Assembly (NCBI GenBank): GCA_016223085.1
Contig: JACRPS010000021.1
Location: 1 to 64,000 of the forward strand
Source: Chloroflexota bacterium
GTDB lineage: Bacteria > Chloroflexota > Anaerolineae > Aggregatilineales > Phototrophicaceae
Reading direction: 5' to 3'
Length of the DNA: 64,000 nucleotides
Below, one piece after another: positions 1-64,000 of this stretch; the first letter of the stretch is position 1, and each line of letters starts with the position of its first letter. A program made the position numbers and the translations under genes. Below the pieces are notes generated by a model. The model saw only the letters and a program-made list of their open reading frames with translations, was not told the DNA's origin and ran no database searches.

Positions 1-73
1 CGTTTGATGTACGTCTTCCGCTTTCAGTTGATTTTTCGGTATGATCGTCATGACTTGGTTCGGCTAGGTTGGT

Positions 74-391
74 GTGGTAACCAAACCCTACCCGTTCCAA
101 GTCCCTTGTCAAGTCCGTCTCAACTTTCGTGATTCACTGAGTTTGCCTTTTATACACGGTGATACGGGCAAAATAGTTCAGGACTCTACTCTTGGGTTAT
201 CGGAAGGTGTGAAAAAACAGGTAGATAGCTATGGTGGTGTCTACTTGCCAATTAACCTTAATGAACTTATTGAGAATGTGTATGTTACACCATTTGCTCC
301 TTTGTGGTTTTTGGAGTTAGTCGAAACAACTTTAGAACAACACAGTGTAATGGTAAATCCGATTTGTTCGAATAAAAAACCGCTTTGGTAG
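74..391 (+). CDS. Doubtful hypothetical ORF in AT-rich end
   Basis: A 105-codon open frame with no recognisable domain, signal peptide or membrane segment. It begins at GTG or ATG-type codons without a clear ribosome binding site. Its base composition is visibly richer in A and T than the rest of the window, so it may be transferred DNA, a decayed mobile-element passenger, or not a gene. It ends a few bases before the DUF2283-like tail at 393, which lacks its own beginning, as if foreign sequence had replaced the front of that gene. I do not recognise the protein and do not assign a function. Confidence 0.25.
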   Translation: MVTKPYPFQVPCQVRLNFRDSLSLPFIHGDTGKIVQDSTLGLSEGVKKQVDSYGGVYLPINLNELIENVYVTPFAPLWFLELVETTLEQHSVMVNPICSNKKPLW

Positions 392-392
392 G

Positions 393-518
393 TTGTACAT
401 CAACTACAAAAAGCCGAGCATTGCCACCGACAGCGAATTAACCGACGATGATGTGATCGTGCGTTACGACGGCGACGACATCATCGGTTTAACCGTGCTG
501 CACGCCAGCCGCCGCTAG
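393..518 (+). pseudogene. C-terminal remnant of a DUF2283-like small protein
   Basis: Reading from 393, about 41 codons encode a sequence beginning LYINYKKPSIATDSEL and ending in GLTVLHASRR before a TAG stop. This fits the tail of DUF2283 (YuzE-like) proteins, which share a Y-x-R/N start, an acidic DDDVIVRYD segment and a final G-x-x-x-L-x-A-S-R/K. The usual first 20 to 25 residues are absent: upstream in this frame there is AT-rich sequence without a good start codon. DUF2283 proteins are about 65 to 75 residues and often pair with DUF4258 partners. I read this as a truncated gene, but use of TTG at 393 as a start cannot be excluded. Confidence 0.55.
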
Positions 519-523
519 TGGTC

Positions 524-913
524 TCAGCGCGGTTCGGCGCAGCGCGAGAAGATGGCACGCGCTTCCTCATAATTAGCGGCAATATATGTCTTTTGCGCGG
601 CGGCCTGCATCGGGTAGACCCGCGTGAACACGTCATAAAACACCCGCACGAAGGCATTGCCGCCGACGATCACCATCACGCCATGATGCGGGTGCGGCTT
701 GCGCGAGAGGGTGCGAATCGCGCCCATGAACCCGCTGGGAAAGGTGCGGCTGTTGCGCACATCAAAAATCAGATTCACCCGGTAATCCACCTTGTCCATC
801 AGCATGTTGGATTCGCGCACGGCGGCATAAAAGTCGTCCAGACTCCATGTCCCCTCGTAGATGTTCAGCAGCACCTGTTTCGCCTCGTTTTCCCACAGAA
901 CACGGATTGCCAT
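524..913 (-). CDS. STAS/SpoIIAA-like hypothetical protein
   Basis: A 129-residue soluble protein with an alternating strand-helix pattern, starting MAIRVLWENEAKQVLLNIYE. The layout (a short strand pair, a helix around residues 25-38, a central strand LIFDVRNS near 50, then HHGVMVIVGGNAF near 78-90) resembles SpoIIAA-like/STAS-fold proteins common in Chloroflexota that measure or bind partner proteins. No signal peptide or membrane segment. It is a single-gene unit followed by the DUF2283 remnant on the other strand. The family assignment is by pattern only. The role could be regulatory, but nothing around it names a partner. Confidence 0.6.
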   Translation of the reverse strand: MAIRVLWENEAKQVLLNIYEGTWSLDDFYAAVRESNMLMDKVDYRVNLIFDVRNSRTFPSGFMGAIRTLSRKPHPHHGVMVIVGGNAFVRVFYDVFTRVYPMQAAAQKTYIAANYEEARAIFSRCAEPR

Positions 914-1096
914 ACAGCCCCTTGACTGCGCCGCCCTGGCGAATGATACCAGGTCGGCGAACTATTAAGCTGATACTATATTACTTTGGCTTTCGATTAT
1001 ATTGCTTGGACAATTCCTGAATACGTTCCGAAATTCCTGATAAAAATGTAAAAGGGCGGACCTTGATTAGCCTGCCCCGGTAAATATCGCCGTGCG

Positions 1097-1687
1097 CTAG
1101 GGTGAGAATGTAGGGGATGGCGTGAACGTCGGCCAGGGTGTCGCTGATGGTGTCAACGTTAATCCATTAAGACTCAATGGCGCATACGCAAGCTGCGACT
1201 CCCGCGCGTCGACGTAACTTTGTTCACTCTCCGGGACGATCTGATAACGCCACTCCTGGCCGTCGAACCAGGCTATGCTCAGGCGCACCCGCGTGTTAGC
1301 GGGAATCGTATCCCGAATGGTTTCAAGCGTGATATAGTCGTAACTGCTCTTTCCGATGCCATCAGCAAAAGCGGCGGTCGGTGTGGGCCAGGGAAGTGGA
1401 AGCGGCGTGGCTGTTACGAACACCGGAACAATGACCAATTTTGTCGGCACTGCCAAGAGGGCAATGCCGGCCCCAACGATGACCAGCATCACAGCCGCCC
1501 CGATAAAACGCGCATTGGGCGGCAAGTGCTCTAAGAAGGACTTCGGCTTGCGCTTGCGCTTGCGTTTTTCGGGTAGGTCGGCTTCTACGATGCGCATTAA
1601 CTCAGGCTTCGCGCCGGGTTCTCTGACCAGATCGGCTAAAGGAACAGCTTCGGCGTCTACTGGCAGATCAGGTTTATCCTCGGACAT
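1097..1687 (-). CDS. Single-pass membrane protein with Pro/Thr-rich segments
   Basis: A 196-residue protein. I start it at the ATG at 1687 (MSEDKPDLPVDAE), which has a GGAGAAGG ribosome site, rather than at the upstream TTG. An acidic cytoplasmic N-terminus of about 60 residues ends in a basic KRKRKRKPK run, followed by one hydrophobic helix at roughly residues 62-85. After that come the linker TATPLPLPWPTPT, a small globular part with SH3-like strands (TRVRLSIAWFDGQEWRYQI), and a Pro/Thr-rich tail ending in PTFTPSPTFSP. The basic run before the helix predicts an outside C-terminus. No enzymatic motif is seen. It is probably a surface-exposed anchoring or sensing protein. Confidence 0.7.
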   Translation of the reverse strand: MSEDKPDLPVDAEAVPLADLVREPGAKPELMRIVEADLPEKRKRKRKPKSFLEHLPPNARFIGAAVMLVIVGAGIALLAVPTKLVIVPVFVTATPLPLPWPTPTAAFADGIGKSSYDYITLETIRDTIPANTRVRLSIAWFDGQEWRYQIVPESEQSYVDARESQLAYAPLSLNGLTLTPSATPWPTFTPSPTFSP

Positions 1688-1867
1688 AACCAACCCCTTC
1701 TCCTCCGCCGGATGGATAGTTTTATAATACAGCAATTCCTAACAGGAGGATTGTGCCGTCAGGCAAACGTGGGGAAACAGGACGTCAGGGATAGAGATTG
1801 GGGTAACAGGATGATAGTTTGCTGCCGCATCTATTAAAACGATCAACAAGCCATTTTGGGTTCTGTA

Positions 1868-1894
1868 TAGGGACATGGCGGCGCCATGTCCCTA
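1868..1894. repeat. GTAGGG-family palindrome, copy 1
   Basis: Perfect inverted repeat with 12-bp arms (TAGGGACATGGC and its complement) around a 3-base centre at 1880-1882. It lies downstream of the LLM oxidoreductase end at 1911 and upstream of the membrane-protein gene. It shares the TAGGG(A/G)C...CCCTA ends with nine other palindromes in the window. Confidence 0.85.
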
Positions 1895-1910
1895 CAAGTT
1901 TTAGAGAAAT

Positions 1911-2774
1911 TTATCCAATTGCTGCCTTAAACTGGCGGATGAGTTCGATGTGCTGCTGCGGCGACTCCAGCCCGGCGTTCATCGTGTTAAAACACAGGTG
2001 CGACACGCCGGCGCCGCGCCAGCGTTCCACTTCCTGCGCCCATTCACCCGGCGGCGTGCTGCGCAGGCTGACGCGCACGTCAATGCCAAACGCTGCCGGG
2101 TCGCGCCCGGCGTCGGAGACGTAGCCGCGCAGTGTATCCACCTGCGGCCTGAGTTTCTCGTACACCATACCCGAGGCAATCCAGCCGTCGGCCAGCCGCG
2201 CAATCCGGCGCAGAGCTGGGTCGGCGTGGCCACCAAACCACAGCGGAATTGGCTGCTGCACCGGTAGGGGGTTAATACCGGCATCGGAAATGGTGTGATA
2301 TTCGCCCTTGAACGTCACCAGCGGCCTGGTCCACAGTTCGCGCAGCAGCGCCGCCTGCTCCTCCATCCGCCTGCCCCGTGTGTGGAAATCCTCGTTCAGC
2401 GCCTCGTATTCCACCGCGTTCCAGCCCAGTCCCACGCCCAACCGCAGCCGCCCGCCGGAGAGCACATCCAGTTCGGCAGCCTGCTTGGCGACCAGCGCCG
2501 TCTGCCGCTGCGGCAGAATCAGGATGCCGGTCACCAATTCCAGCCGCCGGGTCAGTGCCGCCAAATAGGCGAATAAAACAAACGGCTCGTGGAACGTTTC
2601 GCGGAAGGTATACGGCCCGGTCCAGCCGCCGGGCCGGTCGGGGTTCGCGCCGAGGACGTGATCGTAGGCCAGCAGGTAGTCATAGCCCAGGTCTTCGGCG
2701 GCCTGCGCGTACTCGCGGATAACGACCGGGTCGCTGCCGATTTCGGTTTGCGGGAACACTACGCCCAGTTTCAT
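1911..2774 (-). CDS. LLM-class F420/FMN-dependent oxidoreductase
   Basis: A 287-residue TIM-barrel protein of the bacterial-luciferase-like monooxygenase family, starting MKLGVVFPQTEIGSDP. Family features visible are LGYDYLLAYDHVLG (about 29-42), TRRLELVTGILILPQRQT (about 75-92), the SGGRLRLGVGLGWNAVEYEA turn (about 106-125) and PLWFGGHADPALRRIARLADGW near 178-199. Length and order match the TIGR03619-type F420-dependent group, although the cofactor cannot be decided from sequence alone. The gene overlaps the stop of the upstream glycosyltransferase by four bases (ATGA), so the two are probably translationally coupled. The substrate is unknown; coupling to a glycosyltransferase is unusual. 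Confidence 0.88.
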   Translation of the reverse strand: MKLGVVFPQTEIGSDPVVIREYAQAAEDLGYDYLLAYDHVLGANPDRPGGWTGPYTFRETFHEPFVLFAYLAALTRRLELVTGILILPQRQTALVAKQAAELDVLSGGRLRLGVGLGWNAVEYEALNEDFHTRGRRMEEQAALLRELWTRPLVTFKGEYHTISDAGINPLPVQQPIPLWFGGHADPALRRIARLADGWIASGMVYEKLRPQVDTLRGYVSDAGRDPAAFGIDVRVSLRSTPPGEWAQEVERWRGAGVSHLCFNTMNAGLESPQQHIELIRQFKAAIG

Positions 2775-4213
2775 GGTTGCGCCGCCTGATGTTCAAGCTG
2801 CCAGCGGTCACGGATGCTCCAGAAGGCGACCAGCCCGAAGGAGAAGCTGTACACACCCATGTACGGCGCGATAGCCGCGTTCTGCGTTTGCAGCGCCAGC
2901 CAAGTGCCCCACAGCGCGTAGACGGCCAGCAGCAGTTCAATCCAGATGTTGCGGTCTTTTCGCAGCGCGTAGCTGCTTTTCTGCCAGCCACGCCCGAACT
3001 TCGGCGTGCGGCGAAATTCGCTCTTATGGCGCAGCAGGCCGCTGACGACGGCGCGCGTGTTGTTCCAGGCAATGCCCGTGCCGAGCGCGATCAAAATCGG
3101 GAACGCCAGCAGCCGGTGTTTCCAATCGTGGTACAGCGCCTGCTGGCTGACGGCATACATGATGGGCGGGCCAAGTCCGATCAACCCCAGTAGCCCCAGT
3201 GGTACGTCGTCCAGACCATGCCAGATGAGCAGCGGCGGCGTGAGCAGCAGCAGCCCGACCATCATCGGATGCGGCATGTACTGGCACAGATGCAGCGTCG
3301 CCATCAACCGCTGCACCAGCGAATGGTTCGAGCGCCACAGCGGGGCGAGGGTATACGTCAGGGTTTGTGTGCTGCCCTTCGCCCAGCGTGCCTGCTGCTG
3401 TTTGTAAGCGGCGATCTGCGGCGGCAGTTCCGCCGGCACGACCACATCGGGCAGGTACAGGAAGTGCCAGCCGCATAACTGCGCCCGGTAGCTGAGGTCC
3501 AAATCCTCGGTGAGCGTCAGGTCGCGCCAGCCGCCCGCGTCACGAATACACTGCGCCCGCCACACGCCGCCGCTGCCGTTGAAGCTCATCAGCAAACCGG
3601 CGCGGCTACGGGCGGTCTGTTCCACCACAAAGTGACTGTCCAGCGCCAGCGTTTGTCCCCATGTCAGCAGATTGCTGAACGGGTTAAGATGCCCCCAGCG
3701 GGTTTGTACCATGCCCAGCTTCGGGTCGGCCACCAGAAACGGCACGGTGCGCCGCAGGAAATCCGGCGGGGGCACGAAGTCCGCGTCCAGCACCACGACC
3801 AGTTCCGCATCAGTCAGAGTCAGACCATACGCCAAAGCACCGGCCTTAAAGCCGGTGCGGTTGTCGCGGCGGATGTGCTGGATGTTCACCCCCTGCGCCT
3901 GTAATCGAGCGATACAGGTGGCAGCGATGGCAGTCGTTTCATCGGTTGAGTCGTCCAGAAGCTGGATGGTCAGCCGGTCGCGCGGGTAATCCAGCGCGGC
4001 AACCGACTTCAGCAGCCGTTCGACGACGTGGCGTTCGTTATAAATCGGAAGCTGCACCACCACCGTCGGCCACTGGTCAACCGGGGGAATCGTGATGCGC
4101 TGGTGGCGATACCGCCAGTAGATGAATAAAAGGACAATGGCGCTGCCAGCGTACAGCGTCAGTAGAACAGCACAGATCACGTAGAGAGAAATCAGTACCG
4201 TTATGATTACCAT
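2771..4213 (-). CDS. Processive family 2 glycosyltransferase (cellulose/mannan synthase-like)
   Basis: A 480-residue membrane glycosyltransferase. I chose the ATG at 4213 (MVIITVLISLYVICAVL) because it opens directly with the first membrane helix; the longer frame begins with TTG. After the helix comes a GT-A domain with DDSTD (87-91), DAD (143-145), TED (235-237) and QQQARW (272-277), the D, DxD, TED, QxxRW set of processive GT2 enzymes such as cellulose synthase, glucomannan synthase and ceramide glucosyltransferase relatives. Three or four more membrane helices follow toward the C-terminus. It likely polymerises or transfers hexose at the inner face of the membrane. It shares an ATGA overlap with the LLM oxidoreductase downstream. 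Confidence 0.88.
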   Translation of the reverse strand: MVIITVLISLYVICAVLLTLYAGSAIVLLFIYWRYRHQRITIPPVDQWPTVVVQLPIYNERHVVERLLKSVAALDYPRDRLTIQLLDDSTDETTAIAATCIARLQAQGVNIQHIRRDNRTGFKAGALAYGLTLTDAELVVVLDADFVPPPDFLRRTVPFLVADPKLGMVQTRWGHLNPFSNLLTWGQTLALDSHFVVEQTARSRAGLLMSFNGSGGVWRAQCIRDAGGWRDLTLTEDLDLSYRAQLCGWHFLYLPDVVVPAELPPQIAAYKQQQARWAKGSTQTLTYTLAPLWRSNHSLVQRLMATLHLCQYMPHPMMVGLLLLTPPLLIWHGLDDVPLGLLGLIGLGPPIMYAVSQQALYHDWKHRLLAFPILIALGTGIAWNNTRAVVSGLLRHKSEFRRTPKFGRGWQKSSYALRKDRNIWIELLLAVYALWGTWLALQTQNAAIAPYMGVYSFSFGLVAFWSIRDRWQLEHQAAQP

Positions 4214-4403
4214 TCCGCAGAGTTTAGCGAGAGAACAATGGACTGGCAAGAGCCAAGATAATGTGCTACAAAAACTTACACAATTCAAATATTCGTGTAA
4301 GGCTTACCGAAAAGATGAATTGTACAGGCAGCAGCGTTTTGCGTAAGGATGAACCAACGATTTTCCCTACAGACCTTGTGCCTGCTCAATCGGTCCCAAC
4401 CGA

Positions 4404-5552
4404 TCACCATTCGGCTGCTGCCCCGTCGTCCAGCCGCCAAACCGGGTTGCGCCAGCGATGGCCGACCTGCGCCGCCGCGCGCACGGCCTCCTCGTTAACC
4501 GTGATACCCAAGCCAGGCGCATCCGGCAGGCGCACGCAGCCGTCGTGATACTCAAACACAGTCGGGTCGGCCAGATAGTCGAGCAGGTCATTACCCTGGT
4601 TATAGTGAATTTTCAGGCTTTGCTCCTGAATGAAGGCGTTGCGGGCGACGCCATCCACCTGCAAGCAGGCCGCCAGCGCGATTGGCCCCAGTGGGCAGTG
4701 CGGCGCCAGCGCCACGTCGTAGGCTTCGGCCATCGCGGCGATGCGCACGACTTCGGATATGCCGCCCGCATGAGACACATCCGGCTGGATGATGTCCACT
4801 ACACCGTCATGTAGCAGCGCCTTAAAATCCCAGCGCGAATACATCCGTTCGCCGGTGGCTATCGGTGTGGACGTGTGCGCGGCGATTTCGCGCAGCGCGT
4901 CGTTGTGTTCCGGCAGCACCGGTTCTTCGATAAACATCAGGTGATACGGTTCGAGTTCCCGCGCAAGAACCTTCGCCATCGGCTTGGCTACCCGCCCGTG
5001 AAAATCAACGGCGATGCCAAAATCCGACCCGACCGCCTCGCGCACGGCGGCGACGCGGGCAACGGCGGCTTCCACCTTATCGAACGTCTCGATATAGTGC
5101 ATTTCGGCAGTGGCGTTCATCTTCACGGCAGTGAAACCCAGCGCCTTCTTTTCAACCGCTTCCAGCGCCACTTCGACCGGACGGTCGCCGCCCACCCATG
5201 AATAAACGCGGATGCGGTCGCGCACCGGCCCGCCGAGCAGGCTGTACACCGGCGCGCCGTGCCACTTGCCCTTGATGTCCCACAGCGCCTGATTGATGCC
5301 GGCCAGCGCGCTCATCATCACCGCGCCGCCGCGATAAAACCGGGCGCGGTACAGCGTTTGCCAGATGTCCTCCACCCGGCGTGGGTCGCAGCCGATCAGG
5401 TAGTCGTCCATCTCGCGTACGGCAGCCGCGACCGTTTCAGCGTGGCCTTCGACAATCGGTTCACCCCAGCCGTCGAGACCGTCGTCCGTCGTTACCTTCA
5501 CAAACAGCCAGCGCGGCGGCACGGTGAGCAGTTCGATCTGCGTGATTTTCAT
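4404..5552 (-). CDS. dgoD: D-galactonate dehydratase
   Basis: A 382-residue enolase-superfamily enzyme, started at the ATG at 5552 (MKITQIELLTVPPRW). Metal and catalytic residues of the mandelate-racemase-type barrel are visible: VDFHGRV with D183 and H185, MFIEEPV with E209, GERMYSRWDF with E235, and the general base region LAPHCPLGP with H285. The VDFHGRV and PHCPLGPIALAACLQVD segments are characteristic of DgoD, which dehydrates D-galactonate to 2-dehydro-3-deoxy-D-galactonate in the cytoplasm. It follows the aldo/keto reductase by 63 bases on the same strand. The kinase and aldolase needed to finish the pathway are not adjacent but have candidates in the sugar-acid island from 25919. Confidence 0.9.
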   Translation of the reverse strand: MKITQIELLTVPPRWLFVKVTTDDGLDGWGEPIVEGHAETVAAAVREMDDYLIGCDPRRVEDIWQTLYRARFYRGGAVMMSALAGINQALWDIKGKWHGAPVYSLLGGPVRDRIRVYSWVGGDRPVEVALEAVEKKALGFTAVKMNATAEMHYIETFDKVEAAVARVAAVREAVGSDFGIAVDFHGRVAKPMAKVLARELEPYHLMFIEEPVLPEHNDALREIAAHTSTPIATGERMYSRWDFKALLHDGVVDIIQPDVSHAGGISEVVRIAAMAEAYDVALAPHCPLGPIALAACLQVDGVARNAFIQEQSLKIHYNQGNDLLDYLADPTVFEYHDGCVRLPDAPGLGITVNEEAVRAAAQVGHRWRNPVWRLDDGAAAEW

Positions 5553-5615
5553 GGCGAGAATCTCAATTTTTCTGGTGTGGTTATAAGGGCGCACCGCCCT
5601 GTGCCCAACAAGCCT

Positions 5616-6572
5616 CTATCCATTTTCCCGCAGGAAGGCGTCAATCTGCGCCAGGTCACCTTCCGTCAGCGAGAAATCTGCCGCGTGGATGAAGTCGTCC
5701 ACCTGGTCAGGCCGCCGCGCCCCGACAATCGCGCCGGTTACTGCCGGGTGGCGCAGTGTCCAGGCAATCGCCACCTCCGCCGTTGTGCGCCCGTGCCGCC
5801 GCGCGATTTCGCCCATCACCTCGGCCAGCTTTAGATTGCGCGACAGGCGCGGCTCCTGAAAGTTCTCGTCCCGGCGCCGCCAGTCATCCGACGCCATGCT
5901 GGCGACACGCTCTTTGGTCATCCTGCCGGTCAGCAGGCCGGACTGCATCGGGGAATAGACGATGACGCCGATGTTATGCTGCTGGCAGTACGGCAGGATT
6001 TCGGCTTCGATACCGCGCCGGATGGCCGAATAGGGCGGCTGGAGCGAGGTGATCGGCGCAATCGCCTGGGCGCGCTGCATCTGGCGCACGTCAAAGTTCG
6101 ATACGCCAATCCAGCGCACCTTGCCCTGCCGCTGCAGGTCCGCCAGTGCCTGCCAGCCTTCTTCAATATCGGCGTCCGGGTTCGGCCAGTGAATTTGATA
6201 CAGGTCAATCACGTCCACCTGCAGGCGGCGCAGGCTGTCCTCAATTTCCTTCATGATTGAGTCGCGCTTGAGGCTGCCATAGACTTTACCTTCATCGTCC
6301 CAACGCCGTTCGCATTTGGTGAAGATGTATGGCCTGTTTGCCAGTCCCTTGACGGCCTTCGCCACCACTTCTTCGGAATGGCCCAGGCCGTAGACAGCGG
6401 CAGTGTCAATCCAGTTGATGCCCAGTTCAAGCGCGCGGTGAATCGTCCGAATCGAGTCGTCGTCATCCTGCGGCCCCCAGCCAAAAGCCCAGCCGCCCCC
6501 GCCAATCGCCCAGGCCCCATAGCCAATTGGCGTAATCAGTAAATCGCTGTTGCCCAGCCGTCGCTTTTCCAT
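5616..6572 (-). CDS. Aldo/keto reductase
   Basis: A 318-residue (alpha/beta)8 oxidoreductase. The ATG at 6572 has an ideal GGAGGA site seven bases upstream. The catalytic tetrad regions are recognisable: WIDTAAVYGLGHSEE (Asp and Tyr), YIFTKCERRW (Lys) and DVIDLYQIHWPNP (His). The C-terminal NADPH-binding loop is GAIVGARRPDQVDD. It resembles the general AKR family that reduces sugar aldehydes or oxidises aldoses (for example L-fucose or galactose dehydrogenase-like members). Position directly upstream of dgoD makes a role in forming or recycling galactose-derived intermediates plausible, but that is inference. Confidence 0.88.
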   Translation of the reverse strand: MEKRRLGNSDLLITPIGYGAWAIGGGGWAFGWGPQDDDDSIRTIHRALELGINWIDTAAVYGLGHSEEVVAKAVKGLANRPYIFTKCERRWDDEGKVYGSLKRDSIMKEIEDSLRRLQVDVIDLYQIHWPNPDADIEEGWQALADLQRQGKVRWIGVSNFDVRQMQRAQAIAPITSLQPPYSAIRRGIEAEILPYCQQHNIGVIVYSPMQSGLLTGRMTKERVASMASDDWRRRDENFQEPRLSRNLKLAEVMGEIARRHGRTTAEVAIAWTLRHPAVTGAIVGARRPDQVDDFIHAADFSLTEGDLAQIDAFLRENG

Positions 6573-6595
6573 ATGTTTTCCTCCACCAGGTCGGT

Positions 6596-6623
6596 GTAGG
6601 GACACGATATATCGTGTCCCTAC
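6596..6623. repeat. GTAGGG-family palindrome, copy 2
   Basis: Perfect 28-bp palindrome with left half GTAGGGACACGATA. It is located 23 bases upstream of the aldo/keto reductase start and is identical to the copy at 33032-33059, more than 26 kb away. Confidence 0.9.
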
Positions 6624-6805
6624 CCAGGTTGTGTTCGTTACATCCGCTTATTATGCCGCGCCACCGCCCGCGATGCTGTAAGACCAATATAGGAATGGTT
6701 GCAGCCGCCGCCCGACAATGTTATCATGAACGAACAAATGGTCTAGGTTTTCAGCGATTGGCCGTTCGCTTTTTGTCGCTACCGGTCAACGGTTGAATTC
6801 TAGCT

Positions 6806-6833
6806 GGCGACTAACGACTGATGACTAACAACT
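6806..6833. repeat. Degenerate heptamer tandem array
   Basis: Four 7-bp units: GGCGACT, AACGACT, GATGACT, AACAACT. The complementary strand reads as AGTyrty-like heptamers, matching the array at 32987-33014. Both arrays lie just before a GTAGGG palindrome. Confidence 0.6.
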
Positions 6834-6863
6834 TATGGATGACCGAAAACAGATTCATAGAAT

Positions 6864-6892
6864 GTAGGGGCGAACCGGCGGTTCGCCCCTAC
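6864..6892. repeat. GTAGGG-family palindrome, copy 3
   Basis: Inverted repeat with perfect 13-bp arms (GTAGGGGCGAACC) around GGC. Located about 50 bases upstream of the terpene-cyclase-fold gene. Confidence 0.9.
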
Positions 6893-6943
6893 GAAAAATC
6901 TATTTATCGGTTTTCATTTAACCATTAGAATGGAGGTGTGGCA

Positions 6944-7774
6944 GTGGAGGTTGACTTCAAAAAAGCGCGCGATTTTGTTTACAGCAACGGCGCGCTGTGG
7001 GAACGGACACTGTTTGGTTTTCTGTTTGAAGACCGGGCGCTGGCGCAGCTTCATCAGGCGCTGCTGGCGCACAAAAATGCTGACGGCGGCTGGGGGCACG
7101 CGCTGGAACACGACGTGCGCACGCCGGATTCAAATCCGGTGGCGCTGGAATTTTTATTGACGGTGCAACGCATTACCGAGTTCCCGATTGGCGACCTGCT
7201 GGGAGGCACAGCCACCTGGCTGGAAGCCAACCGCAACGAGGACGGTTCGCTGAAGTCACCCGCCAGCCTGTTTGATTATCCACACGCACCCTGGTGGGAC
7301 GAACTGGGCGTCGCGCCGCCGGCGGATTCCATCGTTGGCAACCTGTCCCGCCTCAAACAGTCCACGCCGTCGCTGGATGAAACGACGGCGCAGTGGGTGA
7401 TGAACTATCTGACGCCGGAAAAAATCCGCGCCAACGAATGGCTGTTTAGGGTCTACCACGCCCATGATTATTTCTTCGGCGTGAAGGATTTTCCTGATCT
7501 GGAGATGTACCGCGCGGCGACCATCCAGAACATCGCTGACTGCGCCGCGAAAATGCCGGAGAAGCAGTATTACGTGCTGCTGCAATTTGCGCCCGCGCCG
7601 GACACGTTTGTGGCGCAGGCCGTGCCGCCTGCATTGGTTGAACGCAGCCTGGATTATGTGGCTGCCACCCAGCGCGACGATGGCGGCTGGAGCGACGAGC
7701 ACGGTCTGCCACAGTGGTTCCCCTGGGTAACGATCACTAATCTGCTGGCGCTGCGGAATTACGGTCGTATCTAA
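6944..7774 (+). CDS. Prenyltransferase/squalene-cyclase-fold protein
   Basis: A 276-residue soluble helical protein. I prefer the GTG at 6944 over the GTG at 6938 because the GGAGGT site at 6932-6937 then has a normal spacing. Two QW-like repeats are visible, KNADGGWGHALEHD near residue 45 and QRDDGGWSDEHGLP near residue 245, the hallmark of the alpha/alpha-barrel found in squalene-hopene cyclases and prenyltransferase beta subunits. It has no DxDD protonation motif and is less than half the length of a real triterpene cyclase, so cyclase activity is unlikely. It stands alone between a palindrome and the cold-shock gene. Function unknown. Confidence 0.7.
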   Translation: MEVDFKKARDFVYSNGALWERTLFGFLFEDRALAQLHQALLAHKNADGGWGHALEHDVRTPDSNPVALEFLLTVQRITEFPIGDLLGGTATWLEANRNEDGSLKSPASLFDYPHAPWWDELGVAPPADSIVGNLSRLKQSTPSLDETTAQWVMNYLTPEKIRANEWLFRVYHAHDYFFGVKDFPDLEMYRAATIQNIADCAAKMPEKQYYVLLQFAPAPDTFVAQAVPPALVERSLDYVAATQRDDGGWSDEHGLPQWFPWVTITNLLALRNYGRI

Positions 7775-7815
7775 CGGTTTGGCCGCTTTCGTTACAGGTT
7801 TTTTACAGGGGTTGC

Positions 7816-7845
7816 TTGACAATTTTTGCCATTCTCCTCTACACT
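7816..7845 (+). promoter_or_regulatory. Promoter of the cold-shock gene
   Basis: TTGACA at 7816-7821 and TACACT at 7840-7845 with an 18-base spacer. It would give a leader of about 90 bases before the cold-shock ATG, as is usual for cold-inducible csp mRNAs. Confidence 0.55.
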
Positions 7846-7943
7846 CTACTGCTGTAGCCCAACGACACAACTGAACCTTGCTCTACGGCGACTTTGGATG
7901 TGACGGGGCTTGTTCGCTTTTTTTAGTCAGGAGTTTTGCACGT

Positions 7944-8156
7944 ATGTCTCAACGGATTAAGGGTGTGGTGAAGTGGTTCAGCCCGGAAAAGGGGTACGGG
8001 TTCATCACGCCGGAAAGCGGTCCGCCGGATATTTTTGTCCACTACAGCGCGATCCAGGGAGCGGGCTACAAGTCTCTGGATGAAGGAGCAAAAGTTGAGT
8101 TTGAAGTAGTAGAAGGTCCGAAAGGAAAACAGGCGAGCACCGTCACCCGAATCTAA
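7944..8156 (+). CDS. Cold-shock domain protein (CspA family)
   Basis: A 70-residue single-domain OB-fold nucleic-acid-binding protein starting [17 protein letters not shown]. Both RNA-binding motifs are present: RNP1 KGYGFI at 16-21 and RNP2 IFVHY at 30-34, with the conserved K10-W11-F12. It acts as an RNA chaperone that melts mRNA structure in the cytoplasm. The start is fixed by the CAGGAG site at about 7928-7933. It is monocistronic, with a strong hairpin terminator 25 bases behind the stop and a promoter about 100 bases upstream. Length and sequence are fully typical. Confidence 0.97.
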
Positions 8157-8181
8157 TTTTTTACTCGTCACTGCCAATAGT

Positions 8182-8216
8182 GGGCCGGCCTGATCGCAGA
8201 CCGGCCCTTATTTTTT
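8182..8216 (+). terminator. Intrinsic terminator after the cold-shock gene
   Basis: Stem GGGCCGG.C / G.CCGGCCC with loop TGATCGCA, followed by TTATTTTTT. Good rho-independent terminator for the csp transcript. Confidence 0.85.
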
Positions 8217-8243
8217 GGCTCCACCTTCGCACCCTTAATCCAG

Positions 8244-8954
8244 CTACCGCTTCAACCGCTGGGCCAGCCGCCGCAGCGCCGCCCCCGCTCCGCCGGTAAT
8301 CGGCCTGCCGTGCCCCGGACACAGGATGTCGGGATTGAGGTCAGCGATTTTCAGGACGGAACGTTTTTCCTCGGCCATATCCTGGGTGAAAGCGGCGATG
8401 GGCAGCGCCAGGGTCCAGGGCAGGTGCATCACCACGTCGCCGGCAAACAGCAGACGTTTGTCCGGCCACCAGAACGCCACATGGCCGGGGCTGTGGCCGA
8501 AGGTTTCCACCACCTCCAAGCCGGGCAAAATCTCGTCCAGGGTGTCACCGCCGGTCAGTTCACGGTCAACCCGCGCTGGGATGGGCGGCGGCATGGTCGG
8601 GCCGTACAGCATCAACCGGGACAGGTCACGCACGTCTTCCGGGCGGGGGCGCGGCTGCGGCTGTTCGCCGCGCACGATAGGCGCATCGCGGCGGTGAACG
8701 GCAGTGCGGGCATTGATGCGCTGCTGGAACGCAGCCAGCCCGCCGATATGGTCCGGGTGGGCGTGGGTGATGAGGATATGCCGGATGTCGTCCAGTGTGT
8801 AACCGTGTCGGTGAAGCTGTGGCTCCAGTCGTTCCGGCGTTTGTGGCGACAGGCTGGTATCCACCAGCGCCAGGCCATCCCGGCCCGCGATCACGTAAAT
8901 TCGCCCCACCGACATCCCCGGCACGGCATAAACCGATTCCGCAATGAGTAGCAT
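8244..8954 (-). CDS. MBL-fold metallo-hydrolase
   Basis: A 236-residue metallo-beta-lactamase-fold protein, started at the ATG at 8954 (MLLIAESVYAVPGM). The dinuclear zinc motif HAHPDH is at 64-69, followed by FGHSPGHVAFW, the bridging Asp in LLFAGDVVMH and the final PGHGRP. The pattern is of the glyoxalase II-like hydrolase group, which cleaves thioesters, lactones or similar substrates, but no residue decides the substrate. It is a single gene transcribed away from aceB. The 337-base region between them carries two inverted repeats. Confidence 0.88.
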   Translation of the reverse strand: MLLIAESVYAVPGMSVGRIYVIAGRDGLALVDTSLSPQTPERLEPQLHRHGYTLDDIRHILITHAHPDHIGGLAAFQQRINARTAVHRRDAPIVRGEQPQPRPRPEDVRDLSRLMLYGPTMPPPIPARVDRELTGGDTLDEILPGLEVVETFGHSPGHVAFWWPDKRLLFAGDVVMHLPWTLALPIAAFTQDMAEEKRSVLKIADLNPDILCPGHGRPITGGAGAALRRLAQRLKR

Positions 8955-9291
8955 TTTAGCCCTCGCCAAACCCAATCAATATTCTTTTGACATAACGCTA
9001 TTGTCAATTTTACTTTACCGGCGGCGCTTTCGCCCGCATTGGACACAGTGTCGCAAAAGTTTGTGCCAGATTTCTCAGATGTGTGCATCCATTTTTAGGC
9101 TGATTTAAGTAAACTGAGGATAATACGATAATCAAACACCAATTTGATTGTGCTGGTTATCAAAACACATCGCAGTATTCATCCAGGGCGCAAGGGTTTG
9201 GCTGATGGGTATCCCGTGAGCGTCTGGCCGTCGGTACAGTGGCCACCTCACGCTGAAGGTTTTGTAAGTCTTGTGGAAAGGACAGCCCTCG
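8955..9291. other. Divergent regulatory region between MBL hydrolase and aceB
   Basis: No coding frame is supported here. It contains the inverted repeat TTGACA-n9-TGTCAA at 8987-9007 and a perfect 20-bp interrupted palindrome at 9130-9149. GATAAT occurs at 9119-9124 and again at 9127-9132 as possible -10 elements reading toward aceB. Confidence 0.5.
9130..9149. promoter_or_regulatory. Candidate operator upstream of aceBA
   Basis: AATCAAA and its complement TTTGATT separated by CACCAA. It overlaps or follows GATAAT hexamers that could be a -10 for aceB. A dimeric regulator site is plausible; no regulator gene is adjacent. Confidence 0.4.
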
Positions 9292-10893
9292 ATGATTCCT
9301 CATGCAGTTCAGGTGGATGGCGCTACCATCACCGGCCATATTCCCCCGGCTTATGCTGAAATTCTGACGCTGGAAGCGGTCGAATTTGTAGCGAAGCTGG
9401 CGCGCGCCTTCACCCCCACCCGCGACGCGCTGCTACGCCGCCGCGCGGAACGTCAGGCCGAGATTGATGGCGGCAAAATGCCGGACTTCCTGCCGGAAAC
9501 CGAGCACATTCGGAATGGCGACTGGAACGTTGCCGCCTGCCCGCCTGACCTGCGGGACCGGCGTGTTGAAATCACCGGCCCGACCGACCGCAAGATGGTC
9601 ATTAACGCCCTCAACTCTGGCGCGAAGGTGTTTATGGCCGATTTTGAGGACGCCAACTCCCCCACCTGGGACAACCTGATCGAAGGGCAGATCAACCTGC
9701 GCGACGCGGTGCGCCGCACGATCACCTTCACCAGCCCGGAAGGTAAATCGTACAAATTGAACGAAACCACTGCCGTGCTGATGGTGCGCCCGCGCGGCTG
9801 GCATCTCAACGAAAAACACTTTCTGGTGGATGGCAAACCGATTCCGGGCAGCCTGTTTGACTTCGGCCTGTATTTCTTCCACAACGCCCACGAACTGCTG
9901 CGGCGCGGTAGCGGGCCATACTTCTATCTGCCGAAGCTGGAAAGCCACCTGGAAGCGCGGCTGTGGAACGACGTGTTTAACCTCGCGCAGGATGAACTGG
10001 GTATCCCGCGCGGCACGATCAAGGCGACGGTGCTGATCGAAACGATTCTGGCCGCCTTTGAAACCGAGGAAATCCTGTATGAACTGCGTGACCATTCCGC
10101 CGGGCTGAACTGTGGCCGCTGGGATTACATCTTCAGCTTCATCAAGAAGTTCCGCAGCCGGCCAGACTTCGTGCTGCCCGACCGCGCCCAGGTGACGATG
10201 ACCGTGCCGATGATGCGCGCCTACACCCAACTGGTGATTAAAAACTGCCACAAACGCGGCGCGTTTGCGATGGGCGGCATGGCGGCGCAAATCCCGATCA
10301 AAAATAACCCGGAAGCCAACGAACAGGCGCTCAGCAAAGTCCGCGCTGACAAGCTGCGCGAGGTGCAGGACGGCCATGATGGGACGTGGGTCGCGCACCC
10401 CGGCCTGGTGCCCATTGCCGCTGAAATCTTTGACCAGTATATGCCGCAGCCGAACCAGCTTGACCGCCAGCGTGACGATGTTCGTGTCACCGCCGCTGAC
10501 CTGCTGCAAGTGCCGCCCGGAACGATCACCGAACACGGCGTGCGCTGGAATATCAAGGTGGGCATCCAGTACCTTGAAGCCTGGCTGGAAGGCAACGGTT
10601 GTGTCCCGCTGTACTACCTGATGGAAGACGCGGCGACCGCCGAAATCTGCCGCACGCAGCTCTGGCAGTGGCTGCGCCACCAGGCGGCGCTGGACGATGG
10701 CCGCCGGCTGACGCCGGAACTCTACGACCGCTTCCTGCGCGAAGAACTGGACGCGCTCAGGGGTGAGGTCGGCGCGGAACGGTACGACAACGGCCACTTC
10801 CCTCTGGCGACCACCCTGTTCACCGAGATGGTCAAGGCCAGCAACTTCGTCGAATTCCTGACGCTGCCAGCCTATGAATGTTTGCTGCCATAG
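9292..10893 (+). CDS. aceB: Malate synthase A
   Basis: A 533-residue enzyme condensing glyoxylate with acetyl-CoA to malate. The ATG at 9292 follows a GGAAAGGA site. The N-terminal clasp is followed by the TIM barrel. [13 protein letters not shown] carries the catalytic Arg and glyoxylate-binding surroundings, [20 protein letters not shown] holds metal-binding Glu residues, and [18 protein letters not shown] is a family signature; the C-terminal plug contains [14 protein letters not shown]. Length matches the A isoform (about 530), not the longer G form. It is followed by isocitrate lyase 133 bases downstream, giving the complete glyoxylate bypass, which lets the cell grow on acetate or fatty acids. 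Confidence 0.97.
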
Positions 10894-10901
10894 ATCATTA
10901 C

Positions 10902-10931
10902 GTAGGGGCGGGTTTATAAACCCGCCCCTAC
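10902..10931. repeat. GTAGGG-family palindrome, copy 4
   Basis: Perfect 30-bp palindrome with left half GTAGGGGCGGGTTTA, 8 bases behind the aceB stop and within the aceB-aceA gap. It could act as an mRNA-processing or attenuating hairpin between the two genes. Confidence 0.9.
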
Positions 10932-10963
10932 CAGCCCCAACCGGACTTACATCGCTCTCTACT

Positions 10964-10987
10964 CTGTGTCTCTGTGTCTTTGTGTCT
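10964..10987. repeat. Octamer tandem repeat
   Basis: Three 8-bp units, CTGTGTCT, CTGTGTCT, TTGTGTCT, followed by a degenerate T/G-rich tail up to about 11005. It lies directly behind palindrome copy 4 and before the aceA ribosome site. Confidence 0.6.
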
Positions 10988-11026
10988 TTGGGTTATGTTT
11001 TTGTGTGATGGAGGAGTACTATCCCT

Positions 11027-12355
11027 ATGCAGCGACAACGGAATGCCGAACAGATCACGATGGAATGGAACACGCGCCCGCGCTGGAAGGGCATTGTCCG
11101 CGAGTATACGGCGGACGACGTGGTGCGGCTGCGCGGTTCGATTCACATCGAATATTCGCTGGCGCAGATGGGCGCGGAGCAGCTCTGGGATTTGCTGAAC
11201 CGCGAGCCGTACATCAACACGATGGGGGCGATCACGGGGACGCAGGCAGTGCAGATGGTGGCCGCCGGGCTGAAGGCGATTTACGTATCGGGCTGGCAGG
11301 TGGCAGGCGATATGAACAGCGCCCTGCAAACCTATCCCGACCAGAGCCTGTATCCGGTAGATAGCGTGCCGATGCTGGTGCGGCGCATCAACAACGCCCT
11401 GCTGCGCGCCGATCAAATCCAGCACATGGAGGGCAAAAAAGGCCCGTTCTGGCTGGTGCCGTTGATCGCGGACGGCGAAGCAGGGTTTGGCGGCATTCTG
11501 AATGCGTTTGAACTGACGAAGGCGCTGATCGAAGCCGGCGCGGCGGGCGTTCACTTTGAAGATCAACTGTCGTCAGCCAAGAAGTGCGGCCATCTGGGCG
11601 GCAAGGTGCTGGCGCCCACGTCGGAGTTTATCCGCAAGCTGGTGGCGGCGCGGCTGGCCGCCGACGTGTGCGACGTGCCAACCATGATTATCGCCCGCAC
11701 CGACGCCGAATCGGCCACGCTGCTGGCGAACACGATTGACCCGCGTGATGAGGAGTTTGTCACTGGTGAACGCTCACCCGAAGGCTTTTTCTACGTGCGC
11801 GGCGGGCTGGAGCCAGCCATCGCGCGCGGGCTGGCCTACGCGCCCTATGCCGACATGATCTGGTGCGAAACGTCGCGCCCTGACCTGGAAGAAGCCAGGA
11901 AGTTTGCCGAAGGCATCCGCCGTGAGTTCCCCGATAAGCTGCTGTTTTACAACTGCTCGCCGTCCTTTAACTGGTCGCGCAACCTGGACGCGGCGACGAT
12001 TGCCAAGTTCCAGCGCGAGCTGGGCGCGATGGGCTACAAATTCCAGTTCATCACGCTGGCGGGCTTCCACTCGCTCAACTACGCCATGTTTGATCTGGCG
12101 CGGAAGTACAAAACCGAGGGCATGAGTGCCTACGCCGAACTGCAGGATCAGGAATTTGCCGCCGAACGCGATTACGGCTATCGCGCCGTCAAACACCAAT
12201 CCTTCGTCGGTACGGGCTATTTTGACTCCGTGCAGAACGTCATCACCGGTGGCACATCGTCCACTGTCGCCCTGAAGCACTCAACCGAGGCGGAGCAGTT
12301 CACGACCAACGGTGAAACGGTTGCCAACGGCCAGACGCCGCAGGCGGCACACTGA
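11027..12355 (+). CDS. aceA: Isocitrate lyase
   Basis: A 442-residue enzyme that splits isocitrate into succinate and glyoxylate. The start ATG follows a GATGGAGGAG site. Family signatures are GWQVAGD at 89-95, the Mg-binding [12 protein letters not shown] near 145-156, the active-site KKCGH at 185-189 and NCSPSFNW near 307. The length fits the short bacterial AceA class. The last 30 residues form a polar tail ([17 protein letters not shown]) beyond the conserved fold. With aceB upstream it forms the glyoxylate shunt; both genes may share a transcript, with the palindrome at 10902 between them. Confidence 0.97.
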
Positions 12356-12379
12356 CGCGCTGACCTATTCGGTACAGAC

Positions 12380-12408
12380 GTAAGGGAGGGTCTGAGACCC
12401 TCCCCTAC
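12380..12408. repeat. GTAGGG-family palindrome, copy 5
   Basis: 14-bp arms with a single mismatch (GTAAGGGAGGGTCT against the complement of AGACCCTCCCCTAC) around one base. It lies 25 bases behind the aceA stop and may help end or stabilise that transcript. Confidence 0.85.
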
Positions 12409-12450
12409 CGAAAAATCGCCCGACCAATGAAGGTGTAGGAGGAGAGAGGG

Positions 12451-12639
12451 ATGTTAAACATGGAAAGCATTTTGCAGGCAGTGGACGGATTGAGCCAGGA
12501 CGAGGTTCGGCAGCTTTATAACTACCTGGTGGAAAACCATCTCCAGCTGAATCCGGGCGACGGACACCCCGGCGCGGCGCGCATGGGCGACGACTTCGGT
12601 TACGAGTGGTCGGGCGAATTCTGGGTGAGCGAGGAATAA
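12451..12639 (+). CDS. Small acidic hypothetical protein
   Basis: A 62-residue protein, MLNMESILQAVDGLSQDEV..., with a very good GGAGGAGAG ribosome site, which argues that it is real. The first 30 residues form an amphipathic helix pair (ILQAVDGLSQDEVRQLYNYLVEN), and the tail is acidic and aromatic (DDFGYEWSGEFWVSEE). The DxLSxDExRxLYxYL pattern is seen in many short proteins placed next to toxin-like or unrelated genes, so it could be an antitoxin-like or adaptor peptide, but no partner toxin is present. No known family assigned. Confidence 0.6.
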   Translation: MLNMESILQAVDGLSQDEVRQLYNYLVENHLQLNPGDGHPGAARMGDDFGYEWSGEFWVSEE

Positions 12640-12660
12640 ACACGACAGGCCAGCCACGCT

Positions 12661-13542
12661 TCAAAAGACCGAGAAATACTGCTCGAAGAAGCGGGCCGGA
12701 TTAACCTCCAGCGCCACTTCATGCGGCCCGGTTGTGTCTGGCTGCCAGTGTGTCAGGCCCAGCAGGCGTGGGCTGGTCAATTCCACTTCCACCTTGCCCC
12801 GGCTGAACGTGCAGACCTGGTTGTCAAACAGCGTCAGCGCCGCCAGCGGATCGTGGAAGGTAATCACCGGACGTTCCTCGAACCACACTTCGGCGAAGTC
12901 CAGCACCGGGCGTAACAGCCCGATCTGGAACCGCTGCCGCACCTCCTGCGACTTCATCGTGACCTGAGTGGTCACGTCCAGCCCAATCGAGCGATGCACC
13001 GCCACCGGCGTCTGGTAGATTTTGGCAATGGCGTGCGGGTCGCAACCGGCGTTCCATTCCACCGGCCACAAGCCCGGCTGCTGATTGCTGAACCGGCCAA
13101 CCATCATCACCAACTGCTTGAGTAGCGCCGGGATTTCCGGGTCACTGGCAAACAGCAGGCCGACGTTGGTCATCGGCCCGATGGCGAGCAGCGTGACTTC
13201 GCCGGGATGGGCGCGAATGGTGCGGCGCAGGAAGTCAATCGCCTCACCCTGCGGGAAGCGGGTCGCATGCGGCCAGCGGTCGAGCATGGCGGCCTGGGGC
13301 ACACGCGGCTGCTGCTGTGGGATGAGGAACGGGTTTTCCGCGCCAGGGTAAATCGGCACGTCCCTGCCGGCGGCCTGGCACAGCGCGCTGACCAGTCTGG
13401 CACGTTCGACCGGTTCGCCGCTGACCGTTGTCACCCCTAATAGCTCACAGCGCGGCTGCGCCAGCAGGTACGCCAGACAGATGGCGTCGTCAATGTCCGA
13501 GCCGATGTCGGTGTCCAGAATAACTTTTGTCACTGCCTGCAT
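12661..13542 (-). CDS. Inosine/uridine-preferring nucleoside hydrolase family protein
   Basis: A 293-residue protein starting [20 protein letters not shown], with an AGGAAGG ribosome site. The Ca-binding Asp cluster [10 protein letters not shown] is at about residues 10-19, a variant of DTDPGxDD found in a large subgroup of nucleoside hydrolases. [15 protein letters not shown] and [14 protein letters not shown] are the later family signatures. It cleaves the N-glycosidic bond of ribonucleosides to base and ribose in the cytoplasm, although this subgroup also includes enzymes with other substrates. Single gene, no coupled transporter. Confidence 0.87.
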
Positions 13543-13796
13543 TCCTTCCTGGAAAAGAACTGCGGAGCCGAAAACTCATCATGCTGCTGACCGGATTCAG
13601 ATAATTAACCTGTTTTGGTGTTCATCCAGCTTAATGCGCGTACCGGACTGTAGCGCGGGATGGCCTCCCGGTCAACCCGTACGCTGGCCGGCAGGAAGCT
13701 AAACTGAACCAAACACCGCACACCGATTACCGCTTTCGGACTTCCGGCGTCGCCAGGGCGGTGGTTAAGGGTCGGGTGATAAAAACGGGTGTACTG

Positions 13797-13802
13797 TACA
13801 AT
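13797..13802 (+). promoter_or_regulatory. Possible -10 element before the SH3-like gene
   Basis: TACAAT at 13797-13802, 33 bases before the ATG at 13835. No clear -35 hexamer lies upstream, so support is weak. Confidence 0.3.
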
Positions 13803-13834
13803 TAGCAAAATGAGTCCGCAGAGAGGGGGCTACG

Positions 13835-14554
13835 ATGCGGTGGCTGATTGTCCTGATAATTCTGACGCTTGGTTTGTTTGGGCCAGTTGTTGCGGCCCAA
13901 ACCGAGGTAGATACCATTTATGGCCTAATCACGGTTGACTTGGCCGATGTCCGCGCCGGCCCCGATTTTGCCTATCCGACCATTGGGCAGCTCCCGCGGG
14001 ATGCCTCGGTTGTGGTACTGGGCCGGGCCGGGGATTTCTTCGAACGGTGGGATGGCCGCCAGTGGATTCAGATCAACTATGGTGACAGTCCGGCGTGGAT
14101 TTACGCCCGCCTGGTTCGTACCAGCGTGGCCTTTAACTCCATCTTTCCCACCGGGCGCATCCTGCCGCGTGATGCCAATGGCCGGGTGCCGGACGTTTTT
14201 GATCTCTCCACCGATGTCTGCTCCCAGTGGCAGGGGACGTTTACCCTGACCGGCGATTTTAACGCCGGAGACCGGGAACTGGTCGTGACGTACCCGGAAT
14301 TGAAGGGCGCGAATGTTTACAGCGTGATCGTCATCTCGCCCAGCGGCGAGCGGCGGGCGTTTGACAGCACCACCGGCACTTCCAAAATCGTTCTGGATCA
14401 TTTGCCGCAGGAAGGCGGGGCGTACACCTGGCGGGTTGCGCCGTACTGGACCAACTCGTCCTACCGCTACCAGTGGCAGCAGGTCTGTCTGCTGCGAACC
14501 GGCGGGACGTTCAACAAGCCGGATACGACGCCGACACAGGGGGGACAGGGATAG
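13835..14554 (+). CDS. Exported SH3-like domain protein
   Basis: A 239-residue secreted protein with a signal peptide (MRWLIVLIILTLGLFGPVVAA-Q). Residues about 28-95 form a bacterial SH3-like domain: a VDLADVRAGPDFAYPTIGQL strand pair and a VVVLGRAGDFFERWDGRQWIQINY...GWIYARLV-type ending (here AWIYARLV). The following 140 residues hold two cysteines and a beta-rich domain (ELVVTYPELKGANVYSVIV). It ends in a polar, Thr-rich tail. It belongs to the exported-protein block but is on the plus strand, convergent with the six-gene operon. A cell-surface binding role is inferred. Confidence 0.75.
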   Translation: MRWLIVLIILTLGLFGPVVAAQTEVDTIYGLITVDLADVRAGPDFAYPTIGQLPRDASVVVLGRAGDFFERWDGRQWIQINYGDSPAWIYARLVRTSVAFNSIFPTGRILPRDANGRVPDVFDLSTDVCSQWQGTFTLTGDFNAGDRELVVTYPELKGANVYSVIVISPSGERRAFDSTTGTSKIVLDHLPQEGGAYTWRVAPYWTNSSYRYQWQQVCLLRTGGTFNKPDTTPTQGGQG

Positions 14555-14584
14555 ATTCGATCACAGGTTTGACAGGGATTTGTA

Positions 14585-14608
14585 GGGGCGACCATATCGG
14601 GTCGCCCC
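14585..14608. repeat. GTAGGG-family palindrome, copy 6 (degenerate)
   Basis: Arms GGGGCGACC / GGTCGCCCC around ATATCG. The left flank keeps GTA, but the right end lacks the matching TAC, so this copy is decayed at one edge. It lies between two convergent stops and could act as a bidirectional terminator. Confidence 0.75.
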
Positions 14609-14614
14609 AACTCT

Positions 14615-15616
14615 TTATTGGCGCGGGCGGCGGAACTGCACGACATTTTCTTCCAGGTTTGCCAGCATTTCCAGCGTCACCTCGAAGATGATACGGGCGT
14701 TGGTGGCGCTGTTGCGGGCTTTAACCGTGATGTCCGGCGAGACGACGCCGCAGGTCAGCAGGGGTTCGCGCGCGGTCTTCAGATAATCAATGGCGGTAAC
14801 GAGGCGCGGCGCGTACCGCTGCAATTCCGGCAGTTCGCGCACGTCTTCCTCGGTATAAGGATAGTAGGTTAGTTCCGGGGGCGCGTCGCAGGGCATCACT
14901 TCTCCCCGGAACACGCGCCACCAGAAGGCTTCCAACCCGCCGGCCAAACCCTGCCGGTCGTGGATAAAGGCGCGCAGACGGTCAATTTGCGCCTGCTGGA
15001 TTTCGACCGGGATAATCACCACCGCCGGCGCATTTAAGGGTGGCAGATTCGGCGCTTCGGGGATGTCCATCACGTTAGGCAGGCGGCGGGCGGCAAAACC
15101 GATGATCCAGCCATCGTAACCCAGGTAATTCACGCGCAGCCACGAACCATCCTGATTGCGCTCCAGCACGGGAATCGTCAGCAGCGGCGGCACGCGCGTG
15201 ATTTGTGCCGCGCTGCGCGAGGGCTGTTCGCGCATGTAGGCTTCTTCCAGCATGTAAACGCCGAAGGCCGGGGCAGTGGTGAGTGGGTGCGGCCCGATCA
15301 CGTCGGTCGTCAGATCACCCAGCGGCAGGAATTCCGGACGGAACTTCCAGTTCAGGATTTCGTTAAACACCCAGCCCAGGTTGTTCAGCCGTCCGGGTCG
15401 GCGGACTTCAAACCAGGTGCCATCCAGATTGCGGCTGACCACTTCCAGACGGTTGCCCTCAAACACCGACGCCACTGCTTCCGCGTCAAAATCCGGCGCG
15501 AGGCGGACGAAGGCGCTTTCGACATTGACCGTGCCGCTAAAATCGGTTTCGCCCTGTGCCGAGGCTGTTCCGAGGCCAAACACCAGCAGCGCAGCCAGAA
15601 GCAGGATGTATCTCAT
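14615..15616 (-). CDS. Exported SH3-like domain protein
   Basis: A 333-residue protein with a signal peptide (MRYILLLAALLVFGLGTASA-Q). Two SH3-like units follow: FVRLAPDFDAEAVASVFEGNRLEVVSRNLDGTWFEV (about 37-72) and AYMREQPSRSAAQITRVPPLLTIPVLERNQDGSWLRVNY (about 125-165), each with the WxxV...GWI ending. The C-terminal third is helical with two cysteines and resembles the tails of the SH3-like proteins at 18890-19870 and 13835-14554. It overlaps the stop of the family-5 binding protein by ATGA, and is the last gene of the six-gene operon. Confidence 0.8.
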   Translation of the reverse strand: MRYILLLAALLVFGLGTASAQGETDFSGTVNVESAFVRLAPDFDAEAVASVFEGNRLEVVSRNLDGTWFEVRRPGRLNNLGWVFNEILNWKFRPEFLPLGDLTTDVIGPHPLTTAPAFGVYMLEEAYMREQPSRSAAQITRVPPLLTIPVLERNQDGSWLRVNYLGYDGWIIGFAARRLPNVMDIPEAPNLPPLNAPAVVIIPVEIQQAQIDRLRAFIHDRQGLAGGLEAFWWRVFRGEVMPCDAPPELTYYPYTEEDVRELPELQRYAPRLVTAIDYLKTAREPLLTCGVVSPDITVKARNSATNARIIFEVTLEMLANLEENVVQFRRPRQ

Positions 15617-17316
15617 GGTGTCACCACCCAGTCGAGGATGTTCCAGTAGGGATTGCCCGGCAGGGGGTCAAAGTTCAGAATACCGGGTCTGGCGACCACC
15701 ATCTCATTACAGATGTACAGGAAGGCATAGGGTTGATCTTCCTGCACGATGGCCTGAATCTGCTTATAAAGTTCCGCGCGCTGCTGGAGATCGCAGCCGG
15801 GCACGGTGCGCGCCTGTTCCATCAGCGTTTCCACCTGGGGATTGGTGTACGAGCCATAATTGGTCTGCTGATAATCCAGCCCATCGCCGGTTTGAGTCAA
15901 CTGCCACGTCCCATCAGGATCATCGGCTGGCGTGGGCATGAAGGTGGTCAGGAAAGCGTCGAAACGCTGGTTAAACTTATCGAAACTCTCTGTCACATTG
16001 ACACCAAAACCTGCCCGCCGTAGCTGACGCGCGATCATGCCTGCCGCTACATCCCGTCTCCCGTGCGAGACGTAGCCCAGCGAGAAGCTCAATGGTGTGC
16101 CTTCCGGCGCATACAGGCAGCCGTGACACTCGCGCACGCCATCATGGTTGGTGTCGCGCCAGCCCGCTTCGTGCAGCAGCTTTTCGGCGGCGCGCAGGTC
16201 GAAGGGGATGGGCGGCAAGTCGGGGTTAAATGCCCACGACGACGGCGGCAGATAGGAAGCAGACGGTGTGCCGTTGCCTTGCAGCACCGTTTCAATCAGT
16301 TCGTTCACATCAATCGCCAACTGCACCGCGCGGCGCACGCGCACGTCACCAAACAGGGGGTGATGCCCCTGTTCCAGCGGCTTACCGTTCTCGTCAAAGG
16401 CAGGCTTCGGTTTGGCCGGGTCAGCCAGATTGAAGATGATGATGTCCTGTTCGAGGCCAGGATAGTCCGCGATCTGCAAACCGGGCGTAGCGCGCAGGTC
16501 ATCGCGGCGGTTGTACGGTGGGTTGATGAGGATATTGGTGTCACCGGCGAGAAAGGATTCCACTGTACTCATGCCTTCAGGCAGGTCAGCATAGACAAAC
16601 GCGGCGTTGCCAGCTGACAGCCGGATGTCCTGTCCTGGCCGCAGTGCATTAAAACGGAATGCGCCGGCGGTCGCCGTTGGATTAAGGTTAAACGGGTGTT
16701 CGCTTAAAGTACGGAGTTGGGTTTTGCCATAGTTTTCACGCCACCAGTCAGACGATAGAATGCCCGACTGCGTTGCATTCACGTGATCTACGAAATCAGC
16801 AAAATCCGCATCAAAAACGTGGGCTGGCACAACCGGGAAGTTAGCGCGGGGCAGTGTGGAGCAGTCCGGTTGTTCGAACTGAAAGCGGATGGTGGAGGCA
16901 TCTACTACCTGTGCATTCCAGGGTATGCGCTGGTTGTAAGAGTCAGGGATATAACTGAAAAACACATCATAAGCCGTGATCGGCGTGCCGTCACTCCAGA
17001 TCAAATCCGTTCGAAGTGTGAATGTCTGCACGTTACCGGGTTGTAACGTCGGGTCAACTACCAGACCGTAGTTACCGGCTGCCGCGCCGGTTAGAGTGCC
17101 GGTCGCCGGGTCAACCGCAAACAGCGTGGGGAACAGGAAGTCTGCAATGCGGCTACAGGCCACGTCACAGACGGTAGGGATAATGGTCGTGATACCATCC
17201 GTGCCAGAACGGTTAGCCTCAATAATCACGCCACGACCATCCTGTGAGGCGGCGGGCGCGACCAGTAGCAGCGCGGCCAGCAATACAACAGCCCCGACCA
17301 ACCAGTGTTTGAGCAT
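15613..17316 (-). CDS. Orphan ABC-type family 5 substrate-binding protein
   Basis: A 567-residue exported protein with a signal peptide (MLKHWLVGAVVLLAALLLVAPAASQ). I chose the ATG at 17316, which has GAGGAA at the right spacing, over the GTG at 17334. It shows the SBP_bac_5 layout: SRIADFLFPTLFAVDPATG near the start, FTLRTDLIWSDGTPITAYDVFFSY, later VRRAVQLAIDVNELIETVLQGNGTP, and LLHEAGWRDTNHDGVRE. Such proteins bind peptides, nickel or oligosaccharides outside the membrane. No permease or ATPase gene lies in this operon; instead it follows two TPR genes and precedes an SH3-like gene. It may feed a transporter encoded elsewhere, or serve as a sensor. Confidence 0.85.
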   Translation of the reverse strand: MLKHWLVGAVVLLAALLLVAPAASQDGRGVIIEANRSGTDGITTIIPTVCDVACSRIADFLFPTLFAVDPATGTLTGAAAGNYGLVVDPTLQPGNVQTFTLRTDLIWSDGTPITAYDVFFSYIPDSYNQRIPWNAQVVDASTIRFQFEQPDCSTLPRANFPVVPAHVFDADFADFVDHVNATQSGILSSDWWRENYGKTQLRTLSEHPFNLNPTATAGAFRFNALRPGQDIRLSAGNAAFVYADLPEGMSTVESFLAGDTNILINPPYNRRDDLRATPGLQIADYPGLEQDIIIFNLADPAKPKPAFDENGKPLEQGHHPLFGDVRVRRAVQLAIDVNELIETVLQGNGTPSASYLPPSSWAFNPDLPPIPFDLRAAEKLLHEAGWRDTNHDGVRECHGCLYAPEGTPLSFSLGYVSHGRRDVAAGMIARQLRRAGFGVNVTESFDKFNQRFDAFLTTFMPTPADDPDGTWQLTQTGDGLDYQQTNYGSYTNPQVETLMEQARTVPGCDLQQRAELYKQIQAIVQEDQPYAFLYICNEMVVARPGILNFDPLPGNPYWNILDWVVTP

Positions 17317-17330
17317 GGTTTTTTCCTCGC

Positions 17331-18041
17331 TCACTCGGCAGGCGTTAACAGCGGCAGCCAGACCGCAAAGTTTTTCGTCCGCAGGCTGTCGTCTACGGCG
17401 GTCAGCACTTCAGAGGGTGTCCCGGCAGGCAGGCGGTTGCTGCCGCTGACCCTGACGTACTGCTGGTACTGCTGCGCCGCCAGCGCCGAATAGACCGCGC
17501 CCAGCGCCGCATAGGGCGTGGCGTAATCCGGGTCTAGCTCAATCGCCTGTTCAAAATCGGCAATTGCCAGATCGAAGTTGCCTTCCGCCGCATGGACGAC
17601 GCCGCGATTGCTGTAGGCAACCGGGTTGTCCGGGTTCAGCCCAATCGCCAGGTCGAAGTCGTTCAGCGCCAGACCGAAGTTGCCGAGCCGGGTATAGAGC
17701 GTGCCGCGATTGATGTACGCCTCAATGAGTGTTTCGTCCAGTTCCAGCGCCTTGTTATAGTCCGACAGGGCGCTGTCGCTGTCGCCAAGCGCGGCATAAG
17801 CATACCCCCGGCTGGCGTAGGTCGGCGCAACGTCCGGCTGCGCGTTGATGGCGCAGGTGTACAACTGCACCGCTGAACCATACTCGGCGCCGGCAAACCG
17901 AACGGTTGCCTGACCGATGTAATACTCCGGCGCGGCGTCCGGGATGAAGGGTTGCGGGCACTCGGTTTCGGTCTGCGCCAGCAGGAAACCCGGCACGGCC
18001 AGCAGTGCGAGCGCCGCGATCAGCCAGTAAAAGCGTTTCAT
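17331..18041 (-). CDS. Exported TPR-repeat protein
   Basis: A 236-residue protein with a signal peptide (MKRFYWLIAALALLAVPGFLLA-Q), started at the ATG at 18041. Four to five tetratricopeptide units run through residues about 40-190, e.g. YASRGYAYAALGDSDSALSDYNKALELD and YINRGTLYTRLGNFGLALNDFDLAIGLN. A cysteine soon after cleavage (TECPQPF) and another in LYTCAI may form a disulfide. The last 45 residues (QQYVRVSGSNRLPAGTPSEVL...) leave the repeat pattern. It is a tandem paralogue of the next gene upstream. It is likely a protein-protein scaffold outside the membrane. Confidence 0.82.
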   Translation of the reverse strand: MKRFYWLIAALALLAVPGFLLAQTETECPQPFIPDAAPEYYIGQATVRFAGAEYGSAVQLYTCAINAQPDVAPTYASRGYAYAALGDSDSALSDYNKALELDETLIEAYINRGTLYTRLGNFGLALNDFDLAIGLNPDNPVAYSNRGVVHAAEGNFDLAIADFEQAIELDPDYATPYAALGAVYSALAAQQYQQYVRVSGSNRLPAGTPSEVLTAVDDSLRTKNFAVWLPLLTPAE

Positions 18042-18051
18042 GGTGCCCTCA

Positions 18052-18879
18052 CTACTCAACCGGCGAAAAATCGGCGGTCAGCATCCACGTGCCATCATCC
18101 AGGCGCATCTCGAAGGTAAACCGGGATTCCAGGGCGCCCGCCGCGCTCTGGATTCGCTCGTCCGGGTACGTTCCGGCCTGCCCCGACAGATACAGGTAAT
18201 TCTGGAAGTTGTCCAGCGACCGCGCCGAATAGATGATACCCAGCAGCGCGTAGGCCCGGGCATTAACCGCCTCAAACTCAATGGGCGCGGCGTTGGGGGA
18301 GCGGTTCGGGTCGCGGTACTGCGCCAGCACGTCATCAATACCGGAGCGTGAAATCGCATCCTGCAGCAGGCTGATCGCCGCGTCGTAGTCACGCTGGATG
18401 GCGTAAATGATGCTGCGGTTGTTGTAGCCGGGGATGTAGTCCGGGTTGAGCTGCAGGACTTTATCAAAATCGGCTGCCGCTTTGTCGTAATCCTGCAGGG
18501 CAGCGTAGACCACGCCGCGATTGTTGTAGGCCGCCAGCAGGTTTTCGTCCAGTTCCAGCGCGCGGCTGTAATCCTTGATGGCGCGTTCGTAATTGCGGTA
18601 GCGGGCGTAAACCAGCGCGCGGCTCATGTAGGCGGTCAGATAGTTCGGGTCAATCACGCGGATGATGCAGGTGAAACTCAACTCCGCGGCGCTGAGCTGG
18701 TTGGCGTTCAGGTAAGCCAGACCTTCGCCCATGTAATAGCTGGTGCGAACCTCGTCCGACTGGTTTTCAAAGGCCGGGCAGTTCGGCGGCGGTTCTTCCG
18801 TTGGCGCGGGCTGCTCCTGTGCCAGCACCGGAACGGCCAACGTCAGCAACATAACCACAAGAAACAGGCGTTTAAACAT
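18052..18879 (-). CDS. Exported TPR-repeat protein (tandem paralogue)
   Basis: A 275-residue protein with a signal peptide (MFKRLFLVVMLLTLAVPVLA-Q) and an AGGAG ribosome site before the ATG at 18879. TPR units span about residues 50-175 (AYNNRGVVYAALQDYDKAAADFDKVLQLN). The mature N-terminus EQPAPTEEPPPNCPAF and the later LSFTCII repeat the two-cysteine arrangement of its neighbour at 17331, as does the Q-N/Q-Y-x-x-x-S-G segment after the repeats. Together these show an old duplication. It lies third or fourth in the operon of exported proteins. Confidence 0.82.
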   Translation of the reverse strand: MFKRLFLVVMLLTLAVPVLAQEQPAPTEEPPPNCPAFENQSDEVRTSYYMGEGLAYLNANQLSAAELSFTCIIRVIDPNYLTAYMSRALVYARYRNYERAIKDYSRALELDENLLAAYNNRGVVYAALQDYDKAAADFDKVLQLNPDYIPGYNNRSIIYAIQRDYDAAISLLQDAISRSGIDDVLAQYRDPNRSPNAAPIEFEAVNARAYALLGIIYSARSLDNFQNYLYLSGQAGTYPDERIQSAAGALESRFTFEMRLDDGTWMLTADFSPVE

Positions 18880-18889
18880 GATGTGCTCC

Positions 18890-19870
18890 TTAATTTCCGC
18901 TATTACCACCGCTGATGAGAGGGTTGCGCCGCCGCAGTGGTTCCAGCAGCGATCCGGCGATAATCAGGCTTCGCTCGGCGTTATCGAGTTCGGCTAACTG
19001 CGTGTTGATAAATTCGGGTGTCAGGACAAAATCGGGTGTACCGCAGGCGTCCTCAAAGGCGCTGATGGCGCGGTTGACGGATTCGATGGCGCTGTCCAGT
19101 GCGGCGACGGCGGGCACAAACGACAGTTCCTTACGCGCGTCGGCATCGGTAATCACGTGCTGGACGCGCGGCGGAATCGGCTCACAGGCGACCTGGCTGC
19201 CCTGCGCCAGCCGCCGCCAGACATCGGTAATCTGCGAATAGCTGCCAACGGCGAGGGCAAGATTTTTCTCCAGCAGGGTAACAAGCCGCCCGTAAGGGTA
19301 GAGGTAAGCCAGGTCGAGCAGGCGGCGGTAATCACCTTCAATCACGCGGATGTCCCACGAGCCAACCCAGTAAAGCTGGCCGTCATACCGCACCTGAAAC
19401 CGGAAGAAACCGGTGCCGCCCAACCGTCCGGTTAACTCGACCGTCTCCCCGGCGGGAATGGAGCCAACCATACCGTCCAGCACGTCGTAACCGGCGTAAA
19501 TCGGCGTTTCCCGGATGGTTCTGCCCAGGGCCGCCGCGCGGCGGATAAACGGCGTGGGGTCAAGGCCATCTATCGTCAGGTTAATCACGTCGCCGCTCCA
19601 GACGAGGTAGTAGGCGGCAATCCAGCCAAGCTGGCCGTTGTACTCCACCTGTACCCAGCGTGTATCCGAGGTACGACCGTAAGCCGGCAGCGTAACTTCC
19701 GCCGGGATAACGGCCAGGCGCTGAAAAGCCTTGCCCGGGCCGGTGCGGAAGGACACATAATCCTGGGTCGTGACATAAACATTCGCTTCCGGCAGCACGC
19801 CCTCCTGTGCTGAAACGGTTATCAGCGTGAGCGCCAGCCAGACCAGCGTCAGCAGCAGGCGGATTTTCAC
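18890..19870 (-). CDS. Exported SH3-like domain protein
   Basis: A 326-residue protein starting at GTG 19870 behind GGAGGTGAG, with a signal peptide (MKIRLLLTLVWLALTLITVSA-Q). The first SH3-like domain (about 30-90) has VSFRTGPGKAFQRLAVIPAEVTLPAYGRTSDTRWVQVEYNGQLGWI, and a second beta domain near 115-165 is of the same type (TIRETPIYAGYDVLDGMVGSIPAGETVELTGR). The C-terminal helical part has two cysteines (ACEPIPP and EDACGTPDF). Its start overlaps the stop of the 1312-residue gene by four bases (GTGA). Confidence 0.8.
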   Translation of the reverse strand: MKIRLLLTLVWLALTLITVSAQEGVLPEANVYVTTQDYVSFRTGPGKAFQRLAVIPAEVTLPAYGRTSDTRWVQVEYNGQLGWIAAYYLVWSGDVINLTIDGLDPTPFIRRAAALGRTIRETPIYAGYDVLDGMVGSIPAGETVELTGRLGGTGFFRFQVRYDGQLYWVGSWDIRVIEGDYRRLLDLAYLYPYGRLVTLLEKNLALAVGSYSQITDVWRRLAQGSQVACEPIPPRVQHVITDADARKELSFVPAVAALDSAIESVNRAISAFEDACGTPDFVLTPEFINTQLAELDNAERSLIIAGSLLEPLRRRNPLISGGNSGN

Positions 19871-22800
19871 GGCTCACCTCCGTCGTTTGTCCACAGGCTC
19901 AAGGAATGGACTGCTGTGCTTAATACGGTCACGCTGCCGGTCTGCGTATCGAGGATCAGCGTGCGCGGGAATTGATACTGGTACTGCGTTTCCAGCGGCA
20001 CCGGCGTGGCCGACGGCACGGGAATATCGGGCGTGGTCGTGGGCGTGGGGAAGAAATCGCCTTCGATGGGTAATGAAACCACAAAGGCGAGATAACGGTT
20101 ATCCGGCGACCATACCAGCGGCGTGCCGCTGTAATCACGCTGGCCGGTTTCAGGGATGCAGTAGGTGCTCGTCAGACCGGTTTCACTGTCCCAGATGCTG
20201 ATTTTGGGCAGAGGCTGGCCCGCGATCAGGCGTTTATACTGGTCTTCGTAGGGCAGCGAGTACCAACTCACCGTGTAACGGCCATTCCGCGACCAGTTGC
20301 CGTATTCTGCCGGAAGGTCTGTCCCCAACACATCGTGATAGCGGGTGTAGGCGTCGAATTGATACCACTCCGGTTGATCGGGGTATCGGTAGTACAGGAA
20401 GCGCCCCAGTGGATGCCAGCGATATTCCAGGTTGCCGCTGTCCACGCGGGCGAAATAATCGGCGCTGCCGCTGGCCCGGTCGTAGAGATAATACTTCGCG
20501 CCGTTTCGATAGGGTGTGCTGACCAGTTCCAGCGTGCCATTCCCCGGCTGGTGGGCGACCAGCGTCGTTGGCAGGTCGTTCACTTCAACGTTGGGCAGCG
20601 GCAGGAATGGCTCGGTACGGATGCCAGTCAGGGGATCCACCTGACGTATCAGTGTGACCGGGTTCGGGTATTTTTCCGGCAGATAGCCCGGATAGTGGTA
20701 TTCCAGCGTGTGCAGGTTCAGCCAGCGCCAATCCTGCGGCCAGACCGGTCGTTCTTCCGGGCGGAACAGGATGGTGCTGTCGCTGCCATCAGGCCGCGAA
20801 ACAGCGATTGCCTCGTCCTGCACAAGCATCCATTCCTGATCGAATGAGAAATTACAGCCGCCGTTCAGGATACACTGCGGCAGAGTGTCATCGGGGTACA
20901 GGTCGCCGGTTTCCGGTTCGAGCACCCAGGTAACGTAAGGGTCGGTCACGGGCGGCACAAATAGACGCCCGGCAGCGGCATAACCGTCCGGCGGCGCGCT
21001 GATGTCGTACAGCTTTGAAGCGGGACACAATTCCTGCGATGTCCGCCTAGCAGTGGTCTCGACGCGCGGTGGCGGGGTGAGGGTCACGGTTGGAGTTAGC
21101 GTCGGGCGGGGTTCGCCCACGTAGTTGAAGGGTGGTGTTGCCGTTGGCAGCAGGCCAATGCTGTGCGGCAGATTCGCCTGGCGGGTGGCTTCGGCGGCGG
21201 CTTCTTCGGCCAGCAGCGTATCATAGGATTTTGCCATCCGGTAGACCACCACAAAGCGGTTGCCGCTGGTATCGAAGGCTGCCAGCAGCGTGCCATCGGG
21301 GCTGAGAACCGGATTGTCGGGATAATAACGGTACTGGCTGTAAAACAGGTTCTGGATCAGTCCCATGTCCGGCAGTTGTTGGTCGCGTGGCGGCAGGTAC
21401 GTGCCGTGATATCGCTGGCCAGTTTCGATGTTTACCGTCAGCACCGAAAGCTGCTGCTCGCTGCTGTCGGTTGTGACCGGCGCCGCAGGCAGCGGGGTCG
21501 GCGTGGGCGGGATGAGCTGGTTGATATTAGGCGTTGGCGTGGGGGCGATGCCATAAACGGAACGGATTAAACCCTCACACAACATCTCTTCCAGTCTGGC
21601 AAGCTGCTCTTCCGGCAGACCTGCCGAAATTTCCCGCCACAACGCCGCATAATCCACCGCTTCATAAGGGAAACTGTAGGTCAGGCAGATCGGCACGCCG
21701 GGGATGGCAGCGGGCGCCGGGGTTACATCCGCGAAATAGGTGAACGGCGCGGTCGGCGTCAGCGCCGGAAGCACCTCGTCGGCTGAGTCCGGCAGCGCGG
21801 CACACAGGCGCTGTGCCAGCCGGTTCAGGTCTTCGCTGTTGCGGTTGAGCGTCAGCCCTTCCCAGACAGGCATCCAGTCGCTCCACTGCTCAGGAAAAGT
21901 ACGAACGAGGCAGTTGGGCAAGCCCGACACATGATAATCCACGCCGTAGACCCGCGCCGGCTGCGCGCCGCCGTAAGTATTGGCGCTGCTGACATAAATG
22001 GTCTGGTTATTTAGCCAGCCATAGTTGCGGGCATCGGGCGCAGGCAGGTCGTCGCCGGCCAGGAACAGGATTTGCCCACGCGTGAAGTGGTAAACGGCGA
22101 TTTCGTTGCCGGGGTAGTGCTGGCTTTCGGACGTGGGGGAATACACCACCAGATAGTTCTGCCAGTCGTCACTGGGGATGATATTCTCGATGGAACGACC
22201 GGACAGATCGGGAATGGTGAAGCGGCGGCGCTCGTCAGCCGCCACATCCGTGATTTCGATCACTTCGCCGCTGTTGCTGCTGACGCGCGTCAGGAAGCGG
22301 AAGGCGTCCGGCGATTGAGCCATGATGCTGCCGTTCAGCCGGATTGTGGCCTCCTGCAAAATGTCGCCGGTTTCGATGTCCCACAACCGCCATTCTGCGC
22401 CGCGAATTGTCACCAACTGCTGGCTGTCGGCGCTGAAGAAAAACCGTTCAAAGCCAGAAGTGTAGCGGGGGTCGAGTGTTATGCTCTCGCCGCTGTCGGC
22501 GTCAAACTGCTGGAAATCGGTTAGGATGGTTTTGCCATCGAGGGTGTACGCCAGCAGGTGCGACCCGCCGCTGTCCGGCTCGGCAGGGAAGTAGCTCTGT
22601 TCCAGCACGCCGGTATCGAGGTTATACACTTCAATCGGCTGCAAGCCTGAGGCGCGGCGTACCAGCAGGCGCGTGCGGTCAGGATGCAGCACCATTTGCT
22701 GCACGTCCGGCGGACGAACGATTTCCAGCATCCCGCTGCTGCGCTCTTCGTTGAAGGTGTACACCAGCAGCCCCATCTGATCGGCGGATACGGTCAGCGG

Positions 22801-23805
22801 TTCGAGGATGTCCACCAGCATCACCGTCAGCTTCGGGAAGCCCTGGTAGGCGATGTAATCGTCGCCAAACAACAGCCGGAGCAGCGAATTTTCCCGCTGC
22901 GTGACCGGCGCGCCGAGGATACGGGCAAGATTGCTTAAGCCTAACCCCTGCATCGCTTCGATATAGCTGAAATTGAGATCGCGCCCCAGCGGGATGTCGA
23001 AAGTGGTTCCGGCGCTGGTGTTCACCTGTACGATGCTGTTGCCGGTGTTGGGGTTGATATACAGGTAATCGTCGGTCAGGCTTTTCCAGACGCTGATCGG
23101 GTCGCTCTCCAGCCGTGCCGCGGAGATTTCAGCCACTACCGGGAAGTCCTTCTGACCGCCATTGATGACCTGCAAGCGTTCGGGAATACCGGCGATCAGA
23201 TAGTTGTTGGGGCCAATCACGAGTGTATTAGGGAACTTCAGGCTGAAGAATGGATAGGCATTGGGGGCGCTGGCAAGGCTGGGCAGCCGGGTGGAACGCA
23301 CCTCGCGCAGCGCGGCGGGGATATCCCACAGCCAGGGCAGGCTGACCGTATCATTTTCGCTGCGGCGCAGTTCCGGCGGCGCGGGCACTAGCGTATCCAG
23401 CAACAGCCAGGTATCATCGGGCGAGAAATACAGCGGCCCCTGAACCAGTTTGGCGGCAGGTGGCTCAAAGACCGCTTTTCGCTCCCCACTATGGGTATCC
23501 CACAACTCGACGCGGCGATCAACCGCCAGTGCCAGATACTGCCCATTGTGACTGAAGGTGTAGGCATTGTACGCGCCAGCGGGATACAGGACAAACTGTG
23601 TCTGTTTGGTGCTGGCATCGGCCAGGAGCAATTTCCCGTTTTCAACCATGACCAGCCGGTTAAAGTTGGGGTCGTACTGGATGCCATGCGGGCGGGTGCG
23701 CCCGAACTGCCGGGCGACGGCAAAGAGAGGGCCGGACGTGGACTGCGCCAGTGCGATGCTCACGACCGACAACAGGAGCGCCGGAAATAACCATTTCCAT
23801 TTCAT
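19867..23805 (-). CDS. Giant exported WD40/TolB-like beta-propeller protein
   Basis: A 1312-residue secreted protein with a signal peptide (MKWKWLFPALLLSVVSIALA-Q). The N-terminal half is a WD40-like propeller with blades such as YTFSHNGQYLALAVDRRVELWDTHSGERKAVF and LVTIRGAEWRLWDIETGDIL. A second propeller-like region follows (about 780-1310), with repeated SPDGTLLAAFDTSGN and WSPDNRYLAFVVS motifs. Three Pro/Thr-rich linkers sit near residues 755-775, 890-920 and 1250-1270. Several cysteines are scattered through it. It is the first gene of the exported operon and has no enzymatic motif. A surface sensing or binding role is likely. Confidence 0.8.
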   Translation of the reverse strand: MKWKWLFPALLLSVVSIALAQSTSGPLFAVARQFGRTRPHGIQYDPNFNRLVMVENGKLLLADASTKQTQFVLYPAGAYNAYTFSHNGQYLALAVDRRVELWDTHSGERKAVFEPPAAKLVQGPLYFSPDDTWLLLDTLVPAPPELRRSENDTVSLPWLWDIPAALREVRSTRLPSLASAPNAYPFFSLKFPNTLVIGPNNYLIAGIPERLQVINGGQKDFPVVAEISAARLESDPISVWKSLTDDYLYINPNTGNSIVQVNTSAGTTFDIPLGRDLNFSYIEAMQGLGLSNLARILGAPVTQRENSLLRLLFGDDYIAYQGFPKLTVMLVDILEPLTVSADQMGLLVYTFNEERSSGMLEIVRPPDVQQMVLHPDRTRLLVRRASGLQPIEVYNLDTGVLEQSYFPAEPDSGGSHLLAYTLDGKTILTDFQQFDADSGESITLDPRYTSGFERFFFSADSQQLVTIRGAEWRLWDIETGDILQEATIRLNGSIMAQSPDAFRFLTRVSSNSGEVIEITDVAADERRRFTIPDLSGRSIENIIPSDDWQNYLVVYSPTSESQHYPGNEIAVYHFTRGQILFLAGDDLPAPDARNYGWLNNQTIYVSSANTYGGAQPARVYGVDYHVSGLPNCLVRTFPEQWSDWMPVWEGLTLNRNSEDLNRLAQRLCAALPDSADEVLPALTPTAPFTYFADVTPAPAAIPGVPICLTYSFPYEAVDYAALWREISAGLPEEQLARLEEMLCEGLIRSVYGIAPTPTPNINQLIPPTPTPLPAAPVTTDSSEQQLSVLTVNIETGQRYHGTYLPPRDQQLPDMGLIQNLFYSQYRYYPDNPVLSPDGTLLAAFDTSGNRFVVVYRMAKSYDTLLAEEAAAEATRQANLPHSIGLLPTATPPFNYVGEPRPTLTPTVTLTPPPRVETTARRTSQELCPASKLYDISAPPDGYAAAGRLFVPPVTDPYVTWVLEPETGDLYPDDTLPQCILNGGCNFSFDQEWMLVQDEAIAVSRPDGSDSTILFRPEERPVWPQDWRWLNLHTLEYHYPGYLPEKYPNPVTLIRQVDPLTGIRTEPFLPLPNVEVNDLPTTLVAHQPGNGTLELVSTPYRNGAKYYLYDRASGSADYFARVDSGNLEYRWHPLGRFLYYRYPDQPEWYQFDAYTRYHDVLGTDLPAEYGNWSRNGRYTVSWYSLPYEDQYKRLIAGQPLPKISIWDSETGLTSTYCIPETGQRDYSGTPLVWSPDNRYLAFVVSLPIEGDFFPTPTTTPDIPVPSATPVPLETQYQYQFPRTLILDTQTGSVTVLSTAVHSLSLWTNDGGEP

Positions 23806-23844
23806 AAGCTATTGAGTCCCGGTTGTGCTGGGGTGCTTATTTGC

Positions 23845-23850
23845 ATTATA
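23845..23850 (-). promoter_or_regulatory. -10 element of the exported-protein operon
   Basis: TATAAT on the minus strand, 40 bases before the ATG of the giant propeller gene. The -35 is weak (TTTAGC about 17 bases upstream). Confidence 0.45.
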
Positions 23851-23937
23851 GGGGCAAACCTCTCTCGCTAAACTTAACGAAACCTGACGATTACCCTACG
23901 TCTGACAGGCGGCTGTTTGCCGGTCATAAGAACGTGC

Positions 23938-23943
23938 TATAGT
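23938..23943 (+). promoter_or_regulatory. Possible -10 element for the plus-strand SH3-like gene
   Basis: TATAGT at 23938-23943, 36 bases before the ATG at 23979. A weak TTTGCC lies 16 bases upstream. It is divergent from the operon promoter at 23845. Confidence 0.35.
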
Positions 23944-23978
23944 GTAATAAACCAGCTACCACCCGGAGCGACCTCCTC

Positions 23979-25655
23979 ATGAAAATCGTTGCGCTGTTTC
24001 TCCTCGCGTTGATAGCGTCTGTTTCGTTTCCGGCGGCGTCACAGACAACGCCAGTCTGTCCGCCGGAGGTGCTGCTGTCGTTGGCGCGTTCCGGTTCGGC
24101 CTGCTTGGGACTGGAGCGCGGTCAGGCGTGTATTGGCAACGGGGCGACACACACAACCGGTTTTTCCGGCGCGGCCTCTGACCTCGCGCCATTCGAGAAA
24201 CCGGGGGATAAGCGCGAGGCGCGTTTGATTGCGTCGGTGCAGGCGCAGCCGGTTGACAGCGGGATTTCGACCATACTGCTGATAACACGAGCGAACCTGA
24301 CGGAAGCCGAGGAGCGCGGTGTTTTTCTCTTTCTGTTTGGGGAGGCTACGCTAAGCAATGAGGTTCAGCCGCAGACGGAACTTACCGGCTATGCCCGCGG
24401 CGCGCTGACCATCCGCCGTACGCCGGCAACCGATGGTGATATCATGGCGCGGATGGCGATTAACCAGGCTGTGAGTGCCAACGGTCGGACGAAAGATGGC
24501 GCATGGCTGCGCGTTAACGTTCCAAACACGAACGATCTGGGCTGGGTGGCGGCAGAGCTGGTGGCACTGCAAGGAGATGTTGTCAGCCTGACGGTGGTCG
24601 GCGTTGCTGAGCCGGTGCTTCAGCCGTTCCAGGCCATCAGGCTGTCCAGCGGCGAAACCGTTTACTGCGGTGGGATGCTGGCAAGCGGCCTGCTGGTCCA
24701 AACACCCAACACGTTTACCAGCGCCGAACTGACGATCAATGGCGCAGCAGTGCGTCTGGCAGGAACGTTTTTCCTGCAGGCCGGTCAGTCACTGCTCATA
24801 CACGCGCTGGACGGCTGGGCCGAAGTGACCGCCAATGGCACAACTGAATTTGTGCCGGCAGGGGCGCAGGTAGTCGTTTCGCTCAATGCGCAACGGGTGG
24901 CAAGCGGGCCACCCTCCCAGGCTGAGCCGTATGGGGTGAGCCGCCTGGCAGCCCTGCCGGTGAACAACCTGCCGACCCGGATTCAGGTGGCCACGCCGCT
25001 GTCCGCCGAGGAAATTGTCCGGCAGCGAGAGGCGTTTTATGCGGCGGTAGTGGAAGCAACGCCAGAACCCGTCGCGCCCTCGAACAACCGGGCGTGCCGC
25101 CGGATCGTGCGACGGGATACGGTGCTGTGGGGCGGGCCAGGCGAATTTTACGAGGCGGTGAATGAGGTGGACGCCGGTACACGGGTGAACCCGGTGTACC
25201 AAACCACTGACCCCGATGGCGAGGTATGGTGGCAATTGGATAACTCCAACTGGATACCGGTGGCGCAGGTAGTCCAGTCTGGTGACTGTCGCCGGATACC
25301 AGTTCAGCCGGTTGTCCAGCCGCCGCTGGTGAATACGCTCTCATTGGAAACCTGCAAAACCAGCAACGGCCCGTTACGCGCCGGTCAGCAGGTAACGATA
25401 GAGTTTATTCCACAGGCGTTTGACAATTATGGCGAAGCCCGCGACGCCCTGCGAATTGACCCCGGTTCGGTTGCCATTGAAAACCGGGTGTATCGCGCTT
25501 CCGCCACAGACCCGATTCCCGTTGGTTCCGCCGGAGGCGAACGATATATCCGACGTTTTTACATTGTCTGGCAAGCCGAAGCCGGCACTTACCGGATTGA
25601 AGGCAACCGGCTGCACTATAGGCCGACCTGCACTATCACCGTGCCGGTTGGCTGA
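23979..25655 (+). CDS. Large exported protein with SH3-like domains
   Basis: A 558-residue protein with a signal peptide (MKIVALFLLALIASVSFPAASQ). A cysteine-containing N-terminal region (CLGLERGQACIG) resembles the N-terminus of other Chloroflexota surface SH3 proteins. An SH3-like unit lies at about 150-205 (GALTIRRTPATDGD...AWLRVNVPNTNDLGWVAAELV) and a second at about 370-430 (RIVRRDTVLWGGPGEFYEAVNEVDAGTRV...WWQLDNSNWIPV). Between them is a FecR-like segment (SAELTINGAAVRLAGTFFLQAGQSLLIHALDGWAEV) typical of cell-surface iron/sigma regulators but here exported. The C-terminus is beta-rich. It is divergent from the operon of exported proteins. Confidence 0.75.
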   Translation: MKIVALFLLALIASVSFPAASQTTPVCPPEVLLSLARSGSACLGLERGQACIGNGATHTTGFSGAASDLAPFEKPGDKREARLIASVQAQPVDSGISTILLITRANLTEAEERGVFLFLFGEATLSNEVQPQTELTGYARGALTIRRTPATDGDIMARMAINQAVSANGRTKDGAWLRVNVPNTNDLGWVAAELVALQGDVVSLTVVGVAEPVLQPFQAIRLSSGETVYCGGMLASGLLVQTPNTFTSAELTINGAAVRLAGTFFLQAGQSLLIHALDGWAEVTANGTTEFVPAGAQVVVSLNAQRVASGPPSQAEPYGVSRLAALPVNNLPTRIQVATPLSAEEIVRQREAFYAAVVEATPEPVAPSNNRACRRIVRRDTVLWGGPGEFYEAVNEVDAGTRVNPVYQTTDPDGEVWWQLDNSNWIPVAQVVQSGDCRRIPVQPVVQPPLVNTLSLETCKTSNGPLRAGQQVTIEFIPQAFDNYGEARDALRIDPGSVAIENRVYRASATDPIPVGSAGGERYIRRFYIVWQAEAGTYRIEGNRLHYRPTCTITVPVG

Positions 25656-25819
25656 CGCTTGTAATGGGTTCCGGGGATAGCAAAACCTATGCAGTCCGTT
25701 CCCGAAACCAGTACGCGGGCCACATCCGATGACTGGTTCAGGTGGGCAGGCTGACGATCTCGGTCCGATGTTTGCCCCGCCATACGCTCCCCCTGTTCTT
25801 CACCAGCCCGTTTGATGTT

Positions 25820-25898
25820 GTAAAAAACGTATTTCAGCGAGTTGACAACCGCTGTAGAACGTCCTATAATGTTTTTACTAAATGAAACTCGTTTTTAC
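25820..25898. promoter_or_regulatory. Operator-like repeats around the aldolase promoter
   Basis: The site GTAAAAAACGTATTTCA (25820-25836) lies upstream of the -35. A near-inverted copy, TGAAACTCGTTTTTAC (25883-25898), lies downstream of the -10. GTTTTTACT is also directly repeated at 25871 and 25891, exactly 20 bp apart. The layout suits looping or cooperative binding by a dimeric repressor, possibly the IclR protein encoded at 30264. Confidence 0.55.
25842..25870 (+). promoter_or_regulatory. Consensus sigma-70-type promoter of the sugar-acid island
   Basis: TTGACA at 25842-25847 and TATAAT at 25865-25870 with a 17-base spacer, a full match to consensus. Transcription would start near 25877, about 42 bases before the aldolase ATG. 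Confidence 0.85.
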
Positions 25899-25918
25899 TC
25901 TGTGAAAATTACAACAAT

Positions 25919-26581
25919 ATGGTTTTAGCAAATCGCTTTAATCCTCTTGCTACCATCCGGGAAACCGGCGTTGTGGCAATTATCCGGGCCAGCCGTTCGG
26001 AGCATTTACTGGACGCTGCCGAGGCGCTGCGCGCCGGCGGGGTGCTGGCGGTTGAAGTCACCCTCACTACACCTGGCGCTCTCCAGACCATCGAGCAGGC
26101 CGTACGGAAATTCGGCAGTGAGGTGGTTATCGGCGCAGGCACGGTGCTGGACCCCGAAAGCGCGCGGGCAGCCATCCAGGCCGGCGCGCAGTTTATCGTC
26201 TGCCCGACCCTCAACCTGAACACCATCCAACTGTGCAAACGTTACAGCGTGCCGGTGCTGCCCGGCGCGTACACCCCAACGGAAGTCCTGACCGCCTGGG
26301 AAGCCGGTGCGGACATGGTAAAGCTGTTTCCGGCGGACATCGGCGGTCCGGCCTACCTCAAGGCGATTAAAGCGCCGCTGCCGCAGGTCAGCCTCACGCC
26401 GACCGGCGGCGTGGACGTGAACAACGCCGGAGACTTTATCCGCGCCGGGGCGGATGCGCTGGGCGTGGGCAGCGCGCTGGTTAACAACAGCCTGCTGGAA
26501 GCGCGCGATTTCGCCGCAATCACCGAACGGGCGCGCCGCTTCCGTGAAGCGGTGGCCGCCGCGCGCCAGGGAGCCGGATAA
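25919..26581 (+). CDS. eda: 2-keto-3-deoxy-6-phosphogluconate / 4-hydroxy-2-oxoglutarate aldolase
   Basis: A 220-residue class I aldolase. R23 (VVAIIRAS), the general acid/base E46 (LAVEVTLTTPGAL) and the Schiff-base K135 (DMVKLFPAD) are all present, with GAGTVL and TPTGGVDVNN phosphate-binding loops. It splits KDPG or KDPGal into pyruvate and glyceraldehyde 3-phosphate, or hydroxyoxoglutarate into pyruvate and glyoxylate. It is the first gene behind a consensus promoter. There is no Shine-Dalgarno-like sequence before the ATG (ACAACAAT), which is unusual in this window. The next gene follows after 2 bases. With the KDG-type kinase at 33881 it would complete catabolism of a 2-keto-3-deoxy sugar acid. 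Confidence 0.93.
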   Translation: MVLANRFNPLATIRETGVVAIIRASRSEHLLDAAEALRAGGVLAVEVTLTTPGALQTIEQAVRKFGSEVVIGAGTVLDPESARAAIQAGAQFIVCPTLNLNTIQLCKRYSVPVLPGAYTPTEVLTAWEAGADMVKLFPADIGGPAYLKAIKAPLPQVSLTPTGGVDVNNAGDFIRAGADALGVGSALVNNSLLEARDFAAITERARRFREAVAAARQGAG

Positions 26582-26583
26582 CG

Positions 26584-28098
26584 ATGAGCGCGCCGCTGCT
26601 GGAAGTGACCCGCGTCAATAAGTCGTTTCCGGGCACACACGCGCTCAAAGACGTGTCGTTTGAACTGCTGCCAGGTGAAGTCCACGCGCTGATGGGCGAA
26701 AACGGCGCCGGCAAATCCACCCTTATGCACATCATTTCCGGCGTTTACGCGCCCGATTCCGGCGACGTGCGGATTGATGGCCGTCCGGTCGCGCTGCGCG
26801 ATACCCGTCAGGCGCAGGACCTGGGCATCGGCATGGTGTTCCAGGAGTTAAGCCTCGCGCCGGGGTTGAGTATCGCCGAAAACGTGTTTCCCAACCGCGC
26901 GCCGACCCGTCTGGGTGGGACGATTGACTGGCGCAGCCTGTACCGCCAGACGCGCGTCCTGCTGGCCCAGTTTGACCTTGAGGTTGACCCGCGCACGCTG
27001 GTGCGTGACCTGAACGTGACGACACGCCAGATTGTCGAGATCGTCAAGGCGCTATCGTTAAATGCGCGAATTCTGCTGCTGGATGAACCGACCTCCGCGC
27101 TGCCGCCGACCGAAGTCGAGCACCTGTTTGACGTGCTGCGCCGCCTCAAGGCGCGTGGCATCGGCATCGTTTACATCAGCCACCGCATCCCGGAAGTGAT
27201 GGCGATTGCCGACAGGTTGACGGTGCTGCGCGACGGGCAGCGCGTCGGCACGCACGCCGTTGCCGAGGTGACGCCGGACCGCATCATCGAGCAGATGGTA
27301 GGCCGCAAGATCACCGATCTGTACCCGCCGCGCGCTGACCAGCTTGGCGCGGAACTGCTGCGGGTTGAGAGACTGACGCGGGACAAAACTTTTGCCGACA
27401 TTTCGTTTACGCTGCATCGCGGCGAGATTATCGGCATCGCCGGCCTGATGGGCGCGCGCCGGAGCGACCTGCTGCGGGCGCTGGTGGGCGTAGATCGCGT
27501 GCAATCCGGCAGCATCATCATCGAAGGCCGCCGGGTGCACCTGACTTCGCCGGAACAGGCATTCGCGCTCGGCATGGCTTACCTGCCGGAAGAACGCAAG
27601 ACCGACGGCCTGTTCCTGAAACTGCCGCTGCGCCAGAACATATCAGTCACGGCGCTGCGGGACTTTTCCCGCTTTGGGCTGATGAACCCGCGCCGGGAAG
27701 CAGCCGTCAGCCAGACGTTCGTCGAAAAACTACACATTCGCACGCCCGGCGTGCAGCAGATCGTTGGCCGCTTAAGCGGCGGCAACCAGCAGAAGGTAAT
27801 GCTGTCCAAATGGCTGGTACGCCAGCCTAAAATCCTGGTGATTGACGAGCCAACCAAAGGCGTGGACGTGGGCGCGAAGGTGGAAATCCACGCGCTGCTG
27901 CGGGAACTGGCGCGGCAGGGCGCGGGAGTGATCTTCGTATCGTCCGAGTTTCCCGAAATCATCGGACTGGCCGACCGCATCCTGATTATGGTTGAAGGGC
28001 GGCTGGTGGGGGAAGTCCCCGCCGCGCAGGCCACCGAACAGCAATTGATGCTGCTGTCGTCCGGGTATCACGTTCAGGAATCCGTCGCGGGAGTGTAA
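26584..28098 (+). CDS. Sugar ABC transporter, duplicated ATPase (RbsA/MglA type)
   Basis: A 504-residue protein with two fused nucleotide-binding domains, as in CUT2 importers. Domain 1 has Walker A GENGAGKST (about 39-47) and Walker B ILLLDEPTSALPP (about 160). Domain 2 has a degenerate P-loop (GIAGLMGARRSDLLRAL), signature LSGGNQQKV and Walker B ILVIDEPTKGVDVGAK. The N-domain signature is weak, usual for RbsA relatives. It energises the permease at 28103 and works with the Tat-type binding protein at 29159. Gene order aldolase-ATPase-permease-binding protein is tight, with gaps of 2, 4 and 48 bases. Confidence 0.94.
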   Translation: MSAPLLEVTRVNKSFPGTHALKDVSFELLPGEVHALMGENGAGKSTLMHIISGVYAPDSGDVRIDGRPVALRDTRQAQDLGIGMVFQELSLAPGLSIAENVFPNRAPTRLGGTIDWRSLYRQTRVLLAQFDLEVDPRTLVRDLNVTTRQIVEIVKALSLNARILLLDEPTSALPPTEVEHLFDVLRRLKARGIGIVYISHRIPEVMAIADRLTVLRDGQRVGTHAVAEVTPDRIIEQMVGRKITDLYPPRADQLGAELLRVERLTRDKTFADISFTLHRGEIIGIAGLMGARRSDLLRALVGVDRVQSGSIIIEGRRVHLTSPEQAFALGMAYLPEERKTDGLFLKLPLRQNISVTALRDFSRFGLMNPRREAAVSQTFVEKLHIRTPGVQQIVGRLSGGNQQKVMLSKWLVRQPKILVIDEPTKGVDVGAKVEIHALLRELARQGAGVIFVSSEFPEIIGLADRILIMVEGRLVGEVPAAQATEQQLMLLSSGYHVQESVAGV

Positions 28099-28102
28099 GT
28101 TT

Positions 28103-29110
28103 ATGGCCGAAAAATCGTCTGCCGCGCCGCTGTCACCTGCCCAACCGGGCGAACGCCACTGGTGGACCAGCGCCCTGCGTCGCTTCATCGGCACGCGCGA
28201 ACTGCCGCTGCTGGTGCTGATTCTGCTGGTGGTGGTTTTTATGGCGAACCGCAACCCGAACTTCCTGACGATTGCCAATTTCCGGGCGATGGCGGTGGGC
28301 TTTACCCCGACGGCGATCATCGCTGTTGGCATGGTCATTTTGCTGGTGGCGGGCGGGTTTGACCTGTCAGTCGGCGCGGTGCTGGCCTTAAGCGGGACGG
28401 TGGTGGCGCGGATGGTGCTGGACGATGTGGAGCAACCACTCGCGGTGCTGCTGGTGCTGGTGATGGGCGGGCTGATCGGCGCGGTCAATGGCCTGCTGGT
28501 GACGAAGGTGCGGATTAACCCGCTGGTTGCCACGCTCGGCACACTTTCGATTGCGCGCGGCATCGCCCAGGTCATGACCGAAGGCGTTTCGATCAGCGGC
28601 CTGCCACCATCGTTTGGCCGTGTCGGTGGCGAACAGATTGCCAACGTGCCGTACATGGTGCTCATCATGCTGGTGATCGTCGTTGTAGGCGATCTGGCGT
28701 TGCGGCACACCCGGTTTCTACGGCAGGCGTATTATGTCGGCAGCAACGAAAACGCCGCGCGGCTGTCCGGTATCGCAGTTGATCGCTTCCGCATCTTCGC
28801 CTATGTCCTGACGGCAACGCTGGCGGCGCTGGCCGGCATCGTCTTGGCCTCGCGGCTGATGGCCGGTACGCCGACTGCCGCGCAGGGATTGGAACTGCAA
28901 GTGCTGGCCGGGGCCGTCATTGGTGGGGCCAGTTTAACGGGCGGCGAGGGGACGGTGCTCGGTGCGTTTCTGGGCATCGTCTTCATTGGCATCATCTCTA
29001 ACGTCATGACGATGGAAGCCGTTTCGATCTTCTGGCAGCAGGCGGTGACCGGCGCGATTTTGATCGCCGCCGTCGCCTTTGACATGCTGGTTCGGCGGCG
29101 TCGCGTTTAG
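28103..29110 (+). CDS. Sugar ABC transporter permease (RbsC type)
   Basis: A 335-residue integral membrane protein with eight to ten predicted helices beginning at about residue 34 (LPLLVLILLVVVFMANRNPNFLT). The family signature GFDLSVGAVLALSG (about 90-103) and the cytoplasmic coupling segment GLELQVLAGAVIGGASLTGGEGTVLGAFLG (about 262) match CUT2 permeases of the BPD_transp_2 family. It forms the membrane channel for a pentose, hexose or sugar-acid substrate. The N-terminal 30 residues are a polar cytoplasmic extension. Confidence 0.94.
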   Translation: MAEKSSAAPLSPAQPGERHWWTSALRRFIGTRELPLLVLILLVVVFMANRNPNFLTIANFRAMAVGFTPTAIIAVGMVILLVAGGFDLSVGAVLALSGTVVARMVLDDVEQPLAVLLVLVMGGLIGAVNGLLVTKVRINPLVATLGTLSIARGIAQVMTEGVSISGLPPSFGRVGGEQIANVPYMVLIMLVIVVVGDLALRHTRFLRQAYYVGSNENAARLSGIAVDRFRIFAYVLTATLAALAGIVLASRLMAGTPTAAQGLELQVLAGAVIGGASLTGGEGTVLGAFLGIVFIGIISNVMTMEAVSIFWQQAVTGAILIAAVAFDMLVRRRRV

Positions 29111-29158
29111 CGTCGCAAACAATAGTGTTCGTCGCTTGGTTTAAAGGGGATAAAAGTT

Positions 29159-30157
29159 ATGAGCAGGAATCTTTCACGCCGGGATTTTATGAAGGGTGGC
29201 GCGGCTGCCTCGATGGGCGCGCTGATGGCCTCGCAGTTGGCAGCCCTGCCGGCAGCGGCACAGGATGCCAGCGACCAGGAATATGTTTATCTGTCCATCG
29301 TAACCCAGGTGCCGTTCTGGGTTGACCACCGCGCCGCGCTGGAAGACGCCGGTAAGGTGCTGGGTGTGAAAACAACTTTTACCGGCCCGGTGGATTTTGA
29401 TGTGGCGGGACAGGCGCGCCAGCTTGACGAAATTGTGGCGCGCAATCCTGCCGGTATCGTGATCTTCCCCGGCGATGCCGGCGCGATTACCCCTGGCATC
29501 AACCGCGCGGTCGAAGCCGGTATTCCGGTGGTGCTGGTCATCAGTGACGCGCCGGAGAGCAAGCGGTACAGCATCCTCGGCATTAACGGCTTCCAGGCCG
29601 GGCGTGTCGGCGGCGAAATGCTGGCGCAGGCGATTGGCGGCGCGGGCAAGGTGGTCATCGGCGGCTTCCAGAGTCCCAACATCATCGAACGCATGGAAGG
29701 CTACAAAGCCGTTTTTGCGGAGAAATACCCCGACATCGAGGTGGTGGCGGAAGTGGACGACCGCGCCGACCCGGCTTATGCGCCAACGGCCTATGCGGCG
29801 GCGATTGCCGCGAACCCGGATGTCGTCGGTATCGGCGGCACCGATGGCGACAGCGGTAAGGGCGCGGCGCTGGCCGTGCGCGACGCCGGCAAGGTCGGCC
29901 AGATCAAGATTGTGGCGATGGACCGCAACGACGACATGCTGCCGTTTATCGAGGATGGCACGATTTACGGCACGGTGGTGCAAAAGAGCTACACCGAAAT
30001 GTTCACCGCCGTTCACCTGCTCTACTGGCTGAAGAACAACATCCTGAAGGTCGTGCCGGACTGGCAGGGCGCGGGACTGAACATTCTGCCGGAACGGGTG
30101 GAAACCGGCGTATTTGCTGTGACGCAGGAAAACGTGGGACAGTTCAAACGGTCGTAG
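29159..30157 (+). CDS. Sugar ABC transporter substrate-binding protein with Tat signal
   Basis: A 332-residue type 1 periplasmic binding protein (RbsB-like). The N-terminus MSRNLSRRDFMKGGAAASMG carries a twin-arginine motif (SRRDFMK) followed by a hydrophobic stretch and an AAA-QD cleavage site. This implies export in folded form by the Tat pathway; the second binding protein, at 35114, has a Sec signal. The mature part shows the paired Rossmann-like lobes: VTQVPFWVDHRAALEDAGKVLGV, AGIVIFPGDAGAITPGINRAVEAGIPVVLVISDAP, and DVVGIGGTDGDSGKGAALAV. A hairpin lies directly behind the stop. Confidence 0.92.
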   Translation: MSRNLSRRDFMKGGAAASMGALMASQLAALPAAAQDASDQEYVYLSIVTQVPFWVDHRAALEDAGKVLGVKTTFTGPVDFDVAGQARQLDEIVARNPAGIVIFPGDAGAITPGINRAVEAGIPVVLVISDAPESKRYSILGINGFQAGRVGGEMLAQAIGGAGKVVIGGFQSPNIIERMEGYKAVFAEKYPDIEVVAEVDDRADPAYAPTAYAAAIAANPDVVGIGGTDGDSGKGAALAVRDAGKVGQIKIVAMDRNDDMLPFIEDGTIYGTVVQKSYTEMFTAVHLLYWLKNNILKVVPDWQGAGLNILPERVETGVFAVTQENVGQFKRS

Positions 30158-30165
30158 CCGGGGCG

Positions 30166-30184
30166 GGGGTGAGGCTTTCACCCC
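30166..30184 (+). terminator. Hairpin behind the Tat-type binding-protein gene
   Basis: GGGGTGA / TCACCCC stem with loop GGCTT, nine bases after the stop. No T-run follows, so it may be an attenuating or mRNA-stabilising hairpin rather than a full terminator. Confidence 0.4.
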
Positions 30185-30263
30185 TTATGAGACTGCTATC
30201 GCCGGAGATAAACGGTTGTCCTAAAATAGCAGGCTGAAGGCCATAATTCATGAGGACACTGCC

Positions 30264-31052
30264 GTGACAAGAGATGACCGTTACAACATCCGGGTGCTGG
30301 ATCGCGCCGTGAGCATTTTGCAGACACTGTCCGACGGCAAGCCGCGCACGCTGGTGGAACTGAGTGAAGCGGTTGAGCTGAACAACAGCACGACCTTCCG
30401 CCTGCTGTCGGCGCTGGCATCGCACAACTACGTTGAACGCGACGAGGCGACCGGCAAGTACTCGCTTGGCCTGGCCTGCCTGGAACTGGCGCGATCCTAC
30501 CAGATGAACAACCAGATTCGGCGCGCGGCGCTGCCGGAAATGGAGGCGCTGCGGGATGAAACCGGGGAAACCATTCACCTCGCCATTCTCGACCGGATGG
30601 AAGTGGTTTATCTGGAAAAGCTGCACGGCTTCCACGCGATTGGCCTGATGGTGTCCCATGTCGGCGGGCGCGTTCCGGCCTACTGCACCGGGTTGGGCAA
30701 GCTGCTGCTGGCCTATCTGGATGGCGACCGGGTGCGCGCCCACTACGACAAAACCGGCTTTGTTCGTTTTACGAACACCACCATCACCGATACAGACGCC
30801 CTGCTGCGCGAACTGGAAGCTATCCAGCAGCGTGGCTATGCCTTTGACTGGGGCGAACACGAAGCCGACGTGCGCTGCGTGGCTGCGCCCATCTTCGATC
30901 CACACGGCAAAACCATCGCGGCCATCAGCATCGCCGGCCCGGCCAGCCGGATGGAGCCGCTGGAAACTGATATGGAACGGATAAACCGGATTGTGCGCGC
31001 CGCCGGGGAAATTTCGGCGCGGTTGGGCTTCCGCCAGATGCAGCCGAATTGA
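30264..31052 (+). CDS. IclR-family transcriptional regulator
   Basis: A 262-residue regulator starting at GTG 30264 behind GAGGAC. The winged helix-turn-helix is at about 12-75 (RAVSILQTLSDGKPRTLVELSEAVELNNSTTFRLLSAL, then GKYSLG). The C-terminal ligand-binding GAF-like domain (about 85-255) has the family markers VHLAILDRMEVVYLEKL, PAYCTGLGKLLLAYL, GYAFDWGEHEADVRCVAAPIF and AAISIAGPASRM. IclR proteins sense small carbonyl or carboxylic metabolites and usually repress adjacent catabolic genes. It sits inside the sugar-acid island and is the obvious candidate for the repeats around the promoter at 25842. Confidence 0.93.
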   Translation: MTRDDRYNIRVLDRAVSILQTLSDGKPRTLVELSEAVELNNSTTFRLLSALASHNYVERDEATGKYSLGLACLELARSYQMNNQIRRAALPEMEALRDETGETIHLAILDRMEVVYLEKLHGFHAIGLMVSHVGGRVPAYCTGLGKLLLAYLDGDRVRAHYDKTGFVRFTNTTITDTDALLRELEAIQQRGYAFDWGEHEADVRCVAAPIFDPHGKTIAAISIAGPASRMEPLETDMERINRIVRAAGEISARLGFRQMQPN

Positions 31053-31058
31053 TGTTGG

Positions 31059-31086
31059 GTAGGGGCGCACGGCCATGCGCCCCTAC
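31059..31086. repeat. GTAGGG-family palindrome, copy 7
   Basis: 28 bp, one mismatch; left half GTAGGGGCGCACGG. It lies between the iclR stop and the RraA-type gene. Confidence 0.88.
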
Positions 31087-31119
31087 CAGAGAAACAGATA
31101 CTTGAGACAGGTTGAAGAC

Positions 31120-31800
31120 ATGCGAAAAATCATTAACCAACGTGACCGCCATCCTGACCCGGAAGTTTTACAGGGATTTCAAGACCTGCTGAAGATTTTC
31201 AGCCCATCGTGCGTGGTAGCCGATGCGCAGGAACGGGCCGGCGTGATGCGGAGTTACATCCGTCCGCTGCTGACCGACAAACGCTTTGTCGGTCCGGCGC
31301 TGACCGTGCGGCTCGAACCCGGTAATCAGGTGGATTGTCTGGACGCCCTGTCGGTGGCGCAGGCCGGCGATGTGATTGTGGTGGATGCTGCCGGCGAAAC
31401 CGAAACCTCGATCTGGGGCGGGCTGATGTCCGGGCTATGCCAGATGAAGGGCGTGGCCGGGGCGGTCATTGATGGCGCGATGCGCGACACCGACGAAACG
31501 CGGGCGCTCGGCTTCCCGGTTTTTGCGAAGGCGATTGTACCGCGCTCCACCCACACGCCGTATTCCGGTCGGATGGAGCCGATTGAGATCAACGTGCCGA
31601 TTCAGTGCGCGGGAATTCTGGTGAATCCGGGCGATCTGGTACTGGGGGATGAAATCGGCGTGGTGGTCGTTCCGTTGGAGGCCGCCGCCGACGTGCTCAA
31701 GGCGGCGCAGGCGCAGGCCGAGAAAGAAGAACAGACGCGCGCCAAAATTCGCGCCGGTAAAACGGTGGAAGAACTGCTGGCCGAGTTTGGCCGCCTGTAA
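31120..31800 (+). CDS. RraA-family aldolase / 4-hydroxy-4-methyl-2-oxoglutarate aldolase-like
   Basis: A 226-residue protein, started at the ATG at 31120 (MRKIINQRDRHPDPEVLQG). It shows the RraA/HMG-aldolase fold marks GLMSGLCQMKGVAGAVIDGAMRDTDE (about 102-127), with the G-x20-R-D metal and substrate motif, and ILVNPGDLVLGDEIGVVVVP near the C-terminus. Members with this arrangement cleave or decarboxylate 2-oxo-4-hydroxy acids to pyruvate using a divalent metal. The catabolic setting makes an aldolase role likelier than regulation of RNase E. It is followed by the M24-type gene after 15 bases. Confidence 0.88.
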   Translation: MRKIINQRDRHPDPEVLQGFQDLLKIFSPSCVVADAQERAGVMRSYIRPLLTDKRFVGPALTVRLEPGNQVDCLDALSVAQAGDVIVVDAAGETETSIWGGLMSGLCQMKGVAGAVIDGAMRDTDETRALGFPVFAKAIVPRSTHTPYSGRMEPIEINVPIQCAGILVNPGDLVLGDEIGVVVVPLEAAADVLKAAQAQAEKEEQTRAKIRAGKTVEELLAEFGRL

Positions 31801-31815
31801 AGAAAGGACATACAC

Positions 31816-32988
31816 ATGGTAAACACAGCCCGCGTAGACCGACTGCGCGAGAAGATGAAGGAAGCCAGGATTGATGCGCTGGTGTGCCGTCTGCCGGAAA
31901 ACGTGGTGTACATCACCGACTACTGGCCGCATCACGGCTTCTCGGTCGCGGTGCTGCCAAAGGACGGCAAGCCGCTCCTGTTCCTGCCGGAAATTGAGGA
32001 AGATTACGTCCAACCGGATTGGGCGGACTATTCCCTGTTTGGCTGGGGACTGCTGAAAGACGGCGATCTGTACGACAACTACCGCCGCCTGCTGACCGAG
32101 GCGCGCACCAAACTCGGCCTGGCCGGGGCAACCATTGGCGTCGAGCAGAGTTTTGAAGTATCTGGCCCGACCTACCGCGCCGCCGAGCCGGTGGTGCCGG
32201 CGGCGCCCTGGGCGGCGCTGCTGAACAGCGTGTTCACCGACCAAAAACTGGTGGACGCCGCCGGCCTTATCCAGAGCACGCGGGCGATCAAGGGGCAGTA
32301 CGAACTGGACAACCTGCGCCGCGCCAACGAAATTGCCGAAATGGGCATGAACGCCTTTCTGGAGCAACTCCAGCCGGGCCTGACCGAAGTCGAAGTGGGC
32401 GCGCTGATCGAATACACCATTCGCGCCAAAGGCCCCGGCCACAAGGGGGCGCGGCTGGTGCGGGCGTCCGCGGAAGTCGGCGCGGGGCCGGTCGGCAGCA
32501 CGAAGGGGACGCTGCTCGTGCCTTCAACCACCTACACGATTCAGGCAGGCGATATTGTGATGGTTGAACTGGCGACGGTTGTGGACGGTTACTGGTCGGA
32601 TTTGACCTACGTCGCCGTCGCGGGCGAACCGACGGCGCGCCAGCGGGAAGTGTATAACACGGTGCTGGCGGCGCAGCAGGCGGCTGCGGCCAAGATGTGC
32701 GCCGGCGCGGCCTTTACCGACCCCGATACGGCGGCGCGTAAGGTGTTGGATGATGCGGGATTGGGTCAATACTTTGTCCACATCACCGGGCACGGCGTCG
32801 GCTGGCGCTACCACGAATTTATCCCGTTCCTGATGCCCGGTATCGCCGGCACGCTGGAAGCCGGCATGGTCAGCAGCGTCGAGCCGGGGGTATACATCCC
32901 TGATTTTGGCGGCATCCGCATCGAGGACAACGTGGCGGTGGGCGCGGACGGGCCGATCTTCCTGTCCACGCCGCGCCCTGCGTGGTGA
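31816..32988 (+). CDS. M24-family (creatinase/prolidase-fold) hydrolase
   Basis: A 390-residue pita-bread-fold protein with an N-terminal creatinase-type domain (about 1-150) and a C-terminal catalytic domain. Expected metal ligands are D262 (DGYWSDLTY), H326 (HITGHGVGW), E356 (SSVEPGVY) and E370 (IRIEDNVAV). The first ligand position, normally Asp in V-x-x-D-x-G, is E251 (GDIVMVELATVV). That makes a standard dimetal aminopeptidase less certain; creatinase-like or non-peptide amide hydrolysis is possible. It lies in the sugar-acid island between an RraA aldolase and an SDR, so an unusual substrate is likely. Confidence 0.88.
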   Translation: MVNTARVDRLREKMKEARIDALVCRLPENVVYITDYWPHHGFSVAVLPKDGKPLLFLPEIEEDYVQPDWADYSLFGWGLLKDGDLYDNYRRLLTEARTKLGLAGATIGVEQSFEVSGPTYRAAEPVVPAAPWAALLNSVFTDQKLVDAAGLIQSTRAIKGQYELDNLRRANEIAEMGMNAFLEQLQPGLTEVEVGALIEYTIRAKGPGHKGARLVRASAEVGAGPVGSTKGTLLVPSTTYTIQAGDIVMVELATVVDGYWSDLTYVAVAGEPTARQREVYNTVLAAQQAAAAKMCAGAAFTDPDTAARKVLDDAGLGQYFVHITGHGVGWRYHEFIPFLMPGIAGTLEAGMVSSVEPGVYIPDFGGIRIEDNVAVGADGPIFLSTPRPAW

Positions 32989-33014
32989 TTGGCGGTTGGC
33001 AGTTGGTGATTAGC
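32987..33014. repeat. Degenerate heptamer tandem array
   Basis: Four 7-bp units GATTGGC, GGTTGGC, AGTTGGT, GATTAGC beginning at the stop codon of the M24 gene. It is followed 17 bases later by palindrome copy 8. Confidence 0.6.
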
Positions 33015-33031
33015 CAGCGGCGATACCGTTC

Positions 33032-33059
33032 GTAGGGACACGATATATCGTGTCCCTAC
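33032..33059. repeat. GTAGGG-family palindrome, copy 8
   Basis: Perfect 28-bp palindrome, identical base for base to copy 2 at 6596-6623. Confidence 0.92.
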
Positions 33060-33091
33060 AGCAGGCATCATTATTTGAAGGAGAAACGTTG

Positions 33092-33862
33092 ATGCGATTA
33101 CAGGATCGTGTGGCAATTGTGACCGGCGCGGCGAAGGGCATTGGCTGGGGCATCGCCAAAGTGCTGTCGCAGGAAGGCGCGAAGGTTGTCGTCGTGGACT
33201 GGGACGAGCAGGATGGCCTCAAGACCGCCGCTGAAATCTGCGATCAGGGCGGGGACGCCATTTTTGTGAAGTGTGATGTCTCCAATGAGGAGCAGGTCAA
33301 GGCGATGGTGCAGGCCGCGCTGAATCACTATGGCAAAATAGACATCCTGGTGAACAACGCTGGCATTGGGGTGTATAAAACCGTGCTGGACGCTACCAGC
33401 GAAGACTGGGATCGCTGCCTGGGCGTGAACCTCAAGGGCGTGTTCCTGTGCTCCAAGTACACCATTCCGCACATGCAGCAGATCGGCAAGGGCGCGATTG
33501 TCAATATCTCGTCGGTTCATGCCTACGCCAACGTCAACGGCACGTCACCCTACGCAGCGTCGAAAGGTGGTGTGGCCGCGCTCACCCGCGCGATGGCGAT
33601 GGACTACAGCCCGACGATCCGCGTCAATGCGATTGCGCCGGGGTGGGTGATTACACCACTCATCCAGAGCATCTTCGACAGCTATCCCGACCCGGCAGAG
33701 CAGCGCCGCATCGTCGAGCAGCGCCAGGTGATGAAACGCATCGGTACACCGGAGGATATCGGCCATGCCGTTGCCTTCCTCGCCAGCGATGCAGCCTCGT
33801 TTATCACCGGCGTGCAGTTGTTTGTGGACGGCGGCCTGACGGCGCAATTGGAAAGCTGGTGA
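33092..33862 (+). CDS. SDR-family oxidoreductase
   Basis: A 256-residue classical short-chain dehydrogenase. The ATG at 33092 follows GAAGGAGA. Motifs: TGAAKGIGWG cofactor loop (about 11-20), NNAGIG (about 89-94), catalytic Ser in NISSVHAY, Y-x3-K in SPYAASKGG (about 155) and the PGWVITP segment. The acidic residue at the end of strand 2 (VVDWDE) indicates a preference for NAD+. It probably oxidises a hydroxyl of a sugar, sugar acid or lactone in the island's pathway. Confidence 0.92.
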   Translation: MRLQDRVAIVTGAAKGIGWGIAKVLSQEGAKVVVVDWDEQDGLKTAAEICDQGGDAIFVKCDVSNEEQVKAMVQAALNHYGKIDILVNNAGIGVYKTVLDATSEDWDRCLGVNLKGVFLCSKYTIPHMQQIGKGAIVNISSVHAYANVNGTSPYAASKGGVAALTRAMAMDYSPTIRVNAIAPGWVITPLIQSIFDSYPDPAEQRRIVEQRQVMKRIGTPEDIGHAVAFLASDAASFITGVQLFVDGGLTAQLESW

Positions 33863-33880
33863 ACAAAGGCAGGTGCGTGG

Positions 33881-35026
33881 GTGCTGAACATTGACCTGAT
33901 GCAGGATGATCTAAGCGGGTTCGGCGGGCGCGGAGCGGCGTTTGTCACCTTTGGCGAAACCATGCTGCGCGACACGCCGGCGGATCTGCAACGGCCAGAG
34001 GCTACCCGGATGGTGTACCTGAACCTGGCAGGCAGCGAGTTTTCGATTGCCACGCTGCTGGCCCGGCTGGGGATTCCAACGGCCTACATCACCCGCGTGC
34101 CGGATAATCCTTACGGCTGGATGCTGCGCGATACCGCCCGGGCCAATGGCATCAACGTTGACCATCTGGTGTGGGCGCACAAGGCCGAGCCGATAGGCCG
34201 CTATATCTACGAAACCGGGCGTACCCCGCGCCAGGGGGTGGTGTGGTATCAGCGGATGTACTCGGCGGCCAGCCGCCTGGGGGCGGGCATGGTGGATTGG
34301 GCAGCGGCGCTGCGCGACTGCCGGCTTCTGCACACGTCCGGCATCAGCTTCGGGCTGGCGGTACACAGCGGCTACGCCTGTAATCACCTGCGGAATGCCT
34401 TTCTGGAAGCAGTGGCGGCGAAACCGGCAGGATGCCTGGTGGGCATGGACTTCAACTACCGGGCGACGCTGTGGAGCGAGGATGAGTGTACGGCCATCAT
34501 GACGCCGCTCATCACTGACCACGCCGACATCCTGGTTACGTCGGTATACGACATGGCGCGGCATTATGGCATTGCCTGTGGTCGTTACACCGCACAACAG
34601 ATCAATGACGGCGGGATGGGCGATCTGCACGACGACGACCTGCGGGCGTTCGGCGCGGACGTCATCCGGCGTTTTAACCTGCGTGCCGTCGCCGTCACGC
34701 TGCGCCAGTCGGAGTCGTCGGAGCACCACCTGTGGGAAGCGGCGGCGATTGACCGCGAGGGGCATTTCTTCCGGTCGGCGGTCCCGCGGGAAATCTATCT
34801 GGTAGATCGCATCGGTGGCGGTGATGCCTGGGTGGGCGGCTTTTATTACGGCCTGCTGACGGCGGGCATTACCGCCGAGGGGCTGGAAAAGGGAGTCGTG
34901 GTCGGCGATTCCGCCACACGCCTGAAACAGACGATCATGTTTGATCTGCCGTTGATTACGAAAGCCGAGGTACAGGCGCTGATTCAAGCCGATGTGCTCG
35001 GCGCAAACAATCTGACGGTGCGTTAG
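33881..35026 (+). CDS. kdgK: PfkB-family sugar kinase (2-keto-3-deoxygluconate kinase-like)
   Basis: A 381-residue ribokinase-fold protein. GTG at 33881 is taken as start; ATG at 33899 is an alternative. Marks are FVTFGETMLRDTP near 22-34, the GSEFSIATLLARLGIPTAYITRVP region typical of KdgK, GMDFNYRATLW and the ATP/anion-hole motif DRIGGGDAWVGGF near 310 carrying the catalytic Asp. KdgK converts 2-keto-3-deoxygluconate to KDPG, the substrate of the aldolase at 25919. It is somewhat longer than typical KdgK (about 310-340), with extra residues around 240-262. Sugar identity (gluco or galacto) is not decided. Confidence 0.85.
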   Translation: MLNIDLMQDDLSGFGGRGAAFVTFGETMLRDTPADLQRPEATRMVYLNLAGSEFSIATLLARLGIPTAYITRVPDNPYGWMLRDTARANGINVDHLVWAHKAEPIGRYIYETGRTPRQGVVWYQRMYSAASRLGAGMVDWAAALRDCRLLHTSGISFGLAVHSGYACNHLRNAFLEAVAAKPAGCLVGMDFNYRATLWSEDECTAIMTPLITDHADILVTSVYDMARHYGIACGRYTAQQINDGGMGDLHDDDLRAFGADVIRRFNLRAVAVTLRQSESSEHHLWEAAAIDREGHFFRSAVPREIYLVDRIGGGDAWVGGFYYGLLTAGITAEGLEKGVVVGDSATRLKQTIMFDLPLITKAEVQALIQADVLGANNLTVR

Positions 35027-35113
35027 AAAAGGGGGTGATGTCCGGCTCACGCGAACCTGTCGGTTGAACTGAAATTAGAGAATCGTCCGAAGTCTTGGAA
35101 AAGGATGGCTGAC

Positions 35114-36181
35114 ATGAAGTTCCGTTTGGTTATTGCTGTACTGATGATCGTCCTTCTCAGTGTATCGCTGGCCGCCGCGCAGGACGGCTACACCGCGCCC
35201 GCGCCGGCGTTTAACCCCGTGCCGCTGAACGAAGGCGCGCAGGCGTCCTGTTCCGGCTTGAACTGGGATGGCTCGTCCACGCCGCGCATTGCCTATATGC
35301 CGCCCGCGACCGAATTCCCCTACTACATGGCAATCGGCGAAGGCATCAAGGCCAAAGCGCCGGAACTGGGCGTAGAAACGTTTATGCTCGCGCCGCAAAG
35401 CGGCTCGGACATTGCCGGGCAGATGGGCATGATTCAGGACGTTCTCACCCAGGGCGTGAACGCCATCATCCTCTCGACGCACGATGAAGGCGCGGCGGCG
35501 CCGCTGGTGAAGCAGGCGGTTGACCAGGGTATCGCGGTCATCATCGTCAACTCCGACATCCCCAATTTCCCGACGCCAGTGCATGGCGTGGTCGGCTACA
35601 GCCAGCGGAAGGGCACGACCCTGCTGGGTAACTTCGCCGCCGGCATGGTGAAGGGCGAGGCCAAAGTGGGCGTGCTGGAAGGGCTGCCCGGCTATCACTC
35701 CACTGAGCGCATCGGCGGTTTCCTCGATGCCTTCGCGCAGTTCCCGAAGATGGAAATCGTGGCGACGCTGCCAACCGAGTGGAACGTAGACACCGGCAAC
35801 AAGGCGATGGCCGACATGCTCCAGGCGCACCCGGAGATTAACGTCGTGGTCACGGCCAATGACTACATCGCTATCGGCGCGGCGAAGGCGGCCCAGGCGG
35901 CTGGCCGCAATGACATCCTGATCTTCGGCAACGACGGCGACACCACCGGCCTGGAGGACATCGCCGCCGGCGCATGGACGGCAACGGTCAACACCACGCC
36001 GTTTGTGATGGGCGAGGTGGCGCTCCAGGTGACGAAGGACTGCCTCGATGGCAAGTTCCCCGGCGGCTGGGTGGAAACGCCGACGGTCGTTGTGAATAGT
36101 TCAAACGTGATGGATTACATCTGCAAGCCGGAAACGTTGTACCCGCCGCTGGCCGGCAGCTACGAATGCCCGGCGTCGTAA
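35114..36181 (+). CDS. Sugar ABC transporter substrate-binding protein
   Basis: A 355-residue type 1 periplasmic binding protein. I take the ATG at 35114, nine bases from AAGG, over the one at 35105. A Sec-type signal (MKFRLVIAVLMIVLLSVSLAAAQ) is followed by a 40-residue polar segment with one Cys, then the binding lobes: IAYMPPATEFPYYMAIGEGIKAKAPELGV, IQDVLTQGVNAIILSTHDEGAAAPLVKQAVDQGIAVIIVNSD, VGVLEGLPGYHSTERIGGF. It is the recognition component of the second importer (36245, 37806). A palindrome with the core CGGCATGCCG lies just behind the stop and before the ATPase gene. Confidence 0.92.
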   Translation: MKFRLVIAVLMIVLLSVSLAAAQDGYTAPAPAFNPVPLNEGAQASCSGLNWDGSSTPRIAYMPPATEFPYYMAIGEGIKAKAPELGVETFMLAPQSGSDIAGQMGMIQDVLTQGVNAIILSTHDEGAAAPLVKQAVDQGIAVIIVNSDIPNFPTPVHGVVGYSQRKGTTLLGNFAAGMVKGEAKVGVLEGLPGYHSTERIGGFLDAFAQFPKMEIVATLPTEWNVDTGNKAMADMLQAHPEINVVVTANDYIAIGAAKAAQAAGRNDILIFGNDGDTTGLEDIAAGAWTATVNTTPFVMGEVALQVTKDCLDGKFPGGWVETPTVVVNSSNVMDYICKPETLYPPLAGSYECPAS

Positions 36182-36202
36182 CGATTGGTATTCCTTGATC
36201 GT

Positions 36203-36230
36203 GTAGGGGCACGGCATGCCGTGCCCCTAC
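36203..36230. repeat. GTAGGG-family palindrome, copy 9
   Basis: Perfect 28-bp palindrome, left half GTAGGGGCACGGCA. It is placed between the binding-protein stop (36181) and the ATPase start (36245), and nearly identical to copy 10, which is in the same relative position in another ABC operon. Confidence 0.92.
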
Positions 36231-36244
36231 AGGAAACAGGTGTC

Positions 36245-37780
36245 ATGATGGATACACCAACTTCCCCGCCGCTATGGGAACTGCGCGACATTAAGAAGTC
36301 GTTTTACGGCACACAGGCGCTGAAGGGTGTCTCGTTCACCGCGCGCCGGGGCGAAATCCACGCCCTGCTGGGCGAAAACGGCAGCGGCAAATCCACACTG
36401 ATTAAGTGTCTGGCGGGCGTTCACCAGCCGGATTCCGGCGAAATGCTGCTGAACGGCAGACCGGTGACGTTCCATCATCCGATGGAAGCACGGGCGCACG
36501 GCGTCGCCACCATTTTTCAGGAATTTTCGCTCGTGCCCACCCTGACGGTAGCGGAAAATATCTTCCTGGGTCGGCAGCCGCGCCGTTCCACCCGTCTGAT
36601 TGACTGGGACACCATGCGCGTGGAAACGGCCCGCGTGCTGCAACCGCTGGAAATTCAACTCGACCCGGAAGCGATTGTCAAAAACCTGTCAGTCGCCGAA
36701 CAGCAGTTGGTCGAAATCGCCAAAGCGATCTCGCTGGAGTCGACGCTGCTCATCATGGACGAGCCAACGGCAGCGTTGGGGCTAGCTGAAACCGAACGCC
36801 TGCTGCGGCTCATCAAACGGCTGGCGGCGCAGGGCAAGGCGGTTGTTTACATCTCGCACCGGCTTGACGAGGTGTTTGAAGTGGCCGACATCGTAACGGT
36901 GCTGAAGGACGGCAACCGCATCGCCACGCGCCCGATTCACGAGTTGAAAATGGGTGACGTGGTGAAGATGATGGTCGGAGTGGACATTGAACAGCATTAC
37001 CCCAAAATCCATCACACCAACCCCACACCCTGCCTGGAAGTGGAAGGGTTGAGCACGGCAAATGGCGTTCACGATGTGAGTTTTACGATCAACGCCGGCG
37101 AGGTGTTTGGCCTGGGTGGGATGGTCGGTTCGGGGCGAACCGAGATCGCGCGGGCGCTGTTTGGACTGGATCGGTGGACGGCGGGCAAGGTGCGGCTGTT
37201 CGGGCGTGAGGTGCAGTTTAAGTCGCCCGCCGAGGCGATAAACAACGGCGTTGGACTCATCCCGGAGAATCGCAAAGCCGACGGCCTGTTTTTTAACTTC
37301 GAAGCGCCGCGTAATATCACCATTTCCCGGCTGGCGGAGATGCTGCGCGGGCCGTTCCTCAACCCCATGCGGGAGATGCAAGCCGGACAGCAGTATGTCA
37401 GTAAACTCAGCATTACACCGACCGCGCTGGAAAAGTCGGTCAAGTTCCTGTCCGGCGGCAACCAGCAGAAAGTGGTGATCGCACGTTGGCTGTTTTCGCA
37501 GGCGCGGCTGCTGATTCTGGACGAGCCGACGCAGGGCATTGACGTGGGTGCCAAGCTGGACGTGTATCACGTCATTAACGAACTGACCGGCCTGGGCATC
37601 AGCATCCTGCTGATTAGCTCCGATTACCCGGAACTGCTGGCGATGAGCGACCGCGTGGCCGTCGTGCGCGACGGGCACATCCTGCACATCGCTGAAGCGG
37701 GACGCTTAAACGAATACGAACTGCTGGCGATTGCTTCCGGCGCGGAAACCGGCAGCCAGCCGCCGACCGCAGCCGGTTAA
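36245..37780 (+). CDS. Sugar ABC transporter, duplicated ATPase (RbsA type)
   Basis: A 511-residue protein started at the ATG at 36245 (MMDTPTSPPLWELRD). Walker A GENGSGKST is near 45-53, the N-domain Walker B LLIMDEPTAALG near 170, C-domain signature LSGGNQQKVVIARWLF and Walker B LLILDEPTQGIDVGAK. The C-domain P-loop is modified (GLGGMVGSGRTEIARAL), as is common. It is the energy unit of the second CUT2 importer. The permease follows 25 bases later. Confidence 0.94.
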   Translation: MMDTPTSPPLWELRDIKKSFYGTQALKGVSFTARRGEIHALLGENGSGKSTLIKCLAGVHQPDSGEMLLNGRPVTFHHPMEARAHGVATIFQEFSLVPTLTVAENIFLGRQPRRSTRLIDWDTMRVETARVLQPLEIQLDPEAIVKNLSVAEQQLVEIAKAISLESTLLIMDEPTAALGLAETERLLRLIKRLAAQGKAVVYISHRLDEVFEVADIVTVLKDGNRIATRPIHELKMGDVVKMMVGVDIEQHYPKIHHTNPTPCLEVEGLSTANGVHDVSFTINAGEVFGLGGMVGSGRTEIARALFGLDRWTAGKVRLFGREVQFKSPAEAINNGVGLIPENRKADGLFFNFEAPRNITISRLAEMLRGPFLNPMREMQAGQQYVSKLSITPTALEKSVKFLSGGNQQKVVIARWLFSQARLLILDEPTQGIDVGAKLDVYHVINELTGLGISILLISSDYPELLAMSDRVAVVRDGHILHIAEAGRLNEYELLAIASGAETGSQPPTAAG

Positions 37781-37805
37781 CCGAGTGGATGAGAAGGTAA
37801 ACGAG

Positions 37806-38837
37806 ATGAACGGCGTTGCAAAACTCTTTCGGTCGCAGGTGATCGGGCCGCTGTTGGCGCTGCTGCTGGCGGTGGTGATCGTCAGCCTGACGACGAACCG
37901 GTTTATGACCGGGCAAAACCTGTCGAACGTCATGCTGCAAGTCAGCAGCGTGGCGATTGCCGCCATCGGCGCGACGCTGGTCATCCTCGGCGGCGGGATT
38001 GATCTGTCGTCCGGCGCGATTGTGGCGCTTACGGCCTGCGTGGGGGCGATCCTCATCAAAACCAACGGCCTGCCGGTGTGGCTGGGAATCGCGCTGCTCC
38101 TGCTGCTGGGCGCAGGATTGGGGTTTGTCAACGGCTTCCTCAGCACCTACGGACGCATCCCGTCATTTATCGTCACTTTAGCCACGATGGGAGTCATTCG
38201 TGGGCTGGCGTTTCTCATCACCGGCGGCACGCCAATCATGTCGGTATCCAAAGACCTGGAGCCACTCTTTTACGGCAGCTTTTTGGGGCTGCCCCTGCCA
38301 CTGATTTACGTCATCGTGTTATACGTGCTCACGTTTATTTTCCTGCGTTACACCATTGCCGGGCGGGCGATTTACGCCGTCGGCGGTAACGAGTCGGCGG
38401 CGCGGCTGTCCGGCGTTCGGGTGAACCAGACGCGGCTAGTGACATTTGTGCTGGCCGGCACGATGTCGGCGCTGGCCGGGGTGCTGACGATGGCGCGGCT
38501 GAATTCCGGCTCGCCCAACTACGGCGTCGGCACGGAATTGCAGGCGATCGCAGCGGCGGTCATTGGCGGCGCCAGTCTCGCCGGCGGGCACGGCAATATC
38601 ATCTCGACGCTGTTTGGCGCGCTCACCGTCGCGGTGGTGCAAAACGGCCTGAACCTGAACATTGTTCCGGCGGCGTGGCAGGACATCACGCTGGGTGCGA
38701 TTATCGTGCTGGCGGTCGGACTCGATATGTGGCGGGCGAGTATCAGCCAGCGCACCTCGAAAATCTTTGATCTCTTTGTACCCCGGCGCAGTCCGCCTAA
38801 ACCGGCGTCGGGCGAACGGATGCAACCAGAAAGGTAA
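37806..38837 (+). CDS. Sugar ABC transporter permease (RbsC type)
   Basis: A 343-residue membrane protein started at the ATG at 37806 (MNGVAKLFRSQVIGPLLALL) behind GAGAAGG. About nine helices, with the family signature GGGIDLSSGAIVALTA near 61-76 and the coupling region GTELQAIAAAVIGGASLAGGHGN near 240. The C-terminal 35 residues are polar and Pro/Arg-rich (VPRRSPPKPASGE). It makes up the second importer together with 35114 and 36245, and is followed by the epimerase-like gene after 6 bases. Confidence 0.93.
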   Translation: MNGVAKLFRSQVIGPLLALLLAVVIVSLTTNRFMTGQNLSNVMLQVSSVAIAAIGATLVILGGGIDLSSGAIVALTACVGAILIKTNGLPVWLGIALLLLLGAGLGFVNGFLSTYGRIPSFIVTLATMGVIRGLAFLITGGTPIMSVSKDLEPLFYGSFLGLPLPLIYVIVLYVLTFIFLRYTIAGRAIYAVGGNESAARLSGVRVNQTRLVTFVLAGTMSALAGVLTMARLNSGSPNYGVGTELQAIAAAVIGGASLAGGHGNIISTLFGALTVAVVQNGLNLNIVPAAWQDITLGAIIVLAVGLDMWRASISQRTSKIFDLFVPRRSPPKPASGERMQPER

Positions 38838-38843
38838 ACCCGA

Positions 38844-39914
38844 ATGTACACCTACGGACGCAAACAGGGCTGCCGCGCCAGCCTGGACTATACCTACAAG
38901 GGGATGCGCATCGCCTACCTGGAAAATGACCTACTGAGGGTGGGCGTGCTGCTGGACAAAGGCGCGGACATCTTTGAATTTACCTACAAGCCGCACGATC
39001 TGGACATGCTATGGCAGTCGCCGATTCCCTTCCAGAAACCGTTTGTGGCGACCAGCGCGCTGCCGGAAGGCGCGTTCCACGATTATTATTACGGCGGCTG
39101 GCAGGAGGTGCTGCCATCAGCCGGTTGGGCGTCCGAGCCGTACAAAGGGACGTACCAGGGGTTACACGGTGAAGTCGCGCTGCTGCCATTCGAGGCGCAG
39201 TTGGTGGAGGACTCGCCGGAGATGGTAAGTATTAGGACGAAGGTACGGCTGTACCGTTCGCCACTGGCGCTGGAACGCACGATGACGCTGAAGCGCGGTA
39301 TGGCGGCGCTGCTGCTTCACGAAAAGCTGGTGAACGAGTCCGAGGGTGAGTTCGCCATCATGTGGGGGCATCATCCGGCGTTTGGCGCGCCGTTCCTCGA
39401 TGAAAGCTGCGTGGTGCAGGCCCCGGCCAAAAAAGTGGAAGTGCTGGCGTTCCATGCCAACGGCCTGTGGCAGCCGGGCGGCGATTATGAGTTCCCGATG
39501 GTGCCCAACCAGCGCAGCGGGCAGTTGGAGGACATCACCTGCGTGCGGCCAAAAGCCACGAAGTCGGTAGATGTGGTGTTCTTCAAGGAGTTAAGCGAAG
39601 GCTGGTACGGCCTGACCAACCAGAACCAGGGAGTCGGTTTTGGCATGGCCTGGGACAACGCCCTGTTTAAGTATCTGTGGATGTGGCAGGTATACGGCGG
39701 CCACGACGATTATCCCTGGTACGGACGCACCTATAACTGCGCGCTCGAACCGTTCACCAGCTACCCACCGGCGGGCGTGCAGAACGCGATCAAAAACGGC
39801 ACGGCCTATGTGATGCAGCCGGAGGAAGTGCTGGAAACCGATCTGGCCGCCGTTGCGTACGAGGGACAGGGCGTGCAGCGTGTCCATCTCGATGGACAGG
39901 TTGAGGTGAGCTAA
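38844..39914 (+). CDS. Aldose-1-epimerase-like (DUF4432-type) protein
   Basis: A 356-residue beta-sandwich protein starting MYTYGRKQGCRASLDYTYKG. Galactose-mutarotase-like marks: RIAYLENDLLRVGVLLDKGADIFEFTYKPHDLDMLW (about 22-57), the GGWQEVLPSAG loop, MWGHHPAFGAPFLDE (about 173-187) with His residues suited to the catalytic site, and YGRTYNCALEPFTSYPP (about 297) with a conserved Glu. Such proteins interconvert sugar anomers before phosphorylation or oxidation. It is the last gene of the sugar-acid island, followed by a hairpin. Substrate unknown. Confidence 0.82.
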   Translation: MYTYGRKQGCRASLDYTYKGMRIAYLENDLLRVGVLLDKGADIFEFTYKPHDLDMLWQSPIPFQKPFVATSALPEGAFHDYYYGGWQEVLPSAGWASEPYKGTYQGLHGEVALLPFEAQLVEDSPEMVSIRTKVRLYRSPLALERTMTLKRGMAALLLHEKLVNESEGEFAIMWGHHPAFGAPFLDESCVVQAPAKKVEVLAFHANGLWQPGGDYEFPMVPNQRSGQLEDITCVRPKATKSVDVVFFKELSEGWYGLTNQNQGVGFGMAWDNALFKYLWMWQVYGGHDDYPWYGRTYNCALEPFTSYPPAGVQNAIKNGTAYVMQPEEVLETDLAAVAYEGQGVQRVHLDGQVEVS

Positions 39915-39923
39915 CGTCAACAA

Positions 39924-39954
39924 CGGGCATAGCTGGACCAGCCGGTTATGCCCG
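39924..39954 (+). terminator. Hairpin at the end of the sugar-acid island
   Basis: CGGGCATA / TATGCCCG outer stem with inner CTGG-A-CCAG, 10 bases behind the last stop. No T-run, so terminator strength is uncertain. Confidence 0.45.
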
Positions 39955-40033
39955 CTGCGACGAAACCCGGCTGCACTGTACGCCTGCTTCAACCGGATTG
40001 GCACGATTTCCAAAAAAAACGGCAGACTGGGTG

Positions 40034-40062
40034 TTTACAGAAGCTGTAATCTGTGAGATAAT
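40034..40062 (+). promoter_or_regulatory. Promoter of the RRM protein gene
   Basis: TTTACA at 40034-40039 and GATAAT at 40057-40062 with a 17-base spacer. Predicted start near 40069 gives a leader of about 133 bases. Confidence 0.6.
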
Positions 40063-40070
40063 CTAACACG

Positions 40071-40193
40071 ATAGAGTACACGACAGCTTTGGTGAATACT
40101 TCTGCGTCTCGAGTTTCGTTTCAGTCGCTTCGGTTTTCTGCCACGTCAGCTTCCTCCTACTCTATCAATCGTCTATTTGTGCCCATGCAGGAG
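40071..40193 (+). promoter_or_regulatory. Long structured leader of the RRM mRNA
   Basis: ATAGAGTA at 40071-40078 can pair with TACTCTAT at 40158-40165. The adjoining CTCCT at 40154-40158 is complementary to the AGGAG ribosome site at 40189-40193, so two mutually exclusive folds are possible. This resembles the leaders of cold-controlled mRNAs; it is an inference from pairing only. Confidence 0.4.
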
Positions 40194-40201
40194 TATCACT
40201 C

Positions 40202-40525
40202 ATGGCAAAGAAGTTGTATGTTGGCAATCTGTCTTACGGCGCGACCGAGGACCAGGTGCGGGAACTGTTCGCCCAGGCGGGTGAAGTGGAAACCGTGTCG
40301 CTGGTGACCGACCGCGAAACGGGCCGCCCGCGTGGCTTCGGCTTCGTCGAAATGGCGACTGAAGAAGGCGCGCAGGAAGCAATCCGTCGCTTCAACGGCT
40401 ACTCGCTTGACGCGCGTGCGCTGACGGTGAACGAAGCGCGCCCCCGCGAAGATCGTGGTGGTGATCGTGGCCCACGCCGTGACGACCGTTACGGTGGTGG
40501 CAACAGCCGTCGTGGCCGTTTCTAA
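40202..40525 (+). CDS. RRM-type RNA-binding protein
   Basis: A 107-residue protein with one RNA-recognition motif: RNP2 LYVGNL at 5-10 and RNP1 RGFGFVEM at 44-51. The tail from about 80 is rich in Arg, Gly and Asp (REDRGGDRGPRRDDRYGGG). It matches the Rbp proteins of cyanobacteria and Chloroflexota, cytoplasmic RNA chaperones that are often cold induced. The start is fixed by GCAGGAG upstream. It is preceded by an unusually long leader and followed by a strong terminator. Confidence 0.96.
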   Translation: MAKKLYVGNLSYGATEDQVRELFAQAGEVETVSLVTDRETGRPRGFGFVEMATEEGAQEAIRRFNGYSLDARALTVNEARPREDRGGDRGPRRDDRYGGGNSRRGRF

Positions 40526-40552
40526 ACGCGCCTGATTGATTGGCAAACAACG

Positions 40553-40587
40553 AGCAGCGCAAGCCGGTCTTGCGCTGCTTTGTTTTA
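40553..40587 (+). terminator. Intrinsic terminator after the RRM gene
   Basis: Perfect 11-bp stem AGCAGCGCAAG / CTTGCGCTGCT with loop CCGGT, then TTGTTTTA. Confidence 0.88.
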
Positions 40588-40683
40588 GGCCTTCCGGTCG
40601 GGGCGCGGTGTGCTGTGCCCCAATACGCAAACACTTCATTGCGACCAATTGGAAGCAGACTGGACGTGGAGGGAACAAGCGAG

Positions 40684-40935
40684 ATGGCGACAAAAAAGGC
40701 AAAGCCGGAATACTACTGCGTGGTCGTGCGCCGCAACTACGAAACGGTCTGCCGCGTGGTCAGCAAACACGCGACGCGGGAAGAAGCCGAGGCGGAACTC
40801 GAAAACCGGCGGTCATTCAAGGGCGACTTTAACTATGACAACGCCGAACTGCGCGTGCTGTCACGGTCGGAAGCCAAAGCCGAATTCGGCGCAGACTGGG
40901 AATATAAACCCATTGGCAAGGCGCGCAACGCCTGA
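40684..40935 (+). CDS. Small basic hypothetical protein
   Basis: An 83-residue protein started at the ATG at 40684 (MATKKAKPEYYCVVVRRNYE), behind GGAGG. The longer frame from 40540 runs through the terminator and is not used. It has a strand-helix-strand look (YYCVVVRRNYETVCRVVSKHATREEAEAELENR), then an acidic-aromatic tail. The ATREEAEAELE segment is an amphipathic helix. No named family recognised. It could be a nucleic-acid-associated or stress-related peptide, but this is only a guess from charge. Confidence 0.65.
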   Translation: MATKKAKPEYYCVVVRRNYETVCRVVSKHATREEAEAELENRRSFKGDFNYDNAELRVLSRSEAKAEFGADWEYKPIGKARNA

Positions 40936-41090
40936 CGGTCAACAGTTTGACCTGGTGTGCGCGGGGTGGGGATTTCGAGGATATTCTTCGTTAAATATTA
41001 TCGCTGCCGGTGTGCGCCTTACGGTTGTGGAACGCCTTGAACGATGTACAATCAAGGGAGGGCCTTCCAACCACATGGGCGCACACCGCT

Positions 41091-41777
41091 ATGACTACCG
41101 CACCGCTCAGTCTGGCAAAAATAACCTGGCGTCATCCGCAGACCGGCGTCGTCCAGGAGTTTGTCCTTACCGAAGGCGCAACCGCCACCATTGGCCGCCA
41201 GGCCGGTAATGACATCTGTATCCCCGAACAGCACGTGTCCCGCCAGCACGCCGTCATCACTTACCGCGAAGGGATCTTCATGATTGACGACCTGGGCAGT
41301 GCCAACGGCACATTTGTGAACGACCAGCAGATCACCGAGTCATTCCCGCTGGCATCCGGCGACATCATCCGGCTGTACGTGCCGGTGCTGTATTTTTCGG
41401 CCACCGTATCCGAAGAAGACCAGCGCAACGCCGAGGAGATGGGCACGCTCATCACGGCGACCATCAGCACCGGCAAGGGTAAACTGATTATCACCACTGG
41501 CCCGCAGGAAGGTACTACCATCCCGCTACTGTTAAGCACGGTCACGATAGGCCGCGCCACCAGCAAAGCCACCTGGGAGATCGGCCTGCAGGACCCATCG
41601 GTATCGCGGCCCCACGCCCGCCTGCAAATGACGGACAACACCTGGGTGATTTACGATCTGGGCAGCGCCAACGGCACGCTGGTGAACAACACCGTGGTGA
41701 CGGAGAAAGGCCGCACCCTGCGCGATGGCGACATCATCGCGCTGGGTTCGACGCTGCTGCTGTTCCGCGCCGGTTAA
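41091..41777 (+). CDS. Tandem FHA-domain protein
   Basis: A 228-residue cytoplasmic protein with two forkhead-associated domains. The first (about 25-100) has ATIGRQAGNDICI, VSRQHAVI and GSANGTFVND. The second (about 145-225) has VTIGRATSKATWEI, VSRPHARL and GSANGTLVNN. Both keep the GR, SRxH and NGT residues that contact phosphothreonine, so both should bind phosphorylated partners. The ATG at 41091 is used; a GGGAGGG site lies rather far upstream. The stop overlaps the convergent IMPase gene by four bases. No kinase is adjacent. Confidence 0.88.
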   Translation: MTTAPLSLAKITWRHPQTGVVQEFVLTEGATATIGRQAGNDICIPEQHVSRQHAVITYREGIFMIDDLGSANGTFVNDQQITESFPLASGDIIRLYVPVLYFSATVSEEDQRNAEEMGTLITATISTGKGKLIITTGPQEGTTIPLLLSTVTIGRATSKATWEIGLQDPSVSRPHARLQMTDNTWVIYDLGSANGTLVNNTVVTEKGRTLRDGDIIALGSTLLLFRAG

Positions 41778-42601
41778 AGCACCGGCATGGGCATGGCCGC
41801 CGCCTGCCGGAGCACGGCAATCATCGCGTCGTGAATCAGGCCGTTGCTGGCGACCATTTCCCGCCCGCTGTAGATCAGGTCGGAGTCCTCGCCGCGATAG
41901 TCGGTCACGCGCCCGCCCGCTTCCGTCACGCACAGGAATCCGGCCTGGCAGTCCCACGAGTGAATATCCGCCTCCCAGAAGCCATCGAAGCGCCCGGCGG
42001 CCACGTAACACAAATCCAGCGCCGCCGAACCAAACCGCCGCACCCCGCGCGAGGCTTTCATAAACTGCCAGAACTCACGCAGATTGTTGTTTGGGTTCAC
42101 GGCGCTATCGTAGGGAAAGCCGGTGCACAGGATGGCGCGCTGGAGATCACCTGTTGTCGAAACGCGCAGGGGCCTGTCGTTTAGCGTCGCGCCAAAGCCG
42201 CGCGCCGCGCTGTACAGTTCGTCCGCCACCGGGTTATAGACCACGCCTACCAGCGGTCGGCCATCACGCCCCGATAGACCAATGCTGGTCGAAAAGTAAG
42301 GGATGTTGTTGGCAAAGTTGGCCGTCCCGTCCAGCGGGTCAATGTGCCAGAAGTAGTCCGCGCCGGCTGCCGCCGCGCCCACGCTGCCGCTTTCCTCGGT
42401 GATGATGTGATGATCGGGAAAGGCAGCTTGCAGCCGTTCCAGAATCACTGCCTCGGCGGCGGGGTCGGCCTCGGTTACAATGTCCGTCACGATGCCCTTG
42501 ACGGTTTCGCGGTGAGGCCGGTCATAATACTGCATCAGCACTGCGCCCGCCTCGCGGGCGATGCTGGTGACAGTGGCGCGAACGGCTTGCAGGTCTAACA
42601 T
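41774..42601 (-). CDS. Inositol monophosphatase-family phosphatase
   Basis: A 275-residue Li-sensitive-type phosphatase. Metal-binding residues E69-E70 (ITEE), D88 and D91 in the DPLDGTANF motif (about 88-96) and the distal WDCQAGFLCVTEAGG are present. The motif has Ala where most members have Thr (DGTxN), a tolerated variation seen in some family members. Substrates of this superfamily include inositol-1-phosphate, histidinol phosphate, PAP and fructose-1,6-bisphosphate; sequence does not decide. It is convergent with and overlaps the FHA gene. Confidence 0.88.
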   Translation of the reverse strand: MLDLQAVRATVTSIAREAGAVLMQYYDRPHRETVKGIVTDIVTEADPAAEAVILERLQAAFPDHHIITEESGSVGAAAAGADYFWHIDPLDGTANFANNIPYFSTSIGLSGRDGRPLVGVVYNPVADELYSAARGFGATLNDRPLRVSTTGDLQRAILCTGFPYDSAVNPNNNLREFWQFMKASRGVRRFGSAALDLCYVAAGRFDGFWEADIHSWDCQAGFLCVTEAGGRVTDYRGEDSDLIYSGREMVASNGLIHDAMIAVLRQAAAMPMPVL

Positions 42602-42850
42602 CGTTGCTCCTCCAGACAGTAGTGGCGCGCAGACGCATATCGGGGCGTGTGGAAGCCGCCCACTCGTATCGAATCATGATGGCAGGAAGCAGAAACCGGA
42701 CGAAGGTTGTTGCCGGGATACCCAGAACTGGCCGGTCTTCCCGTGACAACTTTAACACAGGTTGCCAGTACAATATAGCCCGCGTTGCCGACGGCAGGGT
42801 TGCCAACGGCAGTTAATCTCCGCCACGGGCTGGAGGGCTTGCGGTATCGC

Positions 42851-43588
42851 TCAGGCCGGGCGCAGACTTCGCGACAGTTCCCACGCATTCAGACGCTGCC
42901 CGGTCATGCTGGAGGTGTCCAGCCCGGCCAGATACACAAATGCAGGGGCGAGCAGAGCGGGGTCAATCCAGGCCTGTTTCTGTTCCTCGGTATAGTTGGC
43001 CGCTGACATCGGCGTGTTGATCGGCGCGCCTGGGGTGATGGTGTTCACGGCAATATTGAAGGCTTCGCCTTCCAGCGCCAGCACTTTCATCAGGCCTTCC
43101 TGCCCGTGTTTGGCCGGGCAGTACGCCACTTCCTGCACGAAGCCCTTGATGCCCGACCCCGACGACACATAGACAATGCTGCCACCGCCCGCCGCAATCA
43201 TTGGCTGCCAGACCGCCTTACTTAAAATAAACGCCGCCTGAAGGATGATGTTGGTTTCTTTCTGCCAGTCGGCCAGTGTGATTTCCAGCATCGAACGCTG
43301 TATCAGCAGTGCGGCGTTATGTACCAGCACGCGCGGCGCGCCGTACTGCGCCAGCGCCGCGTCTACCGCACGCTGCGTCTCACCCGCGTCGGACAGGTCA
43401 GCCAGCAGCGGCAGGCAGTCCGCACCCGCCGCCCGCAGTTCGTCCGCCAGCCGGTGCAGTTTATCGGCCTGCACGTCCACCAGCGCGAGACGCAGCCCTT
43501 CCCGCGCATAAGCACGGGCAATCGCCGCGCCTAACCCCTGCGCCGCGCCCGTCAGGAAAGCGGTTGCGCCGCGTAATTCCGCCATCAT
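42851..43588 (-). CDS. SDR-family oxidoreductase
   Basis: A 245-residue short-chain dehydrogenase starting MMAELRGATAFLTGAAQGLG. Cofactor loop TGAAQGLGAA (about 14-23), Asp at the end of strand 2 (LALVDVQ) pointing to NAD+, HNAAL in place of NNAG, catalytic Ser in VSSGSG and Y-x3-K in EVAYCPAKHG. It is the distal gene of the left catabolic operon and overlaps the aminotransferase stop by ATGA. Likely oxidises a hydroxy intermediate of the pathway. Confidence 0.9.
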   Translation of the reverse strand: MMAELRGATAFLTGAAQGLGAAIARAYAREGLRLALVDVQADKLHRLADELRAAGADCLPLLADLSDAGETQRAVDAALAQYGAPRVLVHNAALLIQRSMLEITLADWQKETNIILQAAFILSKAVWQPMIAAGGGSIVYVSSGSGIKGFVQEVAYCPAKHGQEGLMKVLALEGEAFNIAVNTITPGAPINTPMSAANYTEEQKQAWIDPALLAPAFVYLAGLDTSSMTGQRLNAWELSRSLRPA

Positions 43589-44760
43589 GCCCGCCTGCCG
43601 TTCAGCAGATCGGTCACAAATCGGGTGAAGCGTTCCAGCCCTTCCTCAAACTCCGGCGAACCTTTGGTCAGCGCACCGCGAATGAAGCCTTCACCCGCGC
43701 CGCCGCCAATCGTGCCCGGCTGGAACACCAGCCGCGCTTCCTCCCGCGCCCGCTGGCAGAACCCGGCACTGGTCAGCCCGGTGGGGCGAATATCAATGAA
43801 GATATAATACGCGCCCTGCGGTTCGCTGTAGGGCAGCGGAATCGCATCCAGCGTCTGCAGCCACAGCCGACGACGTCGGTCATATTCCTTCAGCACATCC
43901 TTGAACCAATCACGTGACTCCTTCAGTACAGCCAGCCCGCCGTACTGCGTGATGACGTTCGCGCAGATCATCATCGCGTGATGGAACGGCAGAATCGCTT
44001 CGATCAGCGGGGCGGGTGCGGCAATGTAACCCAGCCGCATTCCGGTCATGCCGAAACTCTTGGAGAACGAATTCACCGTGATGGTGCGGTCGCCCATGCC
44101 CGGCAGCGACGCCATGCTGACGTGCCGGTGCTCGCCAAACACGTAATACTCGTAAATCTCGTCGGAGATCACCAGCAGATCACGATCCTGCGCGACGCGG
44201 GCAATCTCGCAGAGCGTGGCTTCAGGCAGCACCGTGCCGGTCGGGTTGTTCGGCGTCAGCACAATAATGGCGCGTGTCTGCGGCGTAATGGCCGCTTCCA
44301 GATCAGCCGCATTCACCGTGAAGTTGGTGTTGCGCGTCGTGTTCACCGGCACGAGCGACGCGCCCAGCACGCGCGCATCCCGCGTGTATTCATCGTAATG
44401 GGGCGCGGGTGTCACCGCTTCATCGCCGGGATCGAGCAGCGCCATCAACACGGCCATCAGGGCTTCCTGCGCGCCAGAAGTCACCAGAATTTCATTATCC
44501 GGGTTGACCTGTATCCGGTTTTCGGTCAGCAGCTTGTCGGCAATCGCCGCGCGTAACTCCGGGATACCTGACCACGCCGTGTACTGCACGCGCTTTTCGC
44601 GCAGCGCCGTCTGCATCGCCGCGAACACGGTGTCCGGCGGCACAAAATCCGGCGTGCCACTGCCGAGATTAATCAGTCCCGGTATCGGCACGGACGTTTG
44701 CCGCCCCAGCGAACCGTGCAGGCTGTGCGCCCGTTTGGAAAGATACTGTGTGTAGTCCAT
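43585..44760 (-). CDS. PLP-dependent class I/II aminotransferase
   Basis: A 391-residue fold-type I enzyme with the Schiff-base K234 (NSFSKSFGMTGMRLGY), NNPTG at 171-175 and SDEIYEYY at 199-206. SGTPDF near the N-terminus and TSGAQEALMAV are also characteristic. It moves an amino group between an amino acid and a 2-oxo acid in the cytoplasm. It is related to, but clearly different from, the aminotransferase at 57848 across the divergent cluster. It belongs to the left operon, 27 bases behind the Gfo/Idh gene. Confidence 0.93.
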   Translation of the reverse strand: MDYTQYLSKRAHSLHGSLGRQTSVPIPGLINLGSGTPDFVPPDTVFAAMQTALREKRVQYTAWSGIPELRAAIADKLLTENRIQVNPDNEILVTSGAQEALMAVLMALLDPGDEAVTPAPHYDEYTRDARVLGASLVPVNTTRNTNFTVNAADLEAAITPQTRAIIVLTPNNPTGTVLPEATLCEIARVAQDRDLLVISDEIYEYYVFGEHRHVSMASLPGMGDRTITVNSFSKSFGMTGMRLGYIAAPAPLIEAILPFHHAMMICANVITQYGGLAVLKESRDWFKDVLKEYDRRRRLWLQTLDAIPLPYSEPQGAYYIFIDIRPTGLTSAGFCQRAREEARLVFQPGTIGGGAGEGFIRGALTKGSPEFEEGLERFTRFVTDLLNGRRA

Positions 44761-44787
44761 ACCGCCCCCTCTGCCGAGGAAATTCCG

Positions 44788-45864
44788 TTAATCTACCTGA
44801 ATCCAGCGTCGTTCCCGTGACGACTGCCGAATCGCGTCCATCACCTTCTGCGTTTGCAGGCCGTCGGCGAAGGTGGCGACGCCCTGCGGCGCGCGCGCCT
44901 CACGGATGGCCGCGATGATCTCCCGCATCATGCCGACGACGGACACGTTCCAGATACCCTTGCCCACGCCCGGCAGTGACATATTTGGATCGCCTTCGCT
45001 CATGTCCTGGAAATCTTCGCCCACCCGCGCCACCAGCAGCTTTTCATCGGCGTCGGCCAGCCTGATCGTGCCTTCGCTGCCAAAAATCTGCGTGCTGTTG
45101 CCGATGGTGTGCCGCGCCGCGCTGCTGATAAACACCGACGCCAGCGCGCCGTTCTGCATCTCGGCGGTGAAACTCACCTGATCGTCGGCGGTGGCCGTCC
45201 AGGGCTGGCCGGTCTGTTTGTCAATGCGGTCGGCAACCATCGTCGCCATTTGCCCGCTGACCGCGCCGACCTCGCCCAGCCAGAAGCGCAGCAGGTCAAT
45301 CTGGTGTGAACCGTTGGCGCCCAGCCGCCCGCCGCCCATCTCCGCCAGCGACCACCAGTCGCCCGCCGGACGCGAGGCCGGGTCGCCCCACGTGCCGCTG
45401 ATATTGACGATATTGACATGGCGAACGCTGCCAATCGCACCAGAGGCAATCAGGTCGCGGATTTTGCGCCGGTTGGGGTTGAAGCGCAGTTCGTGGCCGA
45501 TGGCGTGGACGCGCCCCCACGCTTCCGCCCGTTCCAGCATCTGGCGCGCTTCATCGGCATTCATCGCCATCGGCTTTTCACACAGCACATGCGCGCCGCA
45601 GTCCAGCGCGGCCAGCGTCATCGGCGCGTGATGAACCGTCGGCGTGGCGATGCCAACAAAATCTACCGGGTGTTGTTCCAGCATGGCGCGCCAGTCGTCG
45701 TAGGCGTTCGGCACGCCAAAGGCGTCAGCGGTCGCCTTCGCGCTGTCCAGCCGGGCACTGGCAACGGCCACAATTTCTACATCGTCTATCGTTTTTAGCG
45801 CGGGCAAATACGCGGCCTTCGCAAAACTTGCCCCGATGATCGCCGCCTTGATCGTCTGTCCCAT
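44788..45864 (-). CDS. Gfo/Idh/MocA-family dehydrogenase
   Basis: A 358-residue NAD(P)-dependent oxidoreductase. The Rossmann domain has AAIIGASFAKAAYLPAL (about 7-23) and the catalytic CEKPMAMNADEARQM (about 94-108), with H-x-x-D-type GSHQIDLLRFW in the C-terminal domain (about 185). The usual GxGxxG is altered to GASFAK, a variant worth noting. Members oxidise cyclic polyols or sugars, for example inositol or amino sugars. It lies 11 bases behind the glycosidase-like gene of the left operon. Confidence 0.9.
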   Translation of the reverse strand: MGQTIKAAIIGASFAKAAYLPALKTIDDVEIVAVASARLDSAKATADAFGVPNAYDDWRAMLEQHPVDFVGIATPTVHHAPMTLAALDCGAHVLCEKPMAMNADEARQMLERAEAWGRVHAIGHELRFNPNRRKIRDLIASGAIGSVRHVNIVNISGTWGDPASRPAGDWWSLAEMGGGRLGANGSHQIDLLRFWLGEVGAVSGQMATMVADRIDKQTGQPWTATADDQVSFTAEMQNGALASVFISSAARHTIGNSTQIFGSEGTIRLADADEKLLVARVGEDFQDMSEGDPNMSLPGVGKGIWNVSVVGMMREIIAAIREARAPQGVATFADGLQTQKVMDAIRQSSRERRWIQVD

Positions 45865-45875
45865 AGTCTCCTCCG

Positions 45876-47261
45876 CTACAGCAGGCCGCGTTCCTTCAGC
45901 GCCTCGCCAGCGGCTTCCAGATTGCGGAGTTCCGCTTCGGAATAATTGCGCGACAGCAGAATCCCACTCGCGCCGCCATCAAACGCGGCATGAATGGCCG
46001 CTTTCGTTTCTTCGGGTGTGATCGGCTTGCTTGCGCCACCGTCGCCCACCCCAACGCCGATGCCGGGATAGACCTTGCAGCGACCACCGGTATCGGCGAT
46101 CAGGTTTTCCGTCCAGCACTTGACGTACTCCGGCGAAAAGCCAGCCATTGGTGCGTCGGCGCGCGGCGCGATAAAGGCTTCCAGCCCCAGCACGTTCGCC
46201 AGCGCGTTGTACGCGCCGTCGGGCGAAGCGTCGGCCAGTACGCCTTTCTGCCAGCTTTCGGCGAAGTTGGCAAAGCGCGCCCCCGCCGGAGTGTTGTACA
46301 GCACCGGCTTCAACCAGTCGGCGTACTGCGCGTAATCGGACTGGTCATACTGCGCTTTCAGATACGGGTTGTAGGTGTTGATAACCTGCCAGATGCCATA
46401 ACCAACTTCATGCTTCGGGTCGAAGAAGCGCACGATGCCGGCGATTTCGTGATAAAACGCCTGGTGCGCGTCCAGCCACAGCTTTTCCCACATCAGCACT
46501 TCAGGGTAGTGCAGCAGGTGGCGCAGCAGCGTGACAAACACACCGTCACGCGGGCGAACGCCTTTCCGCACGCCGGCCAGAAATTGATCAACTTTACGAT
46601 AGCCTTCCATCGCGCGTTCGACGTTGATACCCCGCGCGCGGGCTTCCGCCACGAAGTATTCGTCAAAGCCGGTGCTGCTGTCGGCGCGGAAGATGTCCAT
46701 CAGCGGACTCTGGCGCTCGATGCCCCACAGCAGGCCGTCCAGATCGTGATTGCTGAACCAGTCGTCAATGATTGAACGCCACCACGCGCGGTAGTGTGGA
46801 TTCAGCAGCGAAGGCCGCGTGGCGGTTTTGCCCCAGTGATCGCGGTCAAGGAACTGGTGGAAACCTGGCTGCCAGATGTGGCGAATGGATGAACTCGACG
46901 TTTCGCAATAATACGGATAGACCTTCATGCCGCGCGCTTTGGCAGCGGGAATCACGTCGGCCAGCGTATCAAAACCCGCGTACAGCGGGTCCGGCGCGGC
47001 AAAATCACGGTGCGTGGTTGCTGCGTAATGTGCCGGATCCGGCTGCCAGAACGCGCCACCTTGCAGATTGTCGGGTTCGGCCACGCCGTGATCGGGGAAA
47101 CCGTAGGCCGCGCGCCCGGCGTTACCCCGGCTCCACGACAGCGCCGAGATCATCAGCGCGTTCACACCGGCTTTCTCCCGCAACAGATCAAGCACCGGCT
47201 CAACGCCTTCATCAATGAAGCTGATCGCGCCGATCTGAATGCCAACAAATGTTTTTGCCAT
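45876..47261 (-). CDS. Unassigned cytoplasmic TIM-barrel-like protein, glycosidase-like
   Basis: A 461-residue protein without a signal peptide, starting MAKTFVGIQIGAISFIDEG. The layout is of an alpha/beta barrel related to putative glycosidases: a surface segment ARGMKVYPYYCETSSSS (about 111), RAWWRSIIDDWFSNHDLDGLLWGIERQSP (about 158-186) where the usual DG-x-x-x-D-x-E of hydrolytic barrels appears as DGLLWGIE, and a barrel closure CKVYPGIGVGVGDGG (about 397) with GGASGILLSRNYSE near the end. I cannot assign a known family. Being intracellular and coupled to an oligopeptide-type importer, it presumably acts on an imported glycoside or related compound. Confidence 0.6.
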   Translation of the reverse strand: MAKTFVGIQIGAISFIDEGVEPVLDLLREKAGVNALMISALSWSRGNAGRAAYGFPDHGVAEPDNLQGGAFWQPDPAHYAATTHRDFAAPDPLYAGFDTLADVIPAAKARGMKVYPYYCETSSSSIRHIWQPGFHQFLDRDHWGKTATRPSLLNPHYRAWWRSIIDDWFSNHDLDGLLWGIERQSPLMDIFRADSSTGFDEYFVAEARARGINVERAMEGYRKVDQFLAGVRKGVRPRDGVFVTLLRHLLHYPEVLMWEKLWLDAHQAFYHEIAGIVRFFDPKHEVGYGIWQVINTYNPYLKAQYDQSDYAQYADWLKPVLYNTPAGARFANFAESWQKGVLADASPDGAYNALANVLGLEAFIAPRADAPMAGFSPEYVKCWTENLIADTGGRCKVYPGIGVGVGDGGASKPITPEETKAAIHAAFDGGASGILLSRNYSEAELRNLEAAGEALKERGLL

Positions 47262-47300
47262 AAGAAATTACTCGCCAGTAAAATGAAAACCGAATGCCCG

Positions 47301-48260
47301 TTACCGGCCTCGCAGCCGGGGATCGAGAAAATCACGAAGCCAGTCACCCAGGATGTTCAGCGACAGTACGGTGAACATGATCGCCAGACCGGGGAACAGG
47401 GCCGGCCACCACTTACCTGCCAGGATTTGATCGCGGCTTTCGTTGAGGATGCCGCCCCACGTTGGAACGGTTGGCGGTACGCCCAGCCCCAGGAACGACA
47501 GCGATGCTTCGGCCAGAATCGCGCTGGCAACGTTAAACGACGCGATCACGATCAGCGGCGCGAGTACGTTGGGTAGAATCGCCCGCAGCATGATACGCCG
47601 GTCATTCGCGCCGATGCAGCGCGCCGCCTCGACGTATTCCTTTTCGCGCTGGGAGATCGTCTGTCCGCGCGCGATACGGGCATACGTCACCCACTGGCCG
47701 ATGCCCAGCACCGGAATCAAATTCCACACGCCCGGCCCCAGCACCACCAGCACCATAATCGCCAGCAGAATGAAGGGAAACGCCAGTTGAATATCTGCCA
47801 GCCGCATGATGATGTCATCCAGCAGGCCGCCGCGATAGCCGGCCAGCACGCCCAGCGTTGTGCCCATCAGCCCGCCGACCATCACCGCCATCACGCCAAC
47901 CGCCAGCGATACCTGTGCACCGTAGATGATGCGCGACCACAGATCGCGCCCCAGGCCATCCGTGCCGAGGAAGTAGACGATTTCGCCGTTTTCATTCGCT
48001 TTCATCGGCTCGATCAGGCGTTCAACCAGGCTCTGGCGGTTGGGGTCCTTTGGCGCGATGGACGGCGCGAACACCGCCATAAAGGCCACCACACCCAGGA
48101 TAACCAGCGCCAGAATCGGCCACTTGGCGCGCAGCAGGCTGCGTCCGGCACGCTTCCAGACCGGCGGCTCCGTCACCATCAGGCTGACCGGGTGGGCGGC
48201 ATCTGGCTTCACCCGTACCTTACGATTATTCCAGGCGGATACGCGGATCAAGCTGCGCAT
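47301..48260 (-). CDS. Oligopeptide-type ABC transporter permease (DppC/OppC)
   Basis: A 319-residue membrane protein. The N-terminal 45 residues are polar, then a helix (WPILALVILGVVAFMAVF), the DppC-type extracytoplasmic FLGTDGLGRDLWSRIIYGAQVSL (about 97-119) and five further helices. The EAA loop is EYVEAARCIGANDRRIMLRAILPNVLAP (about 210-237). It overlaps the upstream permease by 35 bases if the ATG at 48260 is used; a GTG or ATG near 48179 would be an alternative start. No ATPase gene follows. Confidence 0.92.
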   Translation of the reverse strand: MRSLIRVSAWNNRKVRVKPDAAHPVSLMVTEPPVWKRAGRSLLRAKWPILALVILGVVAFMAVFAPSIAPKDPNRQSLVERLIEPMKANENGEIVYFLGTDGLGRDLWSRIIYGAQVSLAVGVMAVMVGGLMGTTLGVLAGYRGGLLDDIIMRLADIQLAFPFILLAIMVLVVLGPGVWNLIPVLGIGQWVTYARIARGQTISQREKEYVEAARCIGANDRRIMLRAILPNVLAPLIVIASFNVASAILAEASLSFLGLGVPPTVPTWGGILNESRDQILAGKWWPALFPGLAIMFTVLSLNILGDWLRDFLDPRLRGR

Positions 48261-49206
48261 AAATCAAATCCACCAACAGGTTAAGCGTAATGAATAAAAA
48301 GGAAAACAGGACTACGGACGCCTGCACGACCGGGATGTCGCGCTGGGTGATAGCGTTCGTCACTAACCGCCCGACGCCTGGCCACGAAAAAACCGTTTCG
48401 GTGACGACGACGCCGCTGAGCAAAAACCCAAATTCCAGCCCCAGCATCGTCACGACCGGAATCAGCGCGTTGCGGAAGGCGTGTTTCATGATAACCACAC
48501 GTTCGCTCAATCCCTTCGAGCGCGCCGTTGTGACATAATCCTGAGACAGCACTTCGAGCATGGACGACCGCACCAGCCGGGCGTTACGCGACAGGGAGAA
48601 CAGGCCAATCGTCACGCCGGGCATAATGAGGTAACGGAGCGCATCCGGCAGGTTGGTCAGGCCGGTGCTGATGTCACCTTTCAGCATCGGGTCGAGCACC
48701 GCCACGTGGCCGGAGATCGGTAAGAGCTTGAGCTGCAACCCGACCGACAGCAGCAGCATGATACCGAGCCAGAAACTGGGGATGGATTGCCCGAACATCG
48801 CCAGTAGCATAATGCCGCCGTCCAGCCCCGTGCCACGTTTGGTGGCGGAAATGATGCCAATGGGAATGGCAATCGTCGTCGAAATAATCATGGCAAAAAT
48901 GGTCAGTTCGAGTGTCGCGGGCAGGCGTTCCAGCACCAGATCGAGCGCCGGTTTGCGTGACCGGATGGACATACCCAGATCGCCACGTGCCAGCCCGCTC
49001 AGAAAATTGACGTACTGCACCGGCAGCGGCTGGTCAAAGCCCAGTTTCTTCCGCGTTGCTTCGATTTCTTCCTGGCTGGCGCGTTCGCTGACGTATAAAT
49101 AGGTCGGGTCGCCTGCCAGGTGCAGCGTCAAAAAGGTGAGCAGCGTCACACCCAGGATGACCAGGAGCGATTGCAGCAGACGCCGCGTAATGTATCTCAG
49201 CATCAT
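48226..49206 (-). CDS. Oligopeptide-type ABC transporter permease (DppB/OppB)
   Basis: A 326-residue membrane protein started at the ATG at 49206 (MMLRYITRRLLQSLLVILGV). It has the N-terminal helix TLLTFLTLHLAGDP, the LGFDQPLPVQYVNFLSGLARGDLGMSI segment typical of DppB, five more helices and the EAA loop DYVTTARSKGLSERVVIMKHAFRNALIP. It forms a heterodimer with the DppC-type protein. The gene follows the binding protein and palindrome copy 10. Confidence 0.92.
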   Translation of the reverse strand: MMLRYITRRLLQSLLVILGVTLLTFLTLHLAGDPTYLYVSERASQEEIEATRKKLGFDQPLPVQYVNFLSGLARGDLGMSIRSRKPALDLVLERLPATLELTIFAMIISTTIAIPIGIISATKRGTGLDGGIMLLAMFGQSIPSFWLGIMLLLSVGLQLKLLPISGHVAVLDPMLKGDISTGLTNLPDALRYLIMPGVTIGLFSLSRNARLVRSSMLEVLSQDYVTTARSKGLSERVVIMKHAFRNALIPVVTMLGLEFGFLLSGVVVTETVFSWPGVGRLVTNAITQRDIPVVQASVVLFSFLFITLNLLVDLIYAQLDPRIRLE

Positions 49207-49224
49207 ACGATATGTATTCCAGAG

Positions 49225-49252
49225 GTAGGGACACGGCATGCCGTGCCCCTAC
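49225..49252. repeat. GTAGGG-family palindrome, copy 10
   Basis: 28 bp with one mismatch; left half GTAGGGACACGGCA, right half as in copy 9. It lies between the binding-protein stop (49264) and the DppB-type start (49206) on the minus strand. Confidence 0.9.
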
Positions 49253-49263
49253 AAAAACAGGTC

Positions 49264-50841
49264 TTATTTCAACGTGGCGTTGTAGATGACAATCCACTCG
49301 TCCCGGCGCGCCTGCCAGTCGAGGCGGTTGCTCACGCCGTAGAAGTCCGGCTGGAAGTACAGCAGCAGCCAGGGCGGGTCGTTGTAGAACACTTCGAGCA
49401 TCTGGTTGATGATTTCGCGTTCCTGTTCGGGATCGCGGATGTCGGCCAGACTGTTCCACAGGGTGAACCACTCTTCGTTCTGCCAGTTGGTATAGTTGGT
49501 GCCGGCGTCGGGGCTGGACAGATCGGCCATGTCGTACAGGGCGTCCCACGTACCGCCGCCCGTACCGAGGAAGAACATCGGGCCGATTTCCTTCGGGCCG
49601 GTCAGCGTGCGATAGTCTGCCCAGTCACGGATGTCCACCGTCGTCTTAACGCCGACATCGGTTAGGTATTGCGCGATGGCCTGCACCACATTGGCATCGT
49701 TCAGGTAACGGCCACGCGGCCCCATCAGCACGGTTTCAAAACGCACGCCGTCGGCGTTGCGCGGGTAGCCAGCCGCGTCCAGCAGTTCTTCCGCCTTGGC
49801 CGGGTCAAATGGATATGGTTCCAGGTTCGGGTTATTATTGGGCGGGTTCACCATGCTGGAGGCACGTTCGCATTCCGTGCCCAGCAGCGTCTTGCAGATC
49901 GTCGGCACGTCCACCGCGTACTGGAGCGCCACGCGCACGTCCGTGTTCTGGAGTGCATCGTAGCCGGGCGCATCCTTGAAGTTCTCGCCGAACTGGAAAC
50001 CCACGTAAATGCGGCGCGTACCAGCCACTGCCTGTACTGTTGCCACACCGGAATTATTGACGGCTTCAATCTGATCGGGTGGCACGTTGGCGATCACGTC
50101 CACGTTGCCGGCGATCAGTTCCGCCACGCGGGTGGAGGCTTCCGGGATGACGCGCCAGATTTGCGTCTTGAAGTTGGTCGGACGCAGGGTGTAACCCTCG
50201 ACCGCTTCCAGCGTAATGTGGTCATCCGGCACCCACTCGACGAAGCGGTATGGGCCGGAGCCAATTGGTTTCTGTCCGGCTTCTTCCAGGCTCAGCGCCG
50301 AGTACGAATCCTTGCAGTGAATGTAAACCTCGGAGATTAGCGCAAGGCGCAGGTTCGGCGTCTGGTAGCGGTCGGTGAGGACGGTCACTTGCAAATCGCC
50401 ATCCACGCGCATTCCCTGGTAGCCAATGGCCGGCAGGGCAAAACCCGCCGTATTGCCGGTGAAGGCGTTGGCCGGGTCGGCGGCGCGCTCAAAGCTGTAA
50501 GCCACGTCCTCGGCAGTCAGGGCTTCACCGTCGTGGCAGGTCAGGCCTTCGTTCAGCGTGAACGTCCATTCCGTGCCATCTTCCGAAACCACGTACTCGC
50601 TGGCAAGATACGGGCGCAGCACGCCATCATCACCAATTTCAAACAGGGTGCCGAAAACGTGGAAGAAGATGTTGGCTTCCGCGCGTGAATTCACGCTGGC
50701 GGGGTCAAGCGCGCCTACATCCACAGTCTGGGCAATGATTAACGTATTTTCGTCCGGCGTCTGAGCAACAGTGATAAGCGGGAAAACGACCGCCAGCAAA
50801 CCGATGAGAAGTACCAGTAATACAAATCTGTAACGAAACAT
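49264..50841 (-). CDS. ABC transporter family 5 substrate-binding protein
   Basis: A 525-residue exported protein with a signal peptide (MFRYRFVLLVLLIGLLAVVFPLITVA-Q) and GGAGGGAGC before the ATG. SBP_bac_5 marks: TLIIAQTVDVGALDPASVNSR, FTLNEGLTCHDGEALTAEDVAYSFERA (about 103-129), VRVALQYAVDVPTICKTLLG and DAAGYPRNADGV. It binds oligopeptides or other oligomers and delivers them to the permeases at 49206 and 48260. It is the first transport gene of the left operon, separated from the Gfo/Idh gene upstream by 81 bases. Confidence 0.92.
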   Translation of the reverse strand: MFRYRFVLLVLLIGLLAVVFPLITVAQTPDENTLIIAQTVDVGALDPASVNSRAEANIFFHVFGTLFEIGDDGVLRPYLASEYVVSEDGTEWTFTLNEGLTCHDGEALTAEDVAYSFERAADPANAFTGNTAGFALPAIGYQGMRVDGDLQVTVLTDRYQTPNLRLALISEVYIHCKDSYSALSLEEAGQKPIGSGPYRFVEWVPDDHITLEAVEGYTLRPTNFKTQIWRVIPEASTRVAELIAGNVDVIANVPPDQIEAVNNSGVATVQAVAGTRRIYVGFQFGENFKDAPGYDALQNTDVRVALQYAVDVPTICKTLLGTECERASSMVNPPNNNPNLEPYPFDPAKAEELLDAAGYPRNADGVRFETVLMGPRGRYLNDANVVQAIAQYLTDVGVKTTVDIRDWADYRTLTGPKEIGPMFFLGTGGGTWDALYDMADLSSPDAGTNYTNWQNEEWFTLWNSLADIRDPEQEREIINQMLEVFYNDPPWLLLYFQPDFYGVSNRLDWQARRDEWIVIYNATLK

Positions 50842-50922
50842 GCTCCCTCCAACCTTAAGCGTATAAATCTGTCCTGACCGTTTCGCTCGATGTTCTGGAT
50901 TGGACGTCAGCCTACTCCTTTC

Positions 50923-51975
50923 TCATAAAATGTGTTCCGAATCGCCTGCTCTTTCCGGTAACAAGCTGGCAATGGATACACATCGCCCTTCCCTGGCCGA
51001 CACGATACAGGCCTGAACCATCGCCAGCGACCATAGATGGTCGGCACCACTGCATTGAAGTGGTTGATGGTCAACCACCGTATCCACAAATGCGTCGAGT
51101 AATCCCTGTGTTTCGGTAATCCACTGCTCATGGGGGGGCAGTTCGACCCGGGTCAGGGCTGCCGCCGTGCGTTCGGCGTAGAACAGTTCTCCGAACTGGT
51201 GGCGCTGGGTGATGATGCCGTTGGTGCAGTCGGTGCGCCACTCAAAATGGGGTTCAGCCCACCCGCTTTGCCACGTGCCCTGATAATTGACCACCAGCCC
51301 ACCCTCGAACGTAAACAGCGCGGCAACATTGGCGTCACTGGCGTACATGCTCCACGACGGATTCCACGTCACGCACTGCACCGTCAGCGGCGTTCTCCCG
51401 TAGACATAGCGCAGCAGGTCAAAATGATGGATGGACTGCTCCCACAGCATCGGCTGGTCCATCGTCAGTGGATATTTGTTCAGATCAGGCCGATTGCCGT
51501 CCCGGTAACGTTCGTAGGTAAAGCGGGCGAATTCCGGCTGGCCAACGGTTGCTTCTGCCAGCAGACGCTGGGTTGCTTTGGTGACGGCCAGGTAGCGGAA
51601 GTTGAGGCCGACCATCAGCGGCACGGCAGCATGTTCCGCCCGCGCCACCATCTCCGCCGCTTCGTGTACATCTAGCGCCAGCGGCTTTTCAACCAGCAGA
51701 GGAATATTCCGCCGAACCGCCGCTTCGACCTGATCCAGCCGCCCGACCGGCGGGTTTGCCAGCAGCAGCGCGCCCGCATCTGGCACCGCTTCCAGCGCCG
51801 CTTCCGGGGTATCAAACGCCGGACGCGCGCCGTACTGCGCTGCCATGCGGTCACGGGCTGCCAGGTTTGGGTCGGCATAGGCAGCGATCTCGCAGCAGGG
51901 CGACCGGGAAATGACTTCCGCCCAGTGCCGCCCGCGCACGCCCAATCCAGCCAGAATAATTCGTAGGGGTTTCAC
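50923..51975 (-). CDS. Gfo/Idh/MocA-family dehydrogenase
   Basis: A 350-residue NAD(P)-dependent oxidoreductase. I place the start at GTG 51975 (VKPLRIILAGLGVRGRHW), which has GGAG eight bases upstream and a GTGA overlap with the epimerase stop. Rossmann loop GLGVRGR (about 9-15), catalytic VEKPLALDVHEAAEM (about 93-107) and the IHHFDLLRYVYG helix with H-x-x-D (about 182). Different in sequence from the Gfo/Idh protein at 44788, so two separate oxidation steps or two substrates are likely. Confidence 0.9.
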   Translation of the reverse strand: MKPLRIILAGLGVRGRHWAEVISRSPCCEIAAYADPNLAARDRMAAQYGARPAFDTPEAALEAVPDAGALLLANPPVGRLDQVEAAVRRNIPLLVEKPLALDVHEAAEMVARAEHAAVPLMVGLNFRYLAVTKATQRLLAEATVGQPEFARFTYERYRDGNRPDLNKYPLTMDQPMLWEQSIHHFDLLRYVYGRTPLTVQCVTWNPSWSMYASDANVAALFTFEGGLVVNYQGTWQSGWAEPHFEWRTDCTNGIITQRHQFGELFYAERTAAALTRVELPPHEQWITETQGLLDAFVDTVVDHQPLQCSGADHLWSLAMVQACIVSAREGRCVSIASLLPERAGDSEHIL

Positions 51976-52928
51976 GCTGTCATCTCCAGCTTGCACTGCC
52001 AGTCCACCACCTGCCGGATACCCGCTGCCAGTGGCGTCCAGCCAGCGAAGCCCGTTTCCGCGTGCAGGCGTTGGCTGGACAGATAGCCGCGCCGGGTCAG
52101 CGGAGGAATACCCGGTTCGTCACCCTCGCGTAGTTCGATGCGAACATCAGGCAAAACGGCCTGAATCGCGGCGGCGATGTCCAGGGGCGTTAACACCTGC
52201 CCGGATGCAACGTTATACAGCGCGTGGTTCAGACGGGGCGGCAGTAACAGGTGGTAAATGGCTTCGCCCACGTCCGGCGCGAATGTCCAATCCCGGCCTT
52301 CACTCGAACGGTAAACGGTGATGCCGCCGGTTTCGACCGCCTGCCGCACCAGCCGCGCCACCAGACTGACACGCGGGCGGCTGGGCCGCCAGAGTTCCCC
52401 CGTCCCGTAAATATTGCTCAGGCGCACCGCCACCACATCGCGCCCGTACTCCTCGCGCAGCGTCTCCACCAGCGATTCAAGCGTCTGTTTGGCGACAGCG
52501 TACAGGCCGCGCGGCGACGTTGGGGCGGTTTCGTCCACCGGGCCGGGCGTGGTTTCGCGGAACACCGCCGACGAACTGAGCAGCACCACTCGGCGCGCGC
52601 CGTTCCGCTGCGCCCATTCCAGCGCCGCCAGCGCCGGGTCGAGGTTGGCGCGCAGGTTCGCTTCGGGCGTTTGCGCCAGTTCGTCCGGCGCGGCAGTGAT
52701 GGCCGCCGCGTGAATCACGTAATCAACCGCCTGGTCGGGAAGCGTTCCGGCGTCAGCTTCCGTATAAACAAGCTGCTGCCCCGAGGCCGTCTGCCAGACC
52801 TGTACCAGCGTGGAATCAAACTGCTGGTCAACAGCAGTCACGGCACAGCCTCGATGCAATAGCGCCTCGACCAGATGGCGGCCAACAAAGCCGCCCGCCC
52901 CCGTGACCAGCACCCGCGCGGCGGTCAT
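51972..52928 (-). CDS. NAD-dependent epimerase/dehydratase family protein
   Basis: A 318-residue extended SDR started at the ATG at 52928 (MTAARVLVTGAGGFVGRHLVE). GxxGxxG loop GAGGFVG at about 10-16, catalytic Ser/Thr region VLLSSSAVF, Y-x3-K in GLYAVAKQTLESL (about 148-160) and the RLSNIYG segment. It is of the UDP-glucose-epimerase-like/sugar-lactone dehydrogenase type; the nucleotide-sugar tail is short, so uronate or free-sugar dehydrogenase activity is possible. ATGA overlap with the GntR gene and GTGA overlap with the Gfo/Idh gene. Confidence 0.88.
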   Translation of the reverse strand: MTAARVLVTGAGGFVGRHLVEALLHRGCAVTAVDQQFDSTLVQVWQTASGQQLVYTEADAGTLPDQAVDYVIHAAAITAAPDELAQTPEANLRANLDPALAALEWAQRNGARRVVLLSSSAVFRETTPGPVDETAPTSPRGLYAVAKQTLESLVETLREEYGRDVVAVRLSNIYGTGELWRPSRPRVSLVARLVRQAVETGGITVYRSSEGRDWTFAPDVGEAIYHLLLPPRLNHALYNVASGQVLTPLDIAAAIQAVLPDVRIELREGDEPGIPPLTRRGYLSSQRLHAETGFAGWTPLAAGIRQVVDWQCKLEMTA

Positions 52929-53617
52929 GACTCGTCGCCGTTCTGGGACTCGTCCCAATTTTCAGCCACCAGATCACCGGACGAGGCGACGTGTTCCTGA
53001 ATCAGCCGCACAGCCCGCGCCTCGTCGCCCTGTTCAATCGCTTCAATAATGGGCAGATGGTTGTAGGCAATCTGCCGGATGTCGGTGTTACGCTCGTTAC
53101 GCAGTGCCATCACCTGCCGCACGCGCATGGATACGGTGCTCCACGTCACGCCCAGCAGACTGTGGCCGCTTAGCTCAATCAGCGTGTCATGGAAGCGCCG
53201 GTCAATCCGGTTGACCGTTTTCAGGTCGCCGGCTTCGGCGGCGGCCAGCATTTCATCAAAGCACTGGCGGAGACGGGTTACATCTTCCGGGTTCGCACGC
53301 GCCGCCACGCGCTGCACGGCGAAGGTTTCCAGCACGCTGCGCAGGCTGTACAGTTCCTCGATATCCGTTTTGGTCAACTGCCGCACGACCGTACCCCGGT
53401 AGGGAACGGTTTCGACCAGCCCTTCGCGGCTCAGGATTTGCAGCGCCTCGCGCAGTGGGGCACGGCTGATGCCGAGGCGCGCGGCAAATTCCACCTCTAC
53501 CAACTGCTGGCCCGGTTTCAGTTCGCCGCTGACAATCGCGTCCCGCAGCACGTCAAGGACTCGCTCGCGCAGCGGCTTGTTTTCGATGTGTGGCAGGACT
53601 GCGCTGTTTTCCGTCAT
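52925..53617 (-). CDS. GntR-family (FCD subfamily) transcriptional regulator
   Basis: A 230-residue regulator started at the ATG at 53617 (MTENSAVLPHIENKPLRERV). The winged HTH at about 12-80 contains VLDVLRDAIVSGELKPGQQLVEVEFAARLGISRAPLREALQILSREGLVE, the FadR/FCD-type reading head. The C-terminal FCD domain (about 90-215) carries the metal-site His residues (RFHDTLIELSGH, YNHLPIIEAI and LIQEHV). FCD regulators bind carboxylic acids through the metal. It is the first gene of the left operon and faces the DUF4438 operon, with a palindromic operator covering both promoters. Confidence 0.94.
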   Translation of the reverse strand: MTENSAVLPHIENKPLRERVLDVLRDAIVSGELKPGQQLVEVEFAARLGISRAPLREALQILSREGLVETVPYRGTVVRQLTKTDIEELYSLRSVLETFAVQRVAARANPEDVTRLRQCFDEMLAAAEAGDLKTVNRIDRRFHDTLIELSGHSLLGVTWSTVSMRVRQVMALRNERNTDIRQIAYNHLPIIEAIEQGDEARAVRLIQEHVASSGDLVAENWDESQNGDES

Positions 53618-53621
53618 TTGC

Positions 53622-53650
53622 TTGACAACATCCCCTGGTGAACCTATAAT
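53622..53650 (+). promoter_or_regulatory. Consensus promoter of the right (DUF4438) operon
   Basis: TTGACA at 53622-53627, TATAAT at 53645-53650, 17-base spacer, a full consensus match. It begins five bases from the GntR start codon and reads away from it, with transcription starting inside the palindrome near 53657. Confidence 0.85.
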
Positions 53651-53654
53651 CTGC

Positions 53655-53688
53655 GTCGTCTGTAGACTGTCGACAGTTGACAGACGAC
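53655..53688. promoter_or_regulatory. 34-bp palindromic operator between the two operons
   Basis: Outer arms GTCGTCTGT / ACAGACGAC and inner ACTGTCGACAGT share one centre (between 53671 and 53672); only two base pairs mismatch. It contains GTAGAC, GTCGAC and GTTGAC at 7-bp spacing, like the GTnnAC cores bound by FadR/FCD regulators. It covers the predicted start sites of both promoters, so binding should block both. Confidence 0.8.
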
Positions 53689-53698
53689 ATTGGGTGTG

Positions 53699-53727
53699 AT
53701 TATAGGAACTCCCATCCAAAGAGTCAA
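53699..53727 (-). promoter_or_regulatory. Promoter of the left (GntR) operon
   Basis: On the minus strand TTGACT (53727-53722) and TATAAT (53704-53699) are 17 bases apart. It faces the promoter at 53622, so both transcripts cross the palindrome and overlap by about 35 bases. Confidence 0.82.
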
Positions 53728-53785
53728 GCAATTCAGCGAATTGGTGTTTATTAAAAGATTGGCTTTACCACAAGGGGGACTGCTT

Positions 53786-54655
53786 ATGCCGCTGTCCACA
53801 AACGAATCGGTATTGGTTGAGATGGCCGTCACTGGCAATATCAGCCAGCCCAGTTTGCGCTACCCCGGTTATACACTGGATGCACACGGTGTTGGGCGCG
53901 TGTGGCCCGGTATGTCCGGCGTCGTCTATAACACCCGCGTTGGCGACCCGGCTTTCGGCTGGGCGGCTGACCACGTTGAACCGGGCGTTTCCATCGCTAA
54001 TCCCGACAGCGCCGCCGAATTCGCCCTGCACTACCTGACCTGTATTGGCAATCGCGCCGTCGTCACCAGCGGCCTGGCAAAAGGCGCGGAAGGCATCGTC
54101 ACCGGCGAACACGCCCGGCTGCTGGTGGACTTTCCGCCGGACGTAAACGACCTGCTGTGCGTGGGGGATTCGATTCAGATTATCGCGCACGGGCGCGGGT
54201 TGGCCTTCACCGATTTTCCCCAGATTGAACTGAAAAAGTGCAGCCCCAAACTCATCAAAAGCATCCCCCTTGAAGTCGTGGACGGCGGCAACAAACTGCG
54301 CGTGCCGGTCACGATGGAACTGCCGCCGCGCATCATGGGTTCGGGCGCGGAACTGAACTCCGAGTACGTGGATCAGGACTTAATGTCTGGCGACCGCGAG
54401 TTAATGGCTGAACTGGGCATTGACCGAATGCGGTTGGGCGATCTGGTGGTGATTCCCGACGCCGACCACCGCTGGGGGCGCGGCTACCGTAAGGGCGCGG
54501 TTACGATTGCGCTGTGCATTCACGGCGATTCGGTCATGACCGGGCACGGTCCCGGCATTCTCACCCTGATGAGCGCGCCGGAACCCTGCATTGAATGGGT
54601 GATTGACCCGCGCGCCAATATTGCCAATTATCTCAACATCCGCGAGGACTTATGA
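53786..54655 (+). CDS. DUF4438 domain protein 1
   Basis: A 289-residue cytoplasmic protein started at the ATG at 53786 (MPLSTNESVLVEMAVTGNIS) behind AAGGGGGA. Features shared with its neighbour: GVVYNTRVGDPAFGWAADHVEPGVSI (about 46-71), LTCIGNRAVVTSGLAKGAEGIVTGEH (about 85-110), LPPRIMGSGAEL and GRGYRKGAVTIALCIHGDSVMTGHGPGI (about 233-260). It fits DUF4438, whose members have solved folds but, to my knowledge, no assigned activity. Conserved D-H-V-E-P, G-x-G and HGD residues look like a binding or catalytic site. First gene of the right operon; ATGA overlap with its paralogue. Confidence 0.78.
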   Translation: MPLSTNESVLVEMAVTGNISQPSLRYPGYTLDAHGVGRVWPGMSGVVYNTRVGDPAFGWAADHVEPGVSIANPDSAAEFALHYLTCIGNRAVVTSGLAKGAEGIVTGEHARLLVDFPPDVNDLLCVGDSIQIIAHGRGLAFTDFPQIELKKCSPKLIKSIPLEVVDGGNKLRVPVTMELPPRIMGSGAELNSEYVDQDLMSGDRELMAELGIDRMRLGDLVVIPDADHRWGRGYRKGAVTIALCIHGDSVMTGHGPGILTLMSAPEPCIEWVIDPRANIANYLNIREDL

Positions 54656-55533
54656 GTGTCAGAACCAACGCCGACAGGCTGGTATGCGTTTCGGTCATGG
54701 GGCAAATCGCTTCGCCCGCTTTCCCCGGCCTGCCCGCCGTCCCTTACCAACTGGACGCGCAGGGGCGGCCTTTCCTGCTGCCCACTTACGGCGGCATCGT
54801 CTATAACGTCTCGGTGGGCGATTCGGCTTACGGCTGGATGGCCGACTGCATCCATCCTGGCGTCAGTATTTCACTCAAGGACGACAACGGCAACCGGGGG
54901 CTGAACCTGCTGGCCTGTGTCGGCAATACGGCGGTGGTGATGAGCGGCGACGCGAAGGGCGCGCGCGGTATTGTGACGGGTAAATCCGGGCGTTTCTCGG
55001 AACACGTCATCATTCACTTCGAGCGAGCCGCGCGCGAGAAAATGGCGATTGGCGACAAGATTGTTGTTCGTTCGCAGGGTGTCGGCCTGGAACTGGCTGA
55101 CCATCCCGGCGTGCAGTTCAAAAGCTGCTCGGTCGAGCTGCTGGAAGGGCTGGAAGTCACCAGCAGTCCAGACGGCAAACTGAACGTGCCGGTTGTCGGC
55201 CACGTGCCGCCGCACTTGCTGGGCGCGGGCGCGGGGCTGACCAGCGAAGGCGGCTCAGTACACATCCAGTCTGCCGACAGGGAGGCGCTGGCGTTGGCCG
55301 GGCTGGACAAACTGCGGTTGGGCGACGTGGTGGCGCTGACGGATTACGACAGCAGTTGGAATCACGGTTATCTGCGCGGCGCAGTCGGCATTGGTGTCGT
55401 CGGGCAGGGCGACAGCCCGCGCAACGGTTACGGCCCCGGCATCACGCTGCTGATGACCAGCATGACCGGCGGCATTAACCCGGTGGTCACGCCAGGCGTG
55501 AATCTGAAAGATGTTTTTTCTCTGCAAAATTAG
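54652..55533 (+). CDS. DUF4438 domain protein 2
   Basis: A 293-residue paralogue of the preceding protein, starting MSVRTNADRLVCVSVMGQIA. It aligns along its length: GIVYNVSVGDSAYGWMADCIHPGVSI (about 46-71), LLACVGNTAVVMSGDAKGARGIVTGK, PHLLGAGAGLTSEGG and HGYLRGAVGIGVVGQGDSPRNGYGPGI. The D-H-V-E-P of copy 1 is D-C-I-H-P here and HGD becomes QGD, so the two copies have different polar residues in the shared pocket. The start codon overlaps the previous stop, which implies coupled translation and perhaps a heteromeric complex. Confidence 0.78.
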   Translation: MSVRTNADRLVCVSVMGQIASPAFPGLPAVPYQLDAQGRPFLLPTYGGIVYNVSVGDSAYGWMADCIHPGVSISLKDDNGNRGLNLLACVGNTAVVMSGDAKGARGIVTGKSGRFSEHVIIHFERAAREKMAIGDKIVVRSQGVGLELADHPGVQFKSCSVELLEGLEVTSSPDGKLNVPVVGHVPPHLLGAGAGLTSEGGSVHIQSADREALALAGLDKLRLGDVVALTDYDSSWNHGYLRGAVGIGVVGQGDSPRNGYGPGITLLMTSMTGGINPVVTPGVNLKDVFSLQN

Positions 55534-55542
55534 GAGTTTCCC

Positions 55543-56010
55543 ATGCAGAACGGCACGTACATTAAACACATGGCCTTCGCCGTGCGCGATGCCAACGCGG
55601 CGCTGAAGACGTATCAGGATTTGCTCGGAGTCGGGCAGGACGCCGAGGTGAAGGATTACCCCAAGTCACGCAACCGCGTGGCGCTGTTTTACGTCGGTGA
55701 CGTGGAATACCAGCTTTGCCAGTCATTAGATGAAGGCGGGCGCTTCGACGCCTGGATCAAACAGCGCGGCTACGAAGGGCTGCACCACATCTGCTACGCC
55801 GTGCCGGACATTAACGCGGCGCTGGCGGAGGCGCAGGCCAGGGGCGCAACGCTCAGGGAATGCAGCGCGTGTAAGGTCAAGGGCAGCCACCCACACCCCG
55901 AAGGCTGGGTGGCGTTCCTCGATCAGGAAGCGGGCGGCATCGAACTGGAACTGATGCAGGTCTACACGCCGGAACAACTGGAAGCATACAAAGCGGTTAA
56001 GGGAATCTAG
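55543..56010 (+). CDS. VOC-family (glyoxalase/epimerase fold) protein
   Basis: A 155-residue protein with two beta-alpha-beta3 modules. Probable metal ligands are H9 (YIKHMAFAV), E56 (DVEYQL), H81 or H82 (GLHHICYAV) and E134 or E136 (GIELELM), the pattern of methylmalonyl-CoA epimerase and related isomerases. AGGAG site before the ATG. In this operon it may isomerise or epimerise a small acid, or open a ring; sequence does not decide. The next gene starts 3 bases after the stop. Confidence 0.88.
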   Translation: MQNGTYIKHMAFAVRDANAALKTYQDLLGVGQDAEVKDYPKSRNRVALFYVGDVEYQLCQSLDEGGRFDAWIKQRGYEGLHHICYAVPDINAALAEAQARGATLRECSACKVKGSHPHPEGWVAFLDQEAGGIELELMQVYTPEQLEAYKAVKGI

Positions 56011-56013
56011 GGA

Positions 56014-57141
56014 ATGGGTATCACGCTGGTGCGCGTCCCGGTAGACGCGCTCGAACAGTTCACCCTCGCCTGCTTCCTGGCGATGGGCGTGCCGCAGGAC
56101 GAGGCGGAGATGTGCACGCGCGGCCTGATGCACAGCGAGCTGCGTTGCCTGCCCGGACAGGGACAGGGCGTGCGCCGTCTTCCTGTCTACTACGAACGAA
56201 TCAGCAAGGGCTACATTCAGCCCGGCGCGCCCTACGAAATCGTCAAGGAGTCGCCGTCGCTGGCGCTGGTGGACGCGCACAACGGCCTCGGCTCGCCGGC
56301 GGCCCAACGCGCCATGCGCCTTGCGGTGAAGAAGGCCAAAGAGACGGGCATGGGCACGGTGCTGGTTAAAAACAGTACCCACTTTGGCAGCGCCGCCGTG
56401 CCCGCCCTGATCGCGGTGGAAAACGACTGCATTGGCGTCGCCTATACCAACGCCGGCCCGGAGATGGCCCCTTGGGGTGGCGCGTCCGGCGTGACCGGCA
56501 CCAACCCCTGGGGCATCGCCGCGCCTACCGGCGTCGGTTTTCCGCTGGTGCTGGACATCGCGCTGACGACTGCGGGCAAGGGCATGATGCAGTGGTACGC
56601 CCGGCAGGGCAGGAAGATGCCGCTGGATTGGGCGCTCACGCCGGAGGGCGAAGAAACCGACGACCCGAACGCGGCCATGAAGGGCTTCCTGCTGCCGATT
56701 GGACAGCACAAGGGTTACGGTCTGGCGGTGATGACGGATGTTCTCACCGGAATCCTCGGCGGTGCGGGCTTTGGCCTGATGCCGTACAGCAACCCGTTCA
56801 AGCAGGATGTGTCGTACACCATGATCGCCTATGACATTGCGTGGTTCCGCCCGCTGGCCGATTTCAAGCGCGATGTGGACCAGTTCATCCACGACCTGAA
56901 GGCGGCGAAGAAGCGCCCCGGCGTGGCGGAGATTTTCGTCCCCGGCGAGCTGGACGCCCGCCGCGAAGCCGCCTACCGCGCGGACGGCGCACAGCTCGAC
57001 GCCGACATCTTCGACCAACTGGCGGAACTGGCTACCAAACTCAACATCCCGTTCCCGTTTGAACGCGAGGTCGTGCACGAAATCCCGATCGCAGCCGATG
57101 TAGCGCCGACCGATCTGGTAGCGCCGGGGGAGGCCGTATGA
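56014..57141 (+). CDS. Ldh2-family malate/L-lactate/ureidoglycolate-type dehydrogenase
   Basis: A 375-residue NAD(P)-dependent 2-hydroxy acid or cyclic-imine oxidoreductase of the Ldh_2 fold. Substrate-site features: HSELRCLPGQGQGVRRLPVYYERI (about 40-63) and the catalytic H123 in VKNSTHFGSAA. GGASGVTGTNPWGIAAPT (about 154-171) and LPIGQHKGYGLAVMTDVLTGILGG (about 228-251) are family signatures. Relatives include ureidoglycolate dehydrogenase (AllD), 2,3-diketogulonate reductase and piperideine-2-carboxylate reductase. The presence of an allantoinase-like gene nearby fits an AllD-like role but does not prove it. ATGA overlap with the next gene. Confidence 0.9.
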   Translation: MGITLVRVPVDALEQFTLACFLAMGVPQDEAEMCTRGLMHSELRCLPGQGQGVRRLPVYYERISKGYIQPGAPYEIVKESPSLALVDAHNGLGSPAAQRAMRLAVKKAKETGMGTVLVKNSTHFGSAAVPALIAVENDCIGVAYTNAGPEMAPWGGASGVTGTNPWGIAAPTGVGFPLVLDIALTTAGKGMMQWYARQGRKMPLDWALTPEGEETDDPNAAMKGFLLPIGQHKGYGLAVMTDVLTGILGGAGFGLMPYSNPFKQDVSYTMIAYDIAWFRPLADFKRDVDQFIHDLKAAKKRPGVAEIFVPGELDARREAAYRADGAQLDADIFDQLAELATKLNIPFPFEREVVHEIPIAADVAPTDLVAPGEAV

Positions 57142-57851
57142 CCGCGCAAACCCTATCTCGCCCACTGGCGGCGCGGGTGGCTGGCCTGCCGGAAGCCGCC
57201 GACAGCCTGCCGAATCCAGCCGTTCCCGCATCTGTCGCTCAGGCCGCCGCCGAGGCGTTGGCCGCCGGACACACGCACTACACCGACCGCCCCGGCGTGT
57301 TGAATCTGCGCCGGCGTGTGGTCGAAACGCTTGGCAAACATGATGGCATTGAACTGAGCGCCGATGAAGTGACGATCACCTGCGGCGCAACCGAAGCGCG
57401 CTTTGTCGCCCTCAAGCAGTTGGTCAAAGCCGGGACGGTGATTGCCTGCGCGGGTGATGGTCAGGCGATTGCGGCAGCGGCGCGTTTAATCGGCGCAGAA
57501 ATCACCAGCGACCCTGCGCCCGATGCGGCGGTCCGCCTCGTCTATCTGACGACCGCCGATGACCAGGCACGGGTGCAATCGCTGCTGGAACGAGCCGCCG
57601 CGCAGCAGGCGTGGATTGTGTGGGATACGTCGCCCGGTATGGGCAGTGGCTTCCACCCGGCGCAGAATCCGGCGCTGGCGGCGCAGGTCATCACCATTGG
57701 CAGCTTTTCGGCGGCGCTGCCGGGCTGGCGCGTCGGCTGGATGGCCGGGTCGCAGATGGCAAACAAACTGCGCGCCTACAAACAGAGCATGACGATTTGC
57801 ACCACCAGCGTGTCGCAGTGGGCGGCGCTGGGGCTGGAGGCGGATGGATGA
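57138..57851 (+). CDS. Truncated aminotransferase-like protein lacking the catalytic lysine
   Basis: A 237-residue protein resembling the middle part of fold-type I aminotransferases: HYTDRPGVLNLRRRVVETL (about 47-65), TCGATEARFVAL, WIVWDTSP (where SDE-x-Y should be) and GSFSAALPGWRVGWMAGS (188-205). In the last motif the PLP-binding Lys of S-F-S-K is A192, and the N-P-T-G segment is missing (VYLTTADDQ instead). The C-terminal domain is absent. It cannot act as an ordinary aminotransferase. Reading frame, coupling by ATGA overlaps on both sides and codon use look intact, so it may be a partner subunit rather than debris. Confidence 0.8.
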   Translation: MTAQTLSRPLAARVAGLPEAADSLPNPAVPASVAQAAAEALAAGHTHYTDRPGVLNLRRRVVETLGKHDGIELSADEVTITCGATEARFVALKQLVKAGTVIACAGDGQAIAAAARLIGAEITSDPAPDAAVRLVYLTTADDQARVQSLLERAAAQQAWIVWDTSPGMGSGFHPAQNPALAAQVITIGSFSAALPGWRVGWMAGSQMANKLRAYKQSMTICTTSVSQWAALGLEADG

Positions 57852-59032
57852 TTGCCAACCCGAACATTCCCGAAGACGTGCGCGCGGTGGCCTCGAACGG
57901 CACACAGCTTCGCTACAAGCTGATGGAACTGACCGCGCAGTACCCGGACGCCATCGCGCTCGGTCGCGGCGACCCAGACCTAGCCACGCCCGCACATATC
58001 ATCGCTGCCGCGAATGAGGCCGTCCGCCAGCAGCGTAGCGGCCTGTCGCCCGTCGCTGGCCTACCGGAACTGCGGCAGGCGGTTGCCGCCAAGCTGCGCC
58101 GCGAAAACGGGCTATCGGCTGAGGCCGAAAACGTCATCATCACCACCGGGGGGCAGGAAGGGCTGTTCCTCATCATGCAAACGCTGCTCGACCCCGGCGA
58201 CGAAGTGCTGGTGCCCGACCCGCGTTATACCTCTTACGATGAAGCCATCGAGAGCGCCGGCGGGCGCATGGTCTTAATCCCGACCGACCACGACGACGCC
58301 TTCAACCTGCGACCGGAAGCGGTCGAAGCGGCGATCACGCCGCGTACCAAAGCCGTGCTGATTATCACGCCGAGCAACCCGACCGGCGGCATCGTCACCG
58401 AAGACCGCCTGCGCCAGATTGCCGACATTGTTATCAAATACAACCTGATTGTCATCTCCGACGAGATTTACGAAAAGTTCCTGTACGATAGCTGGCGGCA
58501 CTTCAGCATCGGCTCGCTGCCCGGCATGGAAGAGCGCACCATCACACTGAACGGCTTCTCCAAGACCTATGCCATGACCGGCTTCCGCGTCGGCTTCGTC
58601 GCCGCGCCGGTCAACTTCATTCAGGCGATGGTGAAGGTCAAAGCCGCGACCACCGGCCCGGCGGCGACCATCAGCCAGTGGGCGGGATTGGCCGCGCTGA
58701 CCGGCCCGGTTGAGCCGCTGCGCGAGTTCCAGCGCATCTATACCGAGCGCCGTCAGATCATGATGGACGGCCTGCGCACCATGCACCTCGATTTCAGCGA
58801 CCCGCGCGGCGCGTTTTTTCTGTGGACGAACAGTTCTTCCACCGGCATCCACGCCACCGAACTGTCGTATCTGCTGCTGAAAGAGGGGCGCGTCCTGATT
58901 TTCCCCGGCACTAGTTTTGGCGAAAACTGGGGCGGTTACCTGCGAATCAGCATTTTGCAGTCCACTGACCTGCTGCGCGAAGCCCTTGACCGGATGCAAC
59001 CGATTATCGCCCGCTACCGGGCCAACCACTGA
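57848..59032 (+). CDS. PLP-dependent class I/II aminotransferase
   Basis: A 394-residue enzyme started at the ATG at 57848, which overlaps the previous stop (ATGA); the open frame upstream of it overlaps the previous gene out of frame. All key residues are present: SNPTG near 176-180 (N177), D205 and Y208 in ISDEIYE, Schiff-base K239 in LNGFSKTYAMTGFRVGF and C-terminal GGYLRIS Arg for the carboxylate. It belongs to the aspartate aminotransferase group I-gamma-like family. It directly follows the lysine-less homologue, so hetero-oligomer formation is conceivable. Confidence 0.93.
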   Translation: MIANPNIPEDVRAVASNGTQLRYKLMELTAQYPDAIALGRGDPDLATPAHIIAAANEAVRQQRSGLSPVAGLPELRQAVAAKLRRENGLSAEAENVIITTGGQEGLFLIMQTLLDPGDEVLVPDPRYTSYDEAIESAGGRMVLIPTDHDDAFNLRPEAVEAAITPRTKAVLIITPSNPTGGIVTEDRLRQIADIVIKYNLIVISDEIYEKFLYDSWRHFSIGSLPGMEERTITLNGFSKTYAMTGFRVGFVAAPVNFIQAMVKVKAATTGPAATISQWAGLAALTGPVEPLREFQRIYTERRQIMMDGLRTMHLDFSDPRGAFFLWTNSSSTGIHATELSYLLLKEGRVLIFPGTSFGENWGGYLRISILQSTDLLREALDRMQPIIARYRANH

Positions 59033-59040
59033 GGAGAGGA

Positions 59041-60027
59041 ATGATGCTGACAGTCGGCACAGCCAGCGCCGCCCCCGGCGAACGGGCGCGTGGGGTTATC
59101 CCGGTTACGAACTTGCCCGGCGGGCGTCCGCTGGAAATCCCGGTGATCGTCATCAACGGCAGCCAGCCCGGCCCGTGTGTCTGGGTGGACGCGGTCATTC
59201 ACGGCGACGAACCGGAAGGCACGCTGGCCTGCCATCTGGTGAACGCAGAACTAGACCCGGCGGCCATGCGCGGCAGCGTCGTGCTGGTGCCGGTGCTGAA
59301 CGTCCCGGCGTATGAAGCGGCGCAGCGCGGTAATCCGCTGGATACCTTCAGCTACGATCTGAACCGCATTTACCCTGGCAAAGCCGACGGTTACCTGACC
59401 GAACGGCTGGCCTTTACCCACAGCCAATGGCTGCGCGACGTGGCAACCTACGAGATTTCGATTCACTCCGGCGGCGCGCATTCCTACCTGTCGGAAACGA
59501 TTTTCGCCACCACCGACGAGAAGGCGATTGAACTGGCGCAGGCAATGGGCAAGGACTGGGGCTTGATCCTCAAGAGCTTCCTGCCCAAAGGCAGCCCGCC
59601 CGCCGTGATGTACGAAGCCGGCAAGCAGGGCATCACCGTCGAACTCGGCGGGCGTTCGGCCACGTCCCCGGCGGATTTTGCGCGCTGCGGGCGCGTGCTG
59701 GCCGATGGCATATTGAACGTGCTGCGCCACTACGAGGTGATTGACGGCGCGCCCACCTACGCTCCGAGGTGGCTGACCGGCGTGCAGCACGCGCTGTTAG
59801 CGCCCGCCAGCGGCCTGTTCCTGGCCGAGCCGTCGCTGCAATTCCAGCAGCCGATGCACAAAGGCGACCGCATCGCCCGAATCGTGGATGTATACGGCGA
59901 TCTGCTGGCGGAAATCTGCGCGCCGGTGGATGGTTTGATCTTTGGCCTGCGCGCCCTGCCGAACGTGCAGACCGGCGACTGGTGCTGTTTCTACGCCGAA
60001 ATTCAGGGCGAACTGGCACAGGTATGA
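59041..60027 (+). CDS. Succinylglutamate desuccinylase/aspartoacylase-family deacylase
   Basis: A 328-residue M14-like zinc hydrolase. Zinc ligands H54 and E57 in VIHGDEPEG, H142 in ISIHSGG, substrate Arg in DLNRIYPG (106-113) and catalytic E201 in VELGG are all in place. Relatives remove acyl groups from N-acyl amino acids (AstE, AspA, DoeB). The C-terminal beta domain (about 245-325) ends in a biotinyl-like fold, GLFLAEPSLQFQQPMHKGDRI. It probably releases an amine or amino acid from an N-acylated intermediate. ATGA overlap with the M20 gene. Confidence 0.9.
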   Translation: MMLTVGTASAAPGERARGVIPVTNLPGGRPLEIPVIVINGSQPGPCVWVDAVIHGDEPEGTLACHLVNAELDPAAMRGSVVLVPVLNVPAYEAAQRGNPLDTFSYDLNRIYPGKADGYLTERLAFTHSQWLRDVATYEISIHSGGAHSYLSETIFATTDEKAIELAQAMGKDWGLILKSFLPKGSPPAVMYEAGKQGITVELGGRSATSPADFARCGRVLADGILNVLRHYEVIDGAPTYAPRWLTGVQHALLAPASGLFLAEPSLQFQQPMHKGDRIARIVDVYGDLLAEICAPVDGLIFGLRALPNVQTGDWCCFYAEIQGELAQV

Positions 60028-61193
60028 CTCTCGACCTGATTCCGCTGCTGCAATCGCTGGTACGGATTCCCTCGCCAAATCCGCCCGGCGATACCCGCGC
60101 GATTGCGGACTACATCGCGCAGACGATGCGTGAACTGGGCTGCACCGTAACCACACCCGCACCGCCAAACAAACCGGAAGCGGTCAGTGTGATTGCGACC
60201 GCCGGCACAGGCGAACCTATCATCATGTTACACGCCCACATTGATACCGTGCCGGTTGCCGCCGATGAAGCACAGCAGTGGCACGTTGACCCGTATGCGG
60301 CGGTGATCGAAGATTACCGGGTGTACGGCAAGGGCAGCGTGGACGACAAAGCGCCGCTGGCTGCCATGATGACCGCTGTCTCTCACGCCATCAGCCGGGG
60401 TGGCGAACGGCGTGGCACACTGGTGCTGGTCGCGGCGGCGGAAGAAGAAACCGGCGGCAGACTGGGCACACGCTGGCTGGCCGATAACAACCACCTGCCC
60501 CTGTGCGATTTTATCATTGTCGGCGAGCAGACCCATAACCGGGTGGCGACCGCGCACAAGGGCGTAATGCGCGCCACCGTCCGCACCACCGGGCGTTCGG
60601 TTCATGCTACCAACCCGGACCGGGGCGTGAACGCGATCACGGCGATGGCGCGGCTGGTGCTGGCGCTGGACGACTATCACCATCGGTTGGCCGAACGCGC
60701 GCATCCGATGGTCGGCGTGCCGACCTGCAACGTCGGCGTGATTCAGGGTGGCAGCACCGCTAACGCCGTGCCGGATTCATGCACCGTGTATCTTGACCGC
60801 CGCATGATTCCCGGCGAAGACCCGGCGCGTGTGCAGCAGGAACTTGTGGACGTGGTGAGCAGCGTGGACATTCATCCGGCGCAGGCCAGCGTAGGAGAGT
60901 TTCAGGTATCGAACTGGTTTAACTCCACTACCGACTCGCCGCTGGCACAAACCTTCCTGAACTGTGTGCGCGAAGGGCTTAATGCTGACCCCGGCCCCAT
61001 TGGGTACCTGCCGGGCAGCGACGCCAAACACCTGATCGGCGTCACTCGCGGCGAAATGGTGATCTTCGGGCCAGGCAGCTACGAGGTTGCCCACGCCGCT
61101 GACGAATACACCGACATCGAAGAACTGCAAACAACGGCGGCGATCCTGTGTGATTTTATGGAACGGACACTTTTCATGGATGAATCACGGTGA
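60024..61193 (+). CDS. M20-family metallopeptidase (ArgE/DapE-type)
   Basis: A 389-residue amidohydrolase started at the ATG at 60024. The dinuclear site is visible: H72 and D74 in HAHIDTVP, bridging D107 in GKGSVDDK, catalytic E140 and E141 in AAAEEETGG, and a distal His near 335 in PGSDAKHLIG. The lid domain lies at about 180-290. Family members hydrolyse N-acetylornithine, N-succinyl-diaminopimelate, allantoate or short peptides. Here it follows the AspA-like deacylase and precedes an allantoinase-like gene, consistent with opening or trimming amide-linked intermediates. Confidence 0.92.
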   Translation: MTLDLIPLLQSLVRIPSPNPPGDTRAIADYIAQTMRELGCTVTTPAPPNKPEAVSVIATAGTGEPIIMLHAHIDTVPVAADEAQQWHVDPYAAVIEDYRVYGKGSVDDKAPLAAMMTAVSHAISRGGERRGTLVLVAAAEEETGGRLGTRWLADNNHLPLCDFIIVGEQTHNRVATAHKGVMRATVRTTGRSVHATNPDRGVNAITAMARLVLALDDYHHRLAERAHPMVGVPTCNVGVIQGGSTANAVPDSCTVYLDRRMIPGEDPARVQQELVDVVSSVDIHPAQASVGEFQVSNWFNSTTDSPLAQTFLNCVREGLNADPGPIGYLPGSDAKHLIGVTRGEMVIFGPGSYEVAHAADEYTDIEELQTTAAILCDFMERTLFMDESR

Positions 61194-62593
61194 AATTTGA
61201 GACGGTCATTGTTAATGGCGATGTGATTACAGAACAAGGACAGCAGGCGTTGGATATCGGCATTCGCGGCGGTAAAATCACGGCGCTGCTGGCGCGGGGT
61301 ACACCGGTCGAGGCGGTCGAAACGATTGATGCCGCCGGCAGGCTGGTTCTGCCCGGCGCGGTTGATATTCACTTCCACTGCCGCGCCCCGGCCTACCCGC
61401 AGCGCGGCGACTTTGCGACCGAAACACGGGCGGCGGCGGCGGGCGGCGTCACCACGATTTTTGAAATGCCCATCTCCAAACCCTGCTGCGCCACCGGCGA
61501 GATTTTCCGGTCGCGCAAGGCGCTCGGCGAGGCCAATGCCTATGTTAACTTCGGATTATACGGCGCGCCCGGCCTGCTCGACCGGCGGGAAATCGCGGAT
61601 ATGTGCAGCGAAGGCGCGATTGGCTTCAAGATATTCATGACCGGCGCGCCCGCTGGACGCAACGACGAATTTGACGGCCTGTGCCTGCCGCTGGTGGACG
61701 AACTGTACCAGGCGATGCAGATGGTGGCGGAGACCGGGCTGGTCTGCACCGTCCACGCCGAGGACAACCGCCTGCTGGAATGGCACACGGCGCGGCTGAA
61801 AGCAGCCAATCGCAACGACATCGCCGCGCATGGTGAATCCCGCCCGCCGCATGTCGAGGCGCTGGCAATCGCCACGCTGCTGACGCTCAACGAACAGATT
61901 GGTATGAATTTGCATATCGCGCATCTAAGCTGCGCCGAGGCGCTGGAAGTCTTCCGCCGCTTCAAGCGCACCGGCTCGACTGCCACCGCCGAAACCTGCC
62001 CGCACTACCTGTTTTTCACGGAGGACGATCTGGCCCGGGTTGGCCCGTATGCCAAGATTAACCCGCCGCTGCGGCAGCAGTCCGATCAGGACGCGCTGTG
62101 GGGGGGCCTGCAGGACGGCAGCCTGATCGCCGTCACCACCGACCATTCACCCTTCACCGTCGAAGAAAAAGAGCGTGCCCGCACCGATATTTGGCGCACG
62201 CCGCCGGGGTCGCCGGGCGTGGAAGAACTGGTGTTGGGCATGATGGACACGGCGCTGACAGGCCGCCTCACGATTGACCATGCCGCGCGGCTCATCAGCA
62301 CCAATGGTGCGAAACGCTTTGGCATCTACCCGCAGAAGGGCGTGATCGCGGTGCAGGCCGATGCTGATCTCGTCATCTACGACCCTAACCAGACCACGAC
62401 CATTCACCCCGATATGCTGTTCAGCCAGGCCAAAGCCTGCGACAAACTGTACGAAGGGAAAACCTTCCGGGGCAAAATCTGCCGGACGCTGGTCAACGGC
62501 AGGACAGTGTTCGAGGATGGTGTCATCACGGGCGAGCCGGGCTGGGGTAAATTCGTGCGTCCGGTACGGGAAAACGTGTATAAAGGATTTTAG
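61190..62593 (+). CDS. Allantoinase/dihydropyrimidinase-type cyclic amidohydrolase
   Basis: A 467-residue amidohydrolase-superfamily enzyme starting at GTG 61190 (GTGA overlap with the M20 gene). Metal ligands: H61 and H63 in DIHFHCRAP, carboxylated K147 in GFKIFMT, H189 in TVHAED, H245 in IAHLSCAE and D318 in TTDHSPF. The N- and C-terminal strands form the usual beta-sandwich. The Cys after the second His and the GAPAGRNDEF loop separate it from typical allantoinase (H-V-H-F/L-R-E-P-G), so hydantoin, dihydropyrimidine or another cyclic imide/ureide is possible. It opens a ring C-N bond in the cytoplasm. Confidence 0.92.
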   Translation: MKFETVIVNGDVITEQGQQALDIGIRGGKITALLARGTPVEAVETIDAAGRLVLPGAVDIHFHCRAPAYPQRGDFATETRAAAAGGVTTIFEMPISKPCCATGEIFRSRKALGEANAYVNFGLYGAPGLLDRREIADMCSEGAIGFKIFMTGAPAGRNDEFDGLCLPLVDELYQAMQMVAETGLVCTVHAEDNRLLEWHTARLKAANRNDIAAHGESRPPHVEALAIATLLTLNEQIGMNLHIAHLSCAEALEVFRRFKRTGSTATAETCPHYLFFTEDDLARVGPYAKINPPLRQQSDQDALWGGLQDGSLIAVTTDHSPFTVEEKERARTDIWRTPPGSPGVEELVLGMMDTALTGRLTIDHAARLISTNGAKRFGIYPQKGVIAVQADADLVIYDPNQTTTIHPDMLFSQAKACDKLYEGKTFRGKICRTLVNGRTVFEDGVITGEPGWGKFVRPVRENVYKGF

Positions 62594-62599
62594 AAACTC

Positions 62600-64000
62600 A
62601 TGGGTTATGACATAGACTTTAGCGAATACTTCCGCTTTGCCGACCTGACACGCCACCTGCATGGGCTGGCAGCGGCCTATCCCGAACTGGCGGCGCTGGA
62701 GTCGCTCGGCCAGAGCTGGCGCGGGCGTGACATCTGGTGTGTGACGCTGACCAACAGCGCCACCGGCCCGCACTACGAAAAGCCCGCCTTTTACATTGAT
62801 GCCCACATCCACGCGGAAGAAGTCGCCACGTCGCATACGGCGCTGTATACCATCTGGTATCTGCTGACAAATTACGGTAACGAGGTCGAAGTAACGTGGC
62901 TGCTGGACAACATGACGTTTTATGTCATCCCGCGCATGAACCCGGACGGCGCGGAGATCAGCCTGACGACCGGGCATCACTGGTGCGGGAACGGGCGCTA
63001 CCTGCCCGGCGAGGAACAGACGCGCGGCCTGTGCCAGCAGGACATCAACGGCGACGGCACCATCGTGCAGATGCGGCTGGAAGACCCGGCGGGCGAGTGG
63101 AAAATCTCACCCGATGACCCGCGCCTGATGATTCTGCGGCAACCGGGTGAGGTCGGCGGCGGGCCATATTACCGCCTGTACCGTGAAGGGCTGATTCGTG
63201 GCGAGTGGGACGGTGTATCAGTCGAGATCGAAAAGCCGCGCGACGGCAATCTGAACCGCAATTTCCCCGCCGGCTGGTATCCCGAAAACCGGCAGTACGG
63301 CGCGGGCGAATACCCGCTGTCTGAACCCGAATCGCGGGCGGTGGCGCGCTTCATTCTTGACCACCCGAACATCGCCGGGATGCAGTGTTACCACACGCAC
63401 GGCGGTCTGCACCTGCGCCCGTCGCTGATCGCGCCGGACAGCACCCTGCCGCGCCCCGATCTGGCGATCTACAAAACCATCGGCGCGATGGGCACGGAAC
63501 TGACCGGCTACCCCGTGATTTCGGTCTACGAGGAATTCACACCTGACCCCACGCAGGCGCGCACGGGTTCGCTGATGCAGTGGTCATACGACGAGATGGG
63601 TATCATCACCTTCTCGACAGAATTATGGAATCCCGAACTGGCTGCCGGGATTGCCGACCCGGCTAAATATCAGGTGCGGGCGCGCTCCACCGACGACGAA
63701 CTGAAACTGCTGCGTTACAACGACGAACACCTGGGCGGCAAAGGTTTTATCAACTGGACACCGTTTGACCACCCTCAGCTTGGCCGGGTAGAAATCGGCG
63801 GCTGGACGCATATGTACACCTTCCGCAATCCGCCGCCAGCCTCGTGGGCAGCGACCGAAACCGCCTGCAATTTTCTGCCCAAGACGATTCACACCAACTG
63901 CCTGTTTACTCTCAAACACGCCGGCTGCACACCGCTGCTGCGTTTCGCGCGGCTGGAGGCGGTGGCGCTGGGCGCTGACCTGTACAAAATCACGGTGGTG
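62600..64000 (+). CDS. M14-family zinc carboxypeptidase, cut by the window end
   Basis: At least 467 codons from the ATG at 62600, open to the last base. N-terminal sequence MGYDIDFSEYFRFADLTRHL is followed by SLGQSWRGRDIWCVTLTN, a common M14 beginning. The zinc motif H-x-x-E is H71-A-E-E74 in DAHIHAEEV; FYVIPRMNPDGAE follows at about 102-114. The distal His ligand is H265 or H267 (CYHTHGGLH), and a Glu in FSTELWNPEL may be the catalytic base. No signal peptide, so it acts inside the cell on an imported substrate, in keeping with the oligopeptide-type importer of the left operon. Confidence 0.9.
   Translation, partial: MGYDIDFSEYFRFADLTRHLHGLAAAYPELAALESLGQSWRGRDIWCVTLTNSATGPHYEKPAFYIDAHIHAEEVATSHTALYTIWYLLTNYGNEVEVTWLLDNMTFYVIPRMNPDGAEISLTTGHHWCGNGRYLPGEEQTRGLCQQDINGDGTIVQMRLEDPAGEWKISPDDPRLMILRQPGEVGGGPYYRLYREGLIRGEWDGVSVEIEKPRDGNLNRNFPAGWYPENRQYGAGEYPLSEPESRAVARFILDHPNIAGMQCYHTHGGLHLRPSLIAPDSTLPRPDLAIYKTIGAMGTELTGYPVISVYEEFTPDPTQARTGSLMQWSYDEMGIITFSTELWNPELAAGIADPAKYQVRARSTDDELKLLRYNDEHLGGKGFINWTPFDHPQLGRVEIGGWTHMYTFRNPPPASWAATETACNFLPKTIHTNCLFTLKHAGCTPLLRFARLEAVALGADLYKITVV

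Follow-up and report, generated by a model that had tools for sequence, protein, structure and literature searches.

A candidate GntR operator with phased cores between two facing promoters at a recurrent GntR/DUF4438 locus of Chloroflexota

In Escherichia coli, the argE/argCBH and bioA/bioBFCD clusters are transcribed from facing divergent promoters with a shared operator, and their repressors, ArgR and BirA, are not encoded by either of the two arms. The locus analyzed here, which lies in a window of 64,000 nucleotides (the whole stretch of DNA under study), resembles both systems in that the promoters of divergent genes point toward one another and both arms share a single operator region, and it differs from them in having a GntR/FCD gene as one arm and an operator with cores phased at 7-bp steps. 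Face-to-face promoters have also been described in plasmids: orf02p and orf02prev of RA3 are both repressed by KorC and KorB (PMC9455977), and at trbAp/trfAp of RP4 the stronger promoter inhibits the other by opposing transcription (PMC7314908); overlapping divergent promoters are described in pLS20. As presented in those reports, RA3 and RP4 rely on plasmid global regulators, whereas the metabolic operon of the window appears to be under a GntR repressor encoded locally. Shared control of divergent promoters that face each other is a known, if uncommon, layout, which related bacteria have kept here. A search of open-licence papers yielded no conserved version that combines a GntR repressor with an operator phased at 7 bp, and no recurrence of such a version within one class.

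A survey of GntR divergons describes single mid-spacer sites, from which control of both arms was inferred, and reports that many operators are accompanied by weaker boxes, located 7-12 nt away from the centre of the site, either on one side or on both (PMC4494728). The main text of that survey does not contain the word promoter, and therefore the position of the operator relative to facing promoters is not treated in that text; facing promoters flanking the operator would explain how one mid-spacer site controls both arms. As in the FadR/FCD divergons of the survey, the window operator would lie between the arms and have extra cores near its centre. In addition, PrpR of Pseudomonas aeruginosa, an FCD repressor, was predicted by phylogenetic footprinting to recognize the motif ATTGTCGACAAT, and gel shift assays showed that it binds the prpR upstream region (PMC9765439). 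NanR of E. coli is described to bind as three dimers side by side on direct GGTATA repeats, with a cooperativity that operates through a 32-residue N-terminal extension (PMC8012715).

In the window, a gap of 168 bp separates a GntR gene from a divergent DUF4438 operon, and the features of the locus are as follows:

52925..53617, minus strand: GntR-family repressor with an FCD domain, 230 aa, ATG at 53617
53622..53650, plus strand: DUF4438 operon promoter, TTGACA-17-TATAAT, 12/12 consensus, predicted start ~53657
53655..53688: candidate operator region, a 34-bp inverted repeat composed of five GTCGAC-like cores spaced at 7-bp steps
53657..53692: predicted transcript overlap of 36 nt, both starts being predictions
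53666..53677: 12-bp core at the centre, ACTGTCGACAGT, which departs from the conserved ATTGTCGACAAT at two positions
53727-53699, minus strand: GntR gene promoter, TTGACT-17-TATAAT, 11/12 consensus, predicted start ~53692
53786..54655, plus strand: DUF4438 protein, gene 1 of the rightward operon, ATG at 53786
54652..55533, plus strand: another DUF4438 protein, with 40% identity to the preceding one over the match
55543-56010, plus strand: glyoxalase-like protein of the operon
56014-57141, plus strand: Ldh_2-family dehydrogenase of the operon, after the glyoxalase-like gene

The GntR protein contains the Pfam domains PF00392 (3.9e-17) and PF07729 (2e-29), which place it in the FCD (FadR-type) subfamily. 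Its best solved relative was 7xp0 (E 4.7e-19), which we take to be PrpR/PmiR (PA0797) of P. aeruginosa. Like PrpR, the window regulator is an FCD-type GntR repressor, and the motif ATTGTCGACAAT predicted for PrpR is the core conserved here. PrpR is reported to control a 2-methylcitrate operon, whereas the window GntR gene adjoins DUF4438, glyoxalase-like and Ldh_2 genes, and 2-methylcitrate cycle genes were absent among the 8 + 5 locus proteins scanned, all of which belong to other families. A DUF4438 match at 1e-30 was present in 7 of 298 class genomes, the own genome counted, and in all seven a second DUF4438 copy adjoins the first; the word DUF4438 was not found in the literature search. 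Directly beyond the dehydrogenase gene, a short aminotransferase-like frame of 237 aa (57138-57851), whose match is limited to the beginning of Aminotran_1_2, leads straight into a full-length aminotransferase (57848-59032).

A promoter scan confirmed that the plus-strand and minus-strand consensus promoters are present as predicted and point at each other. The 17-spacer consensus with up to two mismatches occurs at five places in the 64-kb window (two exact, one with one mismatch and two with two mismatches), a number that was reached by 1 of 100 window shuffles (mean 1.15, sd 1.14), and the facing pair consists of one of the two exact places and the single-mismatch place. When the starts were set 7 nt past each -10, they fell at 53657 and 53692, and the transcript overlap, expected to be about 35 bases, came to 36 nt. 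From these predicted starts, the 12-bp core would occupy +10 to +21 of one transcript and +16 to +27 of the other, that of GntR. A typical open complex reaches +20, and two open complexes extending that far from the predicted starts would share 4 bp.

The original prediction proposed a search for the same arrangement in related genomes. Relatives of DUF4438 were collected from genome contigs, where 132 were confirmed and the best 80 of these were kept, and from the class genomes, which supplied L005. The resulting set comprises 23 loci with a GntR match no more than 600 bp from DUF4438 and facing it, namely the window, L005 and 21 of those 80. Left out were L010, L046, L048 and L051 (GntR match beyond that distance), L020 (no GntR before the contig ends), L076 (GntR match oppositely oriented) and L008 (a partial and distant match to GntR, in a locus on the opposite strand), and the remaining loci of the best 80 had no GntR match. 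A facing pair with at least 9 of 12 consensus positions per promoter was found in 16 of the 23 loci, at least 10 positions were matched in 15 and at least 11 in 14, whereas 200 dinucleotide shuffles per locus led us to expect 0.32, 0.01 and 0.00, respectively; the 23 loci are related by descent and do not count as independent events. The -10 to -10 gap in the 16 loci measures 36-48 bp. The facing pair is missing in the other seven (L005, L021, L035, L044, L047, L056 and L063), and the layout is therefore not obligatory.

Fifteen of the facing-pair loci, that is, all except L064, were aligned (L005 and L021 are also out). The mean pairwise identity was 0.98 and 0.94 for the -35 hexamers and 0.93 and 0.92 for the -10 hexamers, compared with 0.37 and 0.36 for spacers of equal length; locating the hexamers by best match biases the comparison toward them, and the shuffles of the 23 loci control for this bias. 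These values bear on the possibility that one of the promoter matches is unused and that the real start lies elsewhere. A consensus match does not prove use, and the minus-strand -10 is degenerate in L005 and L021 (best 8.5 of 12). Nevertheless, both promoters keep their hexamers while the spacers drift, and pairs of such quality are unexpected by chance in the shuffles of the 23 loci, so that we regard an unused promoter as very unlikely. By its sequence and conservation, and with starts that are predicted, the locus is a member of the class of facing divergent promoters, with a geometry conserved well enough to test.

The region between the two -10 hexamers contains the 34-bp palindrome with two mismatches that had been expected, at 53655-53688, with 17-nt arms that are 88% complementary and mispaired at two positions, and its centre is the GTCGAC at 53669-53674. 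The 7-bp steps of the cores proved right, but their number is five (GTCGTC, GTAGAC, GTCGAC, GTTGAC and GACGAC) and not three. Related GntR/DUF4438 loci likewise have a candidate operator between the two predicted starts: the core, with up to two mismatches, lies between the facing promoters in 15 of 15 aligned loci. The window core ACTGTCGACAGT differs from the PrpR motif ATTGTCGACAAT at two positions, a departure that counts against the control by GntR proposed below, and relatives match that motif exactly. Set against the FadR-type consensus as quoted in the survey of GntR divergons (PMC4494728), the TGTCGACA within the core presents the palindromic GT and AC boxes.

The operator pattern is specific to the locus at its full inner length. 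With up to three mismatches, the 24-bp inner operator pattern gave three matches in the 6.03-Mb genome, all of them overlapping at the locus, against one match for the reversed control, and shuffles of the window led to an expectation of 0.00. The 12-bp core alone, with up to two mismatches, was not above chance in the window (4 matches vs 1.72 expected), and the near-matches at 44533, 55048 and 58418 were set aside as no more than chance. The motif ATTGTCGACAAT with up to one mismatch occurs at 11 distinct places in the own genome (reversed control, 1), and the window core, at two mismatches, is not among them.

The role of the 34-bp palindrome as the working unit was not supported by the 15 loci, where pairing outside the 12-bp core amounts to 13-67% per position (positions 7-20), with a mean of 0.44 over positions 7-17. 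This pairing exceeds that of random letters because the cores are themselves palindromic, and it is far from that of a conserved 34-bp palindrome. The phased cores, in turn, were assessed in two groups of loci: group A (17 loci), and group B, with 31 of the 58 loci L035-L092, chosen for a core with up to one mismatch and enough flank, at least 6 of which also have a GntR match. At offsets -14, -7, 0, +7 and +14, the mean matches to the six letters of GTCGAC were 2.71, 4.00, 5.88, 4.29 and 3.88 in group A and 1.74, 2.35, 5.97, 1.97 and 1.68 in group B; both groups were centred on the best core, and the centre value is therefore high by construction. In the 15 aligned loci, the cores at -7, +7 and +14 scored 3.87, 4.33 and 4.13, above all 2000 flank shuffles (maxima 2.93, 3.20 and 2.67), and the core at -14 was not above the same shuffles (2.47 vs 2.60). 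Several loci carry cores mainly on one side. The weak flank pairing and the phased cores together suggest that the palindrome of the window is best read as a nearly symmetric phased array, and the conserved operator unit would be a 12-bp core near ATTGTCGACAAT plus further GTCGAC-like cores at 7-bp steps.

The same data weigh on a different reading of the inverted repeat, namely that it acts in the RNA rather than as an operator in the DNA, forming a 5' hairpin on both transcripts that affects stability or translation. The two window leaders do fold better than most of their shuffled versions (z -1.84, equalled by 8 of 200 shuffles, and z -2.34, equalled by 4 of 200). However, a hairpin is hard to reconcile with the poorly conserved pairing outside the 12-bp core, with the loci whose cores lie mainly on one side and with the match of the core to a GntR motif, and we consider this reading highly improbable. 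A terminator scan lists no site in the repeat, which likewise speaks against the RNA hairpin and led us to discard a reading of the repeat as a terminator.

The array of closely repeated cores at a fixed step is, as far as the letters go, a feature that the window shares with the NanR operator; the window GntR protein, in which 16 residues precede the Pfam GntR match, differs from NanR in having no long N-terminal extension. More than one mode of GntR binding, as had been proposed from the spacing of the cores, is possible by analogy with GntR precedents.

Among the aligned GntR proteins, the recognition helix reads SRAP(L/I/V)REA in the window, in the 14 other aligned loci and in L064, L133 and L134, and also in L005, L021, L035 and L063, all of which are without a facing pair; the distant L139, which has a facing pair, reads SRGTLREA. 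Six loci (L044, L046, L047, L048, L051 and L056) read SQATLRDA and keep the core upstream of DUF4438, and the facing pair was found in none of the three tested (L044, L047 and L056). In these relatives with SQATLRDA for SRAPLREA, the regulator may have changed its site or its partner. This helix pattern agrees with a reading of the operator by the neighbouring GntR protein, without proving it. The core within 350 bp upstream of DUF4438, with up to two mismatches from ATTGTCGACAAT, was present in 44 of the 64 loci listed, including Devosia species, and it also precedes many DUF4438 genes that lack a close GntR match alongside. This last observation counts against control by the neighbouring GntR protein, and the core may in those genomes serve a regulator encoded elsewhere.

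Taken together, we think it probable that the gap is an autoregulated divergent control region of the facing type, with a GntR operator between the starts that would provide joint repression, followed by polymerase competition. Two near-consensus sigma-70 promoters would fire toward each other from predicted starts ~36 bp apart, with the operator between them and just downstream of each. When no inducer is present, GntR dimers would sit on the core, and the neighbouring 7-bp phased cores could offer extra or alternative contacts. GntR bound at ~+10 to +27 of both transcripts would stop the polymerase at initiation or escape at both promoters, silencing the enzymes and the repressor together, and since GntR would block both promoters, its own synthesis would be limited by the same act. 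A ligand on the FCD domain, probably a small carboxylate or amino-acid-like metabolite, would cause GntR to leave, and the two polymerases would then be in competition, since a few bp of overlap are expected between their downstream edges. GntR might act as a roadblock or might instead cover the start regions, two modes that look alike in the sequence; that most DNA-binding proteins are said to make poor roadblocks (PMC10310618) counts against the mechanism. Such a region would be a compact natural switch, with near-consensus promoters, for studying polymerase collision and repressors bound just past two starts.

The position of the core within the gap leaves room for control of one arm only, in which the operator would control the DUF4438 promoter and the facing GntR promoter would be constitutive, its opposing transcription merely dampening the enzyme promoter. 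In the 15 loci, the core centre averages 18 bp from the DUF4438 -10 vs 25 bp from the GntR -10; L044, L047 and L056 have the core near DUF4438 and the GntR promoter elsewhere, and interference between facing promoters has been reported for trfAp/trbAp of RP4 (PMC7314908). In the window, however, the core also spans +16 to +27 of the GntR transcript, and a repressor sitting there should impede the GntR promoter as well; we regard control of a single arm as unlikely.

Facing promoters were also sought beyond DUF4438. The one-sided pattern TATAAT-N20..50-ATTATA-N16..18-TGTCAA was present in 78 of the 396 class genomes (reversed control, none among those listed), and a back-to-back pattern with equal fixed bases and gap widths in 188 of 396 (control matches in 2), which, for similarly degenerate one-sided patterns, bears out the view that back-to-back promoters are the usual arrangement. 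Among the places listed for the one-sided facing pattern in the 396 genomes, 11 carry an exact two-sided facing pair; 10 of them flank a regulator gene and 8 a GntR gene, a flanking gene being defined as the largest open frame up to 600 bp away on each side. One locus, L135 = L019, is counted in both the 23 loci and these 11 pairs. The regulator is GntR/FCD at six pairs (opposite DHDPS, glyoxalase-like, DUF4438, an unmatched protein, SBP_bac_5 and Aminotran_3), GntR/UTRA at two (RpiB-like opposite in both), LexA at one (a histidine kinase opposite) and a PadR-like/DUF4388 protein at one (a 4Fe-4S protein opposite). The pair without a regulator (L133:16711-16805, SBP_bac_5 and AstE-like) has a 7-bp phased operator and lies ~9 kb from a GntR facing pair of the same genome, as if one regulator served both. 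Members of the SBP_bac_5 and AstE-like families also occur in the window, at 49264-50841 and 59041-60027, respectively.

Back-to-back two-sided pairs number at least 13, and among those listed 7 flank a regulator (DtxR-like, TetR, three FUR, IclR and MarR) and none a GntR gene. Thus, GntR genes adjoin 8 of 11 facing vs 0 of 13 listed back-to-back pairs (p = 0.0002), and any regulator 10 of 11 vs 7 of 13 listed (p = 0.08). When the GntR contrast was collapsed by family, with the back-to-back pairs listed, it became 4 of 6 vs 0 of 6 (p = 0.06), and the link of facing promoters with GntR is suggestive, not established. It is possible, though doubtful, that GntR repressors of the class favour facing promoters in general, so that two or three dimers would pack between the starts on the 7-bp array and clamp the initial transcribed turns of each gene; the ratio of repressor to enzyme would then be set by competition, because two open complexes could not coexist, possibly giving a two-state switch.

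In a sample of 400 genomes of the phylum, the one-sided facing pattern was present in 38 (control, 1), and among the places listed no exact two-sided facing pair was seen outside the class. Five genomes from outside the class (G640, G676, G692, G707 and G712) repeat the one-sided facing pattern and have CGGAGC...GCTCCG palindromes between the two -10 hexamers. In the window itself, two imperfect TTTTTACTnnnTGAAA-like repeats come directly after a perfect plus-strand TTGACA-17-TATAAT (25842-25910), and this arrangement, perhaps another operator past a start site, precedes the open frame 25919-26581, presumably a KDPG-aldolase-like gene.
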